64,000 nt of DNA from Azoarcus olearius (GTDB lineage Bacteria > Pseudomonadota > Gammaproteobacteria > Burkholderiales > Rhodocyclaceae), in NCBI RefSeq assembly GCF_001682385.1, contig NZ_CP016210.1, positions 1,488,001-1,552,000 of the forward strand, given 5' to 3'. The stretch's first letter is position 1. Each line of letters starts with the position of its first letter. The position numbers and the translations under genes were made by a program. This document shows, one piece after another, positions 1-64,000 of this stretch. The notes under the pieces are model-generated. The model was not told where the DNA came from and made no database searches. It saw only the letters and a program-made list of their open reading frames with translations.

Positions 1-2019
1 CGACTCCGGGGCGTCGTCGTCGTAGAGGAAGACGATATCGAGGTCGGAGGCGTAGCCCAGCTCCTTGCCACCCAGCTTGCCGTAGCTGATCACCGCGAAC
101 TTCGGTGCTTCGCGATGGCGGATTTTGATCTTGCGCCAGCACAGCGGCAGCGTCAGCGACAGCATTACGTCGGCCAGCGCGGAGAGATGGTCGGCCAGCT
201 TTTCCACCGACAACAGGCCCGCGATGTCGCGCGTCAGCAGCCGGAACACCTGTGCGTGGTGCTGCTCGCGCATCAGGTCCATCTGGCGCTCCATGTCCGG
301 CTCGATGGCGTCCAGACGGTCGGAGAGGTCGGCCCGGAAGCGCACCCAATCGGGCTCCAGCTCGTGATTGCGGTCGTCCAGCAGCTCGTCGAGCAGGATC
401 GGGTGGCGGCCGAGGTATTGCGCCGCCCAGCGCGAGATGCCGACCAGGTCGGCAACGCGGCGCAGCGCCTGCGGGTACTGCTGCAGCAAGGCCAGATAGG
501 CGCCGCGGCGGCTGATGGTCTCCAGCAGGTCGAGGCAGCGCGCCAGTGTCTCATCGGCGTCCGTCGTGGCGGCGGCAACTTCGAGGACACGCGGCATCAG
601 GGCGTCGAAACGCTGGCGGATGTGATTGGGCAACTGCTGGTAGCGCGCGCTGCCGTGGATCGCCGCCAGCCGGCTCGCCGCGGCTGGCGCGTCGCGGTAA
701 CCGAGTTCGGCCAGCTTGGCGGTTACCCGGTCGCAGTCATTGGCTGCCGCCCAGGTGGCGGTCAGGTCGTGGTCTTCGTCGGTGGGGTCGCCGAACACCG
801 CTTCGAAGTGGCGGCTGACCACTTCGCGATGCGCCGCCAGCGCGGTGTCGAGTTCCGCAAAGCCGGCGAAGCCCATCGCGCGTGCGATCAAGGCCCGGTC
901 GGCGTCGTTGTCGGGGATGTCGTGGGTCTGCGCGTCGTCCAGGTATTGCAGCCGGTGTTCCAGGCGACGCAGGAAGTCGTAGGCGCGCGACAGCTCGCCC
1001 ACCGTGTCGGCGCCCAGGATGCCGCGCGCGGCGAGGCGGTCGAGCACCGTCAGCGTGGGGCGGACCTGCAGCTCGGTATCGCGCCCGCCGCGGATCAGCT
1101 GGAACACCTGCGCGATGAACTCGATTTCGCGGATGCCGCCGGGGCCGAGCTTGACGTTGTGCACGCGGTCGCGCCGCATCACCTCGCGGCGGATCTGCGC
1201 GTGCAGCTCGCGCATCGCATTCACCGCACCGAAATCGAGGTACTTGCGGAACACGAAGGGGCGCGCGATCCGTTCCAGCTCCTGCCAGCGCTCGCCGCAC
1301 AGCACGCGGGCCTTGATCCAGGCGTAGCGCTCCCACTCCCGGCCCTGGCTGATGAAGTAGTTCTCCAGCATGTCGAAGCTGCCGACCAGCGGGCCGGAGT
1401 CGCCGTTGGGGCGCAGCCGCATGTCTACCCGGAACACCTGGCCGTGCTCGGTGAGTTCGGCCAGCGCCTGGATCAGCTGCTTGCCCAGCCGCTCGAAGAA
1501 CTCGAAGTTGCTGATCACCTTCTTGCCGCCGGTGTCGCCGTCTTCCGGGTAGATGAAGATCAGGTCGATGTCGGACGACACATTGAGTTCGCGTCCGCCG
1601 AGCTTGCCCATCCCGATCACCAGCAGCTCCTGCTCCCAGCCGGTAGGCGACAACGGGGCGCCGTAGCGCTGCACCAGTCCTTCGCGCAACACGTGGTGGG
1701 CATGGCGCACGGCGACTTCGGCCAGCACGGTCATCGTCTCGGTGACTTCGGCGAGCGGGGCCAGCCCCGCGAGGTCGCGCACGATGAGATGGCACATCAC
1801 CCAGGTGCGCAGATGGCGCAGGGTCGGACGCAGGCGCGCCTCGTCGGCGCCTTGTTCGGCGATGAAGGCGAGCATCGCCGGTTCGTCCACCGGCGCGCCG
1901 ATGCTCGCAGCCAACCGGTCGGCAAGCCAGGGGCGGCTCGCCAGCATGCGCGCCAGGTAGCGCGACAATTCCGCGGCGGAGGCAACAGCATCGGGAAGCG
2001 GGGCGGATTCGTTGAGCAT
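1..2019 (-). CDS. glnE: Bifunctional glutamine synthetase adenylyltransferase / adenylyl-removing enzyme (3' end outside window)
   Basis: GlnE adenylylates and de-adenylylates glutamine synthetase in response to PII, setting nitrogen assimilation in the cytoplasm. The 673 codons seen hold the first nucleotidyltransferase (adenylyl-removase) domain with GMGKLGGRELNVSSDIDLIF near residues 132-152, the central helical region with PGGIREIEF, and the beginning of the second (adenylyltransferase) domain with SYGKLGGKELGYASDLDIVF near residues 640-665. Each nucleotidyltransferase shows its G-K-L-G-G and D-x-D signature. The family is about 900-950 residues, so roughly the last quarter lies beyond base 1. 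The start is the ATG read on the minus strand at 2019-2017 (MLNESAPLPD). It is divergent from yhdP, with 148 bp between. Identification is very secure. Confidence 0.96.
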   Translation of the reverse strand, partial: MLNESAPLPDAVASAAELSRYLARMLASRPWLADRLAASIGAPVDEPAMLAFIAEQGADEARLRPTLRHLRTWVMCHLIVRDLAGLAPLAEVTETMTVLAEVAVRHAHHVLREGLVQRYGAPLSPTGWEQELLVIGMGKLGGRELNVSSDIDLIFIYPEDGDTGGKKVISNFEFFERLGKQLIQALAELTEHGQVFRVDMRLRPNGDSGPLVGSFDMLENYFISQGREWERYAWIKARVLCGERWQELERIARPFVFRKYLDFGAVNAMRELHAQIRREVMRRDRVHNVKLGPGGIREIEFIAQVFQLIRGGRDTELQVRPTLTVLDRLAARGILGADTVGELSRAYDFLRRLEHRLQYLDDAQTHDIPDNDADRALIARAMGFAGFAELDTALAAHREVVSRHFEAVFGDPTDEDHDLTATWAAANDCDRVTAKLAELGYRDAPAAASRLAAIHGSARYQQLPNHIRQRFDALMPRVLEVAAATTDADETLARCLDLLETISRRGAYLALLQQYPQALRRVADLVGISRWAAQYLGRHPILLDELLDDRNHELEPDWVRFRADLSDRLDAIEPDMERQMDLMREQHHAQVFRLLTRDIAGLLSVEKLADHLSALADVMLSLTLPLCWRKIKIRHREAPKFAVISYGKLGGKELGYASDLDIVFLYDDDAPES

Positions 2020-2167
2020 GGACGGGTTCCGAACGGAAGGATGATCGTTGGTAGAATGCTGGGCTCCGCGCAGTGCGTGAAACCGCAGGAATACGGATCG
2101 AAGCAGGTTGAACGGCGATTGTAGCCAAGCCGGGATATCGCGGCCTCTACGGCCGGTCCGAGTACCC

Positions 2168-5100
2168 ATGAGCGACGAAGCCGACAGCCCCCTTTCTTCC
2201 GTTCCGCCAGCGCGCGCCCGCGCCTGCGCCCTGTTGCGCCTATGGGGCGGGCGGCTGGCCGTGGCCGGGCTCGGGGTCTGGATCGCCTTTGCCGCGCTGT
2301 TCCTCGTCCTGCGCGAATTCGTGCTGCCCAACGTGGATGCCTACCGCGCCGAGGTCGAGGCAGGGCTGACCGAGGCCCTGGGCGCGCCGGTCGCCATCGA
2401 GCATCTGAGCGGCGACTGGTCCGGCATGCGCCCCCGCCTGCATCTCACCGGGCTTGCACTGCGCGACGCCGAGGGCCGTCCGGCGCTGCGCCTTGAAAGG
2501 GTGGATGCCACGCTGGGCTGGCTGTCGCTCGCGCAACTGCGGCCGTTCTTTCACCGGCTCGAGATAGACGGGCCCGACGTGGCGATCACCCGGCGCGCCG
2601 ACGGCCGGCTGGAAATCGCCGGCATGACGATGGACGACGGCCCTTCGGATGGCAGCTTCCTCGACTGGTTGCTCGCGCAGCGCCAGATCGTCGTGCGCGA
2701 CGCCGCGCTCACCTGGACGGACGAGCTGCGCGGCGCCCCGCCGTTGCGCTTGTCGCAGGTGCAGTTCCGGCTGGAGCGCAGCTTCCACCGCCACCGCTTC
2801 GCGCTGCAAGCGCAACCGCCGGCGCAGCTCGCGTCGGCGCTGGATCTGCGTGGCGAACTGCAGCAGCTCGTACCACAGACCCCGGCGGCGTCGGTCGGAA
2901 AACTCTATGTGGCGCTCGATCATGCGGACCTGGGCGGCTGGCGCCAGTGGGTGGATTACCCGGTGGCGCTAAGCGGCAGCGGTGGCCTGCGGGCGTGGAT
3001 CGACCTTGAAGCCGACGGGCGCCAGGCGATCACCACCGACGTGTCGCTGGCCGGGGTGGAGACCCGCCTTGGCGACAGCCTGCCGGTACTCCAGCTGGCA
3101 CGACTCGGTGGCCGCTTGACCGGGCGGCGGCTGGCGCACGGCTTCGAGGTGGGTGCGCAGGGCTTGAGCCTGCTTACCGGTGACGGCATCCGTCTCGCGC
3201 CCACGGATTTTCACCTGCAGGTGAGGCACGACGGTGATTCCGGCGGCGCCGGTGGTTTCGTTCGTGCCAACCAGCTCGACTTCGCCGCGCTGGCAGCCCT
3301 GGCGGCGCATCTGCCGTTCGACGACAGCGTCCGCGCGCGTCTGGCTGCGTTCGACCCGCGCGGGCGGGTGGATGATCTGCGGCTCGATTGGCGCGGCGAA
3401 CTCGATGCGCTGCAGGATTGGTCGGTAGCGGCGCACTTCAACGACATCGGTCTGGCCGCGCGCGACGGGATCCCCGGCCTGGGCGGGCTGTCGGGCCAGG
3501 TCGAGGGCAACCTGCGCGGCGGGCGCTTCCGGCTGGATGGCCGCGACACCCATCTCGATCTGCCCGAGGTCTTCGTCGAATCGCGCCTGCTGTTCTCCAC
3601 CTTCCGCGCCGAAGGCGGCTGGTCGCGCGCCGACCAGCGGCTGGAGATCACGCTCGATTCGGCCGGGTTCGACAACCCCGACGCCGCCGGCACGGCCTCC
3701 GGCCGCTTCTGGCCGGGCGCGGAGGGGGCAGGGGAGATCGACCTCCAGGCCCGCCTGACGCGGGCCGAGGGCACTGCGGTGTGGCGCTACCTGCCGCGCG
3801 TGGTCAATCGCGACACCCACGACTGGGTGCGAAACGCGATCCGTCAGGCCACGGTGCCCGACACCCGCCTGCGGCTGAAGGGCCGGCTCGCCGATTTCCC
3901 GTTCCGCAAGGGCGAGGGCCAGTTCCTGGTCGCCATCCAGGTGGCCGACGCGGTGCTCGACTACGCGCCCGGCTGGCCGAGCATCGAGGGCATCTTCGGC
4001 GAGGTCCGCTTCGAAGGGCCGGGCCTGCGGATCGCCGCCAATCGCGGACGGATCTTCGGCGTTGCGCTGAGCGACGTCGTGGCCCAGGTGCCCGACCTCG
4101 ATGCGCCGCCCAGTGAAGTCATGACCCTGACCGGCAAGGCCGCAGGCAGCACCGCGGATTTCCTGCGTTTCGTCTCCGAGAGCCCGGTGGCGGAGCGCAT
4201 CGACCGCTTCACCGATGCGATGCGCGCGGAGGGCACCGGCACGCTCGATCTCAAGCTGGTGATGCCCTTGCGCCACGCGCGCGACACCTCGGTGCAGGGG
4301 GAATACCGCTTCAGCGGCAACCGGATGTGGGTGGTGGACGGTCTGCCTGCGCTGGAAGATGCGGTGGGACGGCTGCGGTTTACCGCGGACGAACTGGTGA
4401 TCCCGGAGGTTCGTGCCCGTCTGTTCGGCGAGCCGATGGCACTCGCCGCGCGTACCTCGGCCGACGGCGCGGTGAGCTTTTCCGCCAGTGGCAAGGTGAC
4501 CGCGGCCGGGGTGCAGCGGGCCTACGGATGGCAGGTGCTGAACCATTTCGCCGGGGCCAGTCCGTGGCAGGCGGAGATTGCGGTTCGGCGCGAAGGGACG
4601 CGGGTGGATGTGCGCAGCGCGCTCGACGGCATTGCGTCCAGCCTGCCTTATCCGCTCAACAAGACCACCGCGGACGCGTGGCCCTTGCATCTCGCGCTCG
4701 ACTATCCGGCCGGCACCCATGGTTCGACGCTGAAGCTGAGCTTGGCCGACCGGGTCCAGGTCGAACTCGAACGACGTGCGGGCGACGCCCGGCCGGGCGG
4801 GGTGGTGCGGGGCGGGGTGGGCGTGTTTCAGCCGGTCCGCGTGGCTGAGCGCGGCGTGCTGGTGGCGGCGACGCTGGACGAACTCGATGTCGACGGCTGG
4901 CGACGGGCGCTCGGCCTGAGCGGGGGCGACGAGGGCGCGGAGGGCACGGCGGCGGCGCTGCCCTTGGCCGGGGTGGCGCTGCAGGCGAAGCATGCCCAGG
5001 TCTTTGGCCAGCGCTTCAGCGACCTCAGCCTGCGCGCGGTGGCGGACGCGGGCGGTTGGCGCGCCCGCCTCGACAGTACCCAGGCGCAGGGCGAGTTCGA

Positions 5101-6091
5101 CTGGCGCGAGGCGGGCAACGGCACGCTGGTCGCCCGCTTCGCCCGCCTTGCGGTGGGCGACAAGGACGACGTTTCCACCTCCGCCGCGGACGAGGCTCCC
5201 ACCGACCCGCCGCCGCGCAGCCTTCCCGGGCTCGATGTCACGGTGGCGCAGCTCTCGCTGCGCGGGCAGCCGCTGGGCCGCCTCGAAGTGCTGGCGCTCA
5301 ACCGCGACCGGCAGTGGGTGCTGGAACGCTTTGCACTGTCGCGGGCGGAAGGCCGGCTGGCGGGCCACGGGTTGTGGCGGCCGGGGAACGACCCGCGTAC
5401 CGAACTGGATTTCCGTCTCGAAAGCGCCGACGCCGGCCGGCTGATCCATGCCCTCGGTTATCCGGACGCAGTGCGCGGCGCCCCGGCCGAACTGCGGGGC
5501 AAGCTCGCCTGGCGCGGCGCGCCCACGCGCATCGACTATCCCACGCTCGCCGGCAACATGACGGTGGAGGTCGAGAAGGGGCAGTTCAACAAGCTTGAGC
5601 CGGGCGTCGGGCGCTTGCTTGGCATCCTGAGCCTGCAGTCGCTGCCGCGGCGGATCACGCTGGATTTCCGCGACGTCTTTTCCGAGGGTTTCGCCTTCGA
5701 TCGCATTTCCGGTAGCATCGATGTGCGTGCCGGAGTGATGCGCACCGAGGATCTGGAGATCCGCGGACCTGCGGCCCGCGTGCTGATGCGAGGCTCTGCC
5801 GACGTCAGTTCCGAAAGCCAGGATCTGCGCGTGACGGTTCAGCCGACGCTGTCGGAGTCGGTGGCGATCGGTGCCGCCGCCGCTTTGATCAATCCGGTTG
5901 CTGGCGCGGTGACCTATCTGGCACAGAAGGCGTTGAGCGACCCGATCGAAAAGCTGTTTGCGTACGAGTACGCAGTCACTGGTGCGTGGGACGATCCCAA
6001 GGTGGAAAAACTGGGTTCGCCCGCCGAGAACCTGATTCCCCAACTACCGCGCGCGCAGCCCGCTCCGCGTTCAGGCTCTACTGCCCCATGA
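2168..6091 (+). CDS. yhdP: YhdP family AsmA-like inter-membrane lipid transport protein
   Basis: A 1307-residue giant protein with one N-terminal membrane helix (about residues 28-49), a long periplasmic beta-rich body (DUF3971 type) and an AsmA-like C-terminal part near residues 1150-1290. In enterobacteria YhdP, TamB and YdbH are bridge-like proteins moving phospholipids between inner and outer membrane; that role is assumed here from family membership. An in-frame ATG lies further upstream at 2108, but MSDEADSPLSS at 2168 gives a normal short cytoplasmic tail before the helix and is preferred. The stop overlaps the ATG of the nitrilase gene by 4 bp, which implies translational coupling. 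The order glnE (divergent), yhdP, nitrilase, tldD is a familiar betaproteobacterial arrangement. Confidence 0.9.
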   Translation: MSDEADSPLSSVPPARARACALLRLWGGRLAVAGLGVWIAFAALFLVLREFVLPNVDAYRAEVEAGLTEALGAPVAIEHLSGDWSGMRPRLHLTGLALRDAEGRPALRLERVDATLGWLSLAQLRPFFHRLEIDGPDVAITRRADGRLEIAGMTMDDGPSDGSFLDWLLAQRQIVVRDAALTWTDELRGAPPLRLSQVQFRLERSFHRHRFALQAQPPAQLASALDLRGELQQLVPQTPAASVGKLYVALDHADLGGWRQWVDYPVALSGSGGLRAWIDLEADGRQAITTDVSLAGVETRLGDSLPVLQLARLGGRLTGRRLAHGFEVGAQGLSLLTGDGIRLAPTDFHLQVRHDGDSGGAGGFVRANQLDFAALAALAAHLPFDDSVRARLAAFDPRGRVDDLRLDWRGELDALQDWSVAAHFNDIGLAARDGIPGLGGLSGQVEGNLRGGRFRLDGRDTHLDLPEVFVESRLLFSTFRAEGGWSRADQRLEITLDSAGFDNPDAAGTASGRFWPGAEGAGEIDLQARLTRAEGTAVWRYLPRVVNRDTHDWVRNAIRQATVPDTRLRLKGRLADFPFRKGEGQFLVAIQVADAVLDYAPGWPSIEGIFGEVRFEGPGLRIAANRGRIFGVALSDVVAQVPDLDAPPSEVMTLTGKAAGSTADFLRFVSESPVAERIDRFTDAMRAEGTGTLDLKLVMPLRHARDTSVQGEYRFSGNRMWVVDGLPALEDAVGRLRFTADELVIPEVRARLFGEPMALAARTSADGAVSFSASGKVTAAGVQRAYGWQVLNHFAGASPWQAEIAVRREGTRVDVRSALDGIASSLPYPLNKTTADAWPLHLALDYPAGTHGSTLKLSLADRVQVELERRAGDARPGGVVRGGVGVFQPVRVAERGVLVAATLDELDVDGWRRALGLSGGDEGAEGTAAALPLAGVALQAKHAQVFGQRFSDLSLRAVADAGGWRARLDSTQAQGEFDWREAGNGTLVARFARLAVGDKDDVSTSAADEAPTDPPPRSLPGLDVTVAQLSLRGQPLGRLEVLALNRDRQWVLERFALSRAEGRLAGHGLWRPGNDPRTELDFRLESADAGRLIHALGYPDAVRGAPAELRGKLAWRGAPTRIDYPTLAGNMTVEVEKGQFNKLEPGVGRLLGILSLQSLPRRITLDFRDVFSEGFAFDRISGSIDVRAGVMRTEDLEIRGPAARVLMRGSADVSSESQDLRVTVQPTLSESVAIGAAAALINPVAGAVTYLAQKALSDPIEKLFAYEYAVTGAWDDPKVEKLGSPAENLIPQLPRAQPAPRSGSTAP

Positions 6092-6945
6092 ATTCCTCCT
6101 CGCCACGCTCCGCCCCTCAGACTGCGCGTCCTCCGGTACGGGTGGCGGCGGTGCAGACCGTATCGGGTCCCGACGTCGCGGCCAATCTGCGGGTTGTTGC
6201 CGAACTGGTTGCCGCTGCCGCTGACGACGGCGCGAAGCTCGTCGCGCTGCCCGAGTATTTCGCATTGATCAGCGCCGTCGAGACCGACAAGGTGCGTCTG
6301 CGGGAGCGTGACGGCGAAGGGCCCTTGCAGGACTTCCTGCGTGAAACCGCGGCCCGCCACCGGGTGTGGCTGGTCGGCGGAACGGTACCGCTGGTCGCAG
6401 CGAGCGACCAGAAGGTGCGCAATACCACCCTGGTGTACGACGACCGCGGCGAACGCGTCGCCCGCTACGACAAGATCCACCTGTTCGGCTTCCAGCGTGG
6501 TGCTGAGCGCTACGACGAGGCGGCCACCATCGAGCCCGGGCGGGAAGTCGTGTGTTTCGACAGCCCGGCCGGCCGCACCGGCCTTTCGGTGTGCTACGAC
6601 CTGCGCTTCCCCGAGCTTTTCCGCGCCATGGCCGAGCCCGACCTGATCGTGCTGCCCGCCGCCTTTACCCACACCACCGGGCGCGCGCACTGGGAGGTGC
6701 TGCTGCGGGCGCGGGCGATCGAAAACCAGTGCTATGTAATGGCGCCGGCACAGGGCGGCTGCCACCCGAGCGGGCGCGTGACCTGGGGCCACTCGATGAT
6801 CGTCGACCCCTGGGGTGAAATCCTCGCATGCCGCGAGGAAGGGCCCGGCTTCGTCGCTGCCGATCTCCACCCCGAGCGCATCGCCAGCGTACGCGCCAGC
6901 CTGCCGGCGCTGGAACACCGCTGCCTGCCGGGCGCGGCTTCGTGA
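6088..6945 (+). CDS. Carbon-nitrogen hydrolase (nitrilase superfamily, Nit1/deaminated-glutathione amidase type)
   Basis: A 285-residue single-domain amidase. The catalytic triad is visible: Glu56 in LVALPEYF, Lys129 in RYDKIHLF and Cys169 in [13 protein letters not shown]. The RFPELF context and DKIHLF motif are typical of the Nit/YbeM branch, which hydrolyses deaminated glutathione and related amides; the exact substrate cannot be read from sequence. It starts in an ATGA overlap with the yhdP stop and is followed after 70 bp by tldD, so the three are probably co-transcribed. The cytoplasmic location is inferred from the lack of a signal peptide. Members of this branch are widely annotated simply as carbon-nitrogen hydrolase. 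Confidence 0.9.
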
Positions 6946-7015
6946 ACGCGGTTCGACACCGATCGTTTTCCTTCGCGCCGGGTCCAACCCGGCGAACGCC
7001 AGTTGCGGATTCCAC

Positions 7016-8461
7016 ATGAGCAAATCGACCAATCCCCTGAAGATCGCCGAGAAGTACCTGCTATCGCCGTACCAGCTGGGCGAGGCCGAAATCGAGAAGG
7101 TGTTCCGCAAGCTGATGCGGCACCGGATCGACTATGCCGACCTTTACTTCCAGTACCACCGCGCGGAGGCGTGGAGTCTGGAGGAGGGCATCGTCAAGTC
7201 CGGCAGTTTCGACATCGAGCAAGGGGTCGGGGTGCGCGCGATCAGCGGTGAAAAGACCGCTTTCGCCTATTCCGACGACATTTCACTGGATGCCTTGGTG
7301 GATGCGGCTACAGCGACGCGCGCGATCGCCGAGGCCGGCAGCCGCCGCAGCGTCGGAATCGAACCGAAGAAGTCCCGCATCCGGCTCTACCGCGCGGACG
7401 ATCCGCTCGCCTCGCTGGATGACACCGCCAAGGTGAAGCTGCTGGAGCGGCTCGAAGGCTTCGCACGGGCCGAGGACCCGCGCGTGACGCAGGTGATGGC
7501 GCACATCGCGGGCTCGTGGGAGGTGGTGATGGTGGCGCGTAACGACGGTCACATGGCCGCCGACGTGCGGCCGCTGGTGCGGGTCTCGATCACGGTGATC
7601 ATGGAAGAGAACGGTCACCGCGAGCAGGGCAGCGCCGGCGGCGGCGGCCGCTACGATTACGGCTATTTCAGCGATGAGCGACTGCAGGGCTACGCGCGCG
7701 CCGCGGTGCATCAGGCTCGCGTCAATCTTGCGGCCGAGCCGGCGCCGGCGGGCACGATGACCGTCGTGCTCGGCTCCGGCTGGCCGGGCATCCTGCTGCA
7801 TGAGGCCATCGGCCACGGGCTGGAGGGCGACTTCAACCGCAAGGGCAGCTCGGCCTTCTCGGGGCGCATCGGTCAGCAGGTTGCTGCGCGCGGAGTGACC
7901 GTCGTCGACGACGGCACCCTTCCCGACCGCCGCGGCTCCCTCACGATCGACGACGAGGGCAATCCCACCGAGCGCACCGTACTGATCGAGGATGGCATCC
8001 TCGCGGGCTATATGCAGGACACGATGAACGCCCGCCTGATGGGCATGGCGCCGACCGGCAACGGCCGGCGCGAGTCCTACGCCCATCTGCCTTTGCCGCG
8101 CATGACCAACACCTACATGCTGAATGGCGACAAGGACCCGCAGGAGATCATCAAGTCGGTCAAGAAGGGCTTGTACGCGGTCAATTTCGGGGGCGGCCAG
8201 GTGGACATCACCTCGGGCAAATTCGTGTTCTCGACCGCCGAGGCCTACCTGATCGAAAACGGCAAGGTCACCCGCCCGGTTAAGGGGGCAACGCTGATCG
8301 GCAATGGCCCGGATGTGCTGACGCGCGTCAGCATGATCGGTAACGACATGGCGCTCGATCCCGGCGTCGGCACCTGCGGCAAGGATGGGCAGAGCGTGCC
8401 CGTGGGGGTTGGTCAGCCGACCTTGCGGGTGGATGGCCTTACGGTGGGCGGCACCGCCTGA
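7016..8461 (+). CDS. tldD: Metalloprotease TldD
   Basis: A 481-residue protein, the length of Escherichia coli TldD. TldD pairs with TldE/PmbA in a heterodimeric zinc peptidase that trims peptides such as antibiotic microcin precursors and unfolded chains. The zinc-binding helix [11 protein letters not shown] begins at His262 (HExxxH), and the [10 protein letters not shown] segment typical of the family is present. The start chosen is the ATG at 7016 ([20 protein letters not shown]), which matches the family N-terminus; a longer in-frame reading from 6815 would run back through the nitrilase gene. pmbA/tldE is not in the window. The stop is 7 bp from the convergent tssE stop. Confidence 0.95.
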
Positions 8462-8468
8462 GCCGGTT

Positions 8469-8912
8469 TCAGGGCTTTACGCGGTAGGCATTCGAAGACA
8501 GCTGGAGGGTGGCGTCGAAGCTGACCGGCGTGCGTCGGCGCGCGTCGCTGCGCAGTTCCGCGGCGATGCGCAAGCGGATCGGCTGGCCATTTGCGGGTGA
8601 CGCCACCATGCTGACCTGGACGCGTGCGAGCCGGGGCTCGTTGCGTTCTATGGCCCGCCGGACTTCGTCGGTCAGCCGGCGCCGGTCCGGGGCGCCGTGG
8701 AGGTTGAGACTGTCGAAGTCGGGCAGCCCGAAGGTCAGTAGCGATCCGCTGGCACGCGGGAATTCCGATGTGGCGTCGAGCGCGCAGGTCGCCCGGGTGT
8801 TGAGCAGGGCTTCGAGATCGCGCGCGAGGGCCGTCCGCAGCGTGTCTGCCGTCGGAGCGGTGGTTCCGGCGCCGCCGCCCGTGGCTATCAAGCGATCGAT
8901 CAGCGAGGGCAT
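8469..8912 (-). CDS. tssE: Type VI secretion baseplate protein TssE (gp25-like)
   Basis: A 147-residue gp25/lysozyme-like baseplate wedge protein. It has the family layout: N-terminal SLIDRL, a central ARDLEALLNTR segment, the FGLPDF motif, and a C-terminal beta-sandwich with IERNEPRL. TssE joins TssF and TssG in the wedge that starts sheath assembly in the cytoplasm. It is the last gene of the minus-strand unit tssJ-tssK-tssL-tssE, 12 bp after tssL. It is placed away from tssF/tssG, which are on the plus strand of the same locus. Confidence 0.93.
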   Translation of the reverse strand: MPSLIDRLIATGGGAGTTAPTADTLRTALARDLEALLNTRATCALDATSEFPRASGSLLTFGLPDFDSLNLHGAPDRRRLTDEVRRAIERNEPRLARVQVSMVASPANGQPIRLRIAAELRSDARRRTPVSFDATLQLSSNAYRVKP

Positions 8913-8924
8913 CTGCGTTTGGCG

Positions 8925-9653
8925 TCAGACGCCGAACAGCGCTTGCGCGCGCTGGTCCAGCAGCACTTGGTAAAGGGCGAAGAAGGCGAGTCCCACCACC
9001 AGCAGGATGCCGGCGTAAAACCGGGTCGGTAACCCCGGGCGCGGCGGAGTCAGTTCCTCCTCTGGCAGCTTCCACAGCGCGGGGGGCGTTTGCGGGTCGC
9101 CGCGAACGCGTTGTAGTTCCTGCGCGAGCGTGCGCTGCAGGTAGCGAATGCGGTCGCTGTCGTCGAGCAGGTACTTGCCGCGAAAACCGAGTAGCAGGCA
9201 GGCATGGAACACCTCCAGGCATTCGATGTTCTCGTGCGGAGCAAGGCGTAACGCGGCGAGGCGTTCGAAGAAGCCCTCCCCAGCCAGGTGTTCACCGAAC
9301 AGCCGCAGTTGAAGGGGTTGCCTTTCCCACTCGGCCCGTAGCGGGAAGTCGCTCGACAGCACGACCTCGTCGAGCGCCGCGCAGAACGCGTAGCGCGCCT
9401 GCTCGATTTCCGGCGGCGCTTTTCCCGCTGCCAGTGCGTTTCGCTCGAAGTCGCGCAGCAGCGCCAGCACCCGGTCGACAAAGCTGTCGTAGTGACGGGG
9501 ACGGGCTCGCTGGCGCAACAGCGCCAGCAGATGAAATCCGTCGTCCAGCAGTTCGATCAGCGGCGTTGCGCCAGGGCTGCGGTCGGGAACCGCGGCAGCG
9601 TACGGGGTGGAGGCAATTGCCAAGGCAATGTTTCCTTCAGCGGAAGACCGCAA
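8925..9653 (-). CDS. tssL: Type VI secretion inner-membrane protein TssL (DotU/IcmH family)
   Basis: A 242-residue DotU-type protein: an N-terminal cytoplasmic helical domain (LIELLDDGFHLLALL, YAFCAALDEVVLSS, FFERL, ENIECLEVFHACLLLGFRGKY) and one C-terminal membrane helix at about residues 211-230. TssL binds TssM and TssJ in the trans-envelope complex and contacts TssK below. There is no C-terminal OmpA-like peptidoglycan-binding extension; the protein ends a few residues after the helix. The 5' end overlaps the tssK stop by 17 bp, so translational coupling is likely, although a slightly shorter start cannot be excluded. Confidence 0.94.
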   Translation of the reverse strand: MRSSAEGNIALAIASTPYAAAVPDRSPGATPLIELLDDGFHLLALLRQRARPRHYDSFVDRVLALLRDFERNALAAGKAPPEIEQARYAFCAALDEVVLSSDFPLRAEWERQPLQLRLFGEHLAGEGFFERLAALRLAPHENIECLEVFHACLLLGFRGKYLLDDSDRIRYLQRTLAQELQRVRGDPQTPPALWKLPEEELTPPRPGLPTRFYAGILLVVGLAFFALYQVLLDQRAQALFGV

Positions 9654-10983
9654 TCAGTTCCAGCTTGAGGTCAGCGAGGGTTTGCGGCACATAGACGCAG
9701 ACGGAGCGCGCCTGGACCATGCGCTGGAACACCTCGCTGTTCGGTTCGAGTGCGAAATAGTGGTTGCCGATGCGAACCGGGACCGATGACGGGGTCTGCG
9801 TGGCATGGACGACTGCAACGCCGCGTACCGCCGAGTTCAATATCTTCTCGACGTCGTCCGGGGCGCCGATCTTCAGCTTTGACGGCACGGCGTCAATGAC
9901 CGCAGCAGCCGGCATGGAGGATTGCACGGATAGATAGAAGTCCGCCTCCAGCAAGCGTTCGTTGTCCAGATGGCCGATGTGGAACGAAGGCTTGGGATTG
10001 CGCAGCGTGATGACTTGGTGCCGATTCGAAACCACGGTATCGAGCAGGTCGCGGATCCGATCATCGAGGGGCGTCAACGAGCCGGCGAGGTCCTCGTGGC
10101 GGTAGGGAGGGAGGTCGGCCAGGGTGTGGCTGCGGGAGAAGGTGACCAGTTCGCCGTACAGCTCGGCCAGCGCAAGGTACAGCGCTTCGGGATGCAGCGG
10201 CCGGGCCCGCTCGAGATGCTGCAGACGGGCGTAGTTCCGGTTCACCGTGTGCAGGAGCCAGAACGCGGCAATGTCGCTGCTGCCGTATTCCAGCAGATGG
10301 GTGGCGTGTTCCCGCTGACGGGCTGCCAGCAGGCCGCTCTTGACCTGGAGGATGTCGAGCAGGCGGCGCAGCAGGCGGGCCGCGGCGCCATCCAGGGCCA
10401 GATCCAGGCTGGGGGGAAGATAGGACGCATCGACCGACCATTGCCCCTGTCCATCTCGCCGCAGGCGTGCAACCGGCAGCGACTCGAAGCCATCGCGGTT
10501 TTCGTCTTCCAGACGAAGCTGGACGTTGAGGTCGAGCAGCGTGAGTTCGGCTTCGAGTGCGCCGGAATACAAATCACAACTGGCGGCGTGGCGTTTGAGA
10601 AAGCGCACGCGCTGAGCAGGGTTGCGCTCGTGGTCGCCCACGTTGCCGCCGTGGGGGTGCAACTCCGGAACGCAGGCGTACACCAGGACGGTATTTCCAT
10701 CGGCCGAAATGCCTGCGAGGTCGCGCGAGGGTGGGAGCGGATCATGTTCCGGTGCGCAGTAGCGGGTGCCGTCGCGGAACCAGATGCTGAGATTGTCGAA
10801 TCGCAGCACACCTGCCGCCAGCCCGGTCTCGTCGACCACGACTGCCCGGGCGCCCCACGCATGGCGGTACAGGCCCTGGAGGCTTCCTGCCAGCGCCGCT
10901 TCATGCTGCAGCGCCTGCTGCTGGAAGTGCTGCGGGCGCAGGAACATGCCTTCCCCCCACAGCACACGTCGAGTCTTCAGCAT
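9637..10983 (-). CDS. tssK: Type VI secretion baseplate-membrane connector TssK
   Basis: A 448-residue TssK, the trimer that connects the baseplate to the TssJLM membrane complex. The N-terminus (VLWGEGMFLRPQHFQQQ) and the C-terminal head (NHYFALEPNSEVFQRM and VCVYVPQTLADLKLELIAV) are diagnostic. The start at 10983 (MLKTRRVLW) is preceded on the minus strand by a GGAG-type ribosome binding site; an in-frame extension to 11088 reads back into tssJ and lacks family similarity. It is second in the minus-strand T6SS unit, 11 bp after tssJ. Confidence 0.95.
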   Translation of the reverse strand: MLKTRRVLWGEGMFLRPQHFQQQALQHEAALAGSLQGLYRHAWGARAVVVDETGLAAGVLRFDNLSIWFRDGTRYCAPEHDPLPPSRDLAGISADGNTVLVYACVPELHPHGGNVGDHERNPAQRVRFLKRHAASCDLYSGALEAELTLLDLNVQLRLEDENRDGFESLPVARLRRDGQGQWSVDASYLPPSLDLALDGAAARLLRRLLDILQVKSGLLAARQREHATHLLEYGSSDIAAFWLLHTVNRNYARLQHLERARPLHPEALYLALAELYGELVTFSRSHTLADLPPYRHEDLAGSLTPLDDRIRDLLDTVVSNRHQVITLRNPKPSFHIGHLDNERLLEADFYLSVQSSMPAAAVIDAVPSKLKIGAPDDVEKILNSAVRGVAVVHATQTPSSVPVRIGNHYFALEPNSEVFQRMVQARSVCVYVPQTLADLKLELIAVFR

Positions 10984-10994
10984 CGTCTCTTCCT

Positions 10995-11609
10995 TCAGGA
11001 GGGGCGGCCGGCGGGGCAACTGGGTGTGCGCCCTTCTGTCTGGCCGGGGATTTTCAATGGGGCGGGACTTTCGATGCGCAGGTAGCACTCCTGCAGGCGT
11101 ACCTGCAGCCCCAGCTTACGGGTCGCTTGGGCATCGACCAGGCCCCGCCACAGCTCTCCGTCGGGCTGCATGAACAGCCCGACGATGCCGACATAGCGGG
11201 CCTCTGCGTGAAGCGGGAGGGCATCTGAAAGACGTGCGCCCGGCGTGAGGACGAACTCCTGCGAAGACAGGAGTTCAGCGCCGAATATCTCCGCATCCGA
11301 CCTGCCGCCTCCGAATACGTCGAAACCAAGTCGATCGAAGGCGCGCCGGTCGCGCAATTGGTAGGTACGTACCACGACCGATAGCGACGCCCCGCTGCCA
11401 TCCCGATTCAGCGCGGTTTCGGCCGAGAGAACGAGCCGGGGCGGTGTGCTCGTGACTGCGCATCCCGCGAGAAACAGCGAGGCGCACACGTACAGGATGC
11501 GACCTGCCGGCGACGGTACGCGGGCAACGAAAGCCCGCGTGGACGAGGGCCGCCGTCGTGCCTTGCAGCCTTGGAAAATGGGCAACGCCGGCCAATCCAG
11601 AAAATTCAT
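10995..11609 (-). CDS. tssJ: Type VI secretion outer-membrane lipoprotein TssJ
   Basis: The mature part shows the TssJ fold: repeated short strands with LRDRRAFDRLGFDVF, RYVGIVGLF and a C-terminal LQECYLRIES. A lipobox LFLAGC places the acylated cysteine at residue 50 of the ATG-initiated reading. Fifty residues before the cysteine is long for a lipoprotein signal, which normally has about 18-30, so the true start may be a non-ATG codon 20-30 codons further in; none with a good ribosome binding site was found. TssJ anchors TssM at the outer membrane. It is the first gene of the minus-strand unit and is divergent from the M15 peptidase gene, with 56 bp between. Confidence 0.85.
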   Translation of the reverse strand: MNFLDWPALPIFQGCKARRRPSSTRAFVARVPSPAGRILYVCASLFLAGCAVTSTPPRLVLSAETALNRDGSGASLSVVVRTYQLRDRRAFDRLGFDVFGGGRSDAEIFGAELLSSQEFVLTPGARLSDALPLHAEARYVGIVGLFMQPDGELWRGLVDAQATRKLGLQVRLQECYLRIESPAPLKIPGQTEGRTPSCPAGRPS

Positions 11610-11615
11610 ATGGAA

Positions 11616-11690
11616 TGTTCTGCTTGCGGTGAAATGTGATTGTCATGCTAGCATGTAAATGACATATGCAAAATCCGTTTGTCATTAACA
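11616..11690. promoter_or_regulatory. Divergent T6SS control region with TGTCAT/ATGACA motifs
   Basis: This short AT-rich region lies between tssJ and the M15 peptidase gene and runs into the start of the latter. It holds a 12-bp perfect palindrome CATGCTAGCATG at 11644-11655, flanked by TGTCAT (11641-11646) and ATGACA (11659-11664) in inverted orientation, with TTTGTCATT at 11678-11686. The TTTGTCATT word recurs just upstream of the PAAR gene (26241-26249, minus strand). The only -35-like hexamer seen on the plus strand is TTGTCA at 11640. A shared operator for the T6SS units is an inference. Confidence 0.4.
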
Positions 11691-12451
11691 TGCCCGAGCA
11701 CTGGTGGCTTCTTCCTGTTCTGAGCGCCGCATCCTTGTCGCTGGCCGGCTTCACCGCCTGGTGGGTCAGGGCGTCGGGCATGGTCCCGGTCCCCGTGTGT
11801 TCCCGGCTTCGGTCGGAGTCCGGGCGCCGACGGAATCCCGGCGCTTTCTGGATGGCTGGCTGGACGCTCCTTGGCCTGTCCCTGGCGGTGCTCGTAGCGG
11901 TGCTCGGTTCCGGGTGGGAGTCGGGAGCGCAGGCGGGTGTGACGTCCGTGACCCCGCAATCGACTCCGTTGTCGCGCGGTTTTGCCGACGACACCCTGGC
12001 CTTGCTGCTGCCGCAGTCCGCAGCGCGGGGGCCTGCGGCAGCAGCGTGGATCCCGGGTGAAGGAGAGGTGGACCGGGACTGGGCGAAACTGGACGCGCGC
12101 TTTCGCGAACGTCTCCAGCCGGTGGTCGAACGGTTGCGCGGGCGCGGCCAGCATTTCGTACTGGTCGAAGGCTATCGCTCACCGGAGCGTCAGGATCAGT
12201 TGTTCGCGCTGCCGACGAAGGTGACCGCCGCGCGCGCATGGGAAAGCCGCCATCAGTACGGACTTGCTGCCGACCTCGCGCCTGTGCGGGAGGGGGCGGC
12301 GTCGTTTGAAACCGACGGGCTTGGTATGGAGGCTTACCGGCTTCTCGGGGAGGAAGCCGAGGCCGCCGGCCTGACGTGGGGCGGGCGCTGGGATATCCGG
12401 GACTACGGCCATGTCGAGATGCCGGACCGGCCAACGAGGCATGCCGGATGA
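11666..12451 (+). CDS. Membrane-anchored M15-family peptidoglycan peptidase, T6SS-associated (TagX-like)
   Basis: A 261-residue protein with two predicted membrane helices (about 14-34 and 62-82) and a C-terminal M15/VanY-type metallopeptidase domain. The zinc ligands are visible: His196 and Asp203 in SRHQYGLAADL and His249 in DYGHVEM. M15 enzymes cut L-Ala-D-Glu or D-Ala-D-Ala bonds in peptidoglycan. A T6SS-encoded M15-type L,D-endopeptidase, TagX of Acinetobacter, opens the cell wall for assembly of the apparatus; membrane anchoring and a position directly before tssM suggest the same job here. It overlaps tssM by 4 bp (ATGA). A second possible ATG is at 11690. An effector role is less likely because the protein is anchored in the membrane of its own cell. 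Confidence 0.8.
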   Translation: MQNPFVINMPEHWWLLPVLSAASLSLAGFTAWWVRASGMVPVPVCSRLRSESGRRRNPGAFWMAGWTLLGLSLAVLVAVLGSGWESGAQAGVTSVTPQSTPLSRGFADDTLALLLPQSAARGPAAAAWIPGEGEVDRDWAKLDARFRERLQPVVERLRGRGQHFVLVEGYRSPERQDQLFALPTKVTAARAWESRHQYGLAADLAPVREGAASFETDGLGMEAYRLLGEEAEAAGLTWGGRWDIRDYGHVEMPDRPTRHAG

Positions 12452-15400
12452 ATCCTCGCTTCAGGCGTTTGATGCGGATTTCCGGGCCGGCGCTGTTGCT
12501 CCTGGCGGCGATGCTGGTGCTTGTCCAGACCTTGCCGCCCGGATGGGACCGCGGGGGTGAGGGCGTCCTGCGGGCGCTTGCGGCATTTTCGGTGGTGTTG
12601 CTGGCAGGCGTTGCTCTGTGGGCCTTCTCGCGACGCTGGCGCATGCGCGGAGCAACAGGCGCGGCAGCGCAAGCGCGGCCGGGACCCGCAAGCGCCGAGC
12701 CGGGGTCTGTCCTACGCAGTGGTCTCAGGGCCGCTGTCGAATCGATTCGTGCCTCCGACCTGGGGCGCCGGGCGGGCCGCAATGCGCTCGGCCAGTTGCC
12801 CTGGTACGGCGTGATCGGGGCCGAGGGCGCGGGCAAGACCGCTTTGATCAAGCAGTCGGGCCTGAGCTTTCCTTTCGAGCACCTTCCCGGCTGCCCTGAC
12901 GATGGCGATTGCGGCTGGTTTCTGGCGACGGAGGCGGTGGTGCTCGACCTTGGCGGGCGCTACCTGTCGGACTCGCTTGGCGATTCGTCCTGGTTGGAGT
13001 TCTGGCGTGAGTTGAAGCGGCTGCGTCCTGCCCAGCCGTTGGACGGCCTCGTGGCTGCTGTCAGCGCAGCGGAGCTACTGGGCGGCGACGAGCGGGCGCT
13101 CCACGCGCATGCCACCCGAGTGCGGGCCTGCATCGATGAAATCCAGGATGCGGTAGGCGTGCGCCTGCCGGTGTATCTCGTCGTCACCCAGCTCGACCTG
13201 ATCGGACAGGGCGCTTTGCCATCCGAACGTGATGCGCCACGCAGCCCGTTCGGGTTCGCAATCCCCGCCGTTCCTGCGGACCGGACCATCGATTCGGTGG
13301 CCGAGAGGTTCGCGCTGTTTCGCGCCGGCCTGCGCCATCATGTCCTGGCTGCGGCCGAGATGCACGATCCACTGACGCAGTCCGAGCAGCTCAGCTTCTC
13401 GGTGGAGTTCGACGGGCTCGGAGCACGCTTGAACAGCTTCGTTCGCCTTCTGCTCGGCAATAACCCCTACCACGTACAGCCCGCCTTGCGCGGTGTCTAT
13501 TTCAGTTCGCTGCCCGCGGGTGGCGGACATACGCTTCTTGGGCCGAGAACGGATGCGCTGGCGCAGCGGTTCGAACTCGACCTGCGCGATACGCGTTCTT
13601 CGGGCTTCAGCCACGACAGGCAAGACGCCCCCTCTCCGGCCAGGCTCTTCCACGACGTCGTGCTTCCCGACCGGTTTTTCGCCCGCCGGCTGAGGAGCGC
13701 CAGCGCGAGCCCGGGCCGGTGGGCGTGGATGGCGACCAGCCTCGCCGTGGTCTGCCTTGCCGTCGGTCTGATGACCGCGTCGTTTACCGGTAATCACCAG
13801 CTACTAACCGAACTCGCAGCGTCCCAGCACGCTGCGGAGACTTCCGGCGACGGCGTTCCGCTTGCCGTCGAGCTGGAACGACTCGTGGCCCTTCAGCACC
13901 AACTCGAGCGCCTTCGGCGGTACCGGTTGGCGCAACCGCCGTGGCGGCTTCGGTTCGGCCTTTATCAGGGCGACAAGGTGGAGGTAATGCTGCGCGCGCG
14001 CTACTTTGCCGGTGTGCGGCAACTGATGCTGGAACCGGTCGCGCGCGAGATCGAGCGCGAGCTGGGCGCGACGGCAAGTGCTCCCGTGAGGCGTGCGGGT
14101 GCGGGACGCCCTGCCGGGGCGGTCACGGCCAACGACCGTCCCCCGGCGGGGCTGCCGATCATTCCCCTCGGCGAGGGGGCGGCGGCGCAGCCGCTGCGGG
14201 CGGCGGGAATTCCCCCTGGCGGCCCGGCGTTGTCGGCGCGAGTCCGCCGCTCCGCGGGTGAGTCTGCCGGCATCGAGGGGCAATACAACGCGCTCAAGAC
14301 CTATCTGATGCTCGCCGATCCCTCCCGTATCGAGGCTGAGCATCTGGCTGATCAGTTGCCGCGCTTCTGGCGCCGCTGGCTTCAGGCCGAACGGGGCCAG
14401 ACGCCTTTGCCGGATATCTACGCGCTCGCGCAGCGCATGGTGGACTTCTACATCGAAGAGCGGGCGGCGCCTGACCTCCCCGTGATCGCTGCTGAAGGCG
14501 CGCTCGTTGCGCGATCACGCTCCGCCCTGATAGGCGCAATGCGGCGCCTGCCGCCCGAGGAGCGGATCTATCGCGCGCTGCTTGCTGCCGCGAATGTGAG
14601 ATTCGAGCCGGTGTCCGTCACCGGGGTCCTTCGCGATCACGCTAGCGACCTGGTCGGTGGCAGCGTTGTCGTGCCCGGCGCGTTCACCCGCAAGGCATAC
14701 GACGAATACCTGCGCTCGGCATTTGGCCTTTCCGGGCGGGACCTCGACACCGGCACCGACTGGGTTCTCGACGACCACGCCGGAAATCTAGCGGAATCCA
14801 GCAGCGGCGCCGTCGACCCCGGGGCGCTGGAGCGCCGCTACCGCGAGGACTTCGAGATTGCGTGGCTCAGGTTCCTGCAGGGACTGACGGTGCCCGTCTT
14901 CGCGGACCTTGCGGCCGCAACGGACGCGCTCGGACAGCTCGGCGACCCCGCGAGGTCGCCGTTGCTGCCGCTGCTGCAGCGGGCGGGTCACGAACTGGGC
15001 GGGCGGGGACGCGCGGTGGAGGGGGAGAGGGGGCGCATGGAAACCGTGCTGGCGCGCGCCCGCGGCGTGCTGGACGCCGGGCGGAGTGAGGCGGTAGCCG
15101 ACGCAGGTCCGGCATCGGAAGCCAGCCCGCTGCGAGGCGTCGTGGCACTGGCGGGCGGACCGGTGGAAGCAGGCGACCCGCGCCTCGACGGGGCGCTAAG
15201 GGAATACCTCGCCCGGCTGTTGAAGCTGCGAGACCGTCTGGCCGTCGTCGCTGCCGCGGGGAGCGACGCCGAGCCTGCCATACGGCTCGTCCGCGCAACC
15301 TTCGACGGCCGGGAGTCCGAGTTTCCGGCCAGCCTCTCGTTCGTCGACAACGAGTTGCTGGGGGCGATGGATTCCGCCTCCCGAACGGCTTTGCGACCGG

Positions 15401-16140
15401 TCCTGACGCAGCCCGTGCTGAGAGCGTTCGATGCGCTGATCCCGCTCGTGAGCCGCGATCTCGATCTTGCCTGGCAACGCGAAGTGTTGCCGCACTGGCG
15501 CCGGCTGGCCGAGACTTTTCCCTTCTCCGACAGCGAGCACGATGTGGTGCCGTCCGAACTTGCGGAGTTCGCGGCACAGGGGGGTGTGCTCGACAGGTTT
15601 GTCGAGCGCCGTCTCGAAGGACTTGTAAGCCGACGCGGCCAGGGGCTGGCAACGCGGAACTGGGGAGATCGCAGCCTCGCCCTCAATCCGGCCTTCCTCC
15701 CCGCAGCGGAGCGATTGCTCGCGTTCGGTGCGGCGCTGCCGCGTCAGGGGGAACTGGTTCGCTTCGAACTGCAGCCGATGCCGACGCCCGGGCTCACCGA
15801 AATCGTGATCGAAATCGATGGCCAGAGTCTGCGCTACCGCAACGGGCCCCAGACCTGGGCGAGTTTCAGTTGGCCGGGCACTGAGGTGCAGGAGGCCGCG
15901 GTGCGCGTCGTCGACGTGTCCGGGGCGCCAGGCGCGGTTCTTCACCGTCGCGGGCGCATGGCGCTGATCCGGCTGCTGGCCGAGGCCTCCGTCCAGGGCG
16001 CCACGCCGGGCCCGCTGCAACTTGTGTGGAATGGCGCGGGCGCTGCGGTGCGCTTCAATTTCCGCAGCCTTTCCGCGGCTTCACCGCTCGATCTGCTGGC
16101 CTTGCGCAAGCTGACGTTGCCCGACCGGATCAGCCGTTGA
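12448..16140 (+). CDS. tssM: Type VI secretion inner-membrane protein TssM (IcmF family)
   Basis: A 1230-residue IcmF protein. Two N-terminal membrane helices (about 12-30 and 42-60) are followed by a cytoplasmic GTPase-like domain with an intact Walker A (GAEGAGKT, residues 124-131), a third helix near residues 427-447, and a long periplasmic region ending in the C-terminal domain that binds TssJ. It forms the core of the trans-envelope channel. The start at 12448 overlaps the preceding gene's stop; an in-frame extension to 12376 was rejected because it lies inside the peptidase gene. An intact Walker A is found in some but not all TssM proteins. Confidence 0.95.
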   Translation: MNPRFRRLMRISGPALLLLAAMLVLVQTLPPGWDRGGEGVLRALAAFSVVLLAGVALWAFSRRWRMRGATGAAAQARPGPASAEPGSVLRSGLRAAVESIRASDLGRRAGRNALGQLPWYGVIGAEGAGKTALIKQSGLSFPFEHLPGCPDDGDCGWFLATEAVVLDLGGRYLSDSLGDSSWLEFWRELKRLRPAQPLDGLVAAVSAAELLGGDERALHAHATRVRACIDEIQDAVGVRLPVYLVVTQLDLIGQGALPSERDAPRSPFGFAIPAVPADRTIDSVAERFALFRAGLRHHVLAAAEMHDPLTQSEQLSFSVEFDGLGARLNSFVRLLLGNNPYHVQPALRGVYFSSLPAGGGHTLLGPRTDALAQRFELDLRDTRSSGFSHDRQDAPSPARLFHDVVLPDRFFARRLRSASASPGRWAWMATSLAVVCLAVGLMTASFTGNHQLLTELAASQHAAETSGDGVPLAVELERLVALQHQLERLRRYRLAQPPWRLRFGLYQGDKVEVMLRARYFAGVRQLMLEPVAREIERELGATASAPVRRAGAGRPAGAVTANDRPPAGLPIIPLGEGAAAQPLRAAGIPPGGPALSARVRRSAGESAGIEGQYNALKTYLMLADPSRIEAEHLADQLPRFWRRWLQAERGQTPLPDIYALAQRMVDFYIEERAAPDLPVIAAEGALVARSRSALIGAMRRLPPEERIYRALLAAANVRFEPVSVTGVLRDHASDLVGGSVVVPGAFTRKAYDEYLRSAFGLSGRDLDTGTDWVLDDHAGNLAESSSGAVDPGALERRYREDFEIAWLRFLQGLTVPVFADLAAATDALGQLGDPARSPLLPLLQRAGHELGGRGRAVEGERGRMETVLARARGVLDAGRSEAVADAGPASEASPLRGVVALAGGPVEAGDPRLDGALREYLARLLKLRDRLAVVAAAGSDAEPAIRLVRATFDGRESEFPASLSFVDNELLGAMDSASRTALRPVLTQPVLRAFDALIPLVSRDLDLAWQREVLPHWRRLAETFPFSDSEHDVVPSELAEFAAQGGVLDRFVERRLEGLVSRRGQGLATRNWGDRSLALNPAFLPAAERLLAFGAALPRQGELVRFELQPMPTPGLTEIVIEIDGQSLRYRNGPQTWASFSWPGTEVQEAAVRVVDVSGAPGAVLHRRGRMALIRLLAEASVQGATPGPLQLVWNGAGAAVRFNFRSLSAASPLDLLALRKLTLPDRISR

Positions 16141-16227
16141 TGCCCGCTTCCCGCCCTATCCCCAACCGCGGCCGACGCCATTGCCCGCCGCTTCAGTCCA
16201 TCCCGTTGTCACGGAGTGAGTCCGTTC

Positions 16228-16752
16228 ATGGTCCGAGAAAGTACCCAGAAGAAGCTGTCGCGCGTGCGTCCGCCCCGCGTGCAAATCACGTATGACGTCG
16301 AGGTCGGAGATGCCATCGAAACCAAGGAGCTGCCTTTCGTACTGGGGGTGCTGGGCGACTACACCGGGCATGCACGGGAGCAGCTGCCCCGGCTCAAGGA
16401 AAGGAAGTTCGTCGCCATCGACCGCGACAACTTCGACGACGTCATGAAGGCGCTCGCCCCTCGGCTGGGGCTGCGGGTGCCCAACCGGCTGTCCGCCGAA
16501 GGCGGCCTGCTCGGCGTAGAGCTGGGGTTCGCAGCGATGGAGGATTTCGAGCCGCAGAACGTGGTGGCGCAGTTCACCCCGCTGCGGCGCTTGCTCGAGG
16601 CGCGGCAGCGTTTGGCCGAACTGCGCAACAAGCTGGTGGGCAGCGAACGCTTCGAAGCCCTGCTCAACGAAGCCGTCGCTGACCGCGACGCCCTGCAGGC
16701 ACTGAAGGGAGAACTGGACGCTCGCGGGGGGACGCATGACGGCGCGCGATGA
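16228..16752 (+). CDS. tssB: Type VI secretion contractile sheath small subunit TssB
   Basis: A 174-residue sheath subunit (VipA/ImpB) with the conserved beginning ESTQKKLSRVRPPRVQITYD and the ELPFVLGVLGDY and FDDVMKAL motifs. It polymerises with TssC into the sheath whose contraction drives the Hcp tube. The ATG at 16228 is preferred because a GGAG sequence lies at 16213-16216 at workable spacing and the protein then starts MVRES; an upstream GTG at 16216 would add four residues. The 3' end overlaps tssC by 17 bp. Confidence 0.95.
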   Translation: MVRESTQKKLSRVRPPRVQITYDVEVGDAIETKELPFVLGVLGDYTGHAREQLPRLKERKFVAIDRDNFDDVMKALAPRLGLRVPNRLSAEGGLLGVELGFAAMEDFEPQNVVAQFTPLRRLLEARQRLAELRNKLVGSERFEALLNEAVADRDALQALKGELDARGGTHDGAR

Positions 16753-18229
16753 ACACCTGGTGCGCACGAGCGCTTCTCCCCAGGTCGAGGCAGAGGGTGC
16801 CGGACTGCTGGATTCGCTGATTGCGCGCAGTCGGGTCGCGGTGGATGAGGCAGAGCACGACCGCACCCGCGACCTCATCGGCGAACTCGTTCAGGAGGTC
16901 ATGAGCGGGGCCCTGCCGCTGACCTGCGACCTTGCGGCATCGATCGACGCCCGCATCGCCGAGCTGGATGAACTCATCTCGGCACAGCTCAACGAGATCA
17001 TGCACGACCCCGAGTTCCAGCGACTCGAAGGAAGCTGGCGCGGGCTCAAGTACCTGGTCGACGCCGCAGAGACCGGGCCGATGCTCAAGCTGCGCATGCT
17101 CAATGTGTCCAAGAAGGAGTTGATCAAGGACTTCCGGCAGGCGGCGGAGTTCGATCAGGGGGCCTTGTTCAAGAAGGTGTACGAGGAGGAGTACGGCACC
17201 TTCGGCGGCGCCCCCTTCGCGGCGCTGGTCGGGGACTACGAGTTTTCCCGCCATCCCGAGGATCTCTATCTGCTCGAGGAACTGGCGCACGTCGCCGCCG
17301 CGGCGCACGCCCCGTTCATCGGGGCCGTGGCGCCGGCGATGTTCGGGCTGGACAACTTCGCCGAACTGGGCCGGCCGCGCGATCTCTCGCGGATCTTCGA
17401 AACCGTCGAGTACGCAAAGTGGAAGTCCTTCCGCGCGAGCGACGATTCGCGCTATGTGGGGCTGGTACTGCCGCATGTGCTGGGGCGGCTGCCCTATGGG
17501 CGGGATACCCATCCGGTGGATGCGTTCAACTTCGAGGAGGACGTGGATGGCAGCGACCACGCCAAGTATCTGTGGACCAGCGCGGTCTATTCCTATGCGA
17601 GCCGCCTGACCGCTGCCTTTGCCCAGTTCGGCTGGCTCGCCGCCATACGGGGCGTTGAAGGGGGCGGGCTGGTTGAGGATCTGCCGCTCCATACCTTCCG
17701 TACCGACGACGGCGAAATCGGCGCCAAGTGCCCGACCGAGCTTGCCATTACGGACCGCAACGAAAAGCTGCTGGCCGACCTGGGGTTCATCGCGCTGACG
17801 CACTGCAAGAACAGCGACTACGCCGCGTTTTTCAGCGGCCAGTCGGTACAGCGTCCGCGTACCTACAACACCGATGCCGCCAATGCCAATGCGCGCTTGT
17901 CGGCCCAACTGCCCTACATCTTTGCCGCGTCGCGGATCGCGCATTACCTGAAGGCGATGATGCGCGACAAGGTGGGCAGTTTCGCCTCGCGCCAGAACGT
18001 CCAGGACTTCCTCAACGCGTGGCTCGCTCAGTACGTGTTGCTCGACGACGCAGCCTCCCAGGAAGCGAAGTCCAAGTACCCGCTGCGGGAGGCGCGGGTC
18101 GAGGTGGTCGAGGTGCCGGGGCGCCCCGGCGCCTACCGCGCAGCAGCCTTCCTGCGCCCCCATTTCCAGCTCGACGAACTGACGATTTCCCTGCGCCTGG
18201 TTGCGGAGCTGCCCCAACCCGCGCGCTGA
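16736..18229 (+). CDS. tssC: Type VI secretion contractile sheath large subunit TssC
   Basis: A 497-residue TssC (VipB/ImpC). Diagnostic stretches include FQRLEGSWRGLKYLV, LGDYEFSRHPED-like sheath-core sequence, and the C-terminal IAHYLKAMMRDKVGSF and FLNAWLAQYV. It makes the bulk of the cytoplasmic sheath with TssB. In most systems the contracted sheath is disassembled by the ATPase ClpV (TssH), and no such gene is present in this locus. It overlaps tssB and is followed after 43 bp by hcp. Confidence 0.96.
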   Translation: MTARDEHLVRTSASPQVEAEGAGLLDSLIARSRVAVDEAEHDRTRDLIGELVQEVMSGALPLTCDLAASIDARIAELDELISAQLNEIMHDPEFQRLEGSWRGLKYLVDAAETGPMLKLRMLNVSKKELIKDFRQAAEFDQGALFKKVYEEEYGTFGGAPFAALVGDYEFSRHPEDLYLLEELAHVAAAAHAPFIGAVAPAMFGLDNFAELGRPRDLSRIFETVEYAKWKSFRASDDSRYVGLVLPHVLGRLPYGRDTHPVDAFNFEEDVDGSDHAKYLWTSAVYSYASRLTAAFAQFGWLAAIRGVEGGGLVEDLPLHTFRTDDGEIGAKCPTELAITDRNEKLLADLGFIALTHCKNSDYAAFFSGQSVQRPRTYNTDAANANARLSAQLPYIFAASRIAHYLKAMMRDKVGSFASRQNVQDFLNAWLAQYVLLDDAASQEAKSKYPLREARVEVVEVPGRPGAYRAAAFLRPHFQLDELTISLRLVAELPQPAR

Positions 18230-18272
18230 CCGCGACGCATCCTTCATCAACCGCAAGACCCTGGAGTTCATC

Positions 18273-18770
18273 ATGGCATTCGACGCATTTCTCCGCATCG
18301 AGGGTATCCCCGGCGAGAGCACCGACGACAAGCACCAGGACTGGATCGAGGTCCTGTCCTTCAACCACAGCATGGAACAGCCAGCGTCCGCCACGGCCAG
18401 TTCGGTCGGCGGCGCCACCGCGGAACGCGTCAATCACGGCAGTTTCGAGGTCACTCACCTGCTCGACCAGGCCAGCCCGAAGATCTACGACGCCTGCTGC
18501 ACCGGCAAGCACATCAAGGAGGTCACGCTCGAACTGTGCCGCGCAGGCGGTGACAAGGTGAAGTACATGGAGGTGAAGCTCGAGCAGGTCGTCATTTCCA
18601 AGGTCGTTCCCGCCGGCGCGGCCAATGACCAGGGCTTCCCGCAGGAGAAGATCTCATTCAGCTACGGCCGTATCAAATGGACCTACACCCGCCAGAAGCG
18701 CGACGACGGCACGGGCGGCGGAAACGTCAGCGCCGGTTGGGACCTGACCGCGAACAAGGCGGTGGCGTGA
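18273..18770 (+). CDS. hcp: Type VI secretion tube protein Hcp
   Basis: A 165-residue Hcp (TssD) that stacks as hexameric rings into the inner tube. The N-terminus MAFDAFLRIEGIPGES, the NHSMEQP motif and the C-terminal SYGRIKWTY are family hallmarks. The start has a GGAG ribosome binding site at 18263-18266. Its stop overlaps the start of the OmpA-like lipoprotein gene by one base (TGATG). The body is of normal length with no C-terminal effector domain. Confidence 0.96.
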   Translation: MAFDAFLRIEGIPGESTDDKHQDWIEVLSFNHSMEQPASATASSVGGATAERVNHGSFEVTHLLDQASPKIYDACCTGKHIKEVTLELCRAGGDKVKYMEVKLEQVVISKVVPAGAANDQGFPQEKISFSYGRIKWTYTRQKRDDGTGGGNVSAGWDLTANKAVA

Positions 18771-19246
18771 TGGCGCGGATCGGCCTTTCGCACAGGGTGC
18801 GGACACGTGCGCGCGGCGCGGCCGGCGCGCTGCTGGTCGCCGTCTTGCTGTCTGCGTGTGCGGGTGCGCCTCCGCAAGCGGAGCCCGCGGCCGAGGTGGA
18901 ACCGCCGCGCCCGGCGCCGGAGTCCCCGGTCGTCGCGCCCGCCGGTGAGCCCGAGCCTGCCGTGGCGGGCCGCCATACCTTCCGTTTCGACACCTTGAGC
19001 GTGGCCTTGAGCGAGAGCGAAAAGGCCCGCGTTGCCACCCTTGCGGAGCAGGTCCGCGGCGCGCGTGCGGTGGTCGTACGCGGCTCCTGCGATCGCAACG
19101 CGGTGGGAAACGCAAGGGAAGCGGCGATTGCCCGTGCGCTGGCGGTGCGCCACGTGTTGGTGGAGAACGGCGTGCCGGCGGCAAAGATCCGGACCCGCTA
19201 TAGCACCGAGGATGGCACCCACGCGGTGGTGCTGCGCGTGAACTAG
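18770..19246 (+). CDS. OmpA-like lipoprotein of the T6SS locus
   Basis: A 158-residue lipoprotein: signal peptide with lipobox LLSAC (Cys30), then a Pro/Ala/Glu-rich linker of about 40 residues, then a short OmpA-like C-terminal domain in which FDTLSVALSESEKARVATLAEQ, VVVRGSCDRNA and ALAVRHVLVENGVPAAKI follow the usual strand-helix pattern. OmpA domains bind peptidoglycan. Because TssL here lacks such a domain, this lipoprotein could be the separate cell-wall anchor of the apparatus, as TagL/TagN-type accessory proteins are elsewhere; that is inference. It is coupled to hcp and ends 14 bp before the proposed vgrG start. Confidence 0.8.
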   Translation: MARIGLSHRVRTRARGAAGALLVAVLLSACAGAPPQAEPAAEVEPPRPAPESPVVAPAGEPEPAVAGRHTFRFDTLSVALSESEKARVATLAEQVRGARAVVVRGSCDRNAVGNAREAAIARALAVRHVLVENGVPAAKIRTRYSTEDGTHAVVLRVN

Positions 19247-19260
19247 GCCCCAGGGGCGGG

Positions 19261-22020
19261 TTGGCTCGCCCTAGTCTCCGTCTTTCCCAATCGGATTTCC
19301 AGGTGACCGACTCGCTTCGATCCGCTGCCGCCGACCTGTTGTCGGTGGCAGACGCTATTTCATTCCTGCCGGCGACGCGTCTGGTCGAACTGCGCTTCGC
19401 CGGCGGCGGCCCAGAAGGCGGCCCCTTGATCGCATTGAGCGCGTATGGCGACGAGGGGCTCAACATGTGCCACCGGATCACGGTGCGCTGCGTCGCGGTG
19501 GACGCACGGATCGAGCTGATGACCATGCTCGGCCTGCGCGCGGCGATCGGGATCCGCACCGCGGACGGACGGGAGCGGATTCGATGCGGGGTGGTGACCG
19601 CGGGGGTTGCACTTGGTGCTGACGGCGGCTTTGCGGCTTACGAGATCACGGTGGAGCCGCCACTTGCGCTGTTGCGCCACCGGTGGGGCAGCAGGGTGTT
19701 TCAGGCGCTGACCGTGCCGGAGATCGTCCGGGCACTGGTTGAGGAACACCGGGGCCGCAACCCCATCTTCAATGCCGGCCTGGGGCTACGCTTCGATCTC
19801 CAGCGCCGCTACGAGTGCCGCTCCTACTGCGTGCAGTATCACGAGTCCGACCTCGAGTTCGTCGAACGCCTGCTCGCGGAAGAGGGCATCGGCTGGCGCT
19901 TCGACCACGAAGAGGACGCAGCGGGGGCCGGGCCCTCGACCCTGTTGGTGCTGTTTGACGCCGCAGACAGTCTCCCGCCCGCGGAGCCCCCATCGGTCCG
20001 CTTCCACCGCGGCAACGCCAGCGAAACAGAGGACAGCGTCACGTCGTGGTCGGCGCAGCGCAGCGTCGGCGCGGGGCGCACGACGCTGACCAGTTTCGAC
20101 TACAAGCCCGCCGCTACTACCACCGCGCGTGCCGAGGGCGCGGGTGAAGACGGTGGCGACGCCACTTCGCTCGAGCAGGCGCTGGAGGATTTCCGGCCGC
20201 AGACCCTGCACTATGCGGCCACGGTCGATGGCCTCGCCGCATACGCGGCACTCCGCCAGCAGGCGCGGGATGCGGAGCGCAATACCTTCGAGGCGGACGG
20301 GGATGCGCGTGGGCTGACGGCAGGGGCGTGGTTCCAGCTGGAGGGGCACCCGCGCCACGAGCATGAACCGGGCGAAGAACGTCGCTTCGTGGTGACGCGC
20401 CTGACGTTCGTTGCGCGCAGCAATCTTCCCGTCCATTCCTCGCTGATGGACGCGGCGGGCGAGGGCCGCGCCTGGGCAGGGGCCGGAAAGACGCCTTATC
20501 AGATCCGGCTGACGGCGGTGCGTCGGGGGCAGGCGTCTGCCGGCATCTTTCCGCCGCGTCGCGACCTGCGCCCCACCGCGCGTGGGCCTCAGAGCGCAAT
20601 CGTGGTCGGGCCGCATGACGAAGAGGTTCACACCGACGAGTACGGCCGCATCCGCATCCAGTTCCACTGGCAGCGGCAGGAAGATCACCCAGACGGCGGA
20701 GCCGCTTACGACGAGCGTTCCTCCTGCTGGGTGCGCGTCGCGCTGCCCAGCGCGGGCATCGCCTGGGGGCATCAGTTCATTCCGCGCGTCGGCCAGGAGG
20801 TCCTGGTGGATTTCCTTGACGGCGACATCGACCGGCCGGTGGTGACCGGCGTGCTGGGCAACGGGTGTCACCCTCCGGTCCGCTTTTCCGGGGTCGGCGC
20901 GCTGCCCGCCAACAAGGCTCTGTCCGGGATCAAGTCGCGGGAGCACGGCGGCGCGGGCTTCAACGAGCTGGTGTTCGACGACACGGCGGGGCAACTGCGG
21001 GCACGGCTGAGCACGGAACACGCAGCGTCGCAGCTGAACCTCGGCTGCCTTGTCCATCCCCGCGAAAACGGGCAGGCGACGGTCCGGGGTGACGGGGCAG
21101 AGCTGCGTACCGACGGCGCTGCCGCGGTTCGGGGTGCCCGCGGCGTGCTGGTAAGTGCGCATGGACGGCCGCGCGCGGCCGGCCGCCAACTGGCACGGGA
21201 AGAGTTGATGGAACTGCTGGAGCAGGCGCGCGAACTCGCGCGCACGCTGTCCGATTACGCGGGCAGCCACCAGGGCGTTCCTGCCGAGAGCAGTGGCGCC
21301 GACGCGCTGCTGCAGGCAGTGCGTCAATGGGATGGGGATCGCGCCGAGGGTGCAGACCGGGAGCGCGGTGACGGACTCGTTTGCGCGGCCGCGCCCGAGG
21401 GAATCGTGATTGCGACCGGTGCGACGCTGATCAGTTGTGCGGCCGAGGATCACGAGGTCTGTGCCAGCCACCAGCTCCGGCTGACCGCAGGGGAAGGCTT
21501 GGTAGCGAATGCGGGCGCCGGCATCGGGCTCTTCGCCCAGTCGGGCGACCTGCGCTCGATCGCTCATCAGGGCCTGCATCTGACCCAGGCCCAGCAGGGC
21601 GACGTGATGACCGAAGCCGCCCGCAACGTCCGCGTTTCCGCGGCCGAAGGTGAAGTCCTGATCAGCGCGCCGGTCATCCGGCTCGTGGCCGAGGACGGCT
21701 CCTTCCTCCGGTTGGGAGGCGGCATCACGCTGGGAACCGAAGGTGCGGTGCAGGTCAAGGCCGCGCGCCACAGCCTGGGCGGTCCCGCCACCGACAGCAT
21801 TGATCTGCCGGTCTTCGACCGTGCCGGCGCCGACCAGCGCTTCGCGTTGCTCTACCCCAGCGCCGCAGCTGCGGAGCCGCAGCCTGCCGGCGGACGGCGA
21901 TACGAGATCACGCTGAAGGATGGGCGCGTCGTGGCCGGCACTGCCGACGCCGAGGGCAGGACCGACATGCTGACGAGCGAGGCCATGCAGGTGGCCCACA
22001 TCCGTGTCTTCGACCGCTGA
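19261..22020 (+). CDS. vgrG: Type VI secretion spike protein VgrG with C-terminal extension
   Basis: A 919-residue VgrG (TssI). Residues about 25-530 form the gp27/gp5-like base (CRSYCVQYHESDLEFVERLL, DEYGRIRIQFHWQ, SCWVRVALPSAG, PRVGQEVLVDFLDGDIDRP), followed by the DUF2345 region (about 600-840). The last 70 residues (YEITLKDGRVVAGTADAEGRT) resemble the transthyretin-like tails that recruit effectors in other VgrGs. No effector or immunity gene follows: tssF begins 7 bp after the stop. The start is unusual: the longest reading begins with TTG at 19261, and a GTG at 19303 is an alternative giving 905 residues. The trimeric spike caps the Hcp tube and carries the PAAR tip. Confidence 0.93.
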   Translation: MARPSLRLSQSDFQVTDSLRSAAADLLSVADAISFLPATRLVELRFAGGGPEGGPLIALSAYGDEGLNMCHRITVRCVAVDARIELMTMLGLRAAIGIRTADGRERIRCGVVTAGVALGADGGFAAYEITVEPPLALLRHRWGSRVFQALTVPEIVRALVEEHRGRNPIFNAGLGLRFDLQRRYECRSYCVQYHESDLEFVERLLAEEGIGWRFDHEEDAAGAGPSTLLVLFDAADSLPPAEPPSVRFHRGNASETEDSVTSWSAQRSVGAGRTTLTSFDYKPAATTTARAEGAGEDGGDATSLEQALEDFRPQTLHYAATVDGLAAYAALRQQARDAERNTFEADGDARGLTAGAWFQLEGHPRHEHEPGEERRFVVTRLTFVARSNLPVHSSLMDAAGEGRAWAGAGKTPYQIRLTAVRRGQASAGIFPPRRDLRPTARGPQSAIVVGPHDEEVHTDEYGRIRIQFHWQRQEDHPDGGAAYDERSSCWVRVALPSAGIAWGHQFIPRVGQEVLVDFLDGDIDRPVVTGVLGNGCHPPVRFSGVGALPANKALSGIKSREHGGAGFNELVFDDTAGQLRARLSTEHAASQLNLGCLVHPRENGQATVRGDGAELRTDGAAAVRGARGVLVSAHGRPRAAGRQLAREELMELLEQARELARTLSDYAGSHQGVPAESSGADALLQAVRQWDGDRAEGADRERGDGLVCAAAPEGIVIATGATLISCAAEDHEVCASHQLRLTAGEGLVANAGAGIGLFAQSGDLRSIAHQGLHLTQAQQGDVMTEAARNVRVSAAEGEVLISAPVIRLVAEDGSFLRLGGGITLGTEGAVQVKAARHSLGGPATDSIDLPVFDRAGADQRFALLYPSAAAAEPQPAGGRRYEITLKDGRVVAGTADAEGRTDMLTSEAMQVAHIRVFDR

Positions 22021-22026
22021 GCCCCC

Positions 22027-23865
22027 ATGTTCGACGAACTGTTGCGCTACTACGAAACCGAACTCGGCTACCTGCGCGAACTCTCGGGTGAGTTCGCGCG
22101 CCGTTACCCGAAGATCGCCGGCCGTCTTCAGCTGGAGGGAGACCAGTGCGAGGACCCGCATGTCGAGCGTCTCATCGAAGCCTTCGCCTTTCTCGGTGCC
22201 CGCATCCATCGCCGCCTGGACGACGACCTGCCGGAAATCACCGCCAGCCTGCTCGACGCCCTGTATCCCCACTTTCTGCAACCTGTTCCTTCGGCCAGCA
22301 TCGTGCAGTTCGAACTCGACCCCGCGCGTCCGGAAGTGGCGGGGCGCTACCGGATAGAGCGCGGGCAGATGCTGCTGTCGCCACCGGTGGACGACCTGGC
22401 CTGCCGGTTTCGCACCTGCTATCCGGTCGAGCTGTATCCGCTGACGGTCGCGTCGGCCCGGGTGGTCTTCACCGCAGTCAGTGCCCACCTTGCCGCGCAG
22501 GCGCCGGATGCGACCGCCGTGCTGACCTTGTCGCTGGAAACCCAGGGCGGCGTCGATCTCGGTGCGCTCCAGCTCGACCGGCTGCGCTTCTTCCTCGATG
22601 GCGAGCCGGCGCTGACCTATCTGATCCACCAGTTGCTGCTGCAACACGAAGCGCAACCCTGGGTGGAGGACCAAGGCGGGCGGCTTCAGCGCCTGCCCTG
22701 CGGTGCGCTGCGGCCAGTCGGCTTTGCCCGGGACGAGGGGCTGCTCGCCTATGACGACCGCTCCTTCCTCGGTTACCGCTTGCTGACCGAGTACTTCACG
22801 CTGCCGGAGAAGTTCCTGTTTGTGGACGTCACCGGCCTGCCGGCGCTGTCGGGGCAGCGTTTTCGGCTGCACTGCCCGATCAGGCGCTATCCAGGGGCAG
22901 AGCGCCATACCCGCCTGCTCGAAAGCGTCGAGGCGCGGCATTTCCGCCTTGGCTGCACCCCGGTGATCAACCTGTTCCCGCGCGCAGCCGAACCGGTTCG
23001 CGTCACTCATCGGCGCGAGTCCTACCCGATCGTGGTGGACGCCCGCCGCCCGCTCGGTTATGAGGTGATCGCGATCGAGCGTGTGCACTACGTCGAAAGG
23101 GACGACGCCGGCACGCGCGCAACGGAAGTCCCACCGCTCTATGGTTTGAATGGGGCCACGGAGGCGGACGCCGCGCGTTTTCGGTGGCATGCCAGGCGGG
23201 ACGGTTCGACCCGAGCCAACGACCGGGGAACCGAGGTATCGCTCCATCTGGTGGATGCCCGCTTCTCGGCCGTCCGCCCCGCGACAGAGGTGCTGAGCCT
23301 GGCGCTGTTGTGCAGCAACCGCGACCTGCCGGAGCGCCTGCCTTTCGGCGGTGGTGATGCCGGCCCGCACACCGATTTCACGCTGCCGGGACAGGCGGTG
23401 GTGAAGCGGGTGCGGCTGTTGCGCAAGCCCACGCCCAGCCTGCGCAACCCGCACCGCAAGGGCTTCCAGTGGCGGCTGGTGTCGCACCTGTCGCTCAACT
23501 ACCTGTCCATCGTCAGCCAGGGCAAGGGGGCGCTGCAGGACATCCTCGCGCTCTACAACCCGCTCGACCGGCCGGCCGCGCGGCGCCACATCGAAGGTAT
23601 CCGCGAGGTGAACAGCGCCCCCGCGGTTGCTCGTCTTGCAGGCCCCGACTTCATCAGTTTCGTCCGTGGCACTGCGGTGGACCTCGTGCTGGACGAAGAG
23701 GCCTTTGTCGGTGCCAGCGCCTACTTGTTCGCCAGCGTGCTGGAACGCTTCTTTGCCTTGTACTGCGCACCCAACAGCTTCGTGCAATTGCGCTACCGCT
23801 GCCTGAACGATGAGGAGAACGTGGTCCAATGGCCACCCCGCAGCGGCGAAGCGATCGTGATCTGA
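22027..23865 (+). CDS. tssF: Type VI secretion baseplate protein TssF
   Basis: A 612-residue TssF (ImpG/VasA), the largest baseplate wedge protein. It starts MFDELLRYYETELGYLRELS, contains PKIAGRL and VERLIEAFAFLGARIHRRLDD, and has the C-terminal LFASVLERFFALYCAPNSFVQL. It forms a TssF2-TssG wedge around the VgrG hub. The 3' end overlaps tssG by 37 bp, which implies translational coupling. Confidence 0.95.
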   Translation: MFDELLRYYETELGYLRELSGEFARRYPKIAGRLQLEGDQCEDPHVERLIEAFAFLGARIHRRLDDDLPEITASLLDALYPHFLQPVPSASIVQFELDPARPEVAGRYRIERGQMLLSPPVDDLACRFRTCYPVELYPLTVASARVVFTAVSAHLAAQAPDATAVLTLSLETQGGVDLGALQLDRLRFFLDGEPALTYLIHQLLLQHEAQPWVEDQGGRLQRLPCGALRPVGFARDEGLLAYDDRSFLGYRLLTEYFTLPEKFLFVDVTGLPALSGQRFRLHCPIRRYPGAERHTRLLESVEARHFRLGCTPVINLFPRAAEPVRVTHRRESYPIVVDARRPLGYEVIAIERVHYVERDDAGTRATEVPPLYGLNGATEADAARFRWHARRDGSTRANDRGTEVSLHLVDARFSAVRPATEVLSLALLCSNRDLPERLPFGGGDAGPHTDFTLPGQAVVKRVRLLRKPTPSLRNPHRKGFQWRLVSHLSLNYLSIVSQGKGALQDILALYNPLDRPAARRHIEGIREVNSAPAVARLAGPDFISFVRGTAVDLVLDEEAFVGASAYLFASVLERFFALYCAPNSFVQLRYRCLNDEENVVQWPPRSGEAIVI

Positions 23866-24845
23866 GTGCCGAACTGGCCGCCGAACCGCACTGCTTCGGC
23901 TTTTTCCAGGCGGTCCGCTTGCTGGAGCTGATCTCGGCGGCGGCCGGGCACGAGCGCCCGGTGCGCTTTCGTGCGGCCCTGAGCCTTGCGTTTCCACCCA
24001 GTGAGCTTGCCGCGGCGACCGTGCCGGCGGGCGCCGCGGGCGAGCGGCCAATGGGCGGAGAACTGAGCGTGGCCTTCATGGGCCTGACCGGCCCGAGCGG
24101 AGTCCTGCCTCACGTCTACACCGAGATGCTGCTGGAGCGGAATCACCTGCGGCACGACGGTGCCGCAGGCGCGTTCCTCGATCTCTTCAACCATCGGGCG
24201 CTGGCCCTGTTCCACGAGGGATGGCGAAAGTACCGTCACTGGCTGGCGGCCGAACGCGCCGGCACGGACCGTTTCGCCGAGCATCTGCTCGATCTGTGCG
24301 GTTTGGGCCCGGCGGCATTGGCATCGATCGGCGGGGGTGAGACCCCTGCGCGGCTCGCCTTTCTACGCTACGCGGGCCTGCTCGCCCAGCGCCCGCTGTC
24401 GGCGCACGCGCTGGAGACCGTAATCGCGGGCGTCCTCGGCGTAACAGTGCGGATCGAGTCTTTCTCCGGGCGGTGGATGGTGTTGCCAGAAGCAGAACGC
24501 TCCCGTCTGGGTACTTACGCTTGCGGGCTCGGCAGCGAGGCCTGTTCGGGCGACCGGGTGTGGGATGCGCAGGGTGCGATCCGGCTGCGAGTGGGGCCGG
24601 TGCGCCGTCAGCAGTTCGAAACGCTGCTGCCCGGCGGTGCAGCGGCGCGGATGCTGGCGGGTCTCATCCGCTATGCGGTGGGGCACGCGCTGGCCTGCAC
24701 GGTGGTGGTGGTGCTTGACCGTCGCGACATACCTCAACCGCGCCTGGGCGCGGATGCGCCGTTGTCGCTCGGCAGCAATCTGTGGTTCGAGGCCAGGGCG
24801 CGGGAGGACGATGCGGACGATCTGCGCTACGCCTTGCTGGATTAG
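23829..24845 (+). CDS. tssG: Type VI secretion baseplate protein TssG
   Basis: A 338-residue TssG (ImpH/VasB). Family motifs are visible: CFGFFQAVRLLE near the start, GLTGPSGVLPHVYTEMLLER, FLDLFNHRALALFHEGWRKY, and the C-terminal GSNLWFEARAREDD. It acts with TssF and TssE in the baseplate wedge. It is the last gene of the plus-strand T6SS unit, and its stop overlaps the convergent tssA stop by 4 bp. Confidence 0.95.
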   Translation: MATPQRRSDRDLSAELAAEPHCFGFFQAVRLLELISAAAGHERPVRFRAALSLAFPPSELAAATVPAGAAGERPMGGELSVAFMGLTGPSGVLPHVYTEMLLERNHLRHDGAAGAFLDLFNHRALALFHEGWRKYRHWLAAERAGTDRFAEHLLDLCGLGPAALASIGGGETPARLAFLRYAGLLAQRPLSAHALETVIAGVLGVTVRIESFSGRWMVLPEAERSRLGTYACGLGSEACSGDRVWDAQGAIRLRVGPVRRQQFETLLPGGAAARMLAGLIRYAVGHALACTVVVVLDRRDIPQPRLGADAPLSLGSNLWFEARAREDDADDLRYALLD

Positions 24846-25963
24846 TTTCGCGCGCCGGGCGGCAGGTCGAGCAGTTCGCGCAGGTGATCCAGCGTGGCAG
24901 CGTCCTTGACCACGGCCTGCAGCCAGTCTTCGAACGGCATCCCTGCCCAGCGGACGGCGCGTTCGATCAGCAGTGCAACCGGGCTGTGCGGCTCATGGAC
25001 GCGAAAAAAGCGGCCGATCTCGGCCAACTGCCGGATCGCCGCGTCGCGGTCCGGCGGCGCGCCGTCTGGAAGCGGGGCCAGGGGAGGCGCGTCGCTGGAG
25101 TACGGCCGGGACGGCGGGCGTCCGTCGTCGGCGCGCGACGAGGGCGGTCGATCCGGCTCGCCGTGCAGACGCGCGGGGGGGCTTGCCTGCGACGACTGCG
25201 GTGGGGTGATGGTGGGCCGCAAGTGGCGGGAGAGGAGGGCATCGCATGCGCCGATCTCGGCCTGGAGGGCGGCGAAGCTCGGTCCGTCCATGCCGAAATG
25301 CTGGTCGCAGCAGTCCTGAAGGCGGCTTGCGGCCGCGAGCGTGGCCGCAAGCTGAATGCGCCGCTGCATCAGTTGCGCGGTGTCTGCCGCGCGGAAGGCG
25401 CGCCGCAGGCGTTCTGCGTCGATGGCTGCTGCGGGCTCGCCCGCGGCGGAGTCGGCATCGGGGCGATTCTCGCGCTCGATGGCCGTGCGGTAGTCGTGCA
25501 GGCTGTAGGAGCGGACTTCGTCTGCAATGAGCGGAAGCGCGGCCACCTGGTCCGCCAGTTGGCGGCCCAGCCATTCGAGGCGCGCGGTGCGTTCCCCCCA
25601 GTCGCCGCCGTCGGGCAGGGGATGCACAACTGCCCAGAAGCCGTCCAGCAGGTCGGACAGGAAACCGAGGCCGAATTCCAGCGCCGGCCAGTGCTGGTGG
25701 CGGACCAGCGCGTCGACATACCAGACGGCAAGTTGCAGGTCCTTGCTGCGGGCGCACAGCGCGGTGCGGCATAACTCGACCACGCGCGGCCAGTCCGCCG
25801 CCTTGACCGCGTGCGTCCATTCCCCCTGGCCGAGGGCGTCGTCGTCCGCGTGGCGGGCGTTGCGGATGTCGTCGAACAGGGGGGTGTAGCAAAGGTCTTC
25901 GCCGGCGGGGTTCGCCGCGGAAATCGGGGCCATCAGGCCGGCGCGGAATTCGGCTTCGTCCAT
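24842..25963 (-). CDS. tssA: Type VI secretion protein TssA
   Basis: A 373-residue TssA with an N-terminal ImpA domain (ISAANPAGEDLCYTPLFDDI, KAADWPRVVELC, DLQLAVWYVDALVR), a middle region, a Pro/Ser/Asp-rich linker around residues 240-300, and a short C-terminal domain (IGRFFRVHEPHSPVALLIERA, DWLQAVVKD). TssA proteins prime baseplate and tail-tube/sheath assembly. It is coupled to the PAAR gene 6 bp upstream and converges on tssG. The C-terminal PHSPVALLIERA segment matches the VasJ-type tail that caps or coordinates sheath growth. Confidence 0.92.
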   Translation of the reverse strand: MDEAEFRAGLMAPISAANPAGEDLCYTPLFDDIRNARHADDDALGQGEWTHAVKAADWPRVVELCRTALCARSKDLQLAVWYVDALVRHQHWPALEFGLGFLSDLLDGFWAVVHPLPDGGDWGERTARLEWLGRQLADQVAALPLIADEVRSYSLHDYRTAIERENRPDADSAAGEPAAAIDAERLRRAFRAADTAQLMQRRIQLAATLAAASRLQDCCDQHFGMDGPSFAALQAEIGACDALLSRHLRPTITPPQSSQASPPARLHGEPDRPPSSRADDGRPPSRPYSSDAPPLAPLPDGAPPDRDAAIRQLAEIGRFFRVHEPHSPVALLIERAVRWAGMPFEDWLQAVVKDAATLDHLRELLDLPPGARN

Positions 25964-25969
25964 GTCGGC

Positions 25970-26233
25970 TTACTCCCTGCCCACGCTGGCCACCGTGGCG
26001 ATCAGCGTTGCGCCGCAACTGGTGAGGTGGCCTTCGAGGGCGACGGGCCGGCCGTCGATCAGCCAGTCGGGGTCGCCTTCGATGATGACAGCCAGGCCGT
26101 GGCCCTGCATCGGGCAGGTGACCCGATCGCCGACGCGGGCGACCGGGCGGCCGAGCACTTCGTAGCTGGAAGAGGCGCTGATCACCACGCCGCCGTGTGT
26201 CGTAGGGTCCCCGAGCCGGATCAAGCGTTTCAT
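25970..26233 (-). CDS. PAAR-domain spike tip protein
   Basis: An 87-residue, minimal PAAR protein (MKRLIRLGDPTTHGG, RVGDRVTCPMQGHG, GRPVALEGHLTSCGATLIA). The conserved Cys/His positions that bind the tip metal are present. It sharpens the VgrG trimer. It carries no toxin extension, so effector cargo must bind elsewhere. The start at 26233 is the ATG nearest the family N-terminus; a TATACT -10-like element lies upstream at 26264-26269 (minus strand). It forms a two-gene unit with tssA. Confidence 0.93.
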   Translation of the reverse strand: MKRLIRLGDPTTHGGVVISASSSYEVLGRPVARVGDRVTCPMQGHGLAVIIEGDPDWLIDGRPVALEGHLTSCGATLIATVASVGRE

Positions 26234-26434
26234 CTGAAAAATGACAAATGGATAATTTCGCGAAGTATAGCGCGTCGTCCGGCCGAAGTGCTCGGGCCTT
26301 CCAGGCCTTGCGGCGCCTGCCGGCGCCCGTTGCAGCGCGGAGTCGAAGCCGGCCCTCAGTAGGGCCGCAGCCCCGCCTGCGGTATAGTCCCGCCTCCGTC
26401 CGCCGGACGGCCCCTGCTGCCGCTTCACGTCGCC

Positions 26435-27529
26435 ATGTCGCTTCCTCGCTTCGATCCCGCCGAGTACGAAACCCAGCTCGCCGCGAAAATCGCCCGCTTC
26501 AAGTCGGATTTCGCGCCGCTCGACCTGCCCGAACCGGAGGTTTTCCGCTCCGAACCGCTGCACTACCGGCTGCGGGCCGAATTCCGCATCTGGCACAGCG
26601 AGGGAAGGTTGGACTACGCGATGTTCGACCCCGCCGATCCCAAGCGGCCGGTGCTGATCGACGGTTTTCCGGCGGCGGCCGCTCCGATTGCCGCAGCCAT
26701 GCCCGTCCTGCGCGAGCGCGTGATGGCGAGTGAGCCGCTGCGGCGCAAGCTTTTCCAGGTGGAGTTCCTCGCGACCCTGTCCGGCGAGCTGATGATCAGC
26801 CTCGTCTATCACCGTCCGCTGGAAGCGGACTGGGAAGCGGCGGCGCGCGAACTTGCTGCGGCGATGGGCGTGCAGCTCATCGGGCGCAGCCGCAAGCAGA
26901 AGATCGTGCTGGAGCGCGACTGGGTGCTGGAGTCGTTCGAACTCGACGGGCGCACGCTGCACTACCAGCAGATCGAGGGCAGCTTTTCGCAGCCCAACGG
27001 CGGCGTGAACCGCCAGATGCTGGCGTGGGCGCGCCGCCAGGCCGAGGGTTCTGGGGCGGACCTGCTCGAACTCTATTGCGGCAACGGCAACTTCACCGTG
27101 GCGCTGGCACCGCTGTTCGGCAAGGTGCTGGCGACCGAGATGAGCAAGTCGTCGGTCCGTGCCGCGCACTACAACCTCGACGCCAACGCGGTCGACAACG
27201 TCACCATGGTGCGCATGGCGAGCGAGGAAATCAGCGATGCGCTGGCCGGCGGCCGCGCCTACCGGCGCATGCAGGGCATCGACCTTGCCGGCTACCGTTT
27301 CGGCACCCTGTTCGTCGATCCGCCACGCAGCGGGCTGGATGAAGCCACCGTCGCGCTGGCGCGCCGGTTCGACCGCATCCTCTACATCTCCTGCAACCCG
27401 CAGACGCTGCACGACAACATCGCCGCGCTGCGCGATACGCACGGCATTGCCGCCGCTGCGGCGTTCGACCAGTTTCCCTATACCCATCACCTCGAGTGCG
27501 GCGTATTGCTGCAGAAGACTGCGGCCTGA
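26435..27529 (+). CDS. trmA: tRNA (uracil-5-)-methyltransferase TrmA
   Basis: A 364-residue TrmA, which makes m5U54 in the T-loop of tRNA using S-adenosylmethionine. Seen: the N-terminal [18 protein letters not shown], the SAM site [16 protein letters not shown], the FVDPPRSGL motif, the catalytic cysteine in YISCNPQTL and the C-terminal LECGVLL. The length matches the family (about 366). A TATAGT -10-like element lies at about 26382, upstream of the ATG. It is transcribed away from the PAAR-tssA unit and marks the right end of the T6SS locus. Confidence 0.96.
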
Positions 27530-27563
27530 GCAGCGCCGTCCCGACCACCGAACCGAGAATCCA

Positions 27564-27902
27564 ATGAGCAGCCTGCCGAAGTGTCCGAAATGCAGTTCCG
27601 AATACACCTACGAGGATGGCGAAAACTACGTCTGCCCCGAATGCGCGCATGAGTGGCCGCAGGCTGCGGCGGCAGGCGTGGAAGAGGCGCGCGTGGTGCG
27701 CGACGCGAACGGCAACGTGCTGCAGGACGGCGACACCGTGGTGGTGATCAAGGACCTGAAGGTGAAGGGGGCGTCCTCGGTGGTGAAGGTGGGCACCAAG
27801 GTGAAGAACATCCGCCTGGTTGATGGCGACCACGACATCGACTGCAAGATCGACGGCTTCGGTGCGATGGGGCTGAAGTCGTCCTTCGTCAAGAAGGCCT
27901 GA
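27564..27902 (+). CDS. yjdM: Zinc-ribbon protein YjdM (PhnA family)
   Basis: A 112-residue protein with an N-terminal zinc ribbon ([21 protein letters not shown]) and the PhnA domain ([43 protein letters not shown]). The old name links it to alkylphosphonate use, but the family is widespread in bacteria without phosphonate genes and its biochemical role is unclear. None of the phn operon is nearby. It lies 34 bp after trmA on the same strand and may share its transcript. Confidence 0.9.
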
Positions 27903-27917
27903 GCGCGCACGCGGCGC

Positions 27918-28289
27918 TCAGCCTTCGCCTGCGCTGTCGAGCAGGCGCTCGCACTCTTCCATCAAGGACTTTGCGATGTCGGATTCGTACCGCGGGTCGA
28001 GCGCTTCCATCATCTCGTGCGCGATGTAGAGTCCGGCCTCGCGCGATACCGAACCTTGCACCTGGCGAGCCAGCGTGTCGCTCGCAGCCGAAAGTGCGCG
28101 GCGTACTTCCAGCGGCAGCTGGCGGCGCGAGCGTGCGAGCCATTCGGCTGCCAGCGTGGCGCCCTGTGCTTCGGTCAGCCACTGGCCGTGTTCGTAGAAG
28201 GTGGAGAGGCGCTCCGCCGCGAGGGCGAAGATCAGCGCCACCCGCAGGCCGCGTTCGCTGGTGCCGGCGGGAATCGGATCGTGTTGCAT
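27918..28289 (-). CDS. Conserved hypothetical protein (all-helical)
   Basis: A 123-residue reading with codon use like its neighbours. No family is recognised. It is predicted mostly helical and amphipathic (LFALAAERLSTFYEHGQWL, ALSAASDTLARQVQG, IAKSLMEECERLL), without signal peptide, membrane helix or cysteine pair. The start at 28289 (MQHDPIPAGTSERG) is the ATG that keeps the acidic, helical character; an upstream ATG at 28415 adds a basic segment with poor coding character. It converges on yjdM with 15 bp between. Confidence 0.65.
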   Translation of the reverse strand: MQHDPIPAGTSERGLRVALIFALAAERLSTFYEHGQWLTEAQGATLAAEWLARSRRQLPLEVRRALSAASDTLARQVQGSVSREAGLYIAHEMMEALDPRYESDIAKSLMEECERLLDSAGEG

Positions 28290-28347
28290 GGGACGCGCAG
28301 TGCGGAAGAAGGCTGCCAGTGTAGCGCGGCACCACCGCGGCGCAGGC

Positions 28348-29145
28348 TCAGTCCTGGCGCAGGCGGTCCAGCCGTAGCCGGTGGCGATCGTCGAACAGGC
28401 GCCGCGCCGCGGCACTGACCGCGACCATGGTGCCGAAGCCGGTGCCGGCTGCGATCAGGAACATCACCAGGATCTGGTATTTCACCGCTTCCACCGGCAG
28501 CGTGCCGGACAGGATCTGGCCGGTCATCATGCCGGGCAGGCTGACGACGCCAGCGGCCGCCATTGCGTTGATGATCGGGATGAGGCCGACCCGGATCGCG
28601 TCGCGGCGGCTGTCGGCAATCGCGGACTGCCAGTCCTCGCCCAGCGCCAGCCGGGTTTCCAGCATCGGTCGCTTCTGCACGGCATCCTGCGTCAGCCGGT
28701 CCAGGCCGAGTGAAATCCCGCTCATGGTGTTGCCGAGCACCATGCCGAGCAGCGGTATCGCGTATTGCGGTGCGTACCAGGGATGGTTGGAGATCACCGT
28801 CAGCAGCGCCAGCACGGTGACGCTGAACGAGGACACGAACATCGACAGCGTTCCCAGTCCGAAGCCCCACCAGCCGGCCAGGCGCCGCTTCTGCCGCGCC
28901 ACCACCTCGCGCCCGGCGATCACGACCATGCCCAGCGCCATCAGCGCAACCCAGTAGAGATGCGCGTTCTCGAACAAGGCTTTCAGCACCAGGCCGATCA
29001 GCAGCAACTGCAGCGTCGTGCGCAGCGCCGCGATCAGCAGTTGCTTCTCCACCGCGAGCCGCATCCAGCGCGACACCGCGGCGAGCGCGATCACCAGCAG
29101 CGCGGCCAGCGCGAGGTCGAGCGGGCTGAGTTCGATCACGTTCAT
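28348..29145 (-). CDS. fetB: ABC transporter permease FetB (UPF0014 family)
   Basis: A 265-residue membrane protein with about seven hydrophobic segments and the family motifs LLIAALRTTLQLLLIGLVL, GMVLGNTMSGISLGLDRL and GLIPIINAMAAAGVVSLPGMMTGQILSG. In Escherichia coli FetA-FetB (YbbL-YbbM) lowers cellular iron and protects from peroxide stress, which was interpreted as iron export. It overlaps fetA by 4 bp, and the pair makes a two-gene operon. Confidence 0.9.
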   Translation of the reverse strand: MNVIELSPLDLALAALLVIALAAVSRWMRLAVEKQLLIAALRTTLQLLLIGLVLKALFENAHLYWVALMALGMVVIAGREVVARQKRRLAGWWGFGLGTLSMFVSSFSVTVLALLTVISNHPWYAPQYAIPLLGMVLGNTMSGISLGLDRLTQDAVQKRPMLETRLALGEDWQSAIADSRRDAIRVGLIPIINAMAAAGVVSLPGMMTGQILSGTLPVEAVKYQILVMFLIAAGTGFGTMVAVSAAARRLFDDRHRLRLDRLRQD

Positions 29146-29747
29146 TGTTCCGCCTGCCCCCGGAGCTGGCCGCCGTCCAGCACGAACTGGCGGTGGGCGA
29201 CGCGTGCCGCCTGCGCTTCGTCATGGCTCACCCACAGCACGGCACAGCCGCTGTCCGCCTGATAGTCGCGCAGCAGCGCTTCCACCCGGCGGGTGCTGTC
29301 GGCATCGAGGTTGCCGGTGGGTTCGTCCAGCAGCAGCACCGCGGGTTGCAGCATCAGCGTGCGCAGCAGCGCCAGCCGCTGGCGTTCGCCGGTGGAGCAG
29401 CGCGCCACCTCCCACTGCGCTGCGTCGGCCGCGAGGCCAAGCCGCTCAAGCCACTCCGGCCGCAGTCCGTGGGCAAAGTGTTCGCCCACCTGCGCCGCCC
29501 ACCATTGGCTTTCCGCCATCACCAGCGCCACCTGGCGGCGCCACTGCGGAGCGGGCATCGCGCTGCAGGCGTGGTCGTCCAGAAACGCCTCGCCCTGGTG
29601 CGGATCGAGGTCGGCGATCGCGCGCAGCAGAACGGACTTGCCGCTACCCGACGCCCCGCGCAGGCAGACGCATTCGCCCGCGGCGATGTCGAGCGAAACA
29701 GGACCGACGTGGAGGCTGGCAAGCTGGTCGAGGCGGAGCGAGGGCAT
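29142..29747 (-). CDS. fetA: ABC transporter ATP-binding protein FetA
   Basis: A 201-residue ABC ATPase with Walker A GASGSGKS (residues 31-38), signature CSTGERQR (in place of LSGGE; this variant is common in FetA), Walker B LLLDEPTGNLD and the switch histidine in WVSHD. It energises FetB. The start MPSLRLDQL at 29747 is preferred over an in-frame ATG 16 codons upstream. Confidence 0.9.
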   Translation of the reverse strand: MPSLRLDQLASLHVGPVSLDIAAGECVCLRGASGSGKSVLLRAIADLDPHQGEAFLDDHACSAMPAPQWRRQVALVMAESQWWAAQVGEHFAHGLRPEWLERLGLAADAAQWEVARCSTGERQRLALLRTLMLQPAVLLLDEPTGNLDADSTRRVEALLRDYQADSGCAVLWVSHDEAQAARVAHRQFVLDGGQLRGQAEQ

Positions 29748-29837
29748 GGGGCAGGCTGGGCTGAGGACGGCGAATTGTAGTGGCAGCCGCGGCATGCAGG
29801 CTGCTGCGGCGCCTTACATTCGGCAACGCCGCGCGCC

Positions 29838-29916
29838 TTCACATATGGCGTTGGCAAACTATGCTTCGGGTTCCGAACAGAACCGAACGCGCGGCGAGTA
29901 TCGGGTTCTGACCCGA
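29838..29916 (+). promoter_or_regulatory. Promoter with clustered GGTTC/GAACC inverted repeats upstream of the methyltransferase gene
   Basis: A fair promoter, TTCACA (29838-29843), 16 bp, TATGCT (29860-29865), would start transcription near 29872. An inverted repeat GGTTC-N6-GAACC (29869-29884) covers that start point, and a second, TCGGGT-N4-ACCCGA, lies at 29901-29916. Together they look like operators for a repressor. The repeats are read directly from the sequence; the regulator is unknown. Confidence 0.4.
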
Positions 29917-30031
29917 ACAGCCGGACGACAACGACAAGCAACGCCCACCGGTTCCATGGTGCGGAGGGTGCCGCGCGAGCGTGCGCGGCGCGGTCATGCC
30001 GCATTCCGGGGTTTCGTCAGAGGAGGAAGCG

Positions 30032-30784
30032 ATGAAGTCGTATTCGCAGGCGTTTTACGCCGATCGTCACGCCAAGACCGTGCATTCGGCCCACACCATC
30101 CTGTCCATCGTCCTGCAGCGCATCCCGCAGGTGAGTTCGGCGGTGGATCTGGGCTGCGGGGTGGGCACCTGGCTGTCGGTGCTGCAGGAAAAGGGCGTGA
30201 AGGATGTGCAGGGGCTGGACGGCAACTGGGTGGACCAGAACCTGTTGGCGATACCGCGCGCGAGTTTCAAGCAGGTGGACCTCGCCAACGGCGACATCCG
30301 CCTGCCGCGCCGCTACGACCTGGCGATTTCGCTGGAGGTGGCGGAACACCTGCCGGAAACGCGGGCGCGGGATTTCGTCGCCTCGCTCACCGCGCTGTCG
30401 GATTTCGTGCTGTTCTCGGCCGCGGTGCCGTTCCAGGGCGGCATCAATCACGTGAATGAGCAGTGGCAGCACTACTGGGCAGCACTGTTTGCCGAGCGGG
30501 GCTATGCGGTGCACGACATCGTGCGCGCGCGCATCTGGGACGACAGCCTGATCCCGTTCTGGTATCGCCAGAACATCCTGTTGTACTCGCGCCATCATCA
30601 CCTGCCGGGCGCCGCGGAGGCCGGGCCGGCGGTTGCGCTGCCTGCGCCGATGCCGCTGGACGTGGTGCACCCGGAACACTATCTGGCCAAGGCGCGCGCG
30701 CAGGACGGCGTGCGGCGCAGCTTCCGGGTGTTCGGGCGATCGGTACGTGACTACATGTGGAGCAAGCTCGGCCAGACGCACTGA
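30032..30784 (+). CDS. Class I SAM-dependent methyltransferase
   Basis: A 250-residue soluble protein with a SAM-binding motif I (VDLGCGVGTWLSVL, residues about 31-44), an acidic post-I position (GLDGNWVD) and YDLAISLEVAEHLPE, where motif IV holds the E-V-A-E-H-L of many class I enzymes. The substrate is unknown. The ATG at 30032 follows a very strong Shine-Dalgarno, AGGAGGAAGCG; an in-frame ATG at 29981 was not used. Transcription probably begins in the operator-like region 170 bp upstream and ends at the hairpin at 30846. Confidence 0.85.
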   Translation: MKSYSQAFYADRHAKTVHSAHTILSIVLQRIPQVSSAVDLGCGVGTWLSVLQEKGVKDVQGLDGNWVDQNLLAIPRASFKQVDLANGDIRLPRRYDLAISLEVAEHLPETRARDFVASLTALSDFVLFSAAVPFQGGINHVNEQWQHYWAALFAERGYAVHDIVRARIWDDSLIPFWYRQNILLYSRHHHLPGAAEAGPAVALPAPMPLDVVHPEHYLAKARAQDGVRRSFRVFGRSVRDYMWSKLGQTH

Positions 30785-30845
30785 GCGGCCACCGGTATTT
30801 CCGCCCGCGCGAAATCACCGCGCTGCGCTTGGTGCCGGAAAAACA

Positions 30846-30869
30846 GAAAGGCGCCCGAGGGCGCCTTTC
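30846..30869. terminator. Bidirectional intrinsic terminator
   Basis: An 11-bp perfect stem (GAAAGGCGCCC with GGGCGCCTTTC) and a 2-nt apex lies between two convergent genes, the methyltransferase (stop 30784) and the Tim44-like gene (stop 30926). A/T-rich flanks on both arms let it work in both directions. Confidence 0.75.
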
Positions 30870-30925
30870 CTGTTCCTGTTCAAGCGCGGCGGCATTGCTG
30901 GCGCCGCGCCTGGGTTTGACCGCGC

Positions 30926-31840
30926 TTACTGCGCCTGCTGGATGCCCGCCAGCTTCCAGCCTGCGCTGCCGTCGCGCGGCTTCACCAGGTGCCACACTTC
31001 GTGGATCTGCTCCGGCGCCGCGTCGCGGTCTTCGCGCAGCAGGCCGCGGAAGAGCACGCTGACGATGTAGCGCGAACCCTCTTCGACCACTTCCACCACC
31101 TCGGCGTCGATCTCCAGCACGTCGGTCTGCTGCGCCGACTGGCCGCGCGCCAGAATGTTGGTCTTCAACTCGGCGAACATCTCCGGCGTGGTGAATTCGC
31201 GCAGATCGTCGAGGTTGCCGGCATCGTGCGAAGCCTGCAGGCGGATGAAGTTCACCTTGGCCTGGCGGACGAAACCCTGCACGTCGAAGTCGGCGGGGAT
31301 ATTGCCGGCAACCGGCTCGGCCACCGCGGCAGCCGGAGCAGGGGTATTCCCGGCGCTCTGCGGCATCGCCACATCGTAGCTGCGAGCGGACGGCGCGCCG
31401 TGGCTGGCACCGGCGTACTGCATGCCGCCCTGGTGCTGGGCCGCGGCACGGCGGCGCATGATCAGGCCGACGACCACCAGCACGGCCATCACCAGCAGGC
31501 CGATCATCATCATCGAGGCGAGTTCTTCACCAAAACCGAGGTGCGAAGCCAGCGCGGCGAGGCCAAGACCCGCGGCCAGACCGGCGATCGGGCCCATCCA
31601 CGAACGCTTGGGCTGCGCAGCCGGCGTGGCGGTGCCGGCAGGCGCCTTGGCGGCGGACGAAGCCGCAGGCGCGGTGGGCGCCTGAGCGGGCGGGGCGGAG
31701 GGCGTGGTTTGAGCGGGGCTCATCTGGCGCTGCATGCCGGACGAAGTGCCGCCGCCAAGACGCTTGGCCGCTTCGGCTTGCGGGGCATTCAGGGCCAAGC
31801 CAAGGGCGAGCACGGCCGCGAACAACGAAATTCCTTTCAT
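30926..31840 (-). CDS. Tim44-like domain protein
   Basis: A 304-residue protein: N-terminal signal-like helix (residues 1-24, ending AEA), low-complexity Ala/Pro/Thr linker (about 35-80), a glycine-rich hydrophobic segment and a membrane helix (about 80-130), then a C-terminal Tim44-like domain (FVRQAKVNFIRLQASHDAGNLDDLREFTTPEMFAEL and following). In bacteria such proteins (TimA type) are membrane-associated with unclear function; in mitochondria Tim44 tethers Hsp70 to the import channel. The gene stands alone, with a terminator downstream and 170 bp of non-coding DNA upstream. Confidence 0.88.
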   Translation of the reverse strand: MKGISLFAAVLALGLALNAPQAEAAKRLGGGTSSGMQRQMSPAQTTPSAPPAQAPTAPAASSAAKAPAGTATPAAQPKRSWMGPIAGLAAGLGLAALASHLGFGEELASMMMIGLLVMAVLVVVGLIMRRRAAAQHQGGMQYAGASHGAPSARSYDVAMPQSAGNTPAPAAAVAEPVAGNIPADFDVQGFVRQAKVNFIRLQASHDAGNLDDLREFTTPEMFAELKTNILARGQSAQQTDVLEIDAEVVEVVEEGSRYIVSVLFRGLLREDRDAAPEQIHEVWHLVKPRDGSAGWKLAGIQQAQ

Positions 31841-32009
31841 GGAAGGCTCCTGGGGGAAAAGTACCCCAGCAGGGTAAACGCCCCGGAGAGAAAGAAAAAT
31901 CAGGAACCAGAAGAGAGTTACTTCGATAAAACGGGATGATTGACGGTCGGTAATCGCGGGCGGACAGCGAGGGCGGCGCCTCCGGCATCAGGGGCGCCGC
32001 CGCGCGCCG

Positions 32010-32864
32010 TCAGTGGCGGGTGACCACCACCTCCAGATACTCCGCCGGGACCACCAGCGAATCGGCGCCGCCGACGTTGCGCGCCTCCAGCAACTGCTTC
32101 ATGTCGGCATGCAGGCGCGCCTGTCCGTCCGCGTCCAGCGCCGCAAAGGCCTTGTGGGTGGGGCCGTAGTAATTGCGGAAGATGTCGATGAAGTGTTCCG
32201 CCGAGCGGTAGCGGAAGTTGAACATCCGATGCTCGCAGCGGATGGCAGCCGCCTGAGGGCCGAAGAGTTCCACCAGATAGGACTCCTCGCCCCAGCGCAG
32301 CGGCGAGCGCACCCCGGCCGGCGGCGGCACGTGGCCGCCGATCACGCGGAACAGATCGCCGAGAAAGCCGCCCGGCGTCCACGTGGCCAGGCCGATGCGG
32401 CCGCCGTGACGCACCACGCGCAGCAACTCGCCGGCCGTGCGCGGGTGGTCGGGCGTGAACATGCTGCCGAAGGTGGAGAGCGCCACGTCGAAGCAGCCGT
32501 CTTCAAACGGTAGCGCCTCGGCGTCCGCCACCTTGGTCTCCACGGCCAGGCCTTCCGCCTTGGCGCGCGCAGCGGCCTTGTCGAGCAGGTGCGGCACGTA
32601 GTCGATCGCGGTAACCGCCGTAAAGCGGCGCGCCGCGGCCAGCGTGGCATTGCCGTTGCCGGCCGCCACATCCAGCACCTGCTCCCCGGCGCGCAGGTCC
32701 ACCGCCTCCGCCAGCGATTCGCCGACGATCTGCAGCGTGGTGCCGATCACGGCGAAATCGCCGCTGGCCCAGGTGGCCTGCTGGCGGCGCTTCACTGCCT
32801 CCAGATCCGGTGCGGGTTGAGTGGCAGCCGGGGCGCTGGCGCAGGCTTCGATGGGTGCGTTCAT
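32010..32864 (-). CDS. Class I SAM-dependent methyltransferase (UbiE-like)
   Basis: A 284-residue methyltransferase with motif I VLDVAAGNGNATLAAA, post-I TAIDYVPHLLDKA, ADAEALPFEDGCFDVALSTFG and GELLRVVRHGGRIGLATW, the layout of UbiE/menG-like enzymes. The substrate is not known. The start at 32864 (MNAPIEACA) follows a GGAG-rich leader, AGAGAGGAGAGTCACC. It is divergent from an AraC-type regulator 166 bp away, which probably controls it. Confidence 0.85.
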   Translation of the reverse strand: MNAPIEACASAPAATQPAPDLEAVKRRQQATWASGDFAVIGTTLQIVGESLAEAVDLRAGEQVLDVAAGNGNATLAAARRFTAVTAIDYVPHLLDKAAARAKAEGLAVETKVADAEALPFEDGCFDVALSTFGSMFTPDHPRTAGELLRVVRHGGRIGLATWTPGGFLGDLFRVIGGHVPPPAGVRSPLRWGEESYLVELFGPQAAAIRCEHRMFNFRYRSAEHFIDIFRNYYGPTHKAFAALDADGQARLHADMKQLLEARNVGGADSLVVPAEYLEVVVTRH

Positions 32865-33030
32865 GGTGACTCTCCTCTCTCTGTACGGGTTGAATACCGG
32901 CCGGCGATATGTCCTGTTCCGGTGTGGCCATTCTTCCGTCCGGCCCGGTTCGATGCTTGACTGAGAGTCGGGAGGACTTGCCCGAGCGTCCGGAATTGCG
33001 GTCGGACGGCCGGGCGAGGGGAGCACGGCG

Positions 33031-34035
33031 ATGAGCAAAGACACCTTGTCCGATCTGCTGCGCGCGGTACGGCTGCGCGGCGCGGTCTTCTACTACGTCA
33101 GCAACCGCGCGCAATGGGCGGCCGAGGCGCCGCCCGCGCGCGACATCGCCGCGGCCGTGATGCCGGGCGCCGAACACGTCATGGAATTCCACCTGATGGC
33201 GCGCGGCTGCGGCTGGGCCGCGGTGGATGGCCTGGCGCCGGTGCGGCTGGCGCCCGGCGACATCGTTGTCCTGCCGCACGGCGACGCCCATGTGATGTCC
33301 AGCGCGCCGGGCATCGCACCGCAGCGCATCTCGGCGGAATGGGTGTTCGCCACCCGCCAGGTGCCCAAGCCGATGCCGGTGGCCTTTCACCACGGCGTGC
33401 ACGAACCCGGCGCCACCGGCCCGGTGGATGGGGCGGAAAGCGTGCTGGTGTGCGGCTTCCTCGGCTGCGACCTGAAGCCCTTCAACCCGCTGGTGGCAGC
33501 CTTGCCGCGCCTGCTGCACCTGCCCGCGGCGCGCGCCGGCGAATGGGTGGCGCACGTCATCGACCAAGCCGCGCGCGAATCCACCGAACAGCGCCCCGGC
33601 GCCGATGCGGTGCTCGAACGACTGGCGGAGATGATGTTTGTCGACACGGCGCGGCGCTACCTCGACAGTCTGCCCGACGACGCCACCGGCTGGCTCGCCG
33701 GCCTGCGGGACCGCTACGTCGGCCGCGCGCTGGCCCTGCTGCACGAACGGCCGGAGCAGGCCTGGACCATGGACGACCTCGGCCGCGAGGTCGGCCTGTC
33801 GCGCTCCGCGCTGCACGAACGCTTCCTGCAATACGTCGGCCAGCCGCCCATGCACTACCTCGCCAACTGGCGCATCCAGCTCGGCGCGCGCCTGCTGCGC
33901 GAAACCAACCGCACGGTTGCATCCATTGCCGTCGAGGTCGGCTACGAATCCGAGGCCGCCTTCTCGCGCGCCTTCAAGCGGCTAGTGGGGCAACCCCCCG
34001 CGGCCTGGCGCCGCACCGCGCTGACCGCCGCCTGA
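33031..34035 (+). CDS. AraC-family transcriptional regulator (cupin_6 sensor domain)
   Basis: A 334-residue regulator. Residues about 1-200 form an AraC-type cupin sensor (GWAAVDGLAPVRLAPGDIVVLPHGDAHVM is its metal-box-like strand pair). Residues about 230-330 hold two helix-turn-helix motifs (MDDLGREVGLSRSALHERF and SIAVEVGYESEAAFSRAFKR). Relatives control genes next to them, and the divergent methyltransferase is the obvious target. The shared intergenic region has an inverted repeat CGTCCG-N10-CGGACG (32987-33008) just before this gene. Confidence 0.9.
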   Translation: MSKDTLSDLLRAVRLRGAVFYYVSNRAQWAAEAPPARDIAAAVMPGAEHVMEFHLMARGCGWAAVDGLAPVRLAPGDIVVLPHGDAHVMSSAPGIAPQRISAEWVFATRQVPKPMPVAFHHGVHEPGATGPVDGAESVLVCGFLGCDLKPFNPLVAALPRLLHLPAARAGEWVAHVIDQAARESTEQRPGADAVLERLAEMMFVDTARRYLDSLPDDATGWLAGLRDRYVGRALALLHERPEQAWTMDDLGREVGLSRSALHERFLQYVGQPPMHYLANWRIQLGARLLRETNRTVASIAVEVGYESEAAFSRAFKRLVGQPPAAWRRTALTAA

Positions 34036-34093
34036 CCGCGAAAGCTGGCGGGCGGGTAATGCCGACGTCGGCACCGCGCGACCATTCCGCGTC

Positions 34094-34159
34094 GTGACAC
34101 AGGTCACGTGGGTGCCGCCTACATCCAAAGGTAATATGCCGTTCGATCATGTCGAACGG
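34094..34159 (+). promoter_or_regulatory. CRP-like site, -10 and palindromic operator before the PLD-like gene
   Basis: GTGACACAGGTCAC (34094-34107) keeps the CRP-family core GTGA-N6-TCAC. A TAATAT -10-like hexamer lies at 34132-34137, so transcription would start near 34144, about 43 bp from the centre of the CRP-like site: class II geometry. A perfect inverted repeat CCGTTCGA-N5-TCGAACGG (34139-34159) covers the start point, and its half CCGTTCGAT recurs at 34213. Activator plus repressor control is inferred. Confidence 0.45.
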
Positions 34160-34245
34160 AAACCAAGCTCGCCGCCGCGTATGCTCACCCGCGCAGCGAC
34201 AGCCCCGGCCAGCCGTTCGATTGAACCCTGAACATCGCACACGCC

Positions 34246-34965
34246 ATGGCCAAATTCCTCAACACCAGCGCGACCAACTACTTCCTCGAAGAACTCATCA
34301 AGAACGCCAAGGATCGCCTGATCCTGATCAGCCCCTTCCTCAAGCTCAACGACCGGATGAAGGAACTGCTGGCCGACAAGAACCGGCTGAAGATCGACGT
34401 CCGCATCGTCTATGGCAAGAGCGAACTCCAGCCGGAAGAAATCAACTGGCTGAAGGAACTCACCTACATCCGCACCAGCTTCTGCAAGAACCTGCACGCC
34501 AAGTGCTACATGAACGAAGAGCTGGCCATCATCACCAGCCTCAACCTCTACGAATTCAGCCAGATCAACAACAACGAAATGGGCGTGCTGATCCGGCGCG
34601 AGGAAGACTGCGAGCTTTACCGCGAAACCTATGACGAAGCGCAGCGGATCATCCGGATCAGTGATGAGGTGCGGATTACGCTGGAGCGGGTGAGTGCTGA
34701 TTCCAAGGGAGAGGACGAGGTTAGGGCGGAATCCGAGGACAGCGGCGACAGGAGCGGCAAGCTGACTACGTCCAAGCTGGCGCAGAAGTCGGAGATGAAG
34801 ACGGCTGAGTTCCTGGAAAAGCTAGTTGCTGGGGGGTTATTGGAAACTCGGGGTGGGAAGCACTACCTGACGGCCAAGGGGAAGGAGGCCGGCGGGGAAT
34901 TCAAGGTCAGTCCGCGGTTTGGGCCTTATTTTATTTGGCCTGAGACTTTGAATGTACTGCAGTAG
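34246..34965 (+). CDS. Phospholipase D-like (HKD) protein with C-terminal winged helix
   Basis: A 239-residue protein. Residues 1-125 resemble a single-HKD PLD nuclease half: LILISPFLKL, then His84-x-Lys86-x4-Glu91 followed by TSLN (Ser98, Asn100). The usual Asp of HxK(x4)D is Glu here, so activity is uncertain; single-HKD proteins work as dimers. Residues 165-239 look like a winged helix (TTSKLAQKSEMKTAEFLEKLV, GLLETRGGKHYLTAKGKEAG) with a GPYFIWPE end also seen in phage and plasmid proteins. Codon use changes within the gene: the first 400 bases are GC-ending, and the rest, from about 34670, is AT-rich like the island. No ribosome binding site is evident at the ATG. It may be a nucleic-acid-binding or nuclease component of the defence island. 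Confidence 0.75.
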   Translation: MAKFLNTSATNYFLEELIKNAKDRLILISPFLKLNDRMKELLADKNRLKIDVRIVYGKSELQPEEINWLKELTYIRTSFCKNLHAKCYMNEELAIITSLNLYEFSQINNNEMGVLIRREEDCELYRETYDEAQRIIRISDEVRITLERVSADSKGEDEVRAESEDSGDRSGKLTTSKLAQKSEMKTAEFLEKLVAGGLLETRGGKHYLTAKGKEAGGEFKVSPRFGPYFIWPETLNVLQ

Positions 34966-35240
34966 CGGATTGATGGCCGGTCTTGAGTGGCCTCGGTTTG
35001 GGGGTAGCTGAAATATTTACGGCCAGAAGCGGTCTGTCACGCACGCCACAAAGTAGATGTCTGAATGGCTGCGGTGCTTTGAAACTTACCGCATGACCAA
35101 CTCACACAACTCGGCCAAAGCAGTCAGTCGATATACCTATGGCTGGCGGATGCCTGCAAGTCATTAGCGATGATCTGTGACGCGGGATTTCGACCGAATT
35201 TAAGCTCGCCGGCACCCACAGGAAAGATCCATAGTATTTT
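34966..35240. other. Island intergenic region
   Basis: A 275-bp AT-richer spacer. No gene is supported. A stretch at about 34991-35013 (CCTCGG then GGGGGTAGCTGAAAT) resembles one at 36140-36164 after the next gene (CCTAGG then GGTGTGGCTGAAAT), suggesting a decayed repeat carried behind successive island genes. Confidence 0.3.
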
Positions 35241-36113
35241 ATGAAGCCTGCTAATTTCTCTAATAACCAGCGTGTGTATGATGCTCTGGTTAATGGTGGC
35301 AAACTGCCCTCAAGTTGCCTTCTGTGCTTAGACGGTGAGTTGTGCGAACTCGGCCACATCATTCCAAAGTTTGTAATGCGTTGGCTGAAGTTGGCGAGCA
35401 AGAAGAGCAAATTTTATTTAAACAATACAAAAACGGAAGTGTCCGACACTCTTGCTCTGAGGATACTGTGCAAAGATTGTGAAGATTTTTTTGCCCTCTA
35501 CGAGAAAATTTTTGTCGACAAGTTCTTCAAAAGATATTACAGAAAGCAAGAGCAAAATGGGCTTGACGAGGATGTTTATTATTTTGCGCTCTCGGTAGCT
35601 TGGCGAGTTATGGCTTCTACACCAATGATGCGAGGTGAAGATAGTGGTGATAGGTACTACAGAGCGCTGAGAGATGCTATCAGACCACATCTTATTGATC
35701 CGAAGACAAGCGTCGAGGTCGATGTTTATGTCTTCCTTGCCGACGATGTAGCTGCCAGCCTGCCCGCGAAAGATTTAAGGGAAAATTTACTTCATTTTTC
35801 GGTTCGGCAGGGAATTTTTGCTCAGACCTTGGAGTACGACGGGACTCCTTTTATTGCAACAGTAGCGCCGGTCCCTTTGGTTCACTTCAAATTAGGCGCC
35901 TACTACTTTATTGTTGCTTATCAGGGCCATCTGCATGGTTTGACATTTCATAAGGAAATAGAACCGTCGGAGTATGGAAAAATCCATTTGTTGAGATACT
36001 CGGAGGAGTTAGTCGGTTTTCTTCATCACATATCGAACGGTGATTTTTTAGAGGTGGTCGAATCAGCTATCCCGACGAATGGAAAATACAACAGAGTCCA
36101 CTGGTCAAAATAA
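35241..36113 (+). CDS. CxxC / HNH-like protein of unknown function in defence island
   Basis: A 290-residue protein. The N-terminal third shows a zinc-finger nuclease-like arrangement: CLLC (Cys26, Cys29), GHIIPKF (His39) and CKDC (Cys77, Cys80). The G/S-H-I-I-P motif between two CxxC pairs matches a loosely defined HNH-like group common beside bacterial defence genes. The remaining 200 residues are not recognised. Base composition is clearly lower in GC than the flanking core genes, pointing to transfer. No strong ribosome binding site precedes the ATG. It sits just upstream of sir2-herA on the same strand but is separated from it by about 170 bp, so it may be an independent cargo gene or a third component. 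Confidence 0.65.
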   Translation: MKPANFSNNQRVYDALVNGGKLPSSCLLCLDGELCELGHIIPKFVMRWLKLASKKSKFYLNNTKTEVSDTLALRILCKDCEDFFALYEKIFVDKFFKRYYRKQEQNGLDEDVYYFALSVAWRVMASTPMMRGEDSGDRYYRALRDAIRPHLIDPKTSVEVDVYVFLADDVAASLPAKDLRENLLHFSVRQGIFAQTLEYDGTPFIATVAPVPLVHFKLGAYYFIVAYQGHLHGLTFHKEIEPSEYGKIHLLRYSEELVGFLHHISNGDFLEVVESAIPTNGKYNRVHWSK

Positions 36114-36284
36114 TCATTAAGCATAAGCACTTTTTGCCCTAGGCTGGGTGGGTGTGGCTGAAATGACAGATAAGCACTTCTCTTTGCTGGCCGTCGCTAC
36201 TATCGGCTCGAACGGCCATTCTAGCCGAGGAAGAGAGGTATGCCTTAGGTCATGAATGACCGCTGCACAATAATAGGAGAAGAG

Positions 36285-37424
36285 ATGTTTGAGTCAATCG
36301 AACCGCTGGACGCATACAACAAAAATATTAACATTCTCATTGGCTCAGGAGCTTCAGCCGACTTGTTCCCGACATTGGGCTTGGCAATCAAGAATGCCAA
36401 GGAGGAGTGGGAAACCGTGGAGACGCTTGCCACGAGGTATGAGAACAATCCTGACAAGAAGACCGCTCTCTTCATGCACTACTACAACATGTGCATCCTG
36501 CCCGTGCAGACCTTCAACCCCGCAAATGTCACAACAATAAAAGGGAAAGCTAATCTTGAAAGCTACGAAGTTTTCTTGAAGACCTTGCTAGGCTTGCTTG
36601 ACCGAAGAAAAGATCTGAACCGCAAAATTAATATTTTCACGACCAACTATGACGGATGCCTGGTTCATAGTGCCGACAACATCCTCATGAAGGGTTCGCA
36701 TGATTTCGTGGTGAACGATGGAACATCAGGATTTCATCGCAAGCATCTTCATGCAAAGAACTTCAACACGTTCCAATGCCAGACCGGTATTTTTGAGCGG
36801 AGCAATTATGGAGTGCCTCAACTTAACATCATCCATCTGCATGGATCTGTGTATTGGTCAAAGAGTGGCGACAAGATTGAAGTCAAGTACAAAAACGAGT
36901 TCAAGAACATCATCCACACGAAGACACTTGCAAAGATTGGGAAATTCTCAGACTACATCACAACTGAGGGGGGAGTCTCTTCCAAAGTTCCCTCAGTTAG
37001 TTTCACATCCGCTCAGCGAAGAAACTTCTGGCGCGAGTACAACAAGCTTCCAATCGTCAACCCGACCAAGTGGAAGTTTCATGAGACGGTGTTTGAGGAG
37101 CACTACTACCAGATGCTCAGATTCTTGAGCTATGAGCTTGAGAAGCCAAACTCCATCCTCATCACCTTCGGGTTTTCGTTTGCCGATGAACACATCAGAA
37201 AGCTGGTCCAACGCTCACTGTCAAACCCACAGCTTCAGACTTTCATTTGCTGCTACAGCCAAAGCAGTGCTGAGAGCATGCGTGAGGAATTCAAACTTTG
37301 GAAAAACGTCACCATCATCGGTCCGCCTGAGGGCGAGAAGCTGGACTTCACCAACTTCAACAAGTACATCTTCTCTCTGAAGGCCGAAAAGTACGAGTCT
37401 CCTCAAGACAAGGACGGTCTATGA
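36285..37424 (+). CDS. SIR2-family NADase of a SIR2-HerA antiphage system
   Basis: A 379-residue SIR2-like protein. It has the NAD-binding GSGAS loop (residues 20-24), the catalytic asparagine in FTTNYD (Asn121), HLHGS with the catalytic histidine (His186) and a C-terminal SITFGFSFADEHIRKLV-like segment (ITFGFSFADEHI). In tested SIR2-HerA (Nezha) systems the pair forms a large complex that depletes NAD+ after phage infection; both catalytic residues are kept here. The ATG at 36285 is preferred because AGGAG lies 6 bases upstream; an in-frame ATG at 36252 adds 11 residues with no good ribosome binding site. It ends in an ATGA overlap with herA. Composition is AT-richer than the core genes. Confidence 0.92.
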   Translation: MFESIEPLDAYNKNINILIGSGASADLFPTLGLAIKNAKEEWETVETLATRYENNPDKKTALFMHYYNMCILPVQTFNPANVTTIKGKANLESYEVFLKTLLGLLDRRKDLNRKINIFTTNYDGCLVHSADNILMKGSHDFVVNDGTSGFHRKHLHAKNFNTFQCQTGIFERSNYGVPQLNIIHLHGSVYWSKSGDKIEVKYKNEFKNIIHTKTLAKIGKFSDYITTEGGVSSKVPSVSFTSAQRRNFWREYNKLPIVNPTKWKFHETVFEEHYYQMLRFLSYELEKPNSILITFGFSFADEHIRKLVQRSLSNPQLQTFICCYSQSSAESMREEFKLWKNVTIIGPPEGEKLDFTNFNKYIFSLKAEKYESPQDKDGL

Positions 37425-39205
37425 GCATCGTCGTTGGCGAAGTCATTGCAGTCTCAGGAATCCGCATCTCACTACGCATCTTTGAAGACTCCAGCCAGGA
37501 GACGATCTTCTATAACGGTGTGAAGTACAGGGGAGTGTCGCTCAGGGAGCACATCTCCATTCAGCGCGGCTTCATTGACATCGTCTGCCTGGTAGAGGGC
37601 GAGCACCTCGATGAGCGCCGCATGGACACTGATGCGGAGAAGACCCAGTACATCCGAAAAGTGGATGTGCGTCCCATCGGCTACATCGTGGATGACAAGT
37701 TCTTTGAGGGTGTGAAGTACATGCCCATGATCAGGGACAAGGCATCCCTACTCAGTGAGCGCATGGTCGGCAAGATCTACGGGACTGAGGGGACAACCAG
37801 CTTCTCCATTGGAGCTATGCTCAAGGAGAACGTGCCCATCAACCTGCCATGGACTCGCATCTTCAACAGCCACCTTGGAATCTTTGGTAACACGGGCAGT
37901 GGCAAGTCAAACACACTGGCGAAGCTCTACACCACACTTTTCGATGAGAAGCTGGCTGGCCTAAAAAGCAAAAGCCAGTTTGTCATTATTGACTTCAACG
38001 GCGAATATGTTGAAGACCAGATTCTTCCTGCTAAACAGAAGAAGATAACGATTCTGGATTCCAAAAAGGCAAAGCACAAATTCAAGATTGAAGCCTCGCA
38101 TTTTTGGGATGCTGAAACTTTAAGTCTTCTATTTCAAGCCACGACCAACACACAGCAACCATTTCTGCGAAGAGTGCTGACAGGCAAAGAGCGGTTTAAA
38201 GATGTGCCACTTGAGCGCTATATTGAAAAGACTTTGCAGAGAGCCTTTAGTTCCGGCGAACCAAAACCAGATGCACTTGAACTTGCTAGGGAGATTGCCA
38301 GAATTATTGATTGCGAAGAGCTTCAAGACCATTTGAAGGGCATCACATACAACGGCAAGAGCAAATACTTCAGAGCCGCTGAAGGCCACTATTATGATTC
38401 CGACAGCGGTGGCTTTGTTGAGTTCATGAAGCCGCTATTGGATGAGCACGTTGATGTCGATGACTTGGATCAGTTCACAGAGCTGATTCTCAGATGCTAT
38501 CTGCAGCTATGCTCAGATGTCGTCCTAGGTTATGCCCAGTATGAACACATCCAGCCTGTACTTTCCCGCGCCAAGTCCTCCATCACAGCTCTTCGCAACG
38601 TGCTTGAAATCGTAGATGAGCCACCTCCCACACATTTGTTGCAAGTCATCTCTTTGAAGAAGTGCAAGAACGAAATTAAGAAAATCTTGCCTCTGCTAAT
38701 AGCCAAAAATTTCTACACGAGCCACAAGGACAATGAGAACCTAAAGAGCCCACCTACGAGGACATTGCACCTGATTATTGATGAGGCTCACAATATCCTC
38801 TCAGAGCAATCCACCCGCGAGCATGAAATCTGGAAAGACTACAGGCTTGAGCTGTTTGAGGAGATCATCAAGGAGGGGCGCAAGTACGGGGTCTACCTCA
38901 CACTCTCCAGTCAGCGGCCTGCCGACATCTCGCCCACCATCGTTTCGCAGATCCACAACTTCTTCATCCACCGGCTGGTGAACGAACGCGACCTCATGCT
39001 GCTGGACAACACCATCAGCACCTTGGACTCCAGCTCCAAGGCTCTCATCCCAACCTTGGCCAAGGGCTGTTGTGTCGTCACGGGGACGGCCTTCGAACTG
39101 CCTATGATCTTGAAGATTGACCCACTGCTGAAAATGCACCGCCCGAGCAGTGACGATGTGAACCTTGAAGAGCTTTGGGCACTACCTGACGAGGAGCCAT
39201 GGTGA
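37421..39205 (+). CDS. herA: HerA-family ATPase of a SIR2-HerA antiphage system
   Basis: A 594-residue HerA/FtsK-type ATPase. An N-terminal beta-barrel (HAS-barrel, about residues 1-110, containing DVRPIGYI) is followed by the RecA-like core with Walker A GNTGSGKS (156-163), Walker B LHLIIDEAH (Asp454-Glu455), SQRPADISPTIVSQIHNFFIHRL and a C-terminal ALIPTLAKGCCVVTG segment. It would form a hexamer on which SIR2 subunits assemble. The sir2 and herA reading frames overlap by 4 bp, so they are translated together. The usual partner nuclease NurA is absent, which fits the defence type rather than archaeal-style end resection. Confidence 0.93.
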   Translation: MSIVVGEVIAVSGIRISLRIFEDSSQETIFYNGVKYRGVSLREHISIQRGFIDIVCLVEGEHLDERRMDTDAEKTQYIRKVDVRPIGYIVDDKFFEGVKYMPMIRDKASLLSERMVGKIYGTEGTTSFSIGAMLKENVPINLPWTRIFNSHLGIFGNTGSGKSNTLAKLYTTLFDEKLAGLKSKSQFVIIDFNGEYVEDQILPAKQKKITILDSKKAKHKFKIEASHFWDAETLSLLFQATTNTQQPFLRRVLTGKERFKDVPLERYIEKTLQRAFSSGEPKPDALELAREIARIIDCEELQDHLKGITYNGKSKYFRAAEGHYYDSDSGGFVEFMKPLLDEHVDVDDLDQFTELILRCYLQLCSDVVLGYAQYEHIQPVLSRAKSSITALRNVLEIVDEPPPTHLLQVISLKKCKNEIKKILPLLIAKNFYTSHKDNENLKSPPTRTLHLIIDEAHNILSEQSTREHEIWKDYRLELFEEIIKEGRKYGVYLTLSSQRPADISPTIVSQIHNFFIHRLVNERDLMLLDNTISTLDSSSKALIPTLAKGCCVVTGTAFELPMILKIDPLLKMHRPSSDDVNLEELWALPDEEPW

Positions 39206-39519
39206 AACACTGAATCGACTAGAGTTTTGTCGATGGTTTTTAGTTGGTTTTGCAGCCATCTGCTCTTCGCCATTGATAAGTCTTCCAAGAAAAAGCTTGA
39301 AGGCCAGCTAGCGAGTTGTGCCTATCGAACTTCCGCTTTGGGTCGGAGGCTGTCCTTGGGAATGCTATCAGCTGGCATCAGGCAGTTGCCGGGCATGAGC
39401 GGAGTTAGGAACGGCTGACTGCCGATAGTTATTGATCATAATTTTGCGTTTTTCCGTCGCCTCAGCCGTCACGTTTGACGGCAAGGGGGACCGTGCGTGT
39501 AGAAAGTGGAGGAATCGAA
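39206..39519. other. Intergenic region after herA
   Basis: 314 bp with no supported gene. It contains TTTGGGTCGG at about 39340, similar to TTTGGGTCGA at about 40499 in the next gap, which suggests decayed repeat copies. The last bases hold the Shine-Dalgarno GGAGG (39508-39512) of the next gene and an AT-rich stretch at 39427-39453 that could carry its promoter. Confidence 0.35.
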
Positions 39520-40266
39520 ATGAAACATCCAGAGATCTGCATCCAGTGGCCGCATGCTGATGAGTACATAGGCATCAATACTGACCATCTGGATGGTCAC
39601 GCGCACATCACCAAGACACGCGAGTTCAAGAGAGAGACTGATGAAGTAATTGACCTGCTGCCAGACTGCGTGATTCAACGGGATGAGTCTGGGAGTACAA
39701 CGTTTGTGCTGACCTACCGTAAGGAGAAGCATCCGGAGCTAGAAGGATCGGCGTACAGGATGTTATGGGGTGTGTCGACTATTAGAATCGAACCGGGGCA
39801 GGAGCACGGAAAGACAGAATGGGAAAGCTCTGAAATCGGGGATGACAGCGGATATGCGCGCTGGGCAAGAGTCTCAGAAGTCATCAGCAAGCGGGTAGAA
39901 TATGAGATTACGAAACGAATTAAAAGAAAACAGCAGAAATTCAAAGATCATCTATTGCGGGGCAGCCAAGCCTGTGCTGTAACGGGAGAAACAACGATAG
40001 AGATCCTTGATGCGGCCCATATCGTCGACTCGGCAGCAGGTGGGGCAGAAACCGAGGAGAACGGGCTGTTGCTTAGAACAGATATTCATCGCTTATGGGA
40101 TTGCGGCTTGATCGAAATCGATCCGGAGGGTGAGGTTCGCATCATTGGGGTGCTTTCGAAAGGGTATTTGAAGCTTATTGAGGGGCGGCGAATTCCAAGA
40201 GTTACCTTGGAACGTACAAAAACTGCCTTGCAGAAAAGATGGGATGAGCGACTCTCCAAAGAGTAG
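39520..40266 (+). CDS. HNH endonuclease (HNH_2 family)
   Basis: A 248-residue protein with an unrecognised N-terminal half and a C-terminal HNH_2 nuclease domain: Cys152 in ACAVTG, AAHI (His167), ENGLLL (Asn181) and IHRLWD (His190), the usual spacing for HNH_2. The ATG at 39520 follows GGAGG at ideal distance; an upstream TTG at 39475 was rejected. Such stand-alone enzymes are common in defence islands and restriction modules. The gene is separated from herA by 314 bp, so it probably has its own promoter. Target and partner are unknown. Confidence 0.85.
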   Translation: MKHPEICIQWPHADEYIGINTDHLDGHAHITKTREFKRETDEVIDLLPDCVIQRDESGSTTFVLTYRKEKHPELEGSAYRMLWGVSTIRIEPGQEHGKTEWESSEIGDDSGYARWARVSEVISKRVEYEITKRIKRKQQKFKDHLLRGSQACAVTGETTIEILDAAHIVDSAAGGAETEENGLLLRTDIHRLWDCGLIEIDPEGEVRIIGVLSKGYLKLIEGRRIPRVTLERTKTALQKRWDERLSKE

Positions 40267-40727
40267 GTGTGGCCCAGGGCTCCCGCGGCTACGCGAATAG
40301 CATCAAACGGAGAGCTGTGTGTGGCCACCTAATTTTGGCAAACGCTTGATATCACGTAGGTGGCTATCCCGCCCACCTTCCTGCATTCATGCGGGACGCG
40401 TAGCTGCTGGAGCCCTGAGGTGTGGCCGACCAACACGCGCATGAGGCCATGGAATATCCAACAAGAATGGCCGGTTGCAGCACTCACCTTTGTCGCCTTT
40501 GGGTCGACTCCGGCCGACTGCTGGCAGACAGAATTTCCGTTTGGGCGAGGTGTGAACGGACGACAGGTCTCAATGCTGGCCGAGCGCGAAATCTCGGCCA
40601 GAAGCCGTGGGCGTCGATTTTTTTCCAAAGCGGTCATCAGCATGTTATTCCATGCTGTCGAAACCTTACAGTGCGCATGAATGCGCCGCGGGTAAGCCAA
40701 CCTACTGTTCTGGGCTAGATTCACAGC
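40267..40727. other. Intergenic region before the protease gene
   Basis: 461 bp without a supported gene; the readings that cross it on either strand have poor coding character and no ribosome binding site. It contains GGCCGAGCGCGAAATCTCGGCC-like inverted-repeat sequence (GGCCGAG-N8-CTCGGCC, 40578-40599 region) and the TTTGGGTCGA word also seen after herA. Confidence 0.35.
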
Positions 40728-41321
40728 ATGAAAAGAATACTGACAAGCCTCATGGCGTTCAGCGCATCTGTTGCGGAAGCAGACTCTAATCCCTACGCCG
40801 TAGAGTCGGCTATTTATAGAGTTGAGCTTCCCTATCCAAACAGCAGCAAGATAGGATTTGGAACTGGCGTTCTTGTTGCTAGAGACAAAATTCTTACCAA
40901 CTGTCATGTTCTGAGGGGGCACCCTGGTTGGCCTCGGGTAATCCATCGTCAAACAGGCCAGCAGTTCTATGTGACTAAGCATTACCGTCTTGGTGGTCAT
41001 GACGCATGCATTCTCGGTGGTGGCTTCGCTGGCACTCCCGTTCGGCTCAACCCTGATATTCATGAAGGCGAGAATGTATGGATTTTTGGTTACCCAGCAG
41101 GTTTGCCTGTAGTGGGGCAAGGAACAGTCGAGGGACTCGTTGATACCGACGCTGGGAAGTCCATTCTTTTGGCTGCATTTTGTGCTCCGGGTTCGTCCGG
41201 CGGTCCCGTGATCAATGTAAAGGGCGAACTCGTAGGACTGAATTGGGGTGTTTTCCGATATCAGAATCAGTGCCTTTCTATTCCGGCATCCTTCTTTCGA
41301 CCATATCTGACCGCCGGGTGA
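40728..41321 (+). CDS. Exported trypsin-like serine protease
   Basis: A 197-residue chymotrypsin-fold protease. An N-terminal signal peptide is likely (MKRILTSLMAFSASVAEA). The catalytic triad is readable: His60 in TNCHVL, Asp92 in GHDACIL and Ser157 in PGSSGGPV. The domain fills the protein, with no PDZ module, so it is smaller than DegP/HtrA. The substrate is unknown. It is the last gene of the accessory island and converges on hflX, 61 bp away. A role in defence is possible because trypsin-like proteases occur in such islands, but the apparent export argues for a periplasmic or secreted task. Confidence 0.8.
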   Translation: MKRILTSLMAFSASVAEADSNPYAVESAIYRVELPYPNSSKIGFGTGVLVARDKILTNCHVLRGHPGWPRVIHRQTGQQFYVTKHYRLGGHDACILGGGFAGTPVRLNPDIHEGENVWIFGYPAGLPVVGQGTVEGLVDTDAGKSILLAAFCAPGSSGGPVINVKGELVGLNWGVFRYQNQCLSIPASFFRPYLTAG

Positions 41322-41382
41322 TAGTGCTTCGAAAAAGTAAATCCGCAGAGAATTAGCTGTCTCCCCTGTCGCGGCCTGTGCC

Positions 41383-42726
<1,344 letters not shown>

Positions 42727-42813
42727 GCGGGCGCGGGTGGAGCGGCAGTAGGTGGAGATGCTGCCGGATGAAGCCACGGGCCCGGCAGGTACGACGATGG
42801 AGTCGCAAAAGTG

Positions 42814-42844
42814 AAAAACCCGCAGAGCCATCCGGCTGTGCGGG
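42814..42844 (-). terminator. Intrinsic terminator of tRNA-Ser
   Basis: On the minus strand CCCGCACAGCC, a 4-nt loop and GGCTCTGCGGG form an 11-bp stem with one mismatch, followed by TTTTTC. It lies 15 bases after the tRNA 3' end and upstream of hflX. Confidence 0.8.
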
Positions 42845-42858
42845 TTCTTCGGTATGAG

Positions 42859-42948
<90 letters not shown>

Positions 42949-42984
42949 GCGTCCCTTCAGCGCTGGGCGCCAGAGGGAGCGCGC

Positions 42985-42990
42985 ATTATA
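42985..42990 (-). promoter_or_regulatory. -10 element of tRNA-Ser promoter
   Basis: A perfect TATAAT on the minus strand is followed by a GC-rich discriminator (GCGCGC), typical of stringently controlled stable-RNA promoters. The start point would be about 29 bases before the mature tRNA. No good -35 is seen at standard spacing. Confidence 0.6.
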
Positions 42991-43127
42991 CGCAGCTTCG
43001 CGAAAAGTGGGCGCTTTTTTATCGGGGCGGGTTGACGGGGCCGGGCGGCACGGAAATCGGCGCAGGATTTGCCGGAAATCGGCGGGCTGAAGCAGAATCT
43101 GCGTCCCCGAGACTGCCCGAGCCTGCG

Positions 43128-44516
43128 TTGCGCCTCTTCTTCTGCCTGTTCTTCGCATTATTGCTGTCCGCCTGCGGTCGCGAGGCGCCGACGCGCATTG
43201 CCGACTTCCGGACGCTGGGCGAACTGCGGGTGGCGACGCGGCTGGATGCGATTTCCTACCGCGAGGAGGGGGACGGCGCCACCTCCGGGTTCGAACACGA
43301 CCTGCTCGTCCAGTTGGGCCAGGCGCTGGAGGTGCCGGTCCGCTTCGTGGTGTATCCGGACAGCGTGCGTGCGCTGGACGCAGTGATCAAGGGCGAGGCG
43401 CATCTTGCCGCGGCGGGGTTGGCGCGCAACGACCGCCTGCCGCTGGCGTGGTCCGCGCCCTTGCGCGAGGTGGATTTCGTGCTGGCGGGGCGCAGCGACG
43501 GGGACGATATCGGGCGCGAGGCGGACCTTGCCGGCCGCACGGTGACGGTGCGGCGCGGCTCGCTGGCGGCCGAGGCGTTGGAGCAGATCCGGCGCCGCGT
43601 GCCGAGCTTGCGCGTGAACTATGCGCAGCGCGCGGAGGACTCGGCGATGCTGGAGCAACTCGCGGCGGGTCAGGCTGATCTGGTGGCCACCGACCGGGTG
43701 CATTACGCGCTGGCGGCGCAGATCCATCCCGAACTGAACATCGCTTACGACCTGCCGGTTAAATCCCATGTGGCGTGGGCGCTGCCGCGCGAGCAGGGGG
43801 GCGTGCTGGGCAAGGCGGTGGCGGAATTCCTGGATGGCGCGCAGGGCAATGGGTTGATCGCGCGTAGCGCGGACCGCTACTTCGGCTATGTGCGCCGCCT
43901 GACCGACGTCGATATCGAAACCTTCCTCGGCCGCATCCGCGAACGGCTGCCGCAGTTCCGCCCGCATTTCCACGAAGCGCAGGCCCGCACCGGCATCGAC
44001 TGGCGCTACCTGGCGGCGCTGTCGTACCAGGAGTCGCACTGGGACCCGCTGGCGACCTCGCGCACCGGCGTGCGCGGCATCATGATGCTGACCGCCGATA
44101 CCGCGGACCGGTTGGGGGTGGCGGACAGGCTGGACCCGCGCCAGAGCATTCTCGGCGGCGCGCGCTACCTCGCGATGATCCGCGAGCAGTTGCCCGACGA
44201 GATCGAGGAGCCGGACCGCTCGTGGATGGCGACCGCGGCCTACAACCTGGGCATGGGCCACATGAACGGCGCGCGCGCCATCGCGCGTACGCTGGGCAAG
44301 GACGATGCGTCGTGGTGGGAGATGAAGTCGGTGCTGCCGCTGCTGTCGCGCCAGGACTACGCCGCGCGGCTGAAGGCCGGCCCGGCGCGCGGCGGCGAGG
44401 CGGTGATCATGACCGAGAACATCCGCAACTATCACGACATTCTGATGCGCATCGAAGCGCCGTTCGACCCGCGCAAGGCGGTGCCCAAGCTGCGCCTGAC
44501 CGCGGGCGACCTCTAG
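43128..44516 (+). CDS. mltF: Membrane-bound lytic murein transglycosylase F
   Basis: MltF cleaves peptidoglycan to anhydromuropeptides. The protein has an N-terminal lipoprotein signal (LFFCLFFALLLSACG), a periplasmic substrate-binding-protein-like domain (about residues 25-260) and a C-terminal SLT domain with the catalytic glutamate in YQESHWDP and the GVRGIMMLT and AAYNLGMGHMNGAR motifs. No ATG is usefully placed. The TTG at 43128 gives a compact signal peptide and 462 residues, but another TTG at 43032 is possible. Longer readings run antisense through tRNA-Ser and are rejected. Its stop overlaps the convergent aapM stop by 4 bp. Confidence 0.88.
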   Translation: MRLFFCLFFALLLSACGREAPTRIADFRTLGELRVATRLDAISYREEGDGATSGFEHDLLVQLGQALEVPVRFVVYPDSVRALDAVIKGEAHLAAAGLARNDRLPLAWSAPLREVDFVLAGRSDGDDIGREADLAGRTVTVRRGSLAAEALEQIRRRVPSLRVNYAQRAEDSAMLEQLAAGQADLVATDRVHYALAAQIHPELNIAYDLPVKSHVAWALPREQGGVLGKAVAEFLDGAQGNGLIARSADRYFGYVRRLTDVDIETFLGRIRERLPQFRPHFHEAQARTGIDWRYLAALSYQESHWDPLATSRTGVRGIMMLTADTADRLGVADRLDPRQSILGGARYLAMIREQLPDEIEEPDRSWMATAAYNLGMGHMNGARAIARTLGKDDASWWEMKSVLPLLSRQDYAARLKAGPARGGEAVIMTENIRNYHDILMRIEAPFDPRKAVPKLRLTAGDL

Positions 44517-45601
44517 CGCCCGGCGCGGGCCGCGTCGCGCTGCTCAAGCCGGCGGCTGGCGCGTGACAGCGCGAAGCAGCCGGTCCAGTAGATCGCGCCG
44601 ATGAAGACATAGCCTTCCAGCTGGTAGCTGCGCCATTCGGCATCGCCCGCCAGCGCGATTTCCAGCGCGCCGGTGAGTTCGTAGAGGCTCACCACCACCA
44701 CCAGCGACGTGTCCTTGAACAGGTTGATGAAGCTGTTGGCGATCGACGGTGTGGCGTTGCGCAGCGCCTGCGGCAGCAGGATGTGGCGCTGCGTCTGCCA
44801 CCAGCCAAGGCCGAGCGCGGCGGCCGCCTGGCGCTGGCCGTCGGGGAGGGCGAGCAGCGCACCGCGGATCGCCTCCGCCAGGTAGGCGGCGGCGAACAGC
44901 GTGATCGCCACCTGCACCCGGAACAGCACATCCACCTGCCAGTCGGCCGGCAGCAGCAGCGGCACCAGGAAGGAGGCGAGGAACAGCGCCGGCACCAGCG
45001 GCACGCTGCGGATCAATTCCACATACACCGAACTCACCGCGCGCATCGCCGGCAGCGGACCGCTGCGGCCCAGCGCCAGCACGATGGCGAGCGGAAACGC
45101 GGTGGCGATGCCGCCGACCGCCAGCATCAGCGTCAGCGGCAGGCCGCCCCACAGTTCGGTGGGCACCGGCGCCAACCCTGCGACGCCGCCGCCCATCAAC
45201 AAGGGGAAGAGCGCGATCGCCACCACCCATGCGAGGGCGACCCGTCGCCAGCGGCGGTTGCCATCCGGCCGTGGGCGGCTGCCGGCGGCGCGCAGGGTGG
45301 CGACGATGGCGACCAGCAGGATCGCGGTGGCCAGCAGCGGCCGCCACTGCGCATCAAAGGGATAGCGGCCGAACAGGATGGCGCGGTGTTTTTCGGCGAC
45401 GACGCCCCAGCAGGCGCCGGCGGCGGCTTCGCAGCGCGCGGCGTCCGCCACCCACACCGCGTCGATCACCGCCCAGCCGACCACGCGCTGGCCGAGCCAG
45501 AGCAGGGCGGCGAGGATCAGCACGGTGGCGAGCGCCGACCACGGGCTGTCGAAACAGCGGCCGCGCAGGCCGGCGAGGGCGGATAGAGCGGGCGTCTTCA
45601 T
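44513..45601 (-). CDS. aapM: Amino-acid ABC transporter permease AapM-like
   Basis: A 362-residue polar amino-acid permease with an N-terminal helix pair, a loop with the family's ACWGVVAEKHRAILFGRYP motif, and the C-terminal permease core (TAFPLAIVLALGR, VYVELIRSVPLVPALFLASF, the EAA-like AAAALGLGWWQTQRHILLPQALRNATPS). It resembles AapM of rhizobial broad-range L-amino-acid uptake. It overlaps aapQ by 4 bp. The expected next gene, aapP (ATPase), is missing: the convergent mltF abuts directly. Confidence 0.88.
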   Translation of the reverse strand: MKTPALSALAGLRGRCFDSPWSALATVLILAALLWLGQRVVGWAVIDAVWVADAARCEAAAGACWGVVAEKHRAILFGRYPFDAQWRPLLATAILLVAIVATLRAAGSRPRPDGNRRWRRVALAWVVAIALFPLLMGGGVAGLAPVPTELWGGLPLTLMLAVGGIATAFPLAIVLALGRSGPLPAMRAVSSVYVELIRSVPLVPALFLASFLVPLLLPADWQVDVLFRVQVAITLFAAAYLAEAIRGALLALPDGQRQAAAALGLGWWQTQRHILLPQALRNATPSIANSFINLFKDTSLVVVVSLYELTGALEIALAGDAEWRSYQLEGYVFIGAIYWTGCFALSRASRRLEQRDAARAGR

Positions 45602-46578
45602 GCGTAGGCCCAGCGCCGCCAGCGGTGTTCCAGCAAATGGGCCAGCCCGATGCCGAGCGCGCAGATCAGCACATACACCGCGACCACGATGGCGATGCAC
45701 TCCACCGCGCGGCCGGTCTGGTTGAGCGTGGTGTTGGCGATCGACACCAGGTCGGGATAGCCGATCGCCACCGCCAGCGAGCTGTTCTTGATCAGGTTGA
45801 GCGCATGGTTGGCGAGCGGCGGCACGATGGCCGGCAGCGCCTGCGGCAGCGTGATGTGGCGCAGGATCTGGCCGCGCCGCAGGCCGAGCGCGGCCGCCGC
45901 TTGCGCTTGGCCGGCGGACACCGCCTGCACGCCGGCGCGCACCGATTCGGCGATGTAGCTGGCGGTGTAGGTGGCCAGGCCGATGAAGAGCGCGAGGTAT
46001 TCGGGCGACAGCTGCGCGCCGCCGCTGATCGAGAAGCCGCCGCGCTCCGGCAGCTCGATGCCGTCGGCGGCGGGCCAGGGCAGGGCGAGGCCGCTCTTGC
46101 CGAGATACACATGGGGCAGCAGTTCGATGGCCTGCGCCGCCGGCGGCAGCACCGCGGTCAGCACGAAGTACCAGGCCAGCAACTGCAGCAGCAGCGGGAT
46201 GTTGCGCAGCGTCTCCACATAGGCCGTGCAGCAGGCGCGCAGCAGCGGGTTGTGGGCGATGCGGCCGAGGCCGACCAGGAAGCCGATCGCGAGCGCCGCG
46301 AGCGTGGCCGGCAGTGCCACCCGCAGCGTGTTGGCGAGGCCCACGCCGAAGGCCTTCAGGTAGCTTTCCCCCGGGTCGAAGGCGGGCACGCCTTCCGAAA
46401 TCCAGAAGCCCGCCGACTGCAGCAGGAAGTCGAAGCCGCTGTGGATGCCGCGTTCGCGCATATGGCCCGCGGCGGTGGCGGCGAGCAGCCACAGGCCGCT
46501 GGCGATCAGCGCGACCAGGCCGAGCTGCAGCAGCAGGCCGCGGCGGGCGCCTGCCGGCGTGGCCGGGCGCCGCGTCAC
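45598..46578 (-). CDS. aapQ: Amino-acid ABC transporter permease AapQ-like
   Basis: A 326-residue permease with the AapQ signature (GIHSGFDFLLQSAGFWISEG, YLKAFGVGLANTLRVAL, YVETLRNIPLLLQLLAWYF) and an EAA-like loop (AAAALGLRRGQILRHITLPQ). The only sensible start is GTG at 46578, overlapping the aapJ stop in a GTGA, so it is translated from the same ribosomes. It pairs with AapM to form the membrane channel. It is shorter than the roughly 400-residue rhizobial AapQ. Confidence 0.85.
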   Translation of the reverse strand: MTRRPATPAGARRGLLLQLGLVALIASGLWLLAATAAGHMRERGIHSGFDFLLQSAGFWISEGVPAFDPGESYLKAFGVGLANTLRVALPATLAALAIGFLVGLGRIAHNPLLRACCTAYVETLRNIPLLLQLLAWYFVLTAVLPPAAQAIELLPHVYLGKSGLALPWPAADGIELPERGGFSISGGAQLSPEYLALFIGLATYTASYIAESVRAGVQAVSAGQAQAAAALGLRRGQILRHITLPQALPAIVPPLANHALNLIKNSSLAVAIGYPDLVSIANTTLNQTGRAVECIAIVVAVYVLICALGIGLAHLLEHRWRRWAYA

Positions 46579-47609
46579 CGCAGCGGCGGGGCGTACATCA
46601 GGCCGCCCTGGCTCCACAGCGCGTTCTGGCCGCGCGGCAGGCGCAGCGGCGAGCCGGCGCCGAGGTTGCGTTCGAAGACTTCGCCGTAGTTGCCGACGGC
46701 GCGCACCGCGCGATAGGCCCACTGTGCGTCCAGCCCGAGCGGCTTGCCCAGGTCTTCGGTCTTGCCGAGCAGGCGGCCGACCGCCGGATCGCCGCCCGCC
46801 GCCTGCTTGTCGGCGTTGTCGCGGGTGACGCCGAGTTCTTCGGCCTCGATCAGCGCGTAGACCACCCACTTGACGATGGTGAACCACTCGTCGTCGCCAC
46901 GCCGCACGATGGGGCCGAGCGGCTCCTTCGAGATGGTCTCGGGCAGGATGAGGTAGTCGTCCGGCTTGGGCGCTTCGCCAGCGCGGATGCCGGCGAGGCT
47001 GGAGGCGTCGGTAGTGTAGGCGACGCAGCGGCCGTTGAAGAAGGCCTTCAGCGAGGCGTCGAACTTCTCGAACACCACCGGCTTCACCCGGATGCCCTGG
47101 CGGCGGAAGTAGTCGGCGAGGTTCTTCTCGGTGGTGGTGCCGGACTGCACGCAGATTTCGGCGTCGCGCAGCTGCTTGGCGCTCGTCACCTTGATCGACT
47201 TGGGCACCAGGAAACCCTGGCCGTCGTAATAGGTGATGGCGGTAAAGGCGAGGCCGAGCGAGGCGTCGCGGGTCAGCGTCCAGGTGGTGTTGCGCGACAG
47301 GATGTCGACCTCGCCCGCCTGCAGCGCCGAAAAGCGCTGCTGCGAGCCGAGCGGCACCCACTTCACCTTGCTGGCATCGCCCAGCACCGCGGCGGCGAGC
47401 GCGCGGCAGACGTCGACATCCAGCCCGCTCCAGTTGCCGCGGCTGTCGGTGGCGGAAAAGCCGGGCACGCCGGAACTGACGCCGCAGGCGAGTTCGCCCT
47501 TGCGCTTGATCTGGTCGAGCGTGGCGCCCGCGTGGGCGGCGGTGGCGGACAGCGTGGCGGCGAAGGCAAGCGCAACGGCGGGCGCGATCCGTCTGAGGGA
47601 CTTCTTCAT
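46575..47609 (-). CDS. aapJ: General L-amino-acid ABC transporter substrate-binding protein AapJ-like
   Basis: A 344-residue periplasmic binding protein with a clear signal peptide (MKKSLRRIAPAVALAFAATL, cleaved after AHA) and AapJ motifs: ELACGVSSGVPGFS, NWSGLDVDVCRALAAAVLGD, NTTWTLTRDASLGLAFT, EICVQSGTTTEKNLADYF and EPLGPIVRRGDDEW. It feeds AapQM. It is first in the three-gene unit and lies upstream of the unrelated cysB, 124 bp away. Confidence 0.92.
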   Translation of the reverse strand: MKKSLRRIAPAVALAFAATLSATAAHAGATLDQIKRKGELACGVSSGVPGFSATDSRGNWSGLDVDVCRALAAAVLGDASKVKWVPLGSQQRFSALQAGEVDILSRNTTWTLTRDASLGLAFTAITYYDGQGFLVPKSIKVTSAKQLRDAEICVQSGTTTEKNLADYFRRQGIRVKPVVFEKFDASLKAFFNGRCVAYTTDASSLAGIRAGEAPKPDDYLILPETISKEPLGPIVRRGDDEWFTIVKWVVYALIEAEELGVTRDNADKQAAGGDPAVGRLLGKTEDLGKPLGLDAQWAYRAVRAVGNYGEVFERNLGAGSPLRLPRGQNALWSQGGLMYAPPLR

Positions 47610-47733
47610 GGCGACGAGGGGTGATGCGGGAACCGGGGAAGGCCGATTCTTGCACGATTGGCGGCGCGCGGGCGTTTGCCGGCGGCATTGCGCCGCCGCC
47701 GCGCTGCCGGCGCCGTCCGCGCGGCGCCTGCGT

Positions 47734-48669
47734 TTACTGCGTCGACACCTTGGGGAACACCGCGTCACGCACGCGGGATTCGGTGAGCGCGGGCGAGCAG
47801 CATTCGATGAAGCGCAGCGCATAGCCGCGCAGGTAGTGGCCGCGGCGCAGCGAGATCCAGGTGGTGTTCATCTCGAACAGGCCCTTGCTGTCGAGCAGCT
47901 TGAGGCCGGCGTCGCGCTGCGGGTGAAAGGCCATCGCGGCGATGATGCCGACGCCGTGGCCGAGTTCGACATAGGCCTTGATCACGTCGGCGTCGAGCGC
48001 GGACATCACGATGTCCGGCGTGATGCCGGCGCGCGCGAACGCGGCGTCGATGCGGGTGCGGCCGGTAAAGCCCTCGTGGTAGGTGATGATCGGGTATTCC
48101 GCCACCGCTTCCAGCGTCAGCGGCTGCACGCGCGTCAGCGGGTGGTCTTCGGGCACGATCAGCGTGTGCTGCCACTGGTAGAAGGGGAAGCTCACCAGGT
48201 CGTCTTCCTCGCCCAGCGCCTCGGTGGCGATGCCGATATCCACCTGGCCGCTGCGCAGCAGCGAGACGATTTCCTTCGGGCCGCACTGGTGGAGTTCCAG
48301 ATGCACCTTCGGAAACTCCTCCTTGAAGCGCGTCACCACCGGCGGCAGCGCGTAGCGGGCCTGGGTGTGGGTGGTGGCGATGGCGAGATGGCCCTTGTCC
48401 TTCTGCGCGAACTGCTCGCCCAGGCGCTTGATGTTCTGCGTGTCGAGCAGGATGCGCTCGACGATGGGCAGCAGCTCCTTGCCTGGCTCGGTGAGGCCGA
48501 GCAGGCGTTTGCCGCGGCGCACGAACAGCTCCACGCCGAGTTCGTCCTCCAGATCCTTGATGTGCTTGGAGACGCCGGACTGCGCGGTGTAGAGCGCGTT
48601 GGCGACCTCGGTGAGGTTGAAGTTGCGCCGTACCGTCTCGCGCACGATGCGCAGTTGCTGGAAGTTCAT
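47734..48669 (-). CDS. cysB: LysR-type regulator CysB
   Basis: A 311-residue LysR regulator with an N-terminal winged helix (NFNLTEVANALYTAQSGVSKHIKDLE) and a CysB-type effector domain (AIATTHTQARYALPP, VDIGIATEAL, GHGVGIIAAMAF). CysB activates sulfate assimilation genes in response to N-acetylserine. It is placed 2 bp after cysA as the last gene of the sbp-cysTWA-cysB run, so it is likely co-transcribed with its targets and may autoregulate. The CysB/Cbl distinction rests mainly on this context. Confidence 0.93.
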   Translation of the reverse strand: MNFQQLRIVRETVRRNFNLTEVANALYTAQSGVSKHIKDLEDELGVELFVRRGKRLLGLTEPGKELLPIVERILLDTQNIKRLGEQFAQKDKGHLAIATTHTQARYALPPVVTRFKEEFPKVHLELHQCGPKEIVSLLRSGQVDIGIATEALGEEDDLVSFPFYQWQHTLIVPEDHPLTRVQPLTLEAVAEYPIITYHEGFTGRTRIDAAFARAGITPDIVMSALDADVIKAYVELGHGVGIIAAMAFHPQRDAGLKLLDSKGLFEMNTTWISLRRGHYLRGYALRFIECCSPALTESRVRDAVFPKVSTQ

Positions 48670-48671
48670 GA

Positions 48672-49757
<1,086 letters not shown>

Positions 49758-49768
49758 GCGGGCTTCCT

Positions 49769-50656
49769 TTATTCCGATTCGGTATGCGTGCGGCCGACCT
49801 TCCACTCGATGAAGGATTTCAGGCCCAAGGTCACCAGCGCCAGCAGCGCCAGCAGGGAGGCCACCGCAAAGGCGGCCGCAAAGTTGTATTCGTTGTAGAG
49901 AATCTCGACGTGCAACGGCATGGTGTTGGTCTGGCCACGGATATGGCCGGAGACCACGCTGACCGCGCCGAATTCACCGAAGGCGCGCGCGTTGCACAGG
50001 ATTACCCCGTACAGCAGGCCCCACTTGATGTTGGGCAGCGTCACCCGCCAGAAGGTCTGGAAGCCGGAGGCGCCGAGTACCACCGCGGCTTCTTCCTCCT
50101 CGCGGCCCTGCGCTTCCATCAGCGGGATCAACTCGCGCGCGACGAAGGGGAAGGTGACGAACACCGTTGCCAGCACGATGCCGGGCACGGCGAAGATGAT
50201 CTTCACGTCGTGCGCGGCGAGCCAGCCGCCGAACCAGCCGTGGGCGCCGAACAGCAACACGTAGATCAGGCCCGCCACCACCGGCGACACCGAGAACGGC
50301 AGGTCGATCAGCGTGGTGAGGAAGTGCTTGCCGCGGAATTCGAACTTGGCGATCGCCCACGCCGCGGCGACCCCGAACACCAGGTTGAGCGGCACCGCGA
50401 TCGCCGCAGTGATCAGTGTGAGCTTGATCGCCGCGAGCGCGTCCGAGTCCGACAGCGAGGTGAGATAGGTCACCCAGCCCTTGCGCAGCGCTTCGGCGAA
50501 CACCGCGATCAGCGGCAGCAGCAGGAACAGTGCGAAGAAGCTGAGCGCCAGCCCGAGAATGGTCCATTTCACCCACGGCGCTTCGCGCGTCGCGGAGTTG
50601 TCTTCGTAACGGCGGGCGTCGGCCCGGCCGTGCAGTACGCCAGCGGCGGCGGCCAT
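49769..50656 (-). CDS. cysW: Sulfate ABC transporter permease CysW
   Basis: A 295-residue permease with six predicted membrane helices and the EAA loop [20 protein letters not shown]. It contains the CysW-type [15 protein letters not shown] and [10 protein letters not shown]. The start ATG overlaps the cysT stop by one base (TGATG), so [10 protein letters not shown] is chosen rather than an ATG 11 codons upstream within cysT. Confidence 0.94.
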
Positions 50657-51510
50657 CAGCGGTTCCTCCCGGTCCGTTTCGCACTCCACGCCTGCAGCAG
50701 GTTGATCAGCAGCAGCAGCGCGAAGGAGATCACCAGCATCACCACCGCGATCGCGGTCGCGCCGGTGTAGTCGTATTGCTCGAGCTTGGTGATGATCATC
50801 AGCGGCGTGATCTCCGACACCATCGGGATGTTGCCGGCGATGAAGATCACCGAGCCGTATTCACCCACCGCGCGCGCGAAGGCGAGGGCAAAGCCGGTAA
50901 GCAGCGCCGGCAGCAGAATGGGCAGGATGACCTTGGTGAAGGTCTGCCACCGGTGGGCGCCGAGGCTGGCGGCGGCTTCTTCCAGTTCGGTTTCCAGGTC
51001 TTCCAGGATGGGTTGCACCGTGCGCACGACGAAGGGCACGCCGATGAACACCAGCGCCACCAGCACGCCGAGCGGGGTGAAGGCGACCTTGATGCCGAGC
51101 GGGGCGAGCTTGCTGCCGATCCAGCCGTTGCCCGCGTAGAGCGCGGTGAGGGCGATGCCGGCAACCGCGGTGGGCAGCGCAAAGGGCAGGTCGACCAGGG
51201 CGTCGATCAGCTTCTTGCCGGGGAAGGTGTAGCGCACCAGCGCCCACGCGAGCATCAGCCCGAACACGGCGTTGATTGCCGCCGCGAGCAGTGAGGCGCC
51301 GAACGAGAGTTTGTAGGAGGCGACCACGCGGGGGCTGGTGACGACGGCCCAGAACTCCGCCCAGCCGAGGCTGGCGGTCTTCAGGAAGACCGCCGCCAGG
51401 GGGATCAGCACGATCAGCGACAGATATACCAGGGTGTAGCCGAGCGACAGTCCGAAGCCCGGCAACACGCGGGTCTGGCGCGTGGGGTTGAGGAAGCTTG
51501 CAGCCGACAT
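50656..51510 (-). CDS. cysT: Sulfate ABC transporter permease CysT
   Basis: A 284-residue permease, partner of CysW, with [22 protein letters not shown] at the first helix, [35 protein letters not shown] and the EAA loop [17 protein letters not shown]. Its start overlaps the sbp stop by one base. It is also called cysU in some genomes. Confidence 0.95.
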
Positions 51511-52520
51511 CAGCGGTTCACCACGATCTGGTCATAGATGCCGCCATCGGCGAAATGCTTCTTCTGCACCTCGCTCCAGCTGCCGAGCAGTTCTTCCACC
51601 TTGAAGGCCTTGACCGGCGGGAAGCGGTCCGCATTGGCCTTGAGCAGCGCTTCGGAGCGCGGGCGGAACCAGTGCTTGGCGATGATCTTCTGGCCCTCGT
51701 CGGTGTACAGGAAGTCGAGGTAGGCCTTGGCTTCCGTTGCGGTGCCGCGCTTGGCGACCACGGTCTCGACCACCGCGACCGGCGGGCTGGCGTCGATCGT
51801 GATGCTCGGATAGACGACATCGAACTGGCCGGCGCCGAGTTCGCGCGCGATCTGAGCGGCTTCGTTCTCGAAGGTCACCAGCACGTCGCCCAGCTCGCGC
51901 TGGGTGAAGGTGGTGGTGGCGCCGCGGCCGCCGCCATCCAGCACCGGCACGTTGCGGAACAGCTTGGTGACGAAGTTGCGCGCGTCCGCTTCGGAGCCGC
52001 CCTTGGCGATCACGCTGCCCCAAGCGGCCAGGTAGGTGTAGCGGCCGTTACCCGAGGTCTTGGGATTGGGCACGATGACCGACAGGCCAGGCTGGGCGAG
52101 GTCGCTCCAGTCCTTGATCTTCTTCGGGTTGCCCTTGTGCACCAGGAACACGGAGTAGGTGGTGTAAGGCGTGGCGTCATGCGGGAAGCGCTTGCGCCAG
52201 TCGGCGGCCACCAGCTTGCCGCGCTCGACCAGGATGTCGATGTCGGTGGACTGGTTCATCGTCACCACGTCCGCCTCCAGCCCCGCGGCCACCGACAGCG
52301 CCTGCTTGCTGGAGCCGCCGTGCGACTGGTTGATGGTGATGTCCTTGCCGGTCTTGGCCTTGTACCAGCTCGCGAACGCCGGGTTGATCTCCTTGTACAG
52401 CTCGCGGGTGACGTCGTACGAGGCGTTGAGCAGCGTGGTCTGCGCGCTGGCAAGCGAGGCGCTGCCAAGGCCGAAGGCGAGCACAGAAGACAGCAGCAGG
52501 GTGCGGAGTGCGGGTTTCAT
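51510..52520 (-). CDS. sbp: Periplasmic sulfate-binding protein
   Basis: A 336-residue sulfate-binding protein with signal peptide (residues 1-26, ending ASA) and family motifs [63 protein letters not shown] and DVVYPSITI. It delivers sulfate to CysTWA. It is the first gene of the operon, and the 5' region carries CysB-type sequence. It could equally be named cysP; sequence alone favours Sbp. Confidence 0.93.
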
Positions 52521-52579
52521 GAGGCGACTTCCTGTCTTTTGGGGTTGCGCCGAGCTTAGTGTTCGTCTGAAAGAACAGG

Positions 52580-52624
52580 AATCGATAAGGCGTAATTTCT
52601 ATAGTTATTTTTTGGAATAAGGGG
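52580..52624 (-). promoter_or_regulatory. Probable CysB-dependent promoter region of sbp-cysTWA
   Basis: On the minus strand an AT-rich block reads TTATTCCAAAAAATAACTAT followed by AGAAATTACGCCTTAT, standing out in GC-rich DNA about 65-105 bases before the sbp start. TTATTCC and CCTTAT half-sites with this A-run are typical of sequences upstream of CysB-activated genes in betaproteobacteria. The exact start point was not assigned. Confidence 0.45.
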
Positions 52625-52834
52625 CCGGCGTGTTCTGCGAGGCGGTACGGGCTTTTCGAGAAAATCTAAGCAGGAACAGTGATTTATTACCTTTGGGTGG
52701 GATGCGGGTGCGCTTCTAGAAATATCTGCGCTGCAATGCGCAAATTCTGAAATGAGCGGTTTCGAGCGCGGGCGCGGCGGCCAGGATGGCTGCCGGTATA
52801 CTTTTGCGCTCTGCAACGCCGCTTCCGCCCCGCC

Positions 52835-54049
52835 ATGACAACGCTCCGTTCCAAGTCCCGTTTTCCCGTTTCCGCCCTGATGGCTGCCGCGTCGTTTGCG
52901 CTCTCGCTGGCGGCACCCGCGGCGGCGCAGGACCTCGCTTGCCTGTCCCAGCTTCGCGCGCCCGCGCAGGCCTACGGCGTTTCCGCGGCAACCTTCGACC
53001 GGCTCACGGCCGGCCTGCAGGCCGACCCCACGGTGCTGCCTTTGCTGGATGCCCAGCCGGAATTCGTGACCCCGATCTGGGACTACATGGCCGCCCTGGT
53101 GGACGATGAACGCATCGCCGATGGGCGGGCTATGCTCGAGCAATGGTCCGCGGTGCTGGCGCGGGTGGAGGCGGAGTACGGGGTGGATGCCGCAACAGTG
53201 GTGGCGGTGTGGGGGGTGGAAAGCAATTACGGGCGCAACTTCGGAAGCCGCGCGCTGCTGCCGTCGCTCGCGACCCTGGCCTGCAACGGGCGCCGCCAGT
53301 CCTTCTTCCGCCAGGAGTTGTTCGCAACGATGAAGATCGTCGAGGACGGCCATGTGGCGCCGGAGCGGCTGAACGGGTCGTGGGCGGGGGCCTTCGGTCA
53401 CACCCAGTTCATGCCCTCCACCTATCTGCGGCTGGCGGTGGATTTCGACGGCGACGGCCGCCGCGACCTGGTGGACAGCATTCCCGATGCGCTGGCATCG
53501 ACTGCCAACTTCCTGCGTCAGGCCGGCTGGCAGCGCGGCCTGGCATGGGGTTACGAGGTGGTGCTGCCGGCGGGGTTCGACAGCTCGGGCGCGGGGCGCA
53601 AGAACAAGCGCGGCATCGCCGAGTGGGCCGGCCGCGGCGTGCGTCGTGCCGACGGCGGTGCGCTTGCGCAAGCAGGCAATGCGGCGCTGTTGCTGCCAGC
53701 AGGCGCGAGCGGCCCGGCCTTCCTCGTCACGCGCAATTTCGACGCGATCTACAGTTACAACGCCGCCGAGAGCTACGCGCTTGCGATCGCCCACCTGTCG
53801 GACCGACTGCGAGGCGCGGGTCCGTTTGCGACGCCGTGGCCGACCGACGATCCCGGCCTGTCGCGCGCCGAGCGGCGCGAGGTGCAGACGCTGCTGCTCG
53901 CCCGTGGTCACGACATCGGCAATCCGGATGGCATGATCGGCGCGCGCACGCGCGAGGCGCTGCGCGTCATCCAGGCTGAGTTCGGACTGCCGGCGGACGG
54001 CCGTGCGGGGCGCCGCGTGCTGGACGCCCTGCGGCAGGCGCGGCCGTAA
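52835..54049 (+). CDS. MltB-type lytic murein transglycosylase with peptidoglycan-binding domain
   Basis: A 404-residue periplasmic enzyme: signal peptide (ending AAPAAAQ near residue 32), the GH103/MltB-like catalytic domain with the catalytic Glu in VAVWGVESNYGRNFG, RLNGSWAGAFGHTQFMPSTY and DGDGRRDLVDSIPDALASTANFL, and a C-terminal PG_binding_1 domain (about 345-400; GHDIGNPDGMIGARTREALR). It cleaves glycan strands into 1,6-anhydro products. It stands alone; a TATACT -10-like hexamer lies at 52797-52802. Confidence 0.92.
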   Translation: MTTLRSKSRFPVSALMAAASFALSLAAPAAAQDLACLSQLRAPAQAYGVSAATFDRLTAGLQADPTVLPLLDAQPEFVTPIWDYMAALVDDERIADGRAMLEQWSAVLARVEAEYGVDAATVVAVWGVESNYGRNFGSRALLPSLATLACNGRRQSFFRQELFATMKIVEDGHVAPERLNGSWAGAFGHTQFMPSTYLRLAVDFDGDGRRDLVDSIPDALASTANFLRQAGWQRGLAWGYEVVLPAGFDSSGAGRKNKRGIAEWAGRGVRRADGGALAQAGNAALLLPAGASGPAFLVTRNFDAIYSYNAAESYALAIAHLSDRLRGAGPFATPWPTDDPGLSRAERREVQTLLLARGHDIGNPDGMIGARTREALRVIQAEFGLPADGRAGRRVLDALRQARP

Positions 54050-54079
54050 ACGGGTGCTGGATCACCGCCGCCCGGTCTA

Positions 54080-54108
54080 TTGACGTTTACGTCAACGTAA
54101 ACTATTTT
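54080..54108 (+). promoter_or_regulatory. Overlapping palindromes in a MerR/LiuR-like promoter
   Basis: TTGACGTTTACGTCAA (54080-54095) and GTTTACGTCAACGTAAAC (54085-54102) are two perfect overlapping inverted repeats. TTGACG serves as a -35 and TATTTT (54103-54108) as a -10 with a 17-bp spacer, so the operator fills the spacer as in MerR-type promoters. The TTACGT words resemble operators of LiuR, which controls branched-chain amino acid and fatty acid catabolism. It lies 35 bp before the SDR gene. Confidence 0.6.
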
Positions 54109-54142
54109 CCCCGCGTCCATAACTGATGCGGAGGAGAGACGG

Positions 54143-54910
54143 ATGAAAATCGAGAACAGCGTGTTCGTGGTGACCGGCGGCGGATCCGGCCTGGGGGCTG
54201 CAACCGCGCGGATGCTGGTCGCCGGCGGCGGCCGGGTCGTGCTGGCCGACGTGAATGCCGGCGCTGGCGAGGCCGTCGCCGCGGAGCTGGGTGCCCATGC
54301 CCGTTTCGTCTCGACTGACGTGACCGACGAGGCCAGCGCGAAGGCGGCTTTCGATTGCGCACTGACGCAGTTCGGCGGCCTCAACGGGTTGGTCAACTGT
54401 GCGGGCGTGGCACCGGCGGAAAAGGTCGTCGGCCGCGAAGCGCCACACCGGCTCGAAGCGTTTGCACGCACGGTGAACATCAACCTCGTCGGCAGTTTCA
54501 ACATGATGCGGCTCGCCGCCGACATCATGAGCAAGGCGGCGCCGAACGAGGAGGGCGAGCGCGGCGTGATCGTCAGCACGGCTTCGGTCGCGGCATACGA
54601 CGGGCAGATCGGGCAGGCCGCCTACGCCGCCTCCAAGGCGGGCATCGTCGGGCTGACCTTGCCGGTGGCGCGCGAACTCGCGCGTTTCGGCATCCGCGTG
54701 ATGACGATTGCGCCGGGCATCATGGAAACGCCGATGCTGACCGGGATGCCGCAGGAAGTGCAGGACTCGCTCGGCAAGATGGTTCCGTTCCCGTCCCGGC
54801 TGGGGCGTCCGGCCGAATACGCCGCGCTCGTGCGCAGCATCATCGAGAACCCCTATCTGAATGGTGAAGTGATCCGCCTCGACGGCGCGATCCGCATGGC
54901 CGCGAAGTAG
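54143..54910 (+). CDS. Short-chain dehydrogenase, 3-hydroxyacyl-CoA dehydrogenase type II-like
   Basis: A 255-residue classical SDR. The NAD-binding TGGGSGLG (residues 11-18), NCAG motif, catalytic Ser in [11 protein letters not shown] and YAASK (Tyr-x3-Lys) are intact. [30 protein letters not shown] and [16 protein letters not shown] are close to the HSD10 / 3-hydroxy-2-methylbutyryl-CoA dehydrogenase group, which acts in isoleucine and fatty acid breakdown. The LiuR-like promoter in front supports that pathway. A GGAGAGACGG ribosome binding site precedes the ATG. It is not linked to other catabolic genes here. Confidence 0.88.
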
Positions 54911-54970
54911 GGCGCACCTTGTCGTCGGGGCGCGCGTTCAGCCGTCCCGACGCGCGCTTGACCCAGCGCA

Positions 54971-54999
54971 TTGGTCGGTCTGGCGAAATGTGCTACAAC
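54971..54999 (+). promoter_or_regulatory. Candidate promoter of ccoI
   Basis: TTGGTC (54971-54976), 17 bp, TACAAC (54994-54999) lies about 70 bp before the ccoI start. No FNR-type box is seen here, unlike upstream of ccoN. Confidence 0.3.
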
Positions 55000-55068
55000 A
55001 GCTGCTTCCCGTCGTGACCTCCGGGAAGTCCCCGGTGCCGTTGCGGCGTCCGGCGGTTTCCCCGCTCC

Positions 55069-57552
55069 ATGAACTCACCCGACTTGCCGGTTGCCGATGC
55101 GGCGACCGCCGCCAGTGATTCCGACTGCTATCACTGCGGCCTGCCGATTCCGTCCGATACCCACCACTACGTGCGGATCGACGGCGCCAACCGCCGCATG
55201 TGCTGCATCGGCTGCGAAGCGGTCGCGCGCTCGATCGTCGATAACGGTCTGGAAGATTACTACCGCCACCGCGACGCGATGCCGGAGTCGCGCCGCGAGG
55301 CGATGCCGCCGGAACTCCAGGAACTCGGCCTTTTCGATCACCCTGATTTCCAGAAGTCCTTCGTGCGCCCCGTGGGGGAGCACGAGCGCGAGGCCTCGCT
55401 GATTCTCGAGGGCATCACCTGCGCAGCCTGTGTCTGGTTGAACGAACGCCACGTGGCGCGCCAGCCTGGGGTCTCCGCGGTCGACATCAACTACGCTACC
55501 CGTCGTGCCCGTGTGCGGTGGGACGAGCGCCAGATCAAGCTCTCCGACATCCTGAGTGCGGTCGCGGCGATCGGCTATCGTGCATATCCCTACGACGCCG
55601 AGCGCTCGGAGCAGATCGCGCACCGTGAGCGCCGCTCGATGCTGTGGCGAGTGTTCGTCGCCGGCTTCGGCATGATGCAGGTGATGATGTACGCGGTGCC
55701 GGTGTACATCGCGCGCGAAGGCGAGATGACCGCGGACATCGAAGCCTTGATGCGCTGGGCCAGTCTGCTGCTGACGCTGCCGGTCGTCCTGTACTCTGCA
55801 GCGCCGTTCTTCCGCCGCGCTTGGCGCGATCTGCGTCTGCGCCGTCTGGGCATGGACGTGCCGGTCGCGCTCGGCGTCGGAAGCGCCTTTCTCGCCAGCC
55901 TTTGGGCAACGCTGACAAACGGTCCCGAGGTCTATTACGACTCGGTGACGATGTTCGTGTTCTTCCTGCTTGGAGGGCGTTATCTCGAAATGCTCGCGCG
56001 CCAGAAGGCGGTTCGGGGCGTGGAGGAGCTTGGAAAGGTCATTCCGGCGTTTGCGGAGCGGCTGGACTCTGCGGGCGAGTCCTCGCGCGTTCCCGTTTCT
56101 GAACTCGCGGTCGGTGATCTGGTGCGAGTGCGTCCCGGCGAGGTGATTGCAGCTGACGGGGTCGTGGAGGATGGCCGCAGCGACGCCAACGAGGCTTTGC
56201 TGACCGGCGAAAGCAAGCCGGTGTCGAAGACCTCTGGCGATCCAGTCACCGGCGGCAGCATCAATATATCCAGCCCCCTGGTGTTCCGAGTGGAGCAGGT
56301 GGGCGACGCGACCCGATTGGCGGCGATCCGGCGCCTGATGGAACGGGCTGCCGAAGAGAAGCCACGCGTGGCGACGCAGTCCGACCGGGTGGCGGGTATC
56401 TTCATTGTCCTGCTGCTGGTGCTGGCCGCGGCAACGGGCATCGGCTGGTATCTCGTCGAACCGCAACGCGCACTGTGGGTGTTCGTCTCCGTCCTCGTGG
56501 TCGCCTGTCCGTGCGCGCTGTCGCTGGCGACGCCCACCGCGCTGACCGTGGCCACGGACGTGCTCGCGCGGACGGGCGTTCTCGTCACGCGAGGCCATGC
56601 GGTCGAGACGCTCGCCCGCGTCAACCACGTGCTGCTGGACAAGACCGGCACCTTGACCCGGGGCCGAATGACGCTGGTCGAGGTGGTGCCCCTGGCAGGC
56701 GTGGCGGAGCAGGAGGTACTACGGCTGGCGGCTGCGCTTGAGGCCGGTTCGGAGCATCCGATCGCGGCGGGCCTGCGCGAGGCTGCGCCCAAATCCACGT
56801 CGGTGGCGACCGAGGTAATGGTGGAAACCGGACAGGGTGTGGGCGGCGTGGTCGACCAGCAGCCGCTGTGGGTGGGACGGCCCGATTTCGTCGCAGGCCA
56901 CGCCGGTGTGAGTCTGCCGTCCTGTCTCGCCGAGGTCGAAGCGCGCGGCGGCAGCGTCGTTGCACTTGGTTCGGCGTCTGAAGTGCTCGCGCTGTTCCGC
57001 CTCGCCGACGTATTGCGCCCGGAGGCTCCGGAACTGGTCCGCAGATTGGCCGACGACGGAGTGAAGGTCAGTCTGCTGTCGGGAGACGCGCCTACCGTTG
57101 TCGCTGCGACGGCGGCGGCTCTCGGGATAGAGGATGCCCATGGCGGGATGACGCCGCAGGGGAAGCAGGCCTACATCGTCGGCTTGCAGCAGCGCCCGGA
57201 GGCGGTGGTCGCAATGGTCGGGGACGGCGTCAATGACGCGCCGGTGCTCGCCCAGGCGCACGTCTCGGTTGCGATGGGCGGAGGAACGGATCTCGCCCGC
57301 AACCAGGCGGATATTGTTCTGCTCGGGGAAGACCTGTCATCCCTCGCGCGGGGCATGGTGCTCGCACGGCAGACGCTGCGGATCATCCGGCAGAACCTGT
57401 GGTGGTCCTTCATCTACAACTTCACGTCGGTGCCGCTGGCGATGGCGGGACTGGTCACGCCGTGGATGGCAGGTATCGGCATGGCGGGCAGCTCGCTGCT
57501 GGTCGTGCTCAACGCGATGCGCCTGCAGCGCGGCCGTCGCAACAGGTATTGA
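55069..57552 (+). CDS. ccoI: Copper-exporting P1B-type ATPase for cbb3 oxidase assembly (CcoI/FixI)
   Basis: An 827-residue P-type ATPase needed to supply copper to the CuB centre of cytochrome cbb3. An N-terminal cysteine-rich segment (CYHCGLP near residue 20; MCCIGCEAVA near residue 45) and a heavy-metal-associated domain with GITCAACVWL precede eight membrane helices. The CPC metal site (VVACPCALSLATPTAL), the phosphorylation motif DKTGTLTRG, LLTGES, the SEHPIA nucleotide motif and GDGVNDAPVLAQA are all intact. The next gene, ccoS, follows after 4 bp. This ATPase is placed ahead of ccoN rather than in the usual ccoGHIS order. Confidence 0.95.
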   Translation: MNSPDLPVADAATAASDSDCYHCGLPIPSDTHHYVRIDGANRRMCCIGCEAVARSIVDNGLEDYYRHRDAMPESRREAMPPELQELGLFDHPDFQKSFVRPVGEHEREASLILEGITCAACVWLNERHVARQPGVSAVDINYATRRARVRWDERQIKLSDILSAVAAIGYRAYPYDAERSEQIAHRERRSMLWRVFVAGFGMMQVMMYAVPVYIAREGEMTADIEALMRWASLLLTLPVVLYSAAPFFRRAWRDLRLRRLGMDVPVALGVGSAFLASLWATLTNGPEVYYDSVTMFVFFLLGGRYLEMLARQKAVRGVEELGKVIPAFAERLDSAGESSRVPVSELAVGDLVRVRPGEVIAADGVVEDGRSDANEALLTGESKPVSKTSGDPVTGGSINISSPLVFRVEQVGDATRLAAIRRLMERAAEEKPRVATQSDRVAGIFIVLLLVLAAATGIGWYLVEPQRALWVFVSVLVVACPCALSLATPTALTVATDVLARTGVLVTRGHAVETLARVNHVLLDKTGTLTRGRMTLVEVVPLAGVAEQEVLRLAAALEAGSEHPIAAGLREAAPKSTSVATEVMVETGQGVGGVVDQQPLWVGRPDFVAGHAGVSLPSCLAEVEARGGSVVALGSASEVLALFRLADVLRPEAPELVRRLADDGVKVSLLSGDAPTVVAATAAALGIEDAHGGMTPQGKQAYIVGLQQRPEAVVAMVGDGVNDAPVLAQAHVSVAMGGGTDLARNQADIVLLGEDLSSLARGMVLARQTLRIIRQNLWWSFIYNFTSVPLAMAGLVTPWMAGIGMAGSSLLVVLNAMRLQRGRRNRY

Positions 57553-57556
57553 CGCT

Positions 57557-57766
57557 ATGGAAACCCTCTACCTGCTGATTCCTTTGTCCGTGGTGCTGGT
57601 CTTCGTGATCGGCGTCGTGTTCTGGTGGTCGTTGAGGGACGGGCAGTACGACGACCTGGAGGGGCCCGCATACCGCCTGCTGCTCGACGACCGCGACGAA
57701 CTCCCGGCCAAACCCGCCGACACCGACAAGCCCATGCCGGATTCACCGGACCGGCGCGATGTTTGA
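57557..57766 (+). CDS. ccoS: cbb3 oxidase maturation protein CcoS
   Basis: A 69-residue single-span protein: METLYLLIPLSVVLVFVIGVVFWWS is the helix, followed by the invariant GQYDDLEGPAYRLLLDD. CcoS is required for cofactor insertion into the oxidase. It follows ccoI closely. Its stop codon lies inside the upstream FNR-type box of the proposed small RNA. Confidence 0.92.
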   Translation: METLYLLIPLSVVLVFVIGVVFWWSLRDGQYDDLEGPAYRLLLDDRDELPAKPADTDKPMPDSPDRRDV

Positions 57767-57803
57767 TCTAGGTCAATGCCTGCCGCCGCGATAAAGGCAT
57801 ACT
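57763..57803 (+). promoter_or_regulatory. FNR/ANR-type box and -10 of the proposed small RNA promoter
   Basis: TTGATCTAGGTCAA (57763-57776) matches TTGAT-N4-ATCAA with one mismatch. CATACT (57798-57803) is a -10-like hexamer. With class II geometry (site centre at -41.5) transcription would start at about 57811. The box overlaps the ccoS stop codon. Confidence 0.6.
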
Positions 57804-57810
57804 GCAGCCA

Positions 57811-57909
57811 TGGATTTCCTGTTGCCGGTGAGCCTTCACGGGCAACAACTGCAGGACTTATGGCTCTCTGTTGGGGTTGGGGGTGCGTTCAATACGCACC
57901 CTTTTTTTT
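57811..57909 (+). ncRNA. Candidate FNR-regulated small RNA
   Basis: The predicted start (57811) to the end of the T-run (57909) gives about 99 nt. It would contain a stem-loop at 57821-57846 (GTTGCC/GGCAAC with inner GTGA/TCAC and loop GCCT), a roughly 34-nt single-stranded linker including GGCTCTCTGTTGGGG, and a terminator stem-loop GGGTGCGT/ACGCACCC followed by eight T. This is the layout of Hfq-type sRNAs. An ATG at 57810 opens a frame that runs through the terminator without a stop, so a protein is unlikely. FnrS of enterics and FNR-controlled sRNAs of Neisseria are known analogues by regulation only; no sequence homology is claimed. Confidence 0.5.
57881..57909 (+). terminator. Strong intrinsic terminator
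   Basis: Eight base pairs (GGGTGCGT with ACGCACCC), a 5-nt loop and TTTTTTTT. It would end both ccoI-ccoS readthrough and the proposed small RNA. Confidence 0.85.
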
Positions 57910-57982
57910 CGCCTCGACCCTCCCGCTGGTGTATCGTTCACGGTTTACTCGCCTGCTCGATTTGCGGGGTCAGTCTCACTTC

Positions 57983-58003
57983 ATTGCACCGTTGCGGTGC
58001 AAT
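57983..58003 (+). promoter_or_regulatory. Perfect NtrC-type palindrome
   Basis: ATTGCACCG-TTG-CGGTGCAAT is a perfect 9+3+9 inverted repeat. Its core TGCACC-N5-GGTGCA (57985-58001) equals the NtrC (NRI) consensus. It lies 7 bp upstream of the ccoN FNR box. No sigma-54 promoter (GG-N10-GC) follows it before ccoN. Another dimeric regulator with the same half-site is possible. Confidence 0.5.
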
Positions 58004-58009
58004 AGAATC

Positions 58010-58050
58010 TTGATCTGAATCAAGTTCAGGAGTCGACCCGAGGGTATCCT
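58010..58050 (+). promoter_or_regulatory. ccoN: Consensus FNR/ANR box and promoter of ccoNOQP
   Basis: TTGATCTGAATCAA (58010-58023) is a perfect TTGAT-N4-ATCAA box. TATCCT (58045-58050) lies at -10 for a start near 58058, class II geometry identical to the upstream box. The leader of about 75 nt contains two hairpins (TCCTTC/GAAGGA at 58047-58066; CCAGCC/GGCTGG at 58073-58091). Confidence 0.75.
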
Positions 58051-58132
58051 TCCGACGGTTGAAGGATCATCGCCAGCCTGGGTCCGGCTGGTCGGTAGGC
58101 TTTACAAGGGGTTTTTAACTAAGAGGTGACTC

Positions 58133-59557
58133 ATGCAATCGCAAGCGACTTATAACTACAAAGTCGTGCGCCAGTTCGCCATCATGACGGTGGTGTGGGG
58201 CATTGTGGGCATGCTAGTCGGCGTCATTGCCGCGGCACAGCTCGTATGGCCCGAACTGAACGTTCACGAGTGGCTTGGCTACGGCCGGCTTCGTCCGCTC
58301 CACACCAATGCGGTCATCTTCGCATTCGGTGGGTGCGCGCTGTTCGCAACGTCCTATTACGTCGTGCAGCGCACCTGTCACACCCGTCTGTTCGCGCCGG
58401 GTCTGGCGGCCTTCACCTTCTGGGGCTGGCAACTGGTCATCGTGCTGGCTGCGATCACGCTTCCGCTCGGTTTCACCTCCGGTAAGGAGTATGCGGAGCT
58501 GGAGTGGCCGATCGACCTGCTGATTGCGGTTGTGTGGGTTTCCTATGCGGTGGTGTTCTTCGGTACCGTTGCCAAGCGTACCGTCGCTCACATCTATGTC
58601 GCCAACTGGTTCTACGGTGCTTTCATCATCACCGTCGCCCTGCTGCACATTGTTAACAGCATGGCAATTCCGGTCAGCCTTACCAAGTCCTACTCGGCGT
58701 ACGCCGGTGTCCAGGACGCCATGGTTCAGTGGTGGTACGGCCACAACGCTGTCGGCTTCTTCCTGACGGCGGGCTTCCTCGGCATGATGTATTACTTCGT
58801 GCCGAAACAAGCCGATCGTCCGGTCTACTCGTACCGCCTGTCCGTGGTGCACTTCTGGGCGCTGATCTTCACCTACATGTGGGCAGGTCCTCACCACCTG
58901 CACTACACGGCCCTGCCGGACTGGACCCAGTCCGTCGGCATGATCTTCTCGCTGATCCTGCTGGCTCCGTCGTGGGGTGGCATGATCAACGGCATCATGA
59001 CCCTGTCGGGCGCCTGGCATAAGCTTCGTACCGACCCGATCCTGAAGTTCCTGATCACCGCGCTCTCGTTCTACGGCATGTCGACCTTCGAAGGCCCGAT
59101 GATGTCGGTGAAGACCGTCAATGCGCTCTCCCACTACACCGACTGGACCGTGGGTCACGTGCACTCCGGCGCGCTGGGCTGGGTTGCGATGATCTCGATC
59201 GGCTCCGTGTATTTCCTGCTGCCGCGCCTGTACGGCAAGACCGAGATGTACAGCGTGAAGTTGATCAACGCCCACTTCTGGATCGCGACCATCGGCGTCG
59301 TGCTCTACATCGCCTCGATGTGGATCGCCGGCGTGATGCAAGGTCTGATGTGGCGTGCGACCAACCCGGACGGCACCCTGACCTACTCGTTCGTGGAAGG
59401 CGTCAAGGCGAGCTATCCGTTCTGGTCGATCCGCCTTCTGGGTGGCGTTCTGTTCCTGACCGGCATGCTGATCATGTTCTACAACATGGTGAAGACCATC
59501 GCGGGCGAAAAGGCTTACAACGCCCCGGTCATCGCGCCTGCCGCCGCTCACGCCTAA
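58133..59557 (+). CDS. ccoN: cbb3-type cytochrome c oxidase subunit I (CcoN)
   Basis: The 474-residue catalytic subunit with about twelve membrane helices. It reduces oxygen to water at a heme b3-CuB site with very high affinity. Ligand-bearing motifs are visible: [13 protein letters not shown] (His57, low-spin heme b), [12 protein letters not shown] and AGPHHLHY (CuB histidines), and [14 protein letters not shown] (heme histidines). The ATG follows AAGAGGTGA, a good ribosome binding site. It is the first gene of ccoNOQP under FNR-type control. Confidence 0.97.
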
Positions 59558-59572
59558 GGGAGTATTTCGAGA

Positions 59573-60208
59573 ATGGCTCAATCCAAACACGCAGCAATCG
59601 AGCGGAGCGTATTCCTGATGATCGTGCTGACCCTCCTGACCGTGAGCGTCGGGGGGTTGGTGGAGATCGTTCCGCTGTTCTTCCAGAAGTCCACGACTTC
59701 TCCGATTGACCAGAAGGGCAACGAACTCGCGGTCAAGCCGTACGACCCGGTTCGCCTCGTCGGTCGTGACATCTATATCCGCGAAGGCTGCTACAACTGC
59801 CACTCGCAGATGATCCGTCCCTTCCGCGCCGAAACCGAGCGCTACGGCCATTACTCGGTTGCCGGTGAGTCGATTTACGACCATCCGTTCCAGTGGGGTT
59901 CGAAGCGTACGGGTCCGGATCTGGCCCGGGTCGGCGGTCGTTACTCGGATGAATGGCATCGCGTCCACCTGCTGAATCCGCGCGATGTTGTTCCCGAGTC
60001 CAATATGCCGGGGTATGCCTGGCTCGATCGCCCGGCGAAGGTCGACAACATCCAGGACAAGATGCGCGCCCTCAACAAGGTCGGTCTCCACAAGTACAGC
60101 GATGACGAAATCGCCGCTGCGCCGGAGAAGGTCAAAGGCATCACGGAGATCGAGGCGGTTGTTGCCTACCTCCAGGGCCTGGGCCTCGCACTGCAGAACG
60201 TACGGTAA
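59573..60208 (+). CDS. ccoO: cbb3-type cytochrome c oxidase subunit II (CcoO)
   Basis: A 211-residue monoheme cytochrome c with one N-terminal membrane anchor (residues 12-36), heme-binding CYNCH (Cys73, Cys76, His77) in [15 protein letters not shown], and the Met ligand region [10 protein letters not shown]. It passes electrons from CcoP to CcoN in the periplasm. It lies 15 bp after ccoN. Confidence 0.97.
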
Positions 60209-60227
60209 AGGTAGTCAGGAGCGCGCC

Positions 60228-60401
60228 ATGGACGTCAACGATCTCAGGACAGTCATCACCGTCATGGGTTTTCTGTGCTTTCTCGCAATCTGCGCTTGGG
60301 CATATAGCGGACATGCGAAAGCCGGTTTTGATGAAGCGGCGCGCCTGCCCTTGACCGATGAGGATCCGGTCGTTGCAGGCCGGCAAGGAAAGGAAGGATA
60401 A
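60228..60401 (+). CDS. ccoQ: cbb3-type oxidase subunit IV (CcoQ/FixQ)
   Basis: A 57-residue, single-helix protein (MDVNDLRTVITVMGFLCFLA, then an acidic tail). CcoQ stabilises the interaction of CcoP with the CcoNO core. It has the typical position between ccoO and ccoP. A CAGGAGCG ribosome binding site precedes the ATG. Confidence 0.93.
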   Translation: MDVNDLRTVITVMGFLCFLAICAWAYSGHAKAGFDEAARLPLTDEDPVVAGRQGKEG

Positions 60402-60404
60402 AAA

Positions 60405-61298
60405 ATGGCTGACTTTGTTAGCGGTTTCTGGAACGTGTATGTGATGGGTCTCGTTGCCCTGAGCCTGCTGTTCTGTGTGTTCGTACTCGTGTCGAACACG
60501 ACCAAGCGGGAAGCGGGCCCGGTTGAGCTGCACGGGCACGTGTGGGACGAGACGCTGGCGGAATACAACAATCCGCTGCCGCGTTGGTGGATGTACCTGT
60601 TCTGGATCACCCTCGTGTTCGCGGTGGTGTATCTGGCGATCTATCCCGGCTTTGGTCGTACCAACGACGGTCGCGGCGCACTCCATCAGTACGAAAACGA
60701 GATGGCGAAAGCCGAAGAGCGCTACGCACCGATCTTTAACCAGTACCTGGATAAGGATTTGAAGGTGGTTGCTGCGGACCCCGAAGCTAACGCGATGGGG
60801 CAGCGGATGTTCCTGACGTATTGCGCTCAATGCCACGGCGCTGCGGCGCAGGGCGCAAAGGGCTTTCCGAACCTGACCGACGATGAATGGAACTGGGGCG
60901 GAGATCCGGAAACGATCAAGACCACCATCACCGGCGGCCGCATGGGCGTGATGCCCCCGTTCGGGCCTGCGCTCGGTGCCGAAGGCGTGAAGGACGTCGC
61001 AAACTATGTCCGCTCGCTGTCCGGTCTGGCGCACGACTCCCTGCGGGCGCAGCGCGGCAAGGACATTTTTGCCCAGAACTGTGTGGCTTGCCACGGCGCG
61101 GACGGCACGGGCAGCACGGCGGTGGGCGCTCCCAACCTGACGAACAAGTCCTGGCTCTACGGTTCGTCGGAGGCCACGATCATCGAAACGGTGACCAATG
61201 GCCGGACCAACCAGATGCCGACCTTCCAGGCTTTCCTGGGTGACGCGAAGATTCACCTGCTGGCTGCTTATGTGACCAGCCTCAGCAACAAGAAGTAA
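60405..61298 (+). CDS. ccoP: cbb3-type cytochrome c oxidase subunit III (CcoP), diheme
   Basis: A 297-residue diheme cytochrome c with two N-terminal membrane helices (about 8-30 and 60-81) and two c-type domains: CAQCH (Cys140, Cys143, His144) and CVACH (Cys226, Cys229, His230). The family motif VWDETLAEYNNPLPRWWMYL is intact. It accepts electrons from soluble or membrane cytochrome c. It lies 3 bp after ccoQ and is followed by a strong terminator. Confidence 0.97.
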   Translation: MADFVSGFWNVYVMGLVALSLLFCVFVLVSNTTKREAGPVELHGHVWDETLAEYNNPLPRWWMYLFWITLVFAVVYLAIYPGFGRTNDGRGALHQYENEMAKAEERYAPIFNQYLDKDLKVVAADPEANAMGQRMFLTYCAQCHGAAAQGAKGFPNLTDDEWNWGGDPETIKTTITGGRMGVMPPFGPALGAEGVKDVANYVRSLSGLAHDSLRAQRGKDIFAQNCVACHGADGTGSTAVGAPNLTNKSWLYGSSEATIIETVTNGRTNQMPTFQAFLGDAKIHLLAAYVTSLSNKK

Positions 61299-61305
61299 TG
61301 GAGTT

Positions 61306-61334
61306 GTCCCCGGGGGTTTTCCCCGGGGACATTT
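61306..61334 (+). terminator. Intrinsic terminator after ccoNOQP
   Basis: A ten-base-pair stem GTCCCCGGGG / CCCCGGGGAC with a GTTTT loop, followed by ATTTT. It separates ccoNOQP from ccoG. Confidence 0.8.
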
Positions 61335-61372
61335 TCTGGTCAATAAAATAAGAATCTACTAATAAAACGATC

Positions 61373-62797
61373 ATGAACGAACCGCTACCTTCCCCAAAAA
61401 CCTCCGTCGCGGACGAGATGGAAGACTCCCTCTATGCCGTGCGCAAAAAGGTCTATACCAGAGCGGTCTCCGGGACGTTCGCGACCTGGCGCTGGGCGTT
61501 GGTGTGGTTTACCCAGCTGATCTTCTACGGTCTGCCATGGCTGACATGGAACGATCGTCAGGCTGTCCTCTTTCATCTGACTGAGCGCAAGTTCTATATT
61601 TTCGGTTGGGTGTTCTGGCCGCAGGACGTCTTCTTCCTGGCGATCCTGTTGATCATCTCCGCGTATGCCCTGTTCTTCTTTACGGCAATCGCGGGGCGGT
61701 TGTGGTGCGGATATGCCTGTCCGCAGACGGTCTATACCGAAATCTTCATGTGGATAGAGCAGAAGATCGAAGGTGACCACAATAAGCGCGCCAAACTCGA
61801 CAAGGCGCCGCTCGGCGTACGCAAGATCGCTATCAAGGCGGCCAAATATGGCGCCTGGGGTGCGGTTGCACTGTGGACCGGATTCACCTTCGTTTCGTAT
61901 TTTTCACCGCTGCGCGAAATGCTCGCTTCGGTCTCGTCGCTGAGCTTTGGGCCGTGGGAGCTTTTCTGGATCCTGTTCTACGCCGGCTTTACCTATTTGT
62001 TCGCGGGCGTAATGAGGGAGCAGGTATGCAAGTACATGTGCCCTTACGCCCGTTTTCAGAGCGTCATGTTCGACGCCGACACGCTCGTCATCACATACGA
62101 CGAAGAGCGTGGCGAGCCGCGCGGAACCCGCAAGAAGGGCGTGGATCCTAAGTCGGTCGGGAAAGGTGACTGTATCGATTGCGGAATCTGTGTACAGGTG
62201 TGCCCCACCGGGATCGACATCCGGAAGGGGCTCCAGTATGAGTGCATAGGGTGTGCCGCCTGTATCGACGCCTGCGATCAGGTGATGGAGAAGATGAGCT
62301 ATCCCAAGGGGCTCATCCGATATTCGACCGAGAATGCGGTCAAGAAACACTGGGGAAGCAAGGAGATCATTGGCCACGTGCTGCGGCCGCGTACGCTGAT
62401 ATACGGCGGCGTGCTGGCCTTGGTCAGTTTGGCGTTTCTGTGGGGGTTGGCGACGCGCGAACCGCTGCGTGTCGATGTGCTGCGTGATCGGACGTCTCTA
62501 GCTCGTGAGGTTGAAGACGGAATGATCGAAAACGTTTATCGCCTGCAGGTGATGAACATGACAGAATCGGCGAGAAGCTTCCACTTCGGTGTCGAAGGTT
62601 TGGACCAGGCCCGGATCGGCTCCGCGGAGACTTCCATCTCCGTTCCGCCGGCGTCGACCCAATCCGTGACGCTTCGGGTATTGGTGCCGGGTGGGGTAGG
62701 CAAGTCTGGCGCAAACGAGCTGTTCATCGTGGTGGCGCCTGATGATGCGCCGCAGGAACGATTGCGGGAAAAGACCACTTTCCTTATGCCGAATTGA
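61373..62797 (+). CDS. ccoG: cbb3 oxidase assembly protein CcoG (ferredoxin-like cupric reductase)
   Basis: A 474-residue membrane protein with about five helices and two 4Fe-4S motifs (CIDCGICVQVCPTGIDIRKG and CIGCAACIDACDQ), plus the conserved WCGYACPQTVYTEIFMWIE and CKYMCPYARFQSVMFD. CcoG (FixG/RdxA) reduces Cu(II) to Cu(I) for cbb3 assembly in studied species. The C-terminal part (from about residue 365) is an Ig-like domain. The ATG has no clear Shine-Dalgarno and lies 43 bp beyond the terminator, so it may have its own weak promoter in the AT-rich stretch 61340-61370. Confidence 0.95.
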   Translation: MNEPLPSPKTSVADEMEDSLYAVRKKVYTRAVSGTFATWRWALVWFTQLIFYGLPWLTWNDRQAVLFHLTERKFYIFGWVFWPQDVFFLAILLIISAYALFFFTAIAGRLWCGYACPQTVYTEIFMWIEQKIEGDHNKRAKLDKAPLGVRKIAIKAAKYGAWGAVALWTGFTFVSYFSPLREMLASVSSLSFGPWELFWILFYAGFTYLFAGVMREQVCKYMCPYARFQSVMFDADTLVITYDEERGEPRGTRKKGVDPKSVGKGDCIDCGICVQVCPTGIDIRKGLQYECIGCAACIDACDQVMEKMSYPKGLIRYSTENAVKKHWGSKEIIGHVLRPRTLIYGGVLALVSLAFLWGLATREPLRVDVLRDRTSLAREVEDGMIENVYRLQVMNMTESARSFHFGVEGLDQARIGSAETSISVPPASTQSVTLRVLVPGGVGKSGANELFIVVAPDDAPQERLREKTTFLMPN

Positions 62798-62801
62798 TTC
62801 G

Positions 62802-63317
62802 ATGAGCTTTAGTGTGACCCAGAAGAAAGCTGCACCCTGGTACCGACAAGGTTGGCCGTGGTTCCTGATTGCGATTCCGGCGACTGCTATTGTCGCTGGC
62901 GTGATTACGCTGATCCTCGCGATCAGGAGTTGGGACGGCCTGGTCGTGGATGACTATTACCGAGAAGGGAAGGCGTTCGTCCAGACTATCGAACGGACCG
63001 AGCGGGCCAAACAACTCGGGTTGTCCGCGCAACTGAACATCAGTACGGACCGGGTGTTGATCGTGTTGTCGTCGTCGGTGCCCAGTGTCACGCTTCCCGG
63101 TACTGTTCGCTTGACGGTATCGCATCCGACCAAGGGTGGCCTGGATCAGGAGATGGTGGTGACGGGGCGAGACGGGGTGTTTGAAGTCAAGATCAGCCCG
63201 CTCGCAACCGGTCGCTGGTTGTTCCAAATAGAAGACGAGCCCCGCGCCTGGCGAATGAACGGGGCCGCTTACCTCCCGACAGAGACGGAGATCCGGATCA
63301 ATCCGACCGGATCATGA
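62802..63317 (+). CDS. ccoH: FixH family protein CcoH
   Basis: A 171-residue protein with one N-terminal helix (about 18-42, WPWFLIAIPATAIVAGVITL) and a periplasmic FixH beta-sandwich (DDYYREGKAFVQTIERTERAKQLG, VRLTVSHPTKGGLDQEM). CcoH acts in assembly and stability of cbb3 oxidase. It lies 4 bp after ccoG, and the gene pair is typical. Confidence 0.9.
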   Translation: MSFSVTQKKAAPWYRQGWPWFLIAIPATAIVAGVITLILAIRSWDGLVVDDYYREGKAFVQTIERTERAKQLGLSAQLNISTDRVLIVLSSSVPSVTLPGTVRLTVSHPTKGGLDQEMVVTGRDGVFEVKISPLATGRWLFQIEDEPRAWRMNGAAYLPTETEIRINPTGS

Positions 63318-63342
63318 ACTGCGTCTTGAAAGGAGAGTCGTC

Positions 63343-63492
63343 ATGGCTTGGAGAGAGTTATTCGGTAGCGACATCGGTTTGCTCAGCCTCTTCACGATCG
63401 GTTTCGTCCTGGTGATGGGCGTCTACATCTACCGGTTTGCTGTTCGCCACATGGCGGAGGATGAGCAAAAAGCCAAGTTGCGGCATCAGTGA
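63343..63492 (+). CDS. Small membrane protein, DUF3149-like
   Basis: A 49-residue protein with one membrane helix (LLSLFTIGFVLVMGVYIYRF) between an amphipathic start (MAWRELFGSDIG) and a charged tail (HMAEDEQKAKLRHQ). Its size and MAWRELFGSD beginning match the DUF3149 group. A strong ribosome binding site (AAAGGAGAG) precedes the ATG, which supports translation. It follows ccoH by 25 bp and is probably part of the ccoGH transcript. Its function is unknown. Confidence 0.75.
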   Translation: MAWRELFGSDIGLLSLFTIGFVLVMGVYIYRFAVRHMAEDEQKAKLRHQ

Positions 63493-63522
63493 TTATTCGA
63501 TGGCGGTAATAAGGAGGTTGAG

Positions 63523-63759
63523 ATGCTCAAGTGGATTCAAGTGCTGTGGCCCTCGTTCCTCGTCGCGGCTCTCGCCGAGGCCGCCTTTTTTACCGTCATC
63601 GACCCTCAGGAACTCTACTTCCAAGGGGAGGCGGTGCATTTTTCGCCGATCTCGACATATTCGATAGGGTTCATCGGATTCTGGTTGATATGCGCCGCTT
63701 CAAGTCTGACAACCCTGTTCTTTCAGCGAACCTCGGACGAGGTTAATCAACGAGACTGA
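63523..63759 (+). CDS. Small two-helix membrane protein of unknown function
   Basis: A 78-residue protein with two hydrophobic segments (WIQVLWPSFLVAALAEAAFF and GFIGFWLICAASSLTTLFF) joined by a short loop. The ribosome binding site AAGGAGG precedes the ATG. It is the last gene of the ccoG-ccoH group, before a strong terminator. No family is recognised with confidence; the position suggests a link to oxidase assembly or regulation. Confidence 0.7.
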   Translation: MLKWIQVLWPSFLVAALAEAAFFTVIDPQELYFQGEAVHFSPISTYSIGFIGFWLICAASSLTTLFFQRTSDEVNQRD

Positions 63760-63772
63760 AAGCGTAGAAAAC

Positions 63773-63805
63773 AAAAAAGCCACTCTGAGAGTGGCTTTTT
63801 TGTTT
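63773..63805. terminator. Bidirectional intrinsic terminator
   Basis: AAAAAAGCCACTC, loop TGA, GAGTGGCTTTTTT is a 13-bp stem with A- and T-runs on both sides. It ends the ccoG-ccoH group on the plus strand and the tRNA-Arg transcript on the minus strand. Confidence 0.9.
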
Positions 63806-63808
63806 ATT

Positions 63809-63885
63809 TGGCGCGCCCGGAAGGATTCGAACCTCCTACCCCCTGGTTCGTAGCCAGGTACTCTATCCAGATGAGCTACGGGCGC
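63809..63885 (-). tRNA. tRNA-Arg (anticodon ACG)
   Basis: A 77-nt tRNA: acceptor GCGCCCG/CGGGCGC, encoded CCA, anticodon stem CCTGG/CCAGG enclosing CTACGAA (anticodon ACG, read as ICG), T-arm GGTTCGAATCC. It is followed on its strand by the bidirectional terminator. A TATTAT -10-like element (minus strand, 63978-63983) lies upstream, with its -35 beyond the window edge. Confidence 0.96.
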
Positions 63886-64000
63886 TGAAAGATTTGAACT
63901 ATAGCACTAACTGTTTAACTTGGGAAGGTTTTTCTTCCGTCGTTTTTTGCTGCGCTTGTGTTCGAACAACGGAGCGCATAATAGACAATATCCTGATGGA

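Follow-up and report, generated by a model that had tools for sequence, protein, structure and literature searches.

The question raised by this locus is whether the gap between the genes that we take, from their position, to be ccoS and ccoN of Azoarcus olearius holds a gene of its own, and what the product of such a gene would do. The original prediction, made on the window (the whole stretch of 64,000 nucleotides that was analysed), placed here a self-contained small RNA unit responding to oxygen, with a logic like that of FnrS, and offered a leader controlling ccoN as the alternative. On the strength of promoter analysis, genome comparison and pairing predictions, we consider it probable that 57763–57909 is an FNR-activated gene for a trans-acting repressor sRNA, which would silence oxygen-linked functions. 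The features at this locus, in window positions, are the following.

57557–57766, forward strand: ccoS, the upstream neighbour (open reading frame)
57763–57776, forward strand: FNR-type box TTGATctagGTCAA, candidate promoter of the sRNA (motif scan and conservation)
57798–57803, forward strand: −10 element CATACT, spaced from the box as at class II sites
57811–57909, forward strand: predicted sRNA of about 99 nt, with a modelled start at 57810 or 57811
57817–57856, forward strand: 5′ stem-loop, the variable carrier part, structured and not conserved in sequence
57864–57883, forward strand: conserved seed CTCTCTGTTGGGGTTGGGGG, complementary to the ribosome-binding sites of predicted targets
57879–57909, forward strand: terminator stem-loop with eight T, its 5′ arm overlapping the seed
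58010–58023, forward strand: promoter box of ccoN, a perfect FNR box separate from that of the sRNA (motif scan)
58133–59557, forward strand: ccoN, the downstream neighbour (open reading frame, family search for ccoN)

The box in front of the predicted RNA differs from TTGATN4ATCAA at a single position, as had been claimed, and overlaps the ccoS stop codon (57764–57766). Three boxes with at most one mismatch occur in the 64-kb window, against a mean of 0.57 in shuffled sequences, namely this one, the perfect box of ccoN and one at 40108. The last of these (40108–40121) carries one mismatch. The first base of CATACT lies 28.5 nt from the centre of the sRNA box and the predicted start is near 57810/57811, which together place the box near −41.5. 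This promoter does not appear in the list returned by a sigma-70 promoter scan of the 1.7-kb region, because the scan needs a −35 element, without which class II sites stand. In addition, we recorded the motif TGCAATA(C/G)AAT at 58000–58009, directly 5′ of the ccoN FNR box, which many of the 30 aligned loci share and which could be a second −10 element that FNR would block.

Relatives carry the same arrangement. An FNR-type box with at most two mismatches lies within 150 nt of the seed in 121 of 124 distinct loci and further up, within 215 nt, in two more (L049 and L063), giving 123 of 124 in total, whereas the same kind of box was found in only 50 of 714 random 150-nt windows drawn from these loci. 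In 112 of the 123, the −10 element begins 28 or 29 nt from the box centre, and it is this conservation of box and spacing together that raises the sRNA promoter above chance. The conserved box foreseen for relatives, and the class II geometry expected of an FNR-activated sRNA, were thus both found. A match to the FNR family (NF008365; 251 bits, above the cut-off) is encoded at contig positions 1554461–1555165, some 8.5 kb away from the RNA and 2.5 kb past the window end, and Hfq is also encoded in the genome.

The boxes themselves comprise six that are perfect, 57 with one mismatch and 60 with two, the commonest two-mismatch form being TTGACCTAGGTCAA-like. As other Crp/Fnr-family regulators may read this last form, the same trans-acting sRNA might instead answer to one of them, for which proteins of the DNR/NnrR type are candidates, and the signal would then be nitric oxide or nitrate respiration and not oxygen; the Rhodocyclaceae (Thauera, Azoarcus, Aromatoleum and others) indeed include many denitrifiers, as well as many degraders of aromatic compounds. 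We regard this as unlikely in view of the 63 boxes with no or one mismatch, the same type of box at ccoN and the nearby FNR family match, and we therefore retain FNR as the predicted activator.

At the other end of the unit, the terminator stem occupies 57879–57903 and the T run extends to 57909, confirming the terminator with eight T; the three terminator-like sites found in the 1.7-kb scan, compared with 1.5 in shuffles, are on their own not significant. For the predicted 99-nt transcript, the folding energy is −39 kcal/mol (z −3.3), which none of 200 shuffles equalled. The two-stem-loop transcript of the original prediction is upheld in this respect, but sequence conservation does not extend to its first stem-loop. 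An alignment of the 30 best loci revealed no clear sequence shared among the 5′ halves, although the folds of these halves are more stable than those of dinucleotide shuffles (median z −2.2, with 57% below −2, in 116 loci). Conservation letter for letter is instead a property of the linker CUCUCUGUUGGGGUUGGGG and the terminator, the core being almost invariant among 66 distinct sequences. The seed has a predicted unpaired probability of only about 0.44 in the folded RNA (median over transcripts), which speaks to some extent against its free pairing with targets. The covarying stems that had been anticipated did not materialize: the terminator stem, including its lower part GGGTGCG/CGCACCC, is almost invariant, and variation on both sides is limited to the apical pair, so that covariation was dropped as a proof of structure. 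A Rho-independent terminator of its own and a conserved seed, as expected of a trans-acting sRNA, are nevertheless both present.

We also considered whether the gap might encode a small protein, either within 57776–58018 or with the ATG at 57810 as its start. The region does contain open frames of 80 and 67 aa, and ATGG stands near the expected start in 48 of 123 loci, with a frame running through the seed in 35 of those 48. However, ATGG is missing from the other 75 loci, frame lengths scatter from 3 codons upwards, the frame crosses the terminator and the 5′ halves have no common sequence. The absence of ATGG and the scatter of lengths led us to reject a small protein as highly improbable, in agreement with the earlier view that no frame in the gap fits a protein gene convincingly.

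Given the conservation of the 3′ half, we examined the distribution of the RNA. When the DNA of the locus was searched against 199 genomes of the family, most strong matches started at about position 119–126 of the query, which corresponds to the linker and not to the box or the first stem, and the 30 best all lay between ccoS and ccoN. A 54-position model of the 3′ half, built from 66 distinct cores, matched 117 of 150 family genomes at E values up to 1e-7, with one match per genome except for one genome with two on two contigs. In an order-wide search with this model (399 genomes), all 15 matches above 50 bits fell within the family of the window. The outside-family matches that we checked were L204 (genome G264, 38 bits), L205 and L209; the first proved to be an ordinary terminator after an unrelated gene, and the two weaker ones are likewise plain terminators after unrelated genes. 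An exact 27-mer was found in 77 contigs among 84,980 species genomes, with titles that are mostly Rhodocyclaceae, Azoarcus, Thauera and Aromatoleum and include one Hydrogenophilus; 71 of these contigs adjoin ccoN, five hold too little DNA and one (L037) does not adjoin it.

Such proximity to ccoN is what a premature-termination leader or attenuator acting in cis would predict, and 105 of the 117 copies indeed lie 129–392 nt (median 192) upstream of ccoN on the same strand. The remaining 12 comprise three copies from one genus (g36) that lie on a different contig, two that are likewise separated from ccoN by contig but come from fragmented assemblies, four at 1.7–20 kb from ccoN and three in genomes without a ccoN match. 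Seven copies away from ccoN (L219–L225, i.e. the three of that genus and the four at 1.7–20 kb) retain the box at 0–2 mismatches, which makes a ccoN leader very unlikely. In addition, the RNA has its own terminator, followed by the separate perfect FNR box of ccoN, and the antisense sites described below depend on the presence of the RNA. Among the 150 genomes the association with ccoN is not constant, since ccoN was found in 138 at the cut used and 24 genomes have ccoN with no match to the RNA model. These distributions favour the self-contained, FNR-driven unit over the leader alternative. The one exception to the box among the 124 loci, L089 (seed at 5424, reverse strand), has an outer-membrane-protein-type gene, presumably ompW-like, between the promoter region and the seed, upstream of ccoN; its stop codon directly precedes the seed, and the sRNA core thus forms the 3′ UTR of that gene.

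To look for targets, we searched the antisense of the 20-nt seed at up to three mismatches in the 199 family genomes, with the reversed pattern as control. The comparison between genomes with and without the RNA covers the 150 genomes that were run with the model, one match per genome (two in G102) being discounted as the RNA itself. The 117 genomes with the RNA contained 100 further antisense sites compared with 15 for the reversed pattern, whereas the 33 genomes without it contained two and four respectively. At least one further site was present in 59 of 117 genomes with the RNA and in two of 33 without (Fisher p 1.6e-6, with relatedness ignored). The excess of antisense sites is thus restricted to genomes having the RNA.

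The position of the sites was assessed for 53 of them, i.e. for the 51 fetched among the matches listed, less L236, which comes from a genome without the RNA, and with three from the present genome added. Among these, a frame of at least 60 aa starting with ATG followed within 60 nt at 45 of the 53, compared with 26% of random positions, and within 20 nt at 32 of the 53, compared with 10%. One of the eight other sites, L235, stands before a rubredoxin-like gene whose length falls below the 60-aa cut. Placement before an ATG is partly expected, because the site ends in the Shine–Dalgarno-like AGAGAG. Complementary sites at the ribosome-binding sites of mRNAs encoded elsewhere were thus found, with weaker or negative results for cydA across the family and for loose 17-mers (see below). 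It could also be that the RNA is real and driven by FNR but serves mainly to titrate a protein or another RNA, the antisense sites then reflecting C-rich Shine–Dalgarno sequences. As this reading would have it, the lower terminator stem is more constant than termination alone would require, and some of the sites (L117, L157 and L161) fall downstream of a gene, ahead of its terminator, but the confinement of the excess to genomes with the RNA and the above-random placement before start codons make it improbable. We accordingly return to repression of mRNAs as the preferred role.

In A. olearius itself, the 20-nt seed at up to three mismatches has four places, and the reversed control has none. 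These are the RNA, the start of a gene for cytochrome bd subunit I, the start of a gene that we take to be LemA-like (NCBIfam best match MamQ, 95 bits, below the cut-off) and a stretch with a stop codon on one side and a terminator on the other. The cytochrome bd gene, called cydA here, has cytochrome ubiquinol oxidase subunit I as its best NCBIfam match (763 bits, below the equivalog cut-off of 968). Its site, CACCCCCAACCCCAACAGA, offers 19 uninterrupted predicted pairs, with 16 nt between the 20-nt site and the ATG, and the duplex with the seed was calculated at −42.1 kcal/mol by a simple duplex calculation in which mRNA structure is ignored. A looser search with a 17-mer at up to three mismatches gave no excess in this genome, with 12 sites besides the RNA compared with 19 for the reversed pattern. 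Seven of these 12 are just before an ATG-started gene: cydA, the LemA-like gene, a glutaryl-CoA-dehydrogenase-like gene, a small frame, and genes for an enoyl-CoA hydratase, a 2Fe-2S ferredoxin and what is presumably a norC-like protein. The stretch between stop codon and terminator, L117 (G000:C1:792056–792075), follows what we assume to be a mutase-like gene; L157 and L161 are seed-complementary sites in the same kind of position, and all three are possibly sponges or 3′ UTR targets.

Across the family, site genes scoring over Pfam gathering scores include those for Fe superoxide dismutase, Cu/Zn superoxide dismutase, AhpC/TSA peroxiredoxin, glutathione peroxidase, DsrC, isocitrate lyase, Fer2 and FMN reductase/flavodoxin, and those over NCBIfam cut-offs are paaG, thiS and the YfhL ferredoxin. 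Best or near-best NCBIfam matches below the cut-off were boxC and pyruvate kinase (both incomplete in the fetched stretch), nifX, rubredoxin, quinone oxidoreductase, a glutaryl-CoA-type acyl-CoA dehydrogenase and shikimate dehydrogenase. Glutaryl-CoA-dehydrogenase-like genes carry sites in two genera (L177 in G049, and L363 in the present genome) and DsrC-like genes in three (L181–L183, L188 and L228, of which L183 alone was scanned). The gene sodB, which FnrS represses, is present in 139 of the 150 genomes, and its pairing was evaluated in 90, 64 with the RNA and 26 without, using a model that leaves out mRNA structure. Median pairing at the sodB start region was −24.5 kcal/mol with the RNA and −20.8 kcal/mol without (p 0.002), and the difference relative to shuffled seeds gave p 0.0003, both values being optimistic since the genomes are related. 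Strong pairing (z ≤ −2) was predicted in 32 of 64 genomes with the RNA compared with five of 26 without; the strongest case without it is G132, an 81% complete assembly whose congeners G029 and G088 have the RNA. As a family-wide target, cydA is unsupported: a gene for this CydA was found in 42 of the 150 genomes and the pairing is uneven (19 of 30 loci with a start found, while 11 gave no start). Predicted sites at the ribosome-binding sites of cydA, sodB, sodC, peroxidase genes and genes of aerobic catabolism are nonetheless in keeping with the FnrS-like logic that was first put forward.

At the level of sequence, then, the comparison establishes conservation of promoter and seed, a single copy, copies distant from ccoN with a box of their own, an RNA-dependent excess of antisense sites and sites placed before starts. 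We propose that at low oxygen FNR would bind the box and turn on the transcript, of which the constant 3′ half would be the working part. The linker CUCUCUGUUGGGGUUGGGG(G) would pair with CCCCAACCCCAACAGAGAG-like mRNA sequences that include or adjoin the Shine–Dalgarno sequence of the target, blocking translation, most likely with Hfq bound at the terminator and U-tail, and the variable 5′ half would be a carrier that may be cut off. The predicted targets concern oxygen use (cytochrome bd in this genome and aerobic aromatic-CoA pathways), oxygen defence (sodB, sodC, peroxiredoxin and glutathione peroxidase) and some carbon and Fe-S metabolism. A gene beside the cbb3 oxidase would in this way couple cbb3 induction to the silencing of functions unneeded at low oxygen.

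A wider reading, which we advance tentatively and hold to be possible though somewhat doubtful, is that the cbb3 locus of the Rhodocyclaceae carries a dedicated oxidase-choice RNA. Its 3′ seed module would be cleaved from varied carriers (a non-coding 5′ part or, in L089, an outer-membrane-protein-like mRNA) and would silence cytochrome bd, superoxide dismutases, peroxidases and aerobic ring cleavage at the ribosome-binding site whenever cbb3 is switched on by FNR; a regulon like that of FnrS would then have arisen a second time from an unrelated RNA. Even if the narrower proposal alone is right, such a regulon would have evolved independently, its gene would lie inside the locus of a high-affinity oxidase, and the Shine–Dalgarno region of many mRNAs would be read by a long G-rich seed that hardly varies. 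It would also raise the question of whether the RNA shuts aerobic aromatic pathways (boxC, paaG and glutaryl-CoA dehydrogenase) at low oxygen.

With regard to known RNAs, no Rfam family scored over its gathering score at the sRNA locus, and FnrS was not among the matches up to E 10 at 57540–58140. The tRNA genes recognized by Rfam are at 42862–42948 and 63812–63885, both on the reverse strand. Our literature search, which covered texts other than supplements and most subscription papers, returned no description of this RNA and no oxygen-responsive sRNA for the Rhodocyclaceae; the letters of the motif turned up in a single paper, which deals with a human disease. SorY of Rhodobacter (RF02651) resembles the RNA in having a CUGUUGG-like stretch followed by a terminator, but the score of 20 bits (E 0.12) against a gathering score of 111 sets the two apart. 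NarS, PaiI, PcrZ and DenR are described, in the portions of PMC8139620 that concern them, as sRNAs under FNR/ANR-type, low-oxygen or denitrification-linked control, and the relevant part of PMC10247376 presents SicX as a low-oxygen or ANR/FNR-linked sRNA; all five belong to other bacterial groups, and the comparison by sequence covers the Rfam families, none of which reaches its gathering score here.

Closer in form are the double-hairpin RNAs of Burkholderia (ncS27 and relatives), which make up RF02278, and S17S of Bordetella, which according to the relevant portions of PMC5688073 and PMC11722255 resembles that family and is a processed 3′ part. As far as these descriptions extend, and for S17S the likeness is drawn from descriptions and not from sequence letters, the shared traits are a betaproteobacterial origin, short length, a linker with a terminator and a CU-rich stretch aimed at ribosome-binding sites. 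However, the element in the window has no family match, and the two RF02278 genes found elsewhere in this genome (65.9 and 58.8 bits, cut-off 50) differ from it in sequence.

G000:C1:3123770–3123835, reverse strand: RF02278 gene (betaproteobacterial toxic sRNA), L108 (Rfam)
G000:C1:4433843–4433906, forward strand: RF02278 gene (betaproteobacterial toxic sRNA), L109 (Rfam)

The closest parallel in logic is FnrS, which in the account excerpted from PMC8139620 belongs to the FNR regulon and, on overproduction, represses more than 30 mRNAs of aerobic respiration, energy metabolism and oxidative stress, with cydDC among its targets. Unlike FnrS, the present RNA has a different seed, is encoded beside ccoN and is confined, in the genomes searched, to Rhodocyclaceae-type genomes and one Hydrogenophilus. 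Like FnrS, as far as that partial account allows the comparison, it has an FNR-type promoter and predicted targets that include cytochrome bd, superoxide dismutases and peroxidases, a resemblance that would most likely be one of convergence between RNAs unrelated in sequence.
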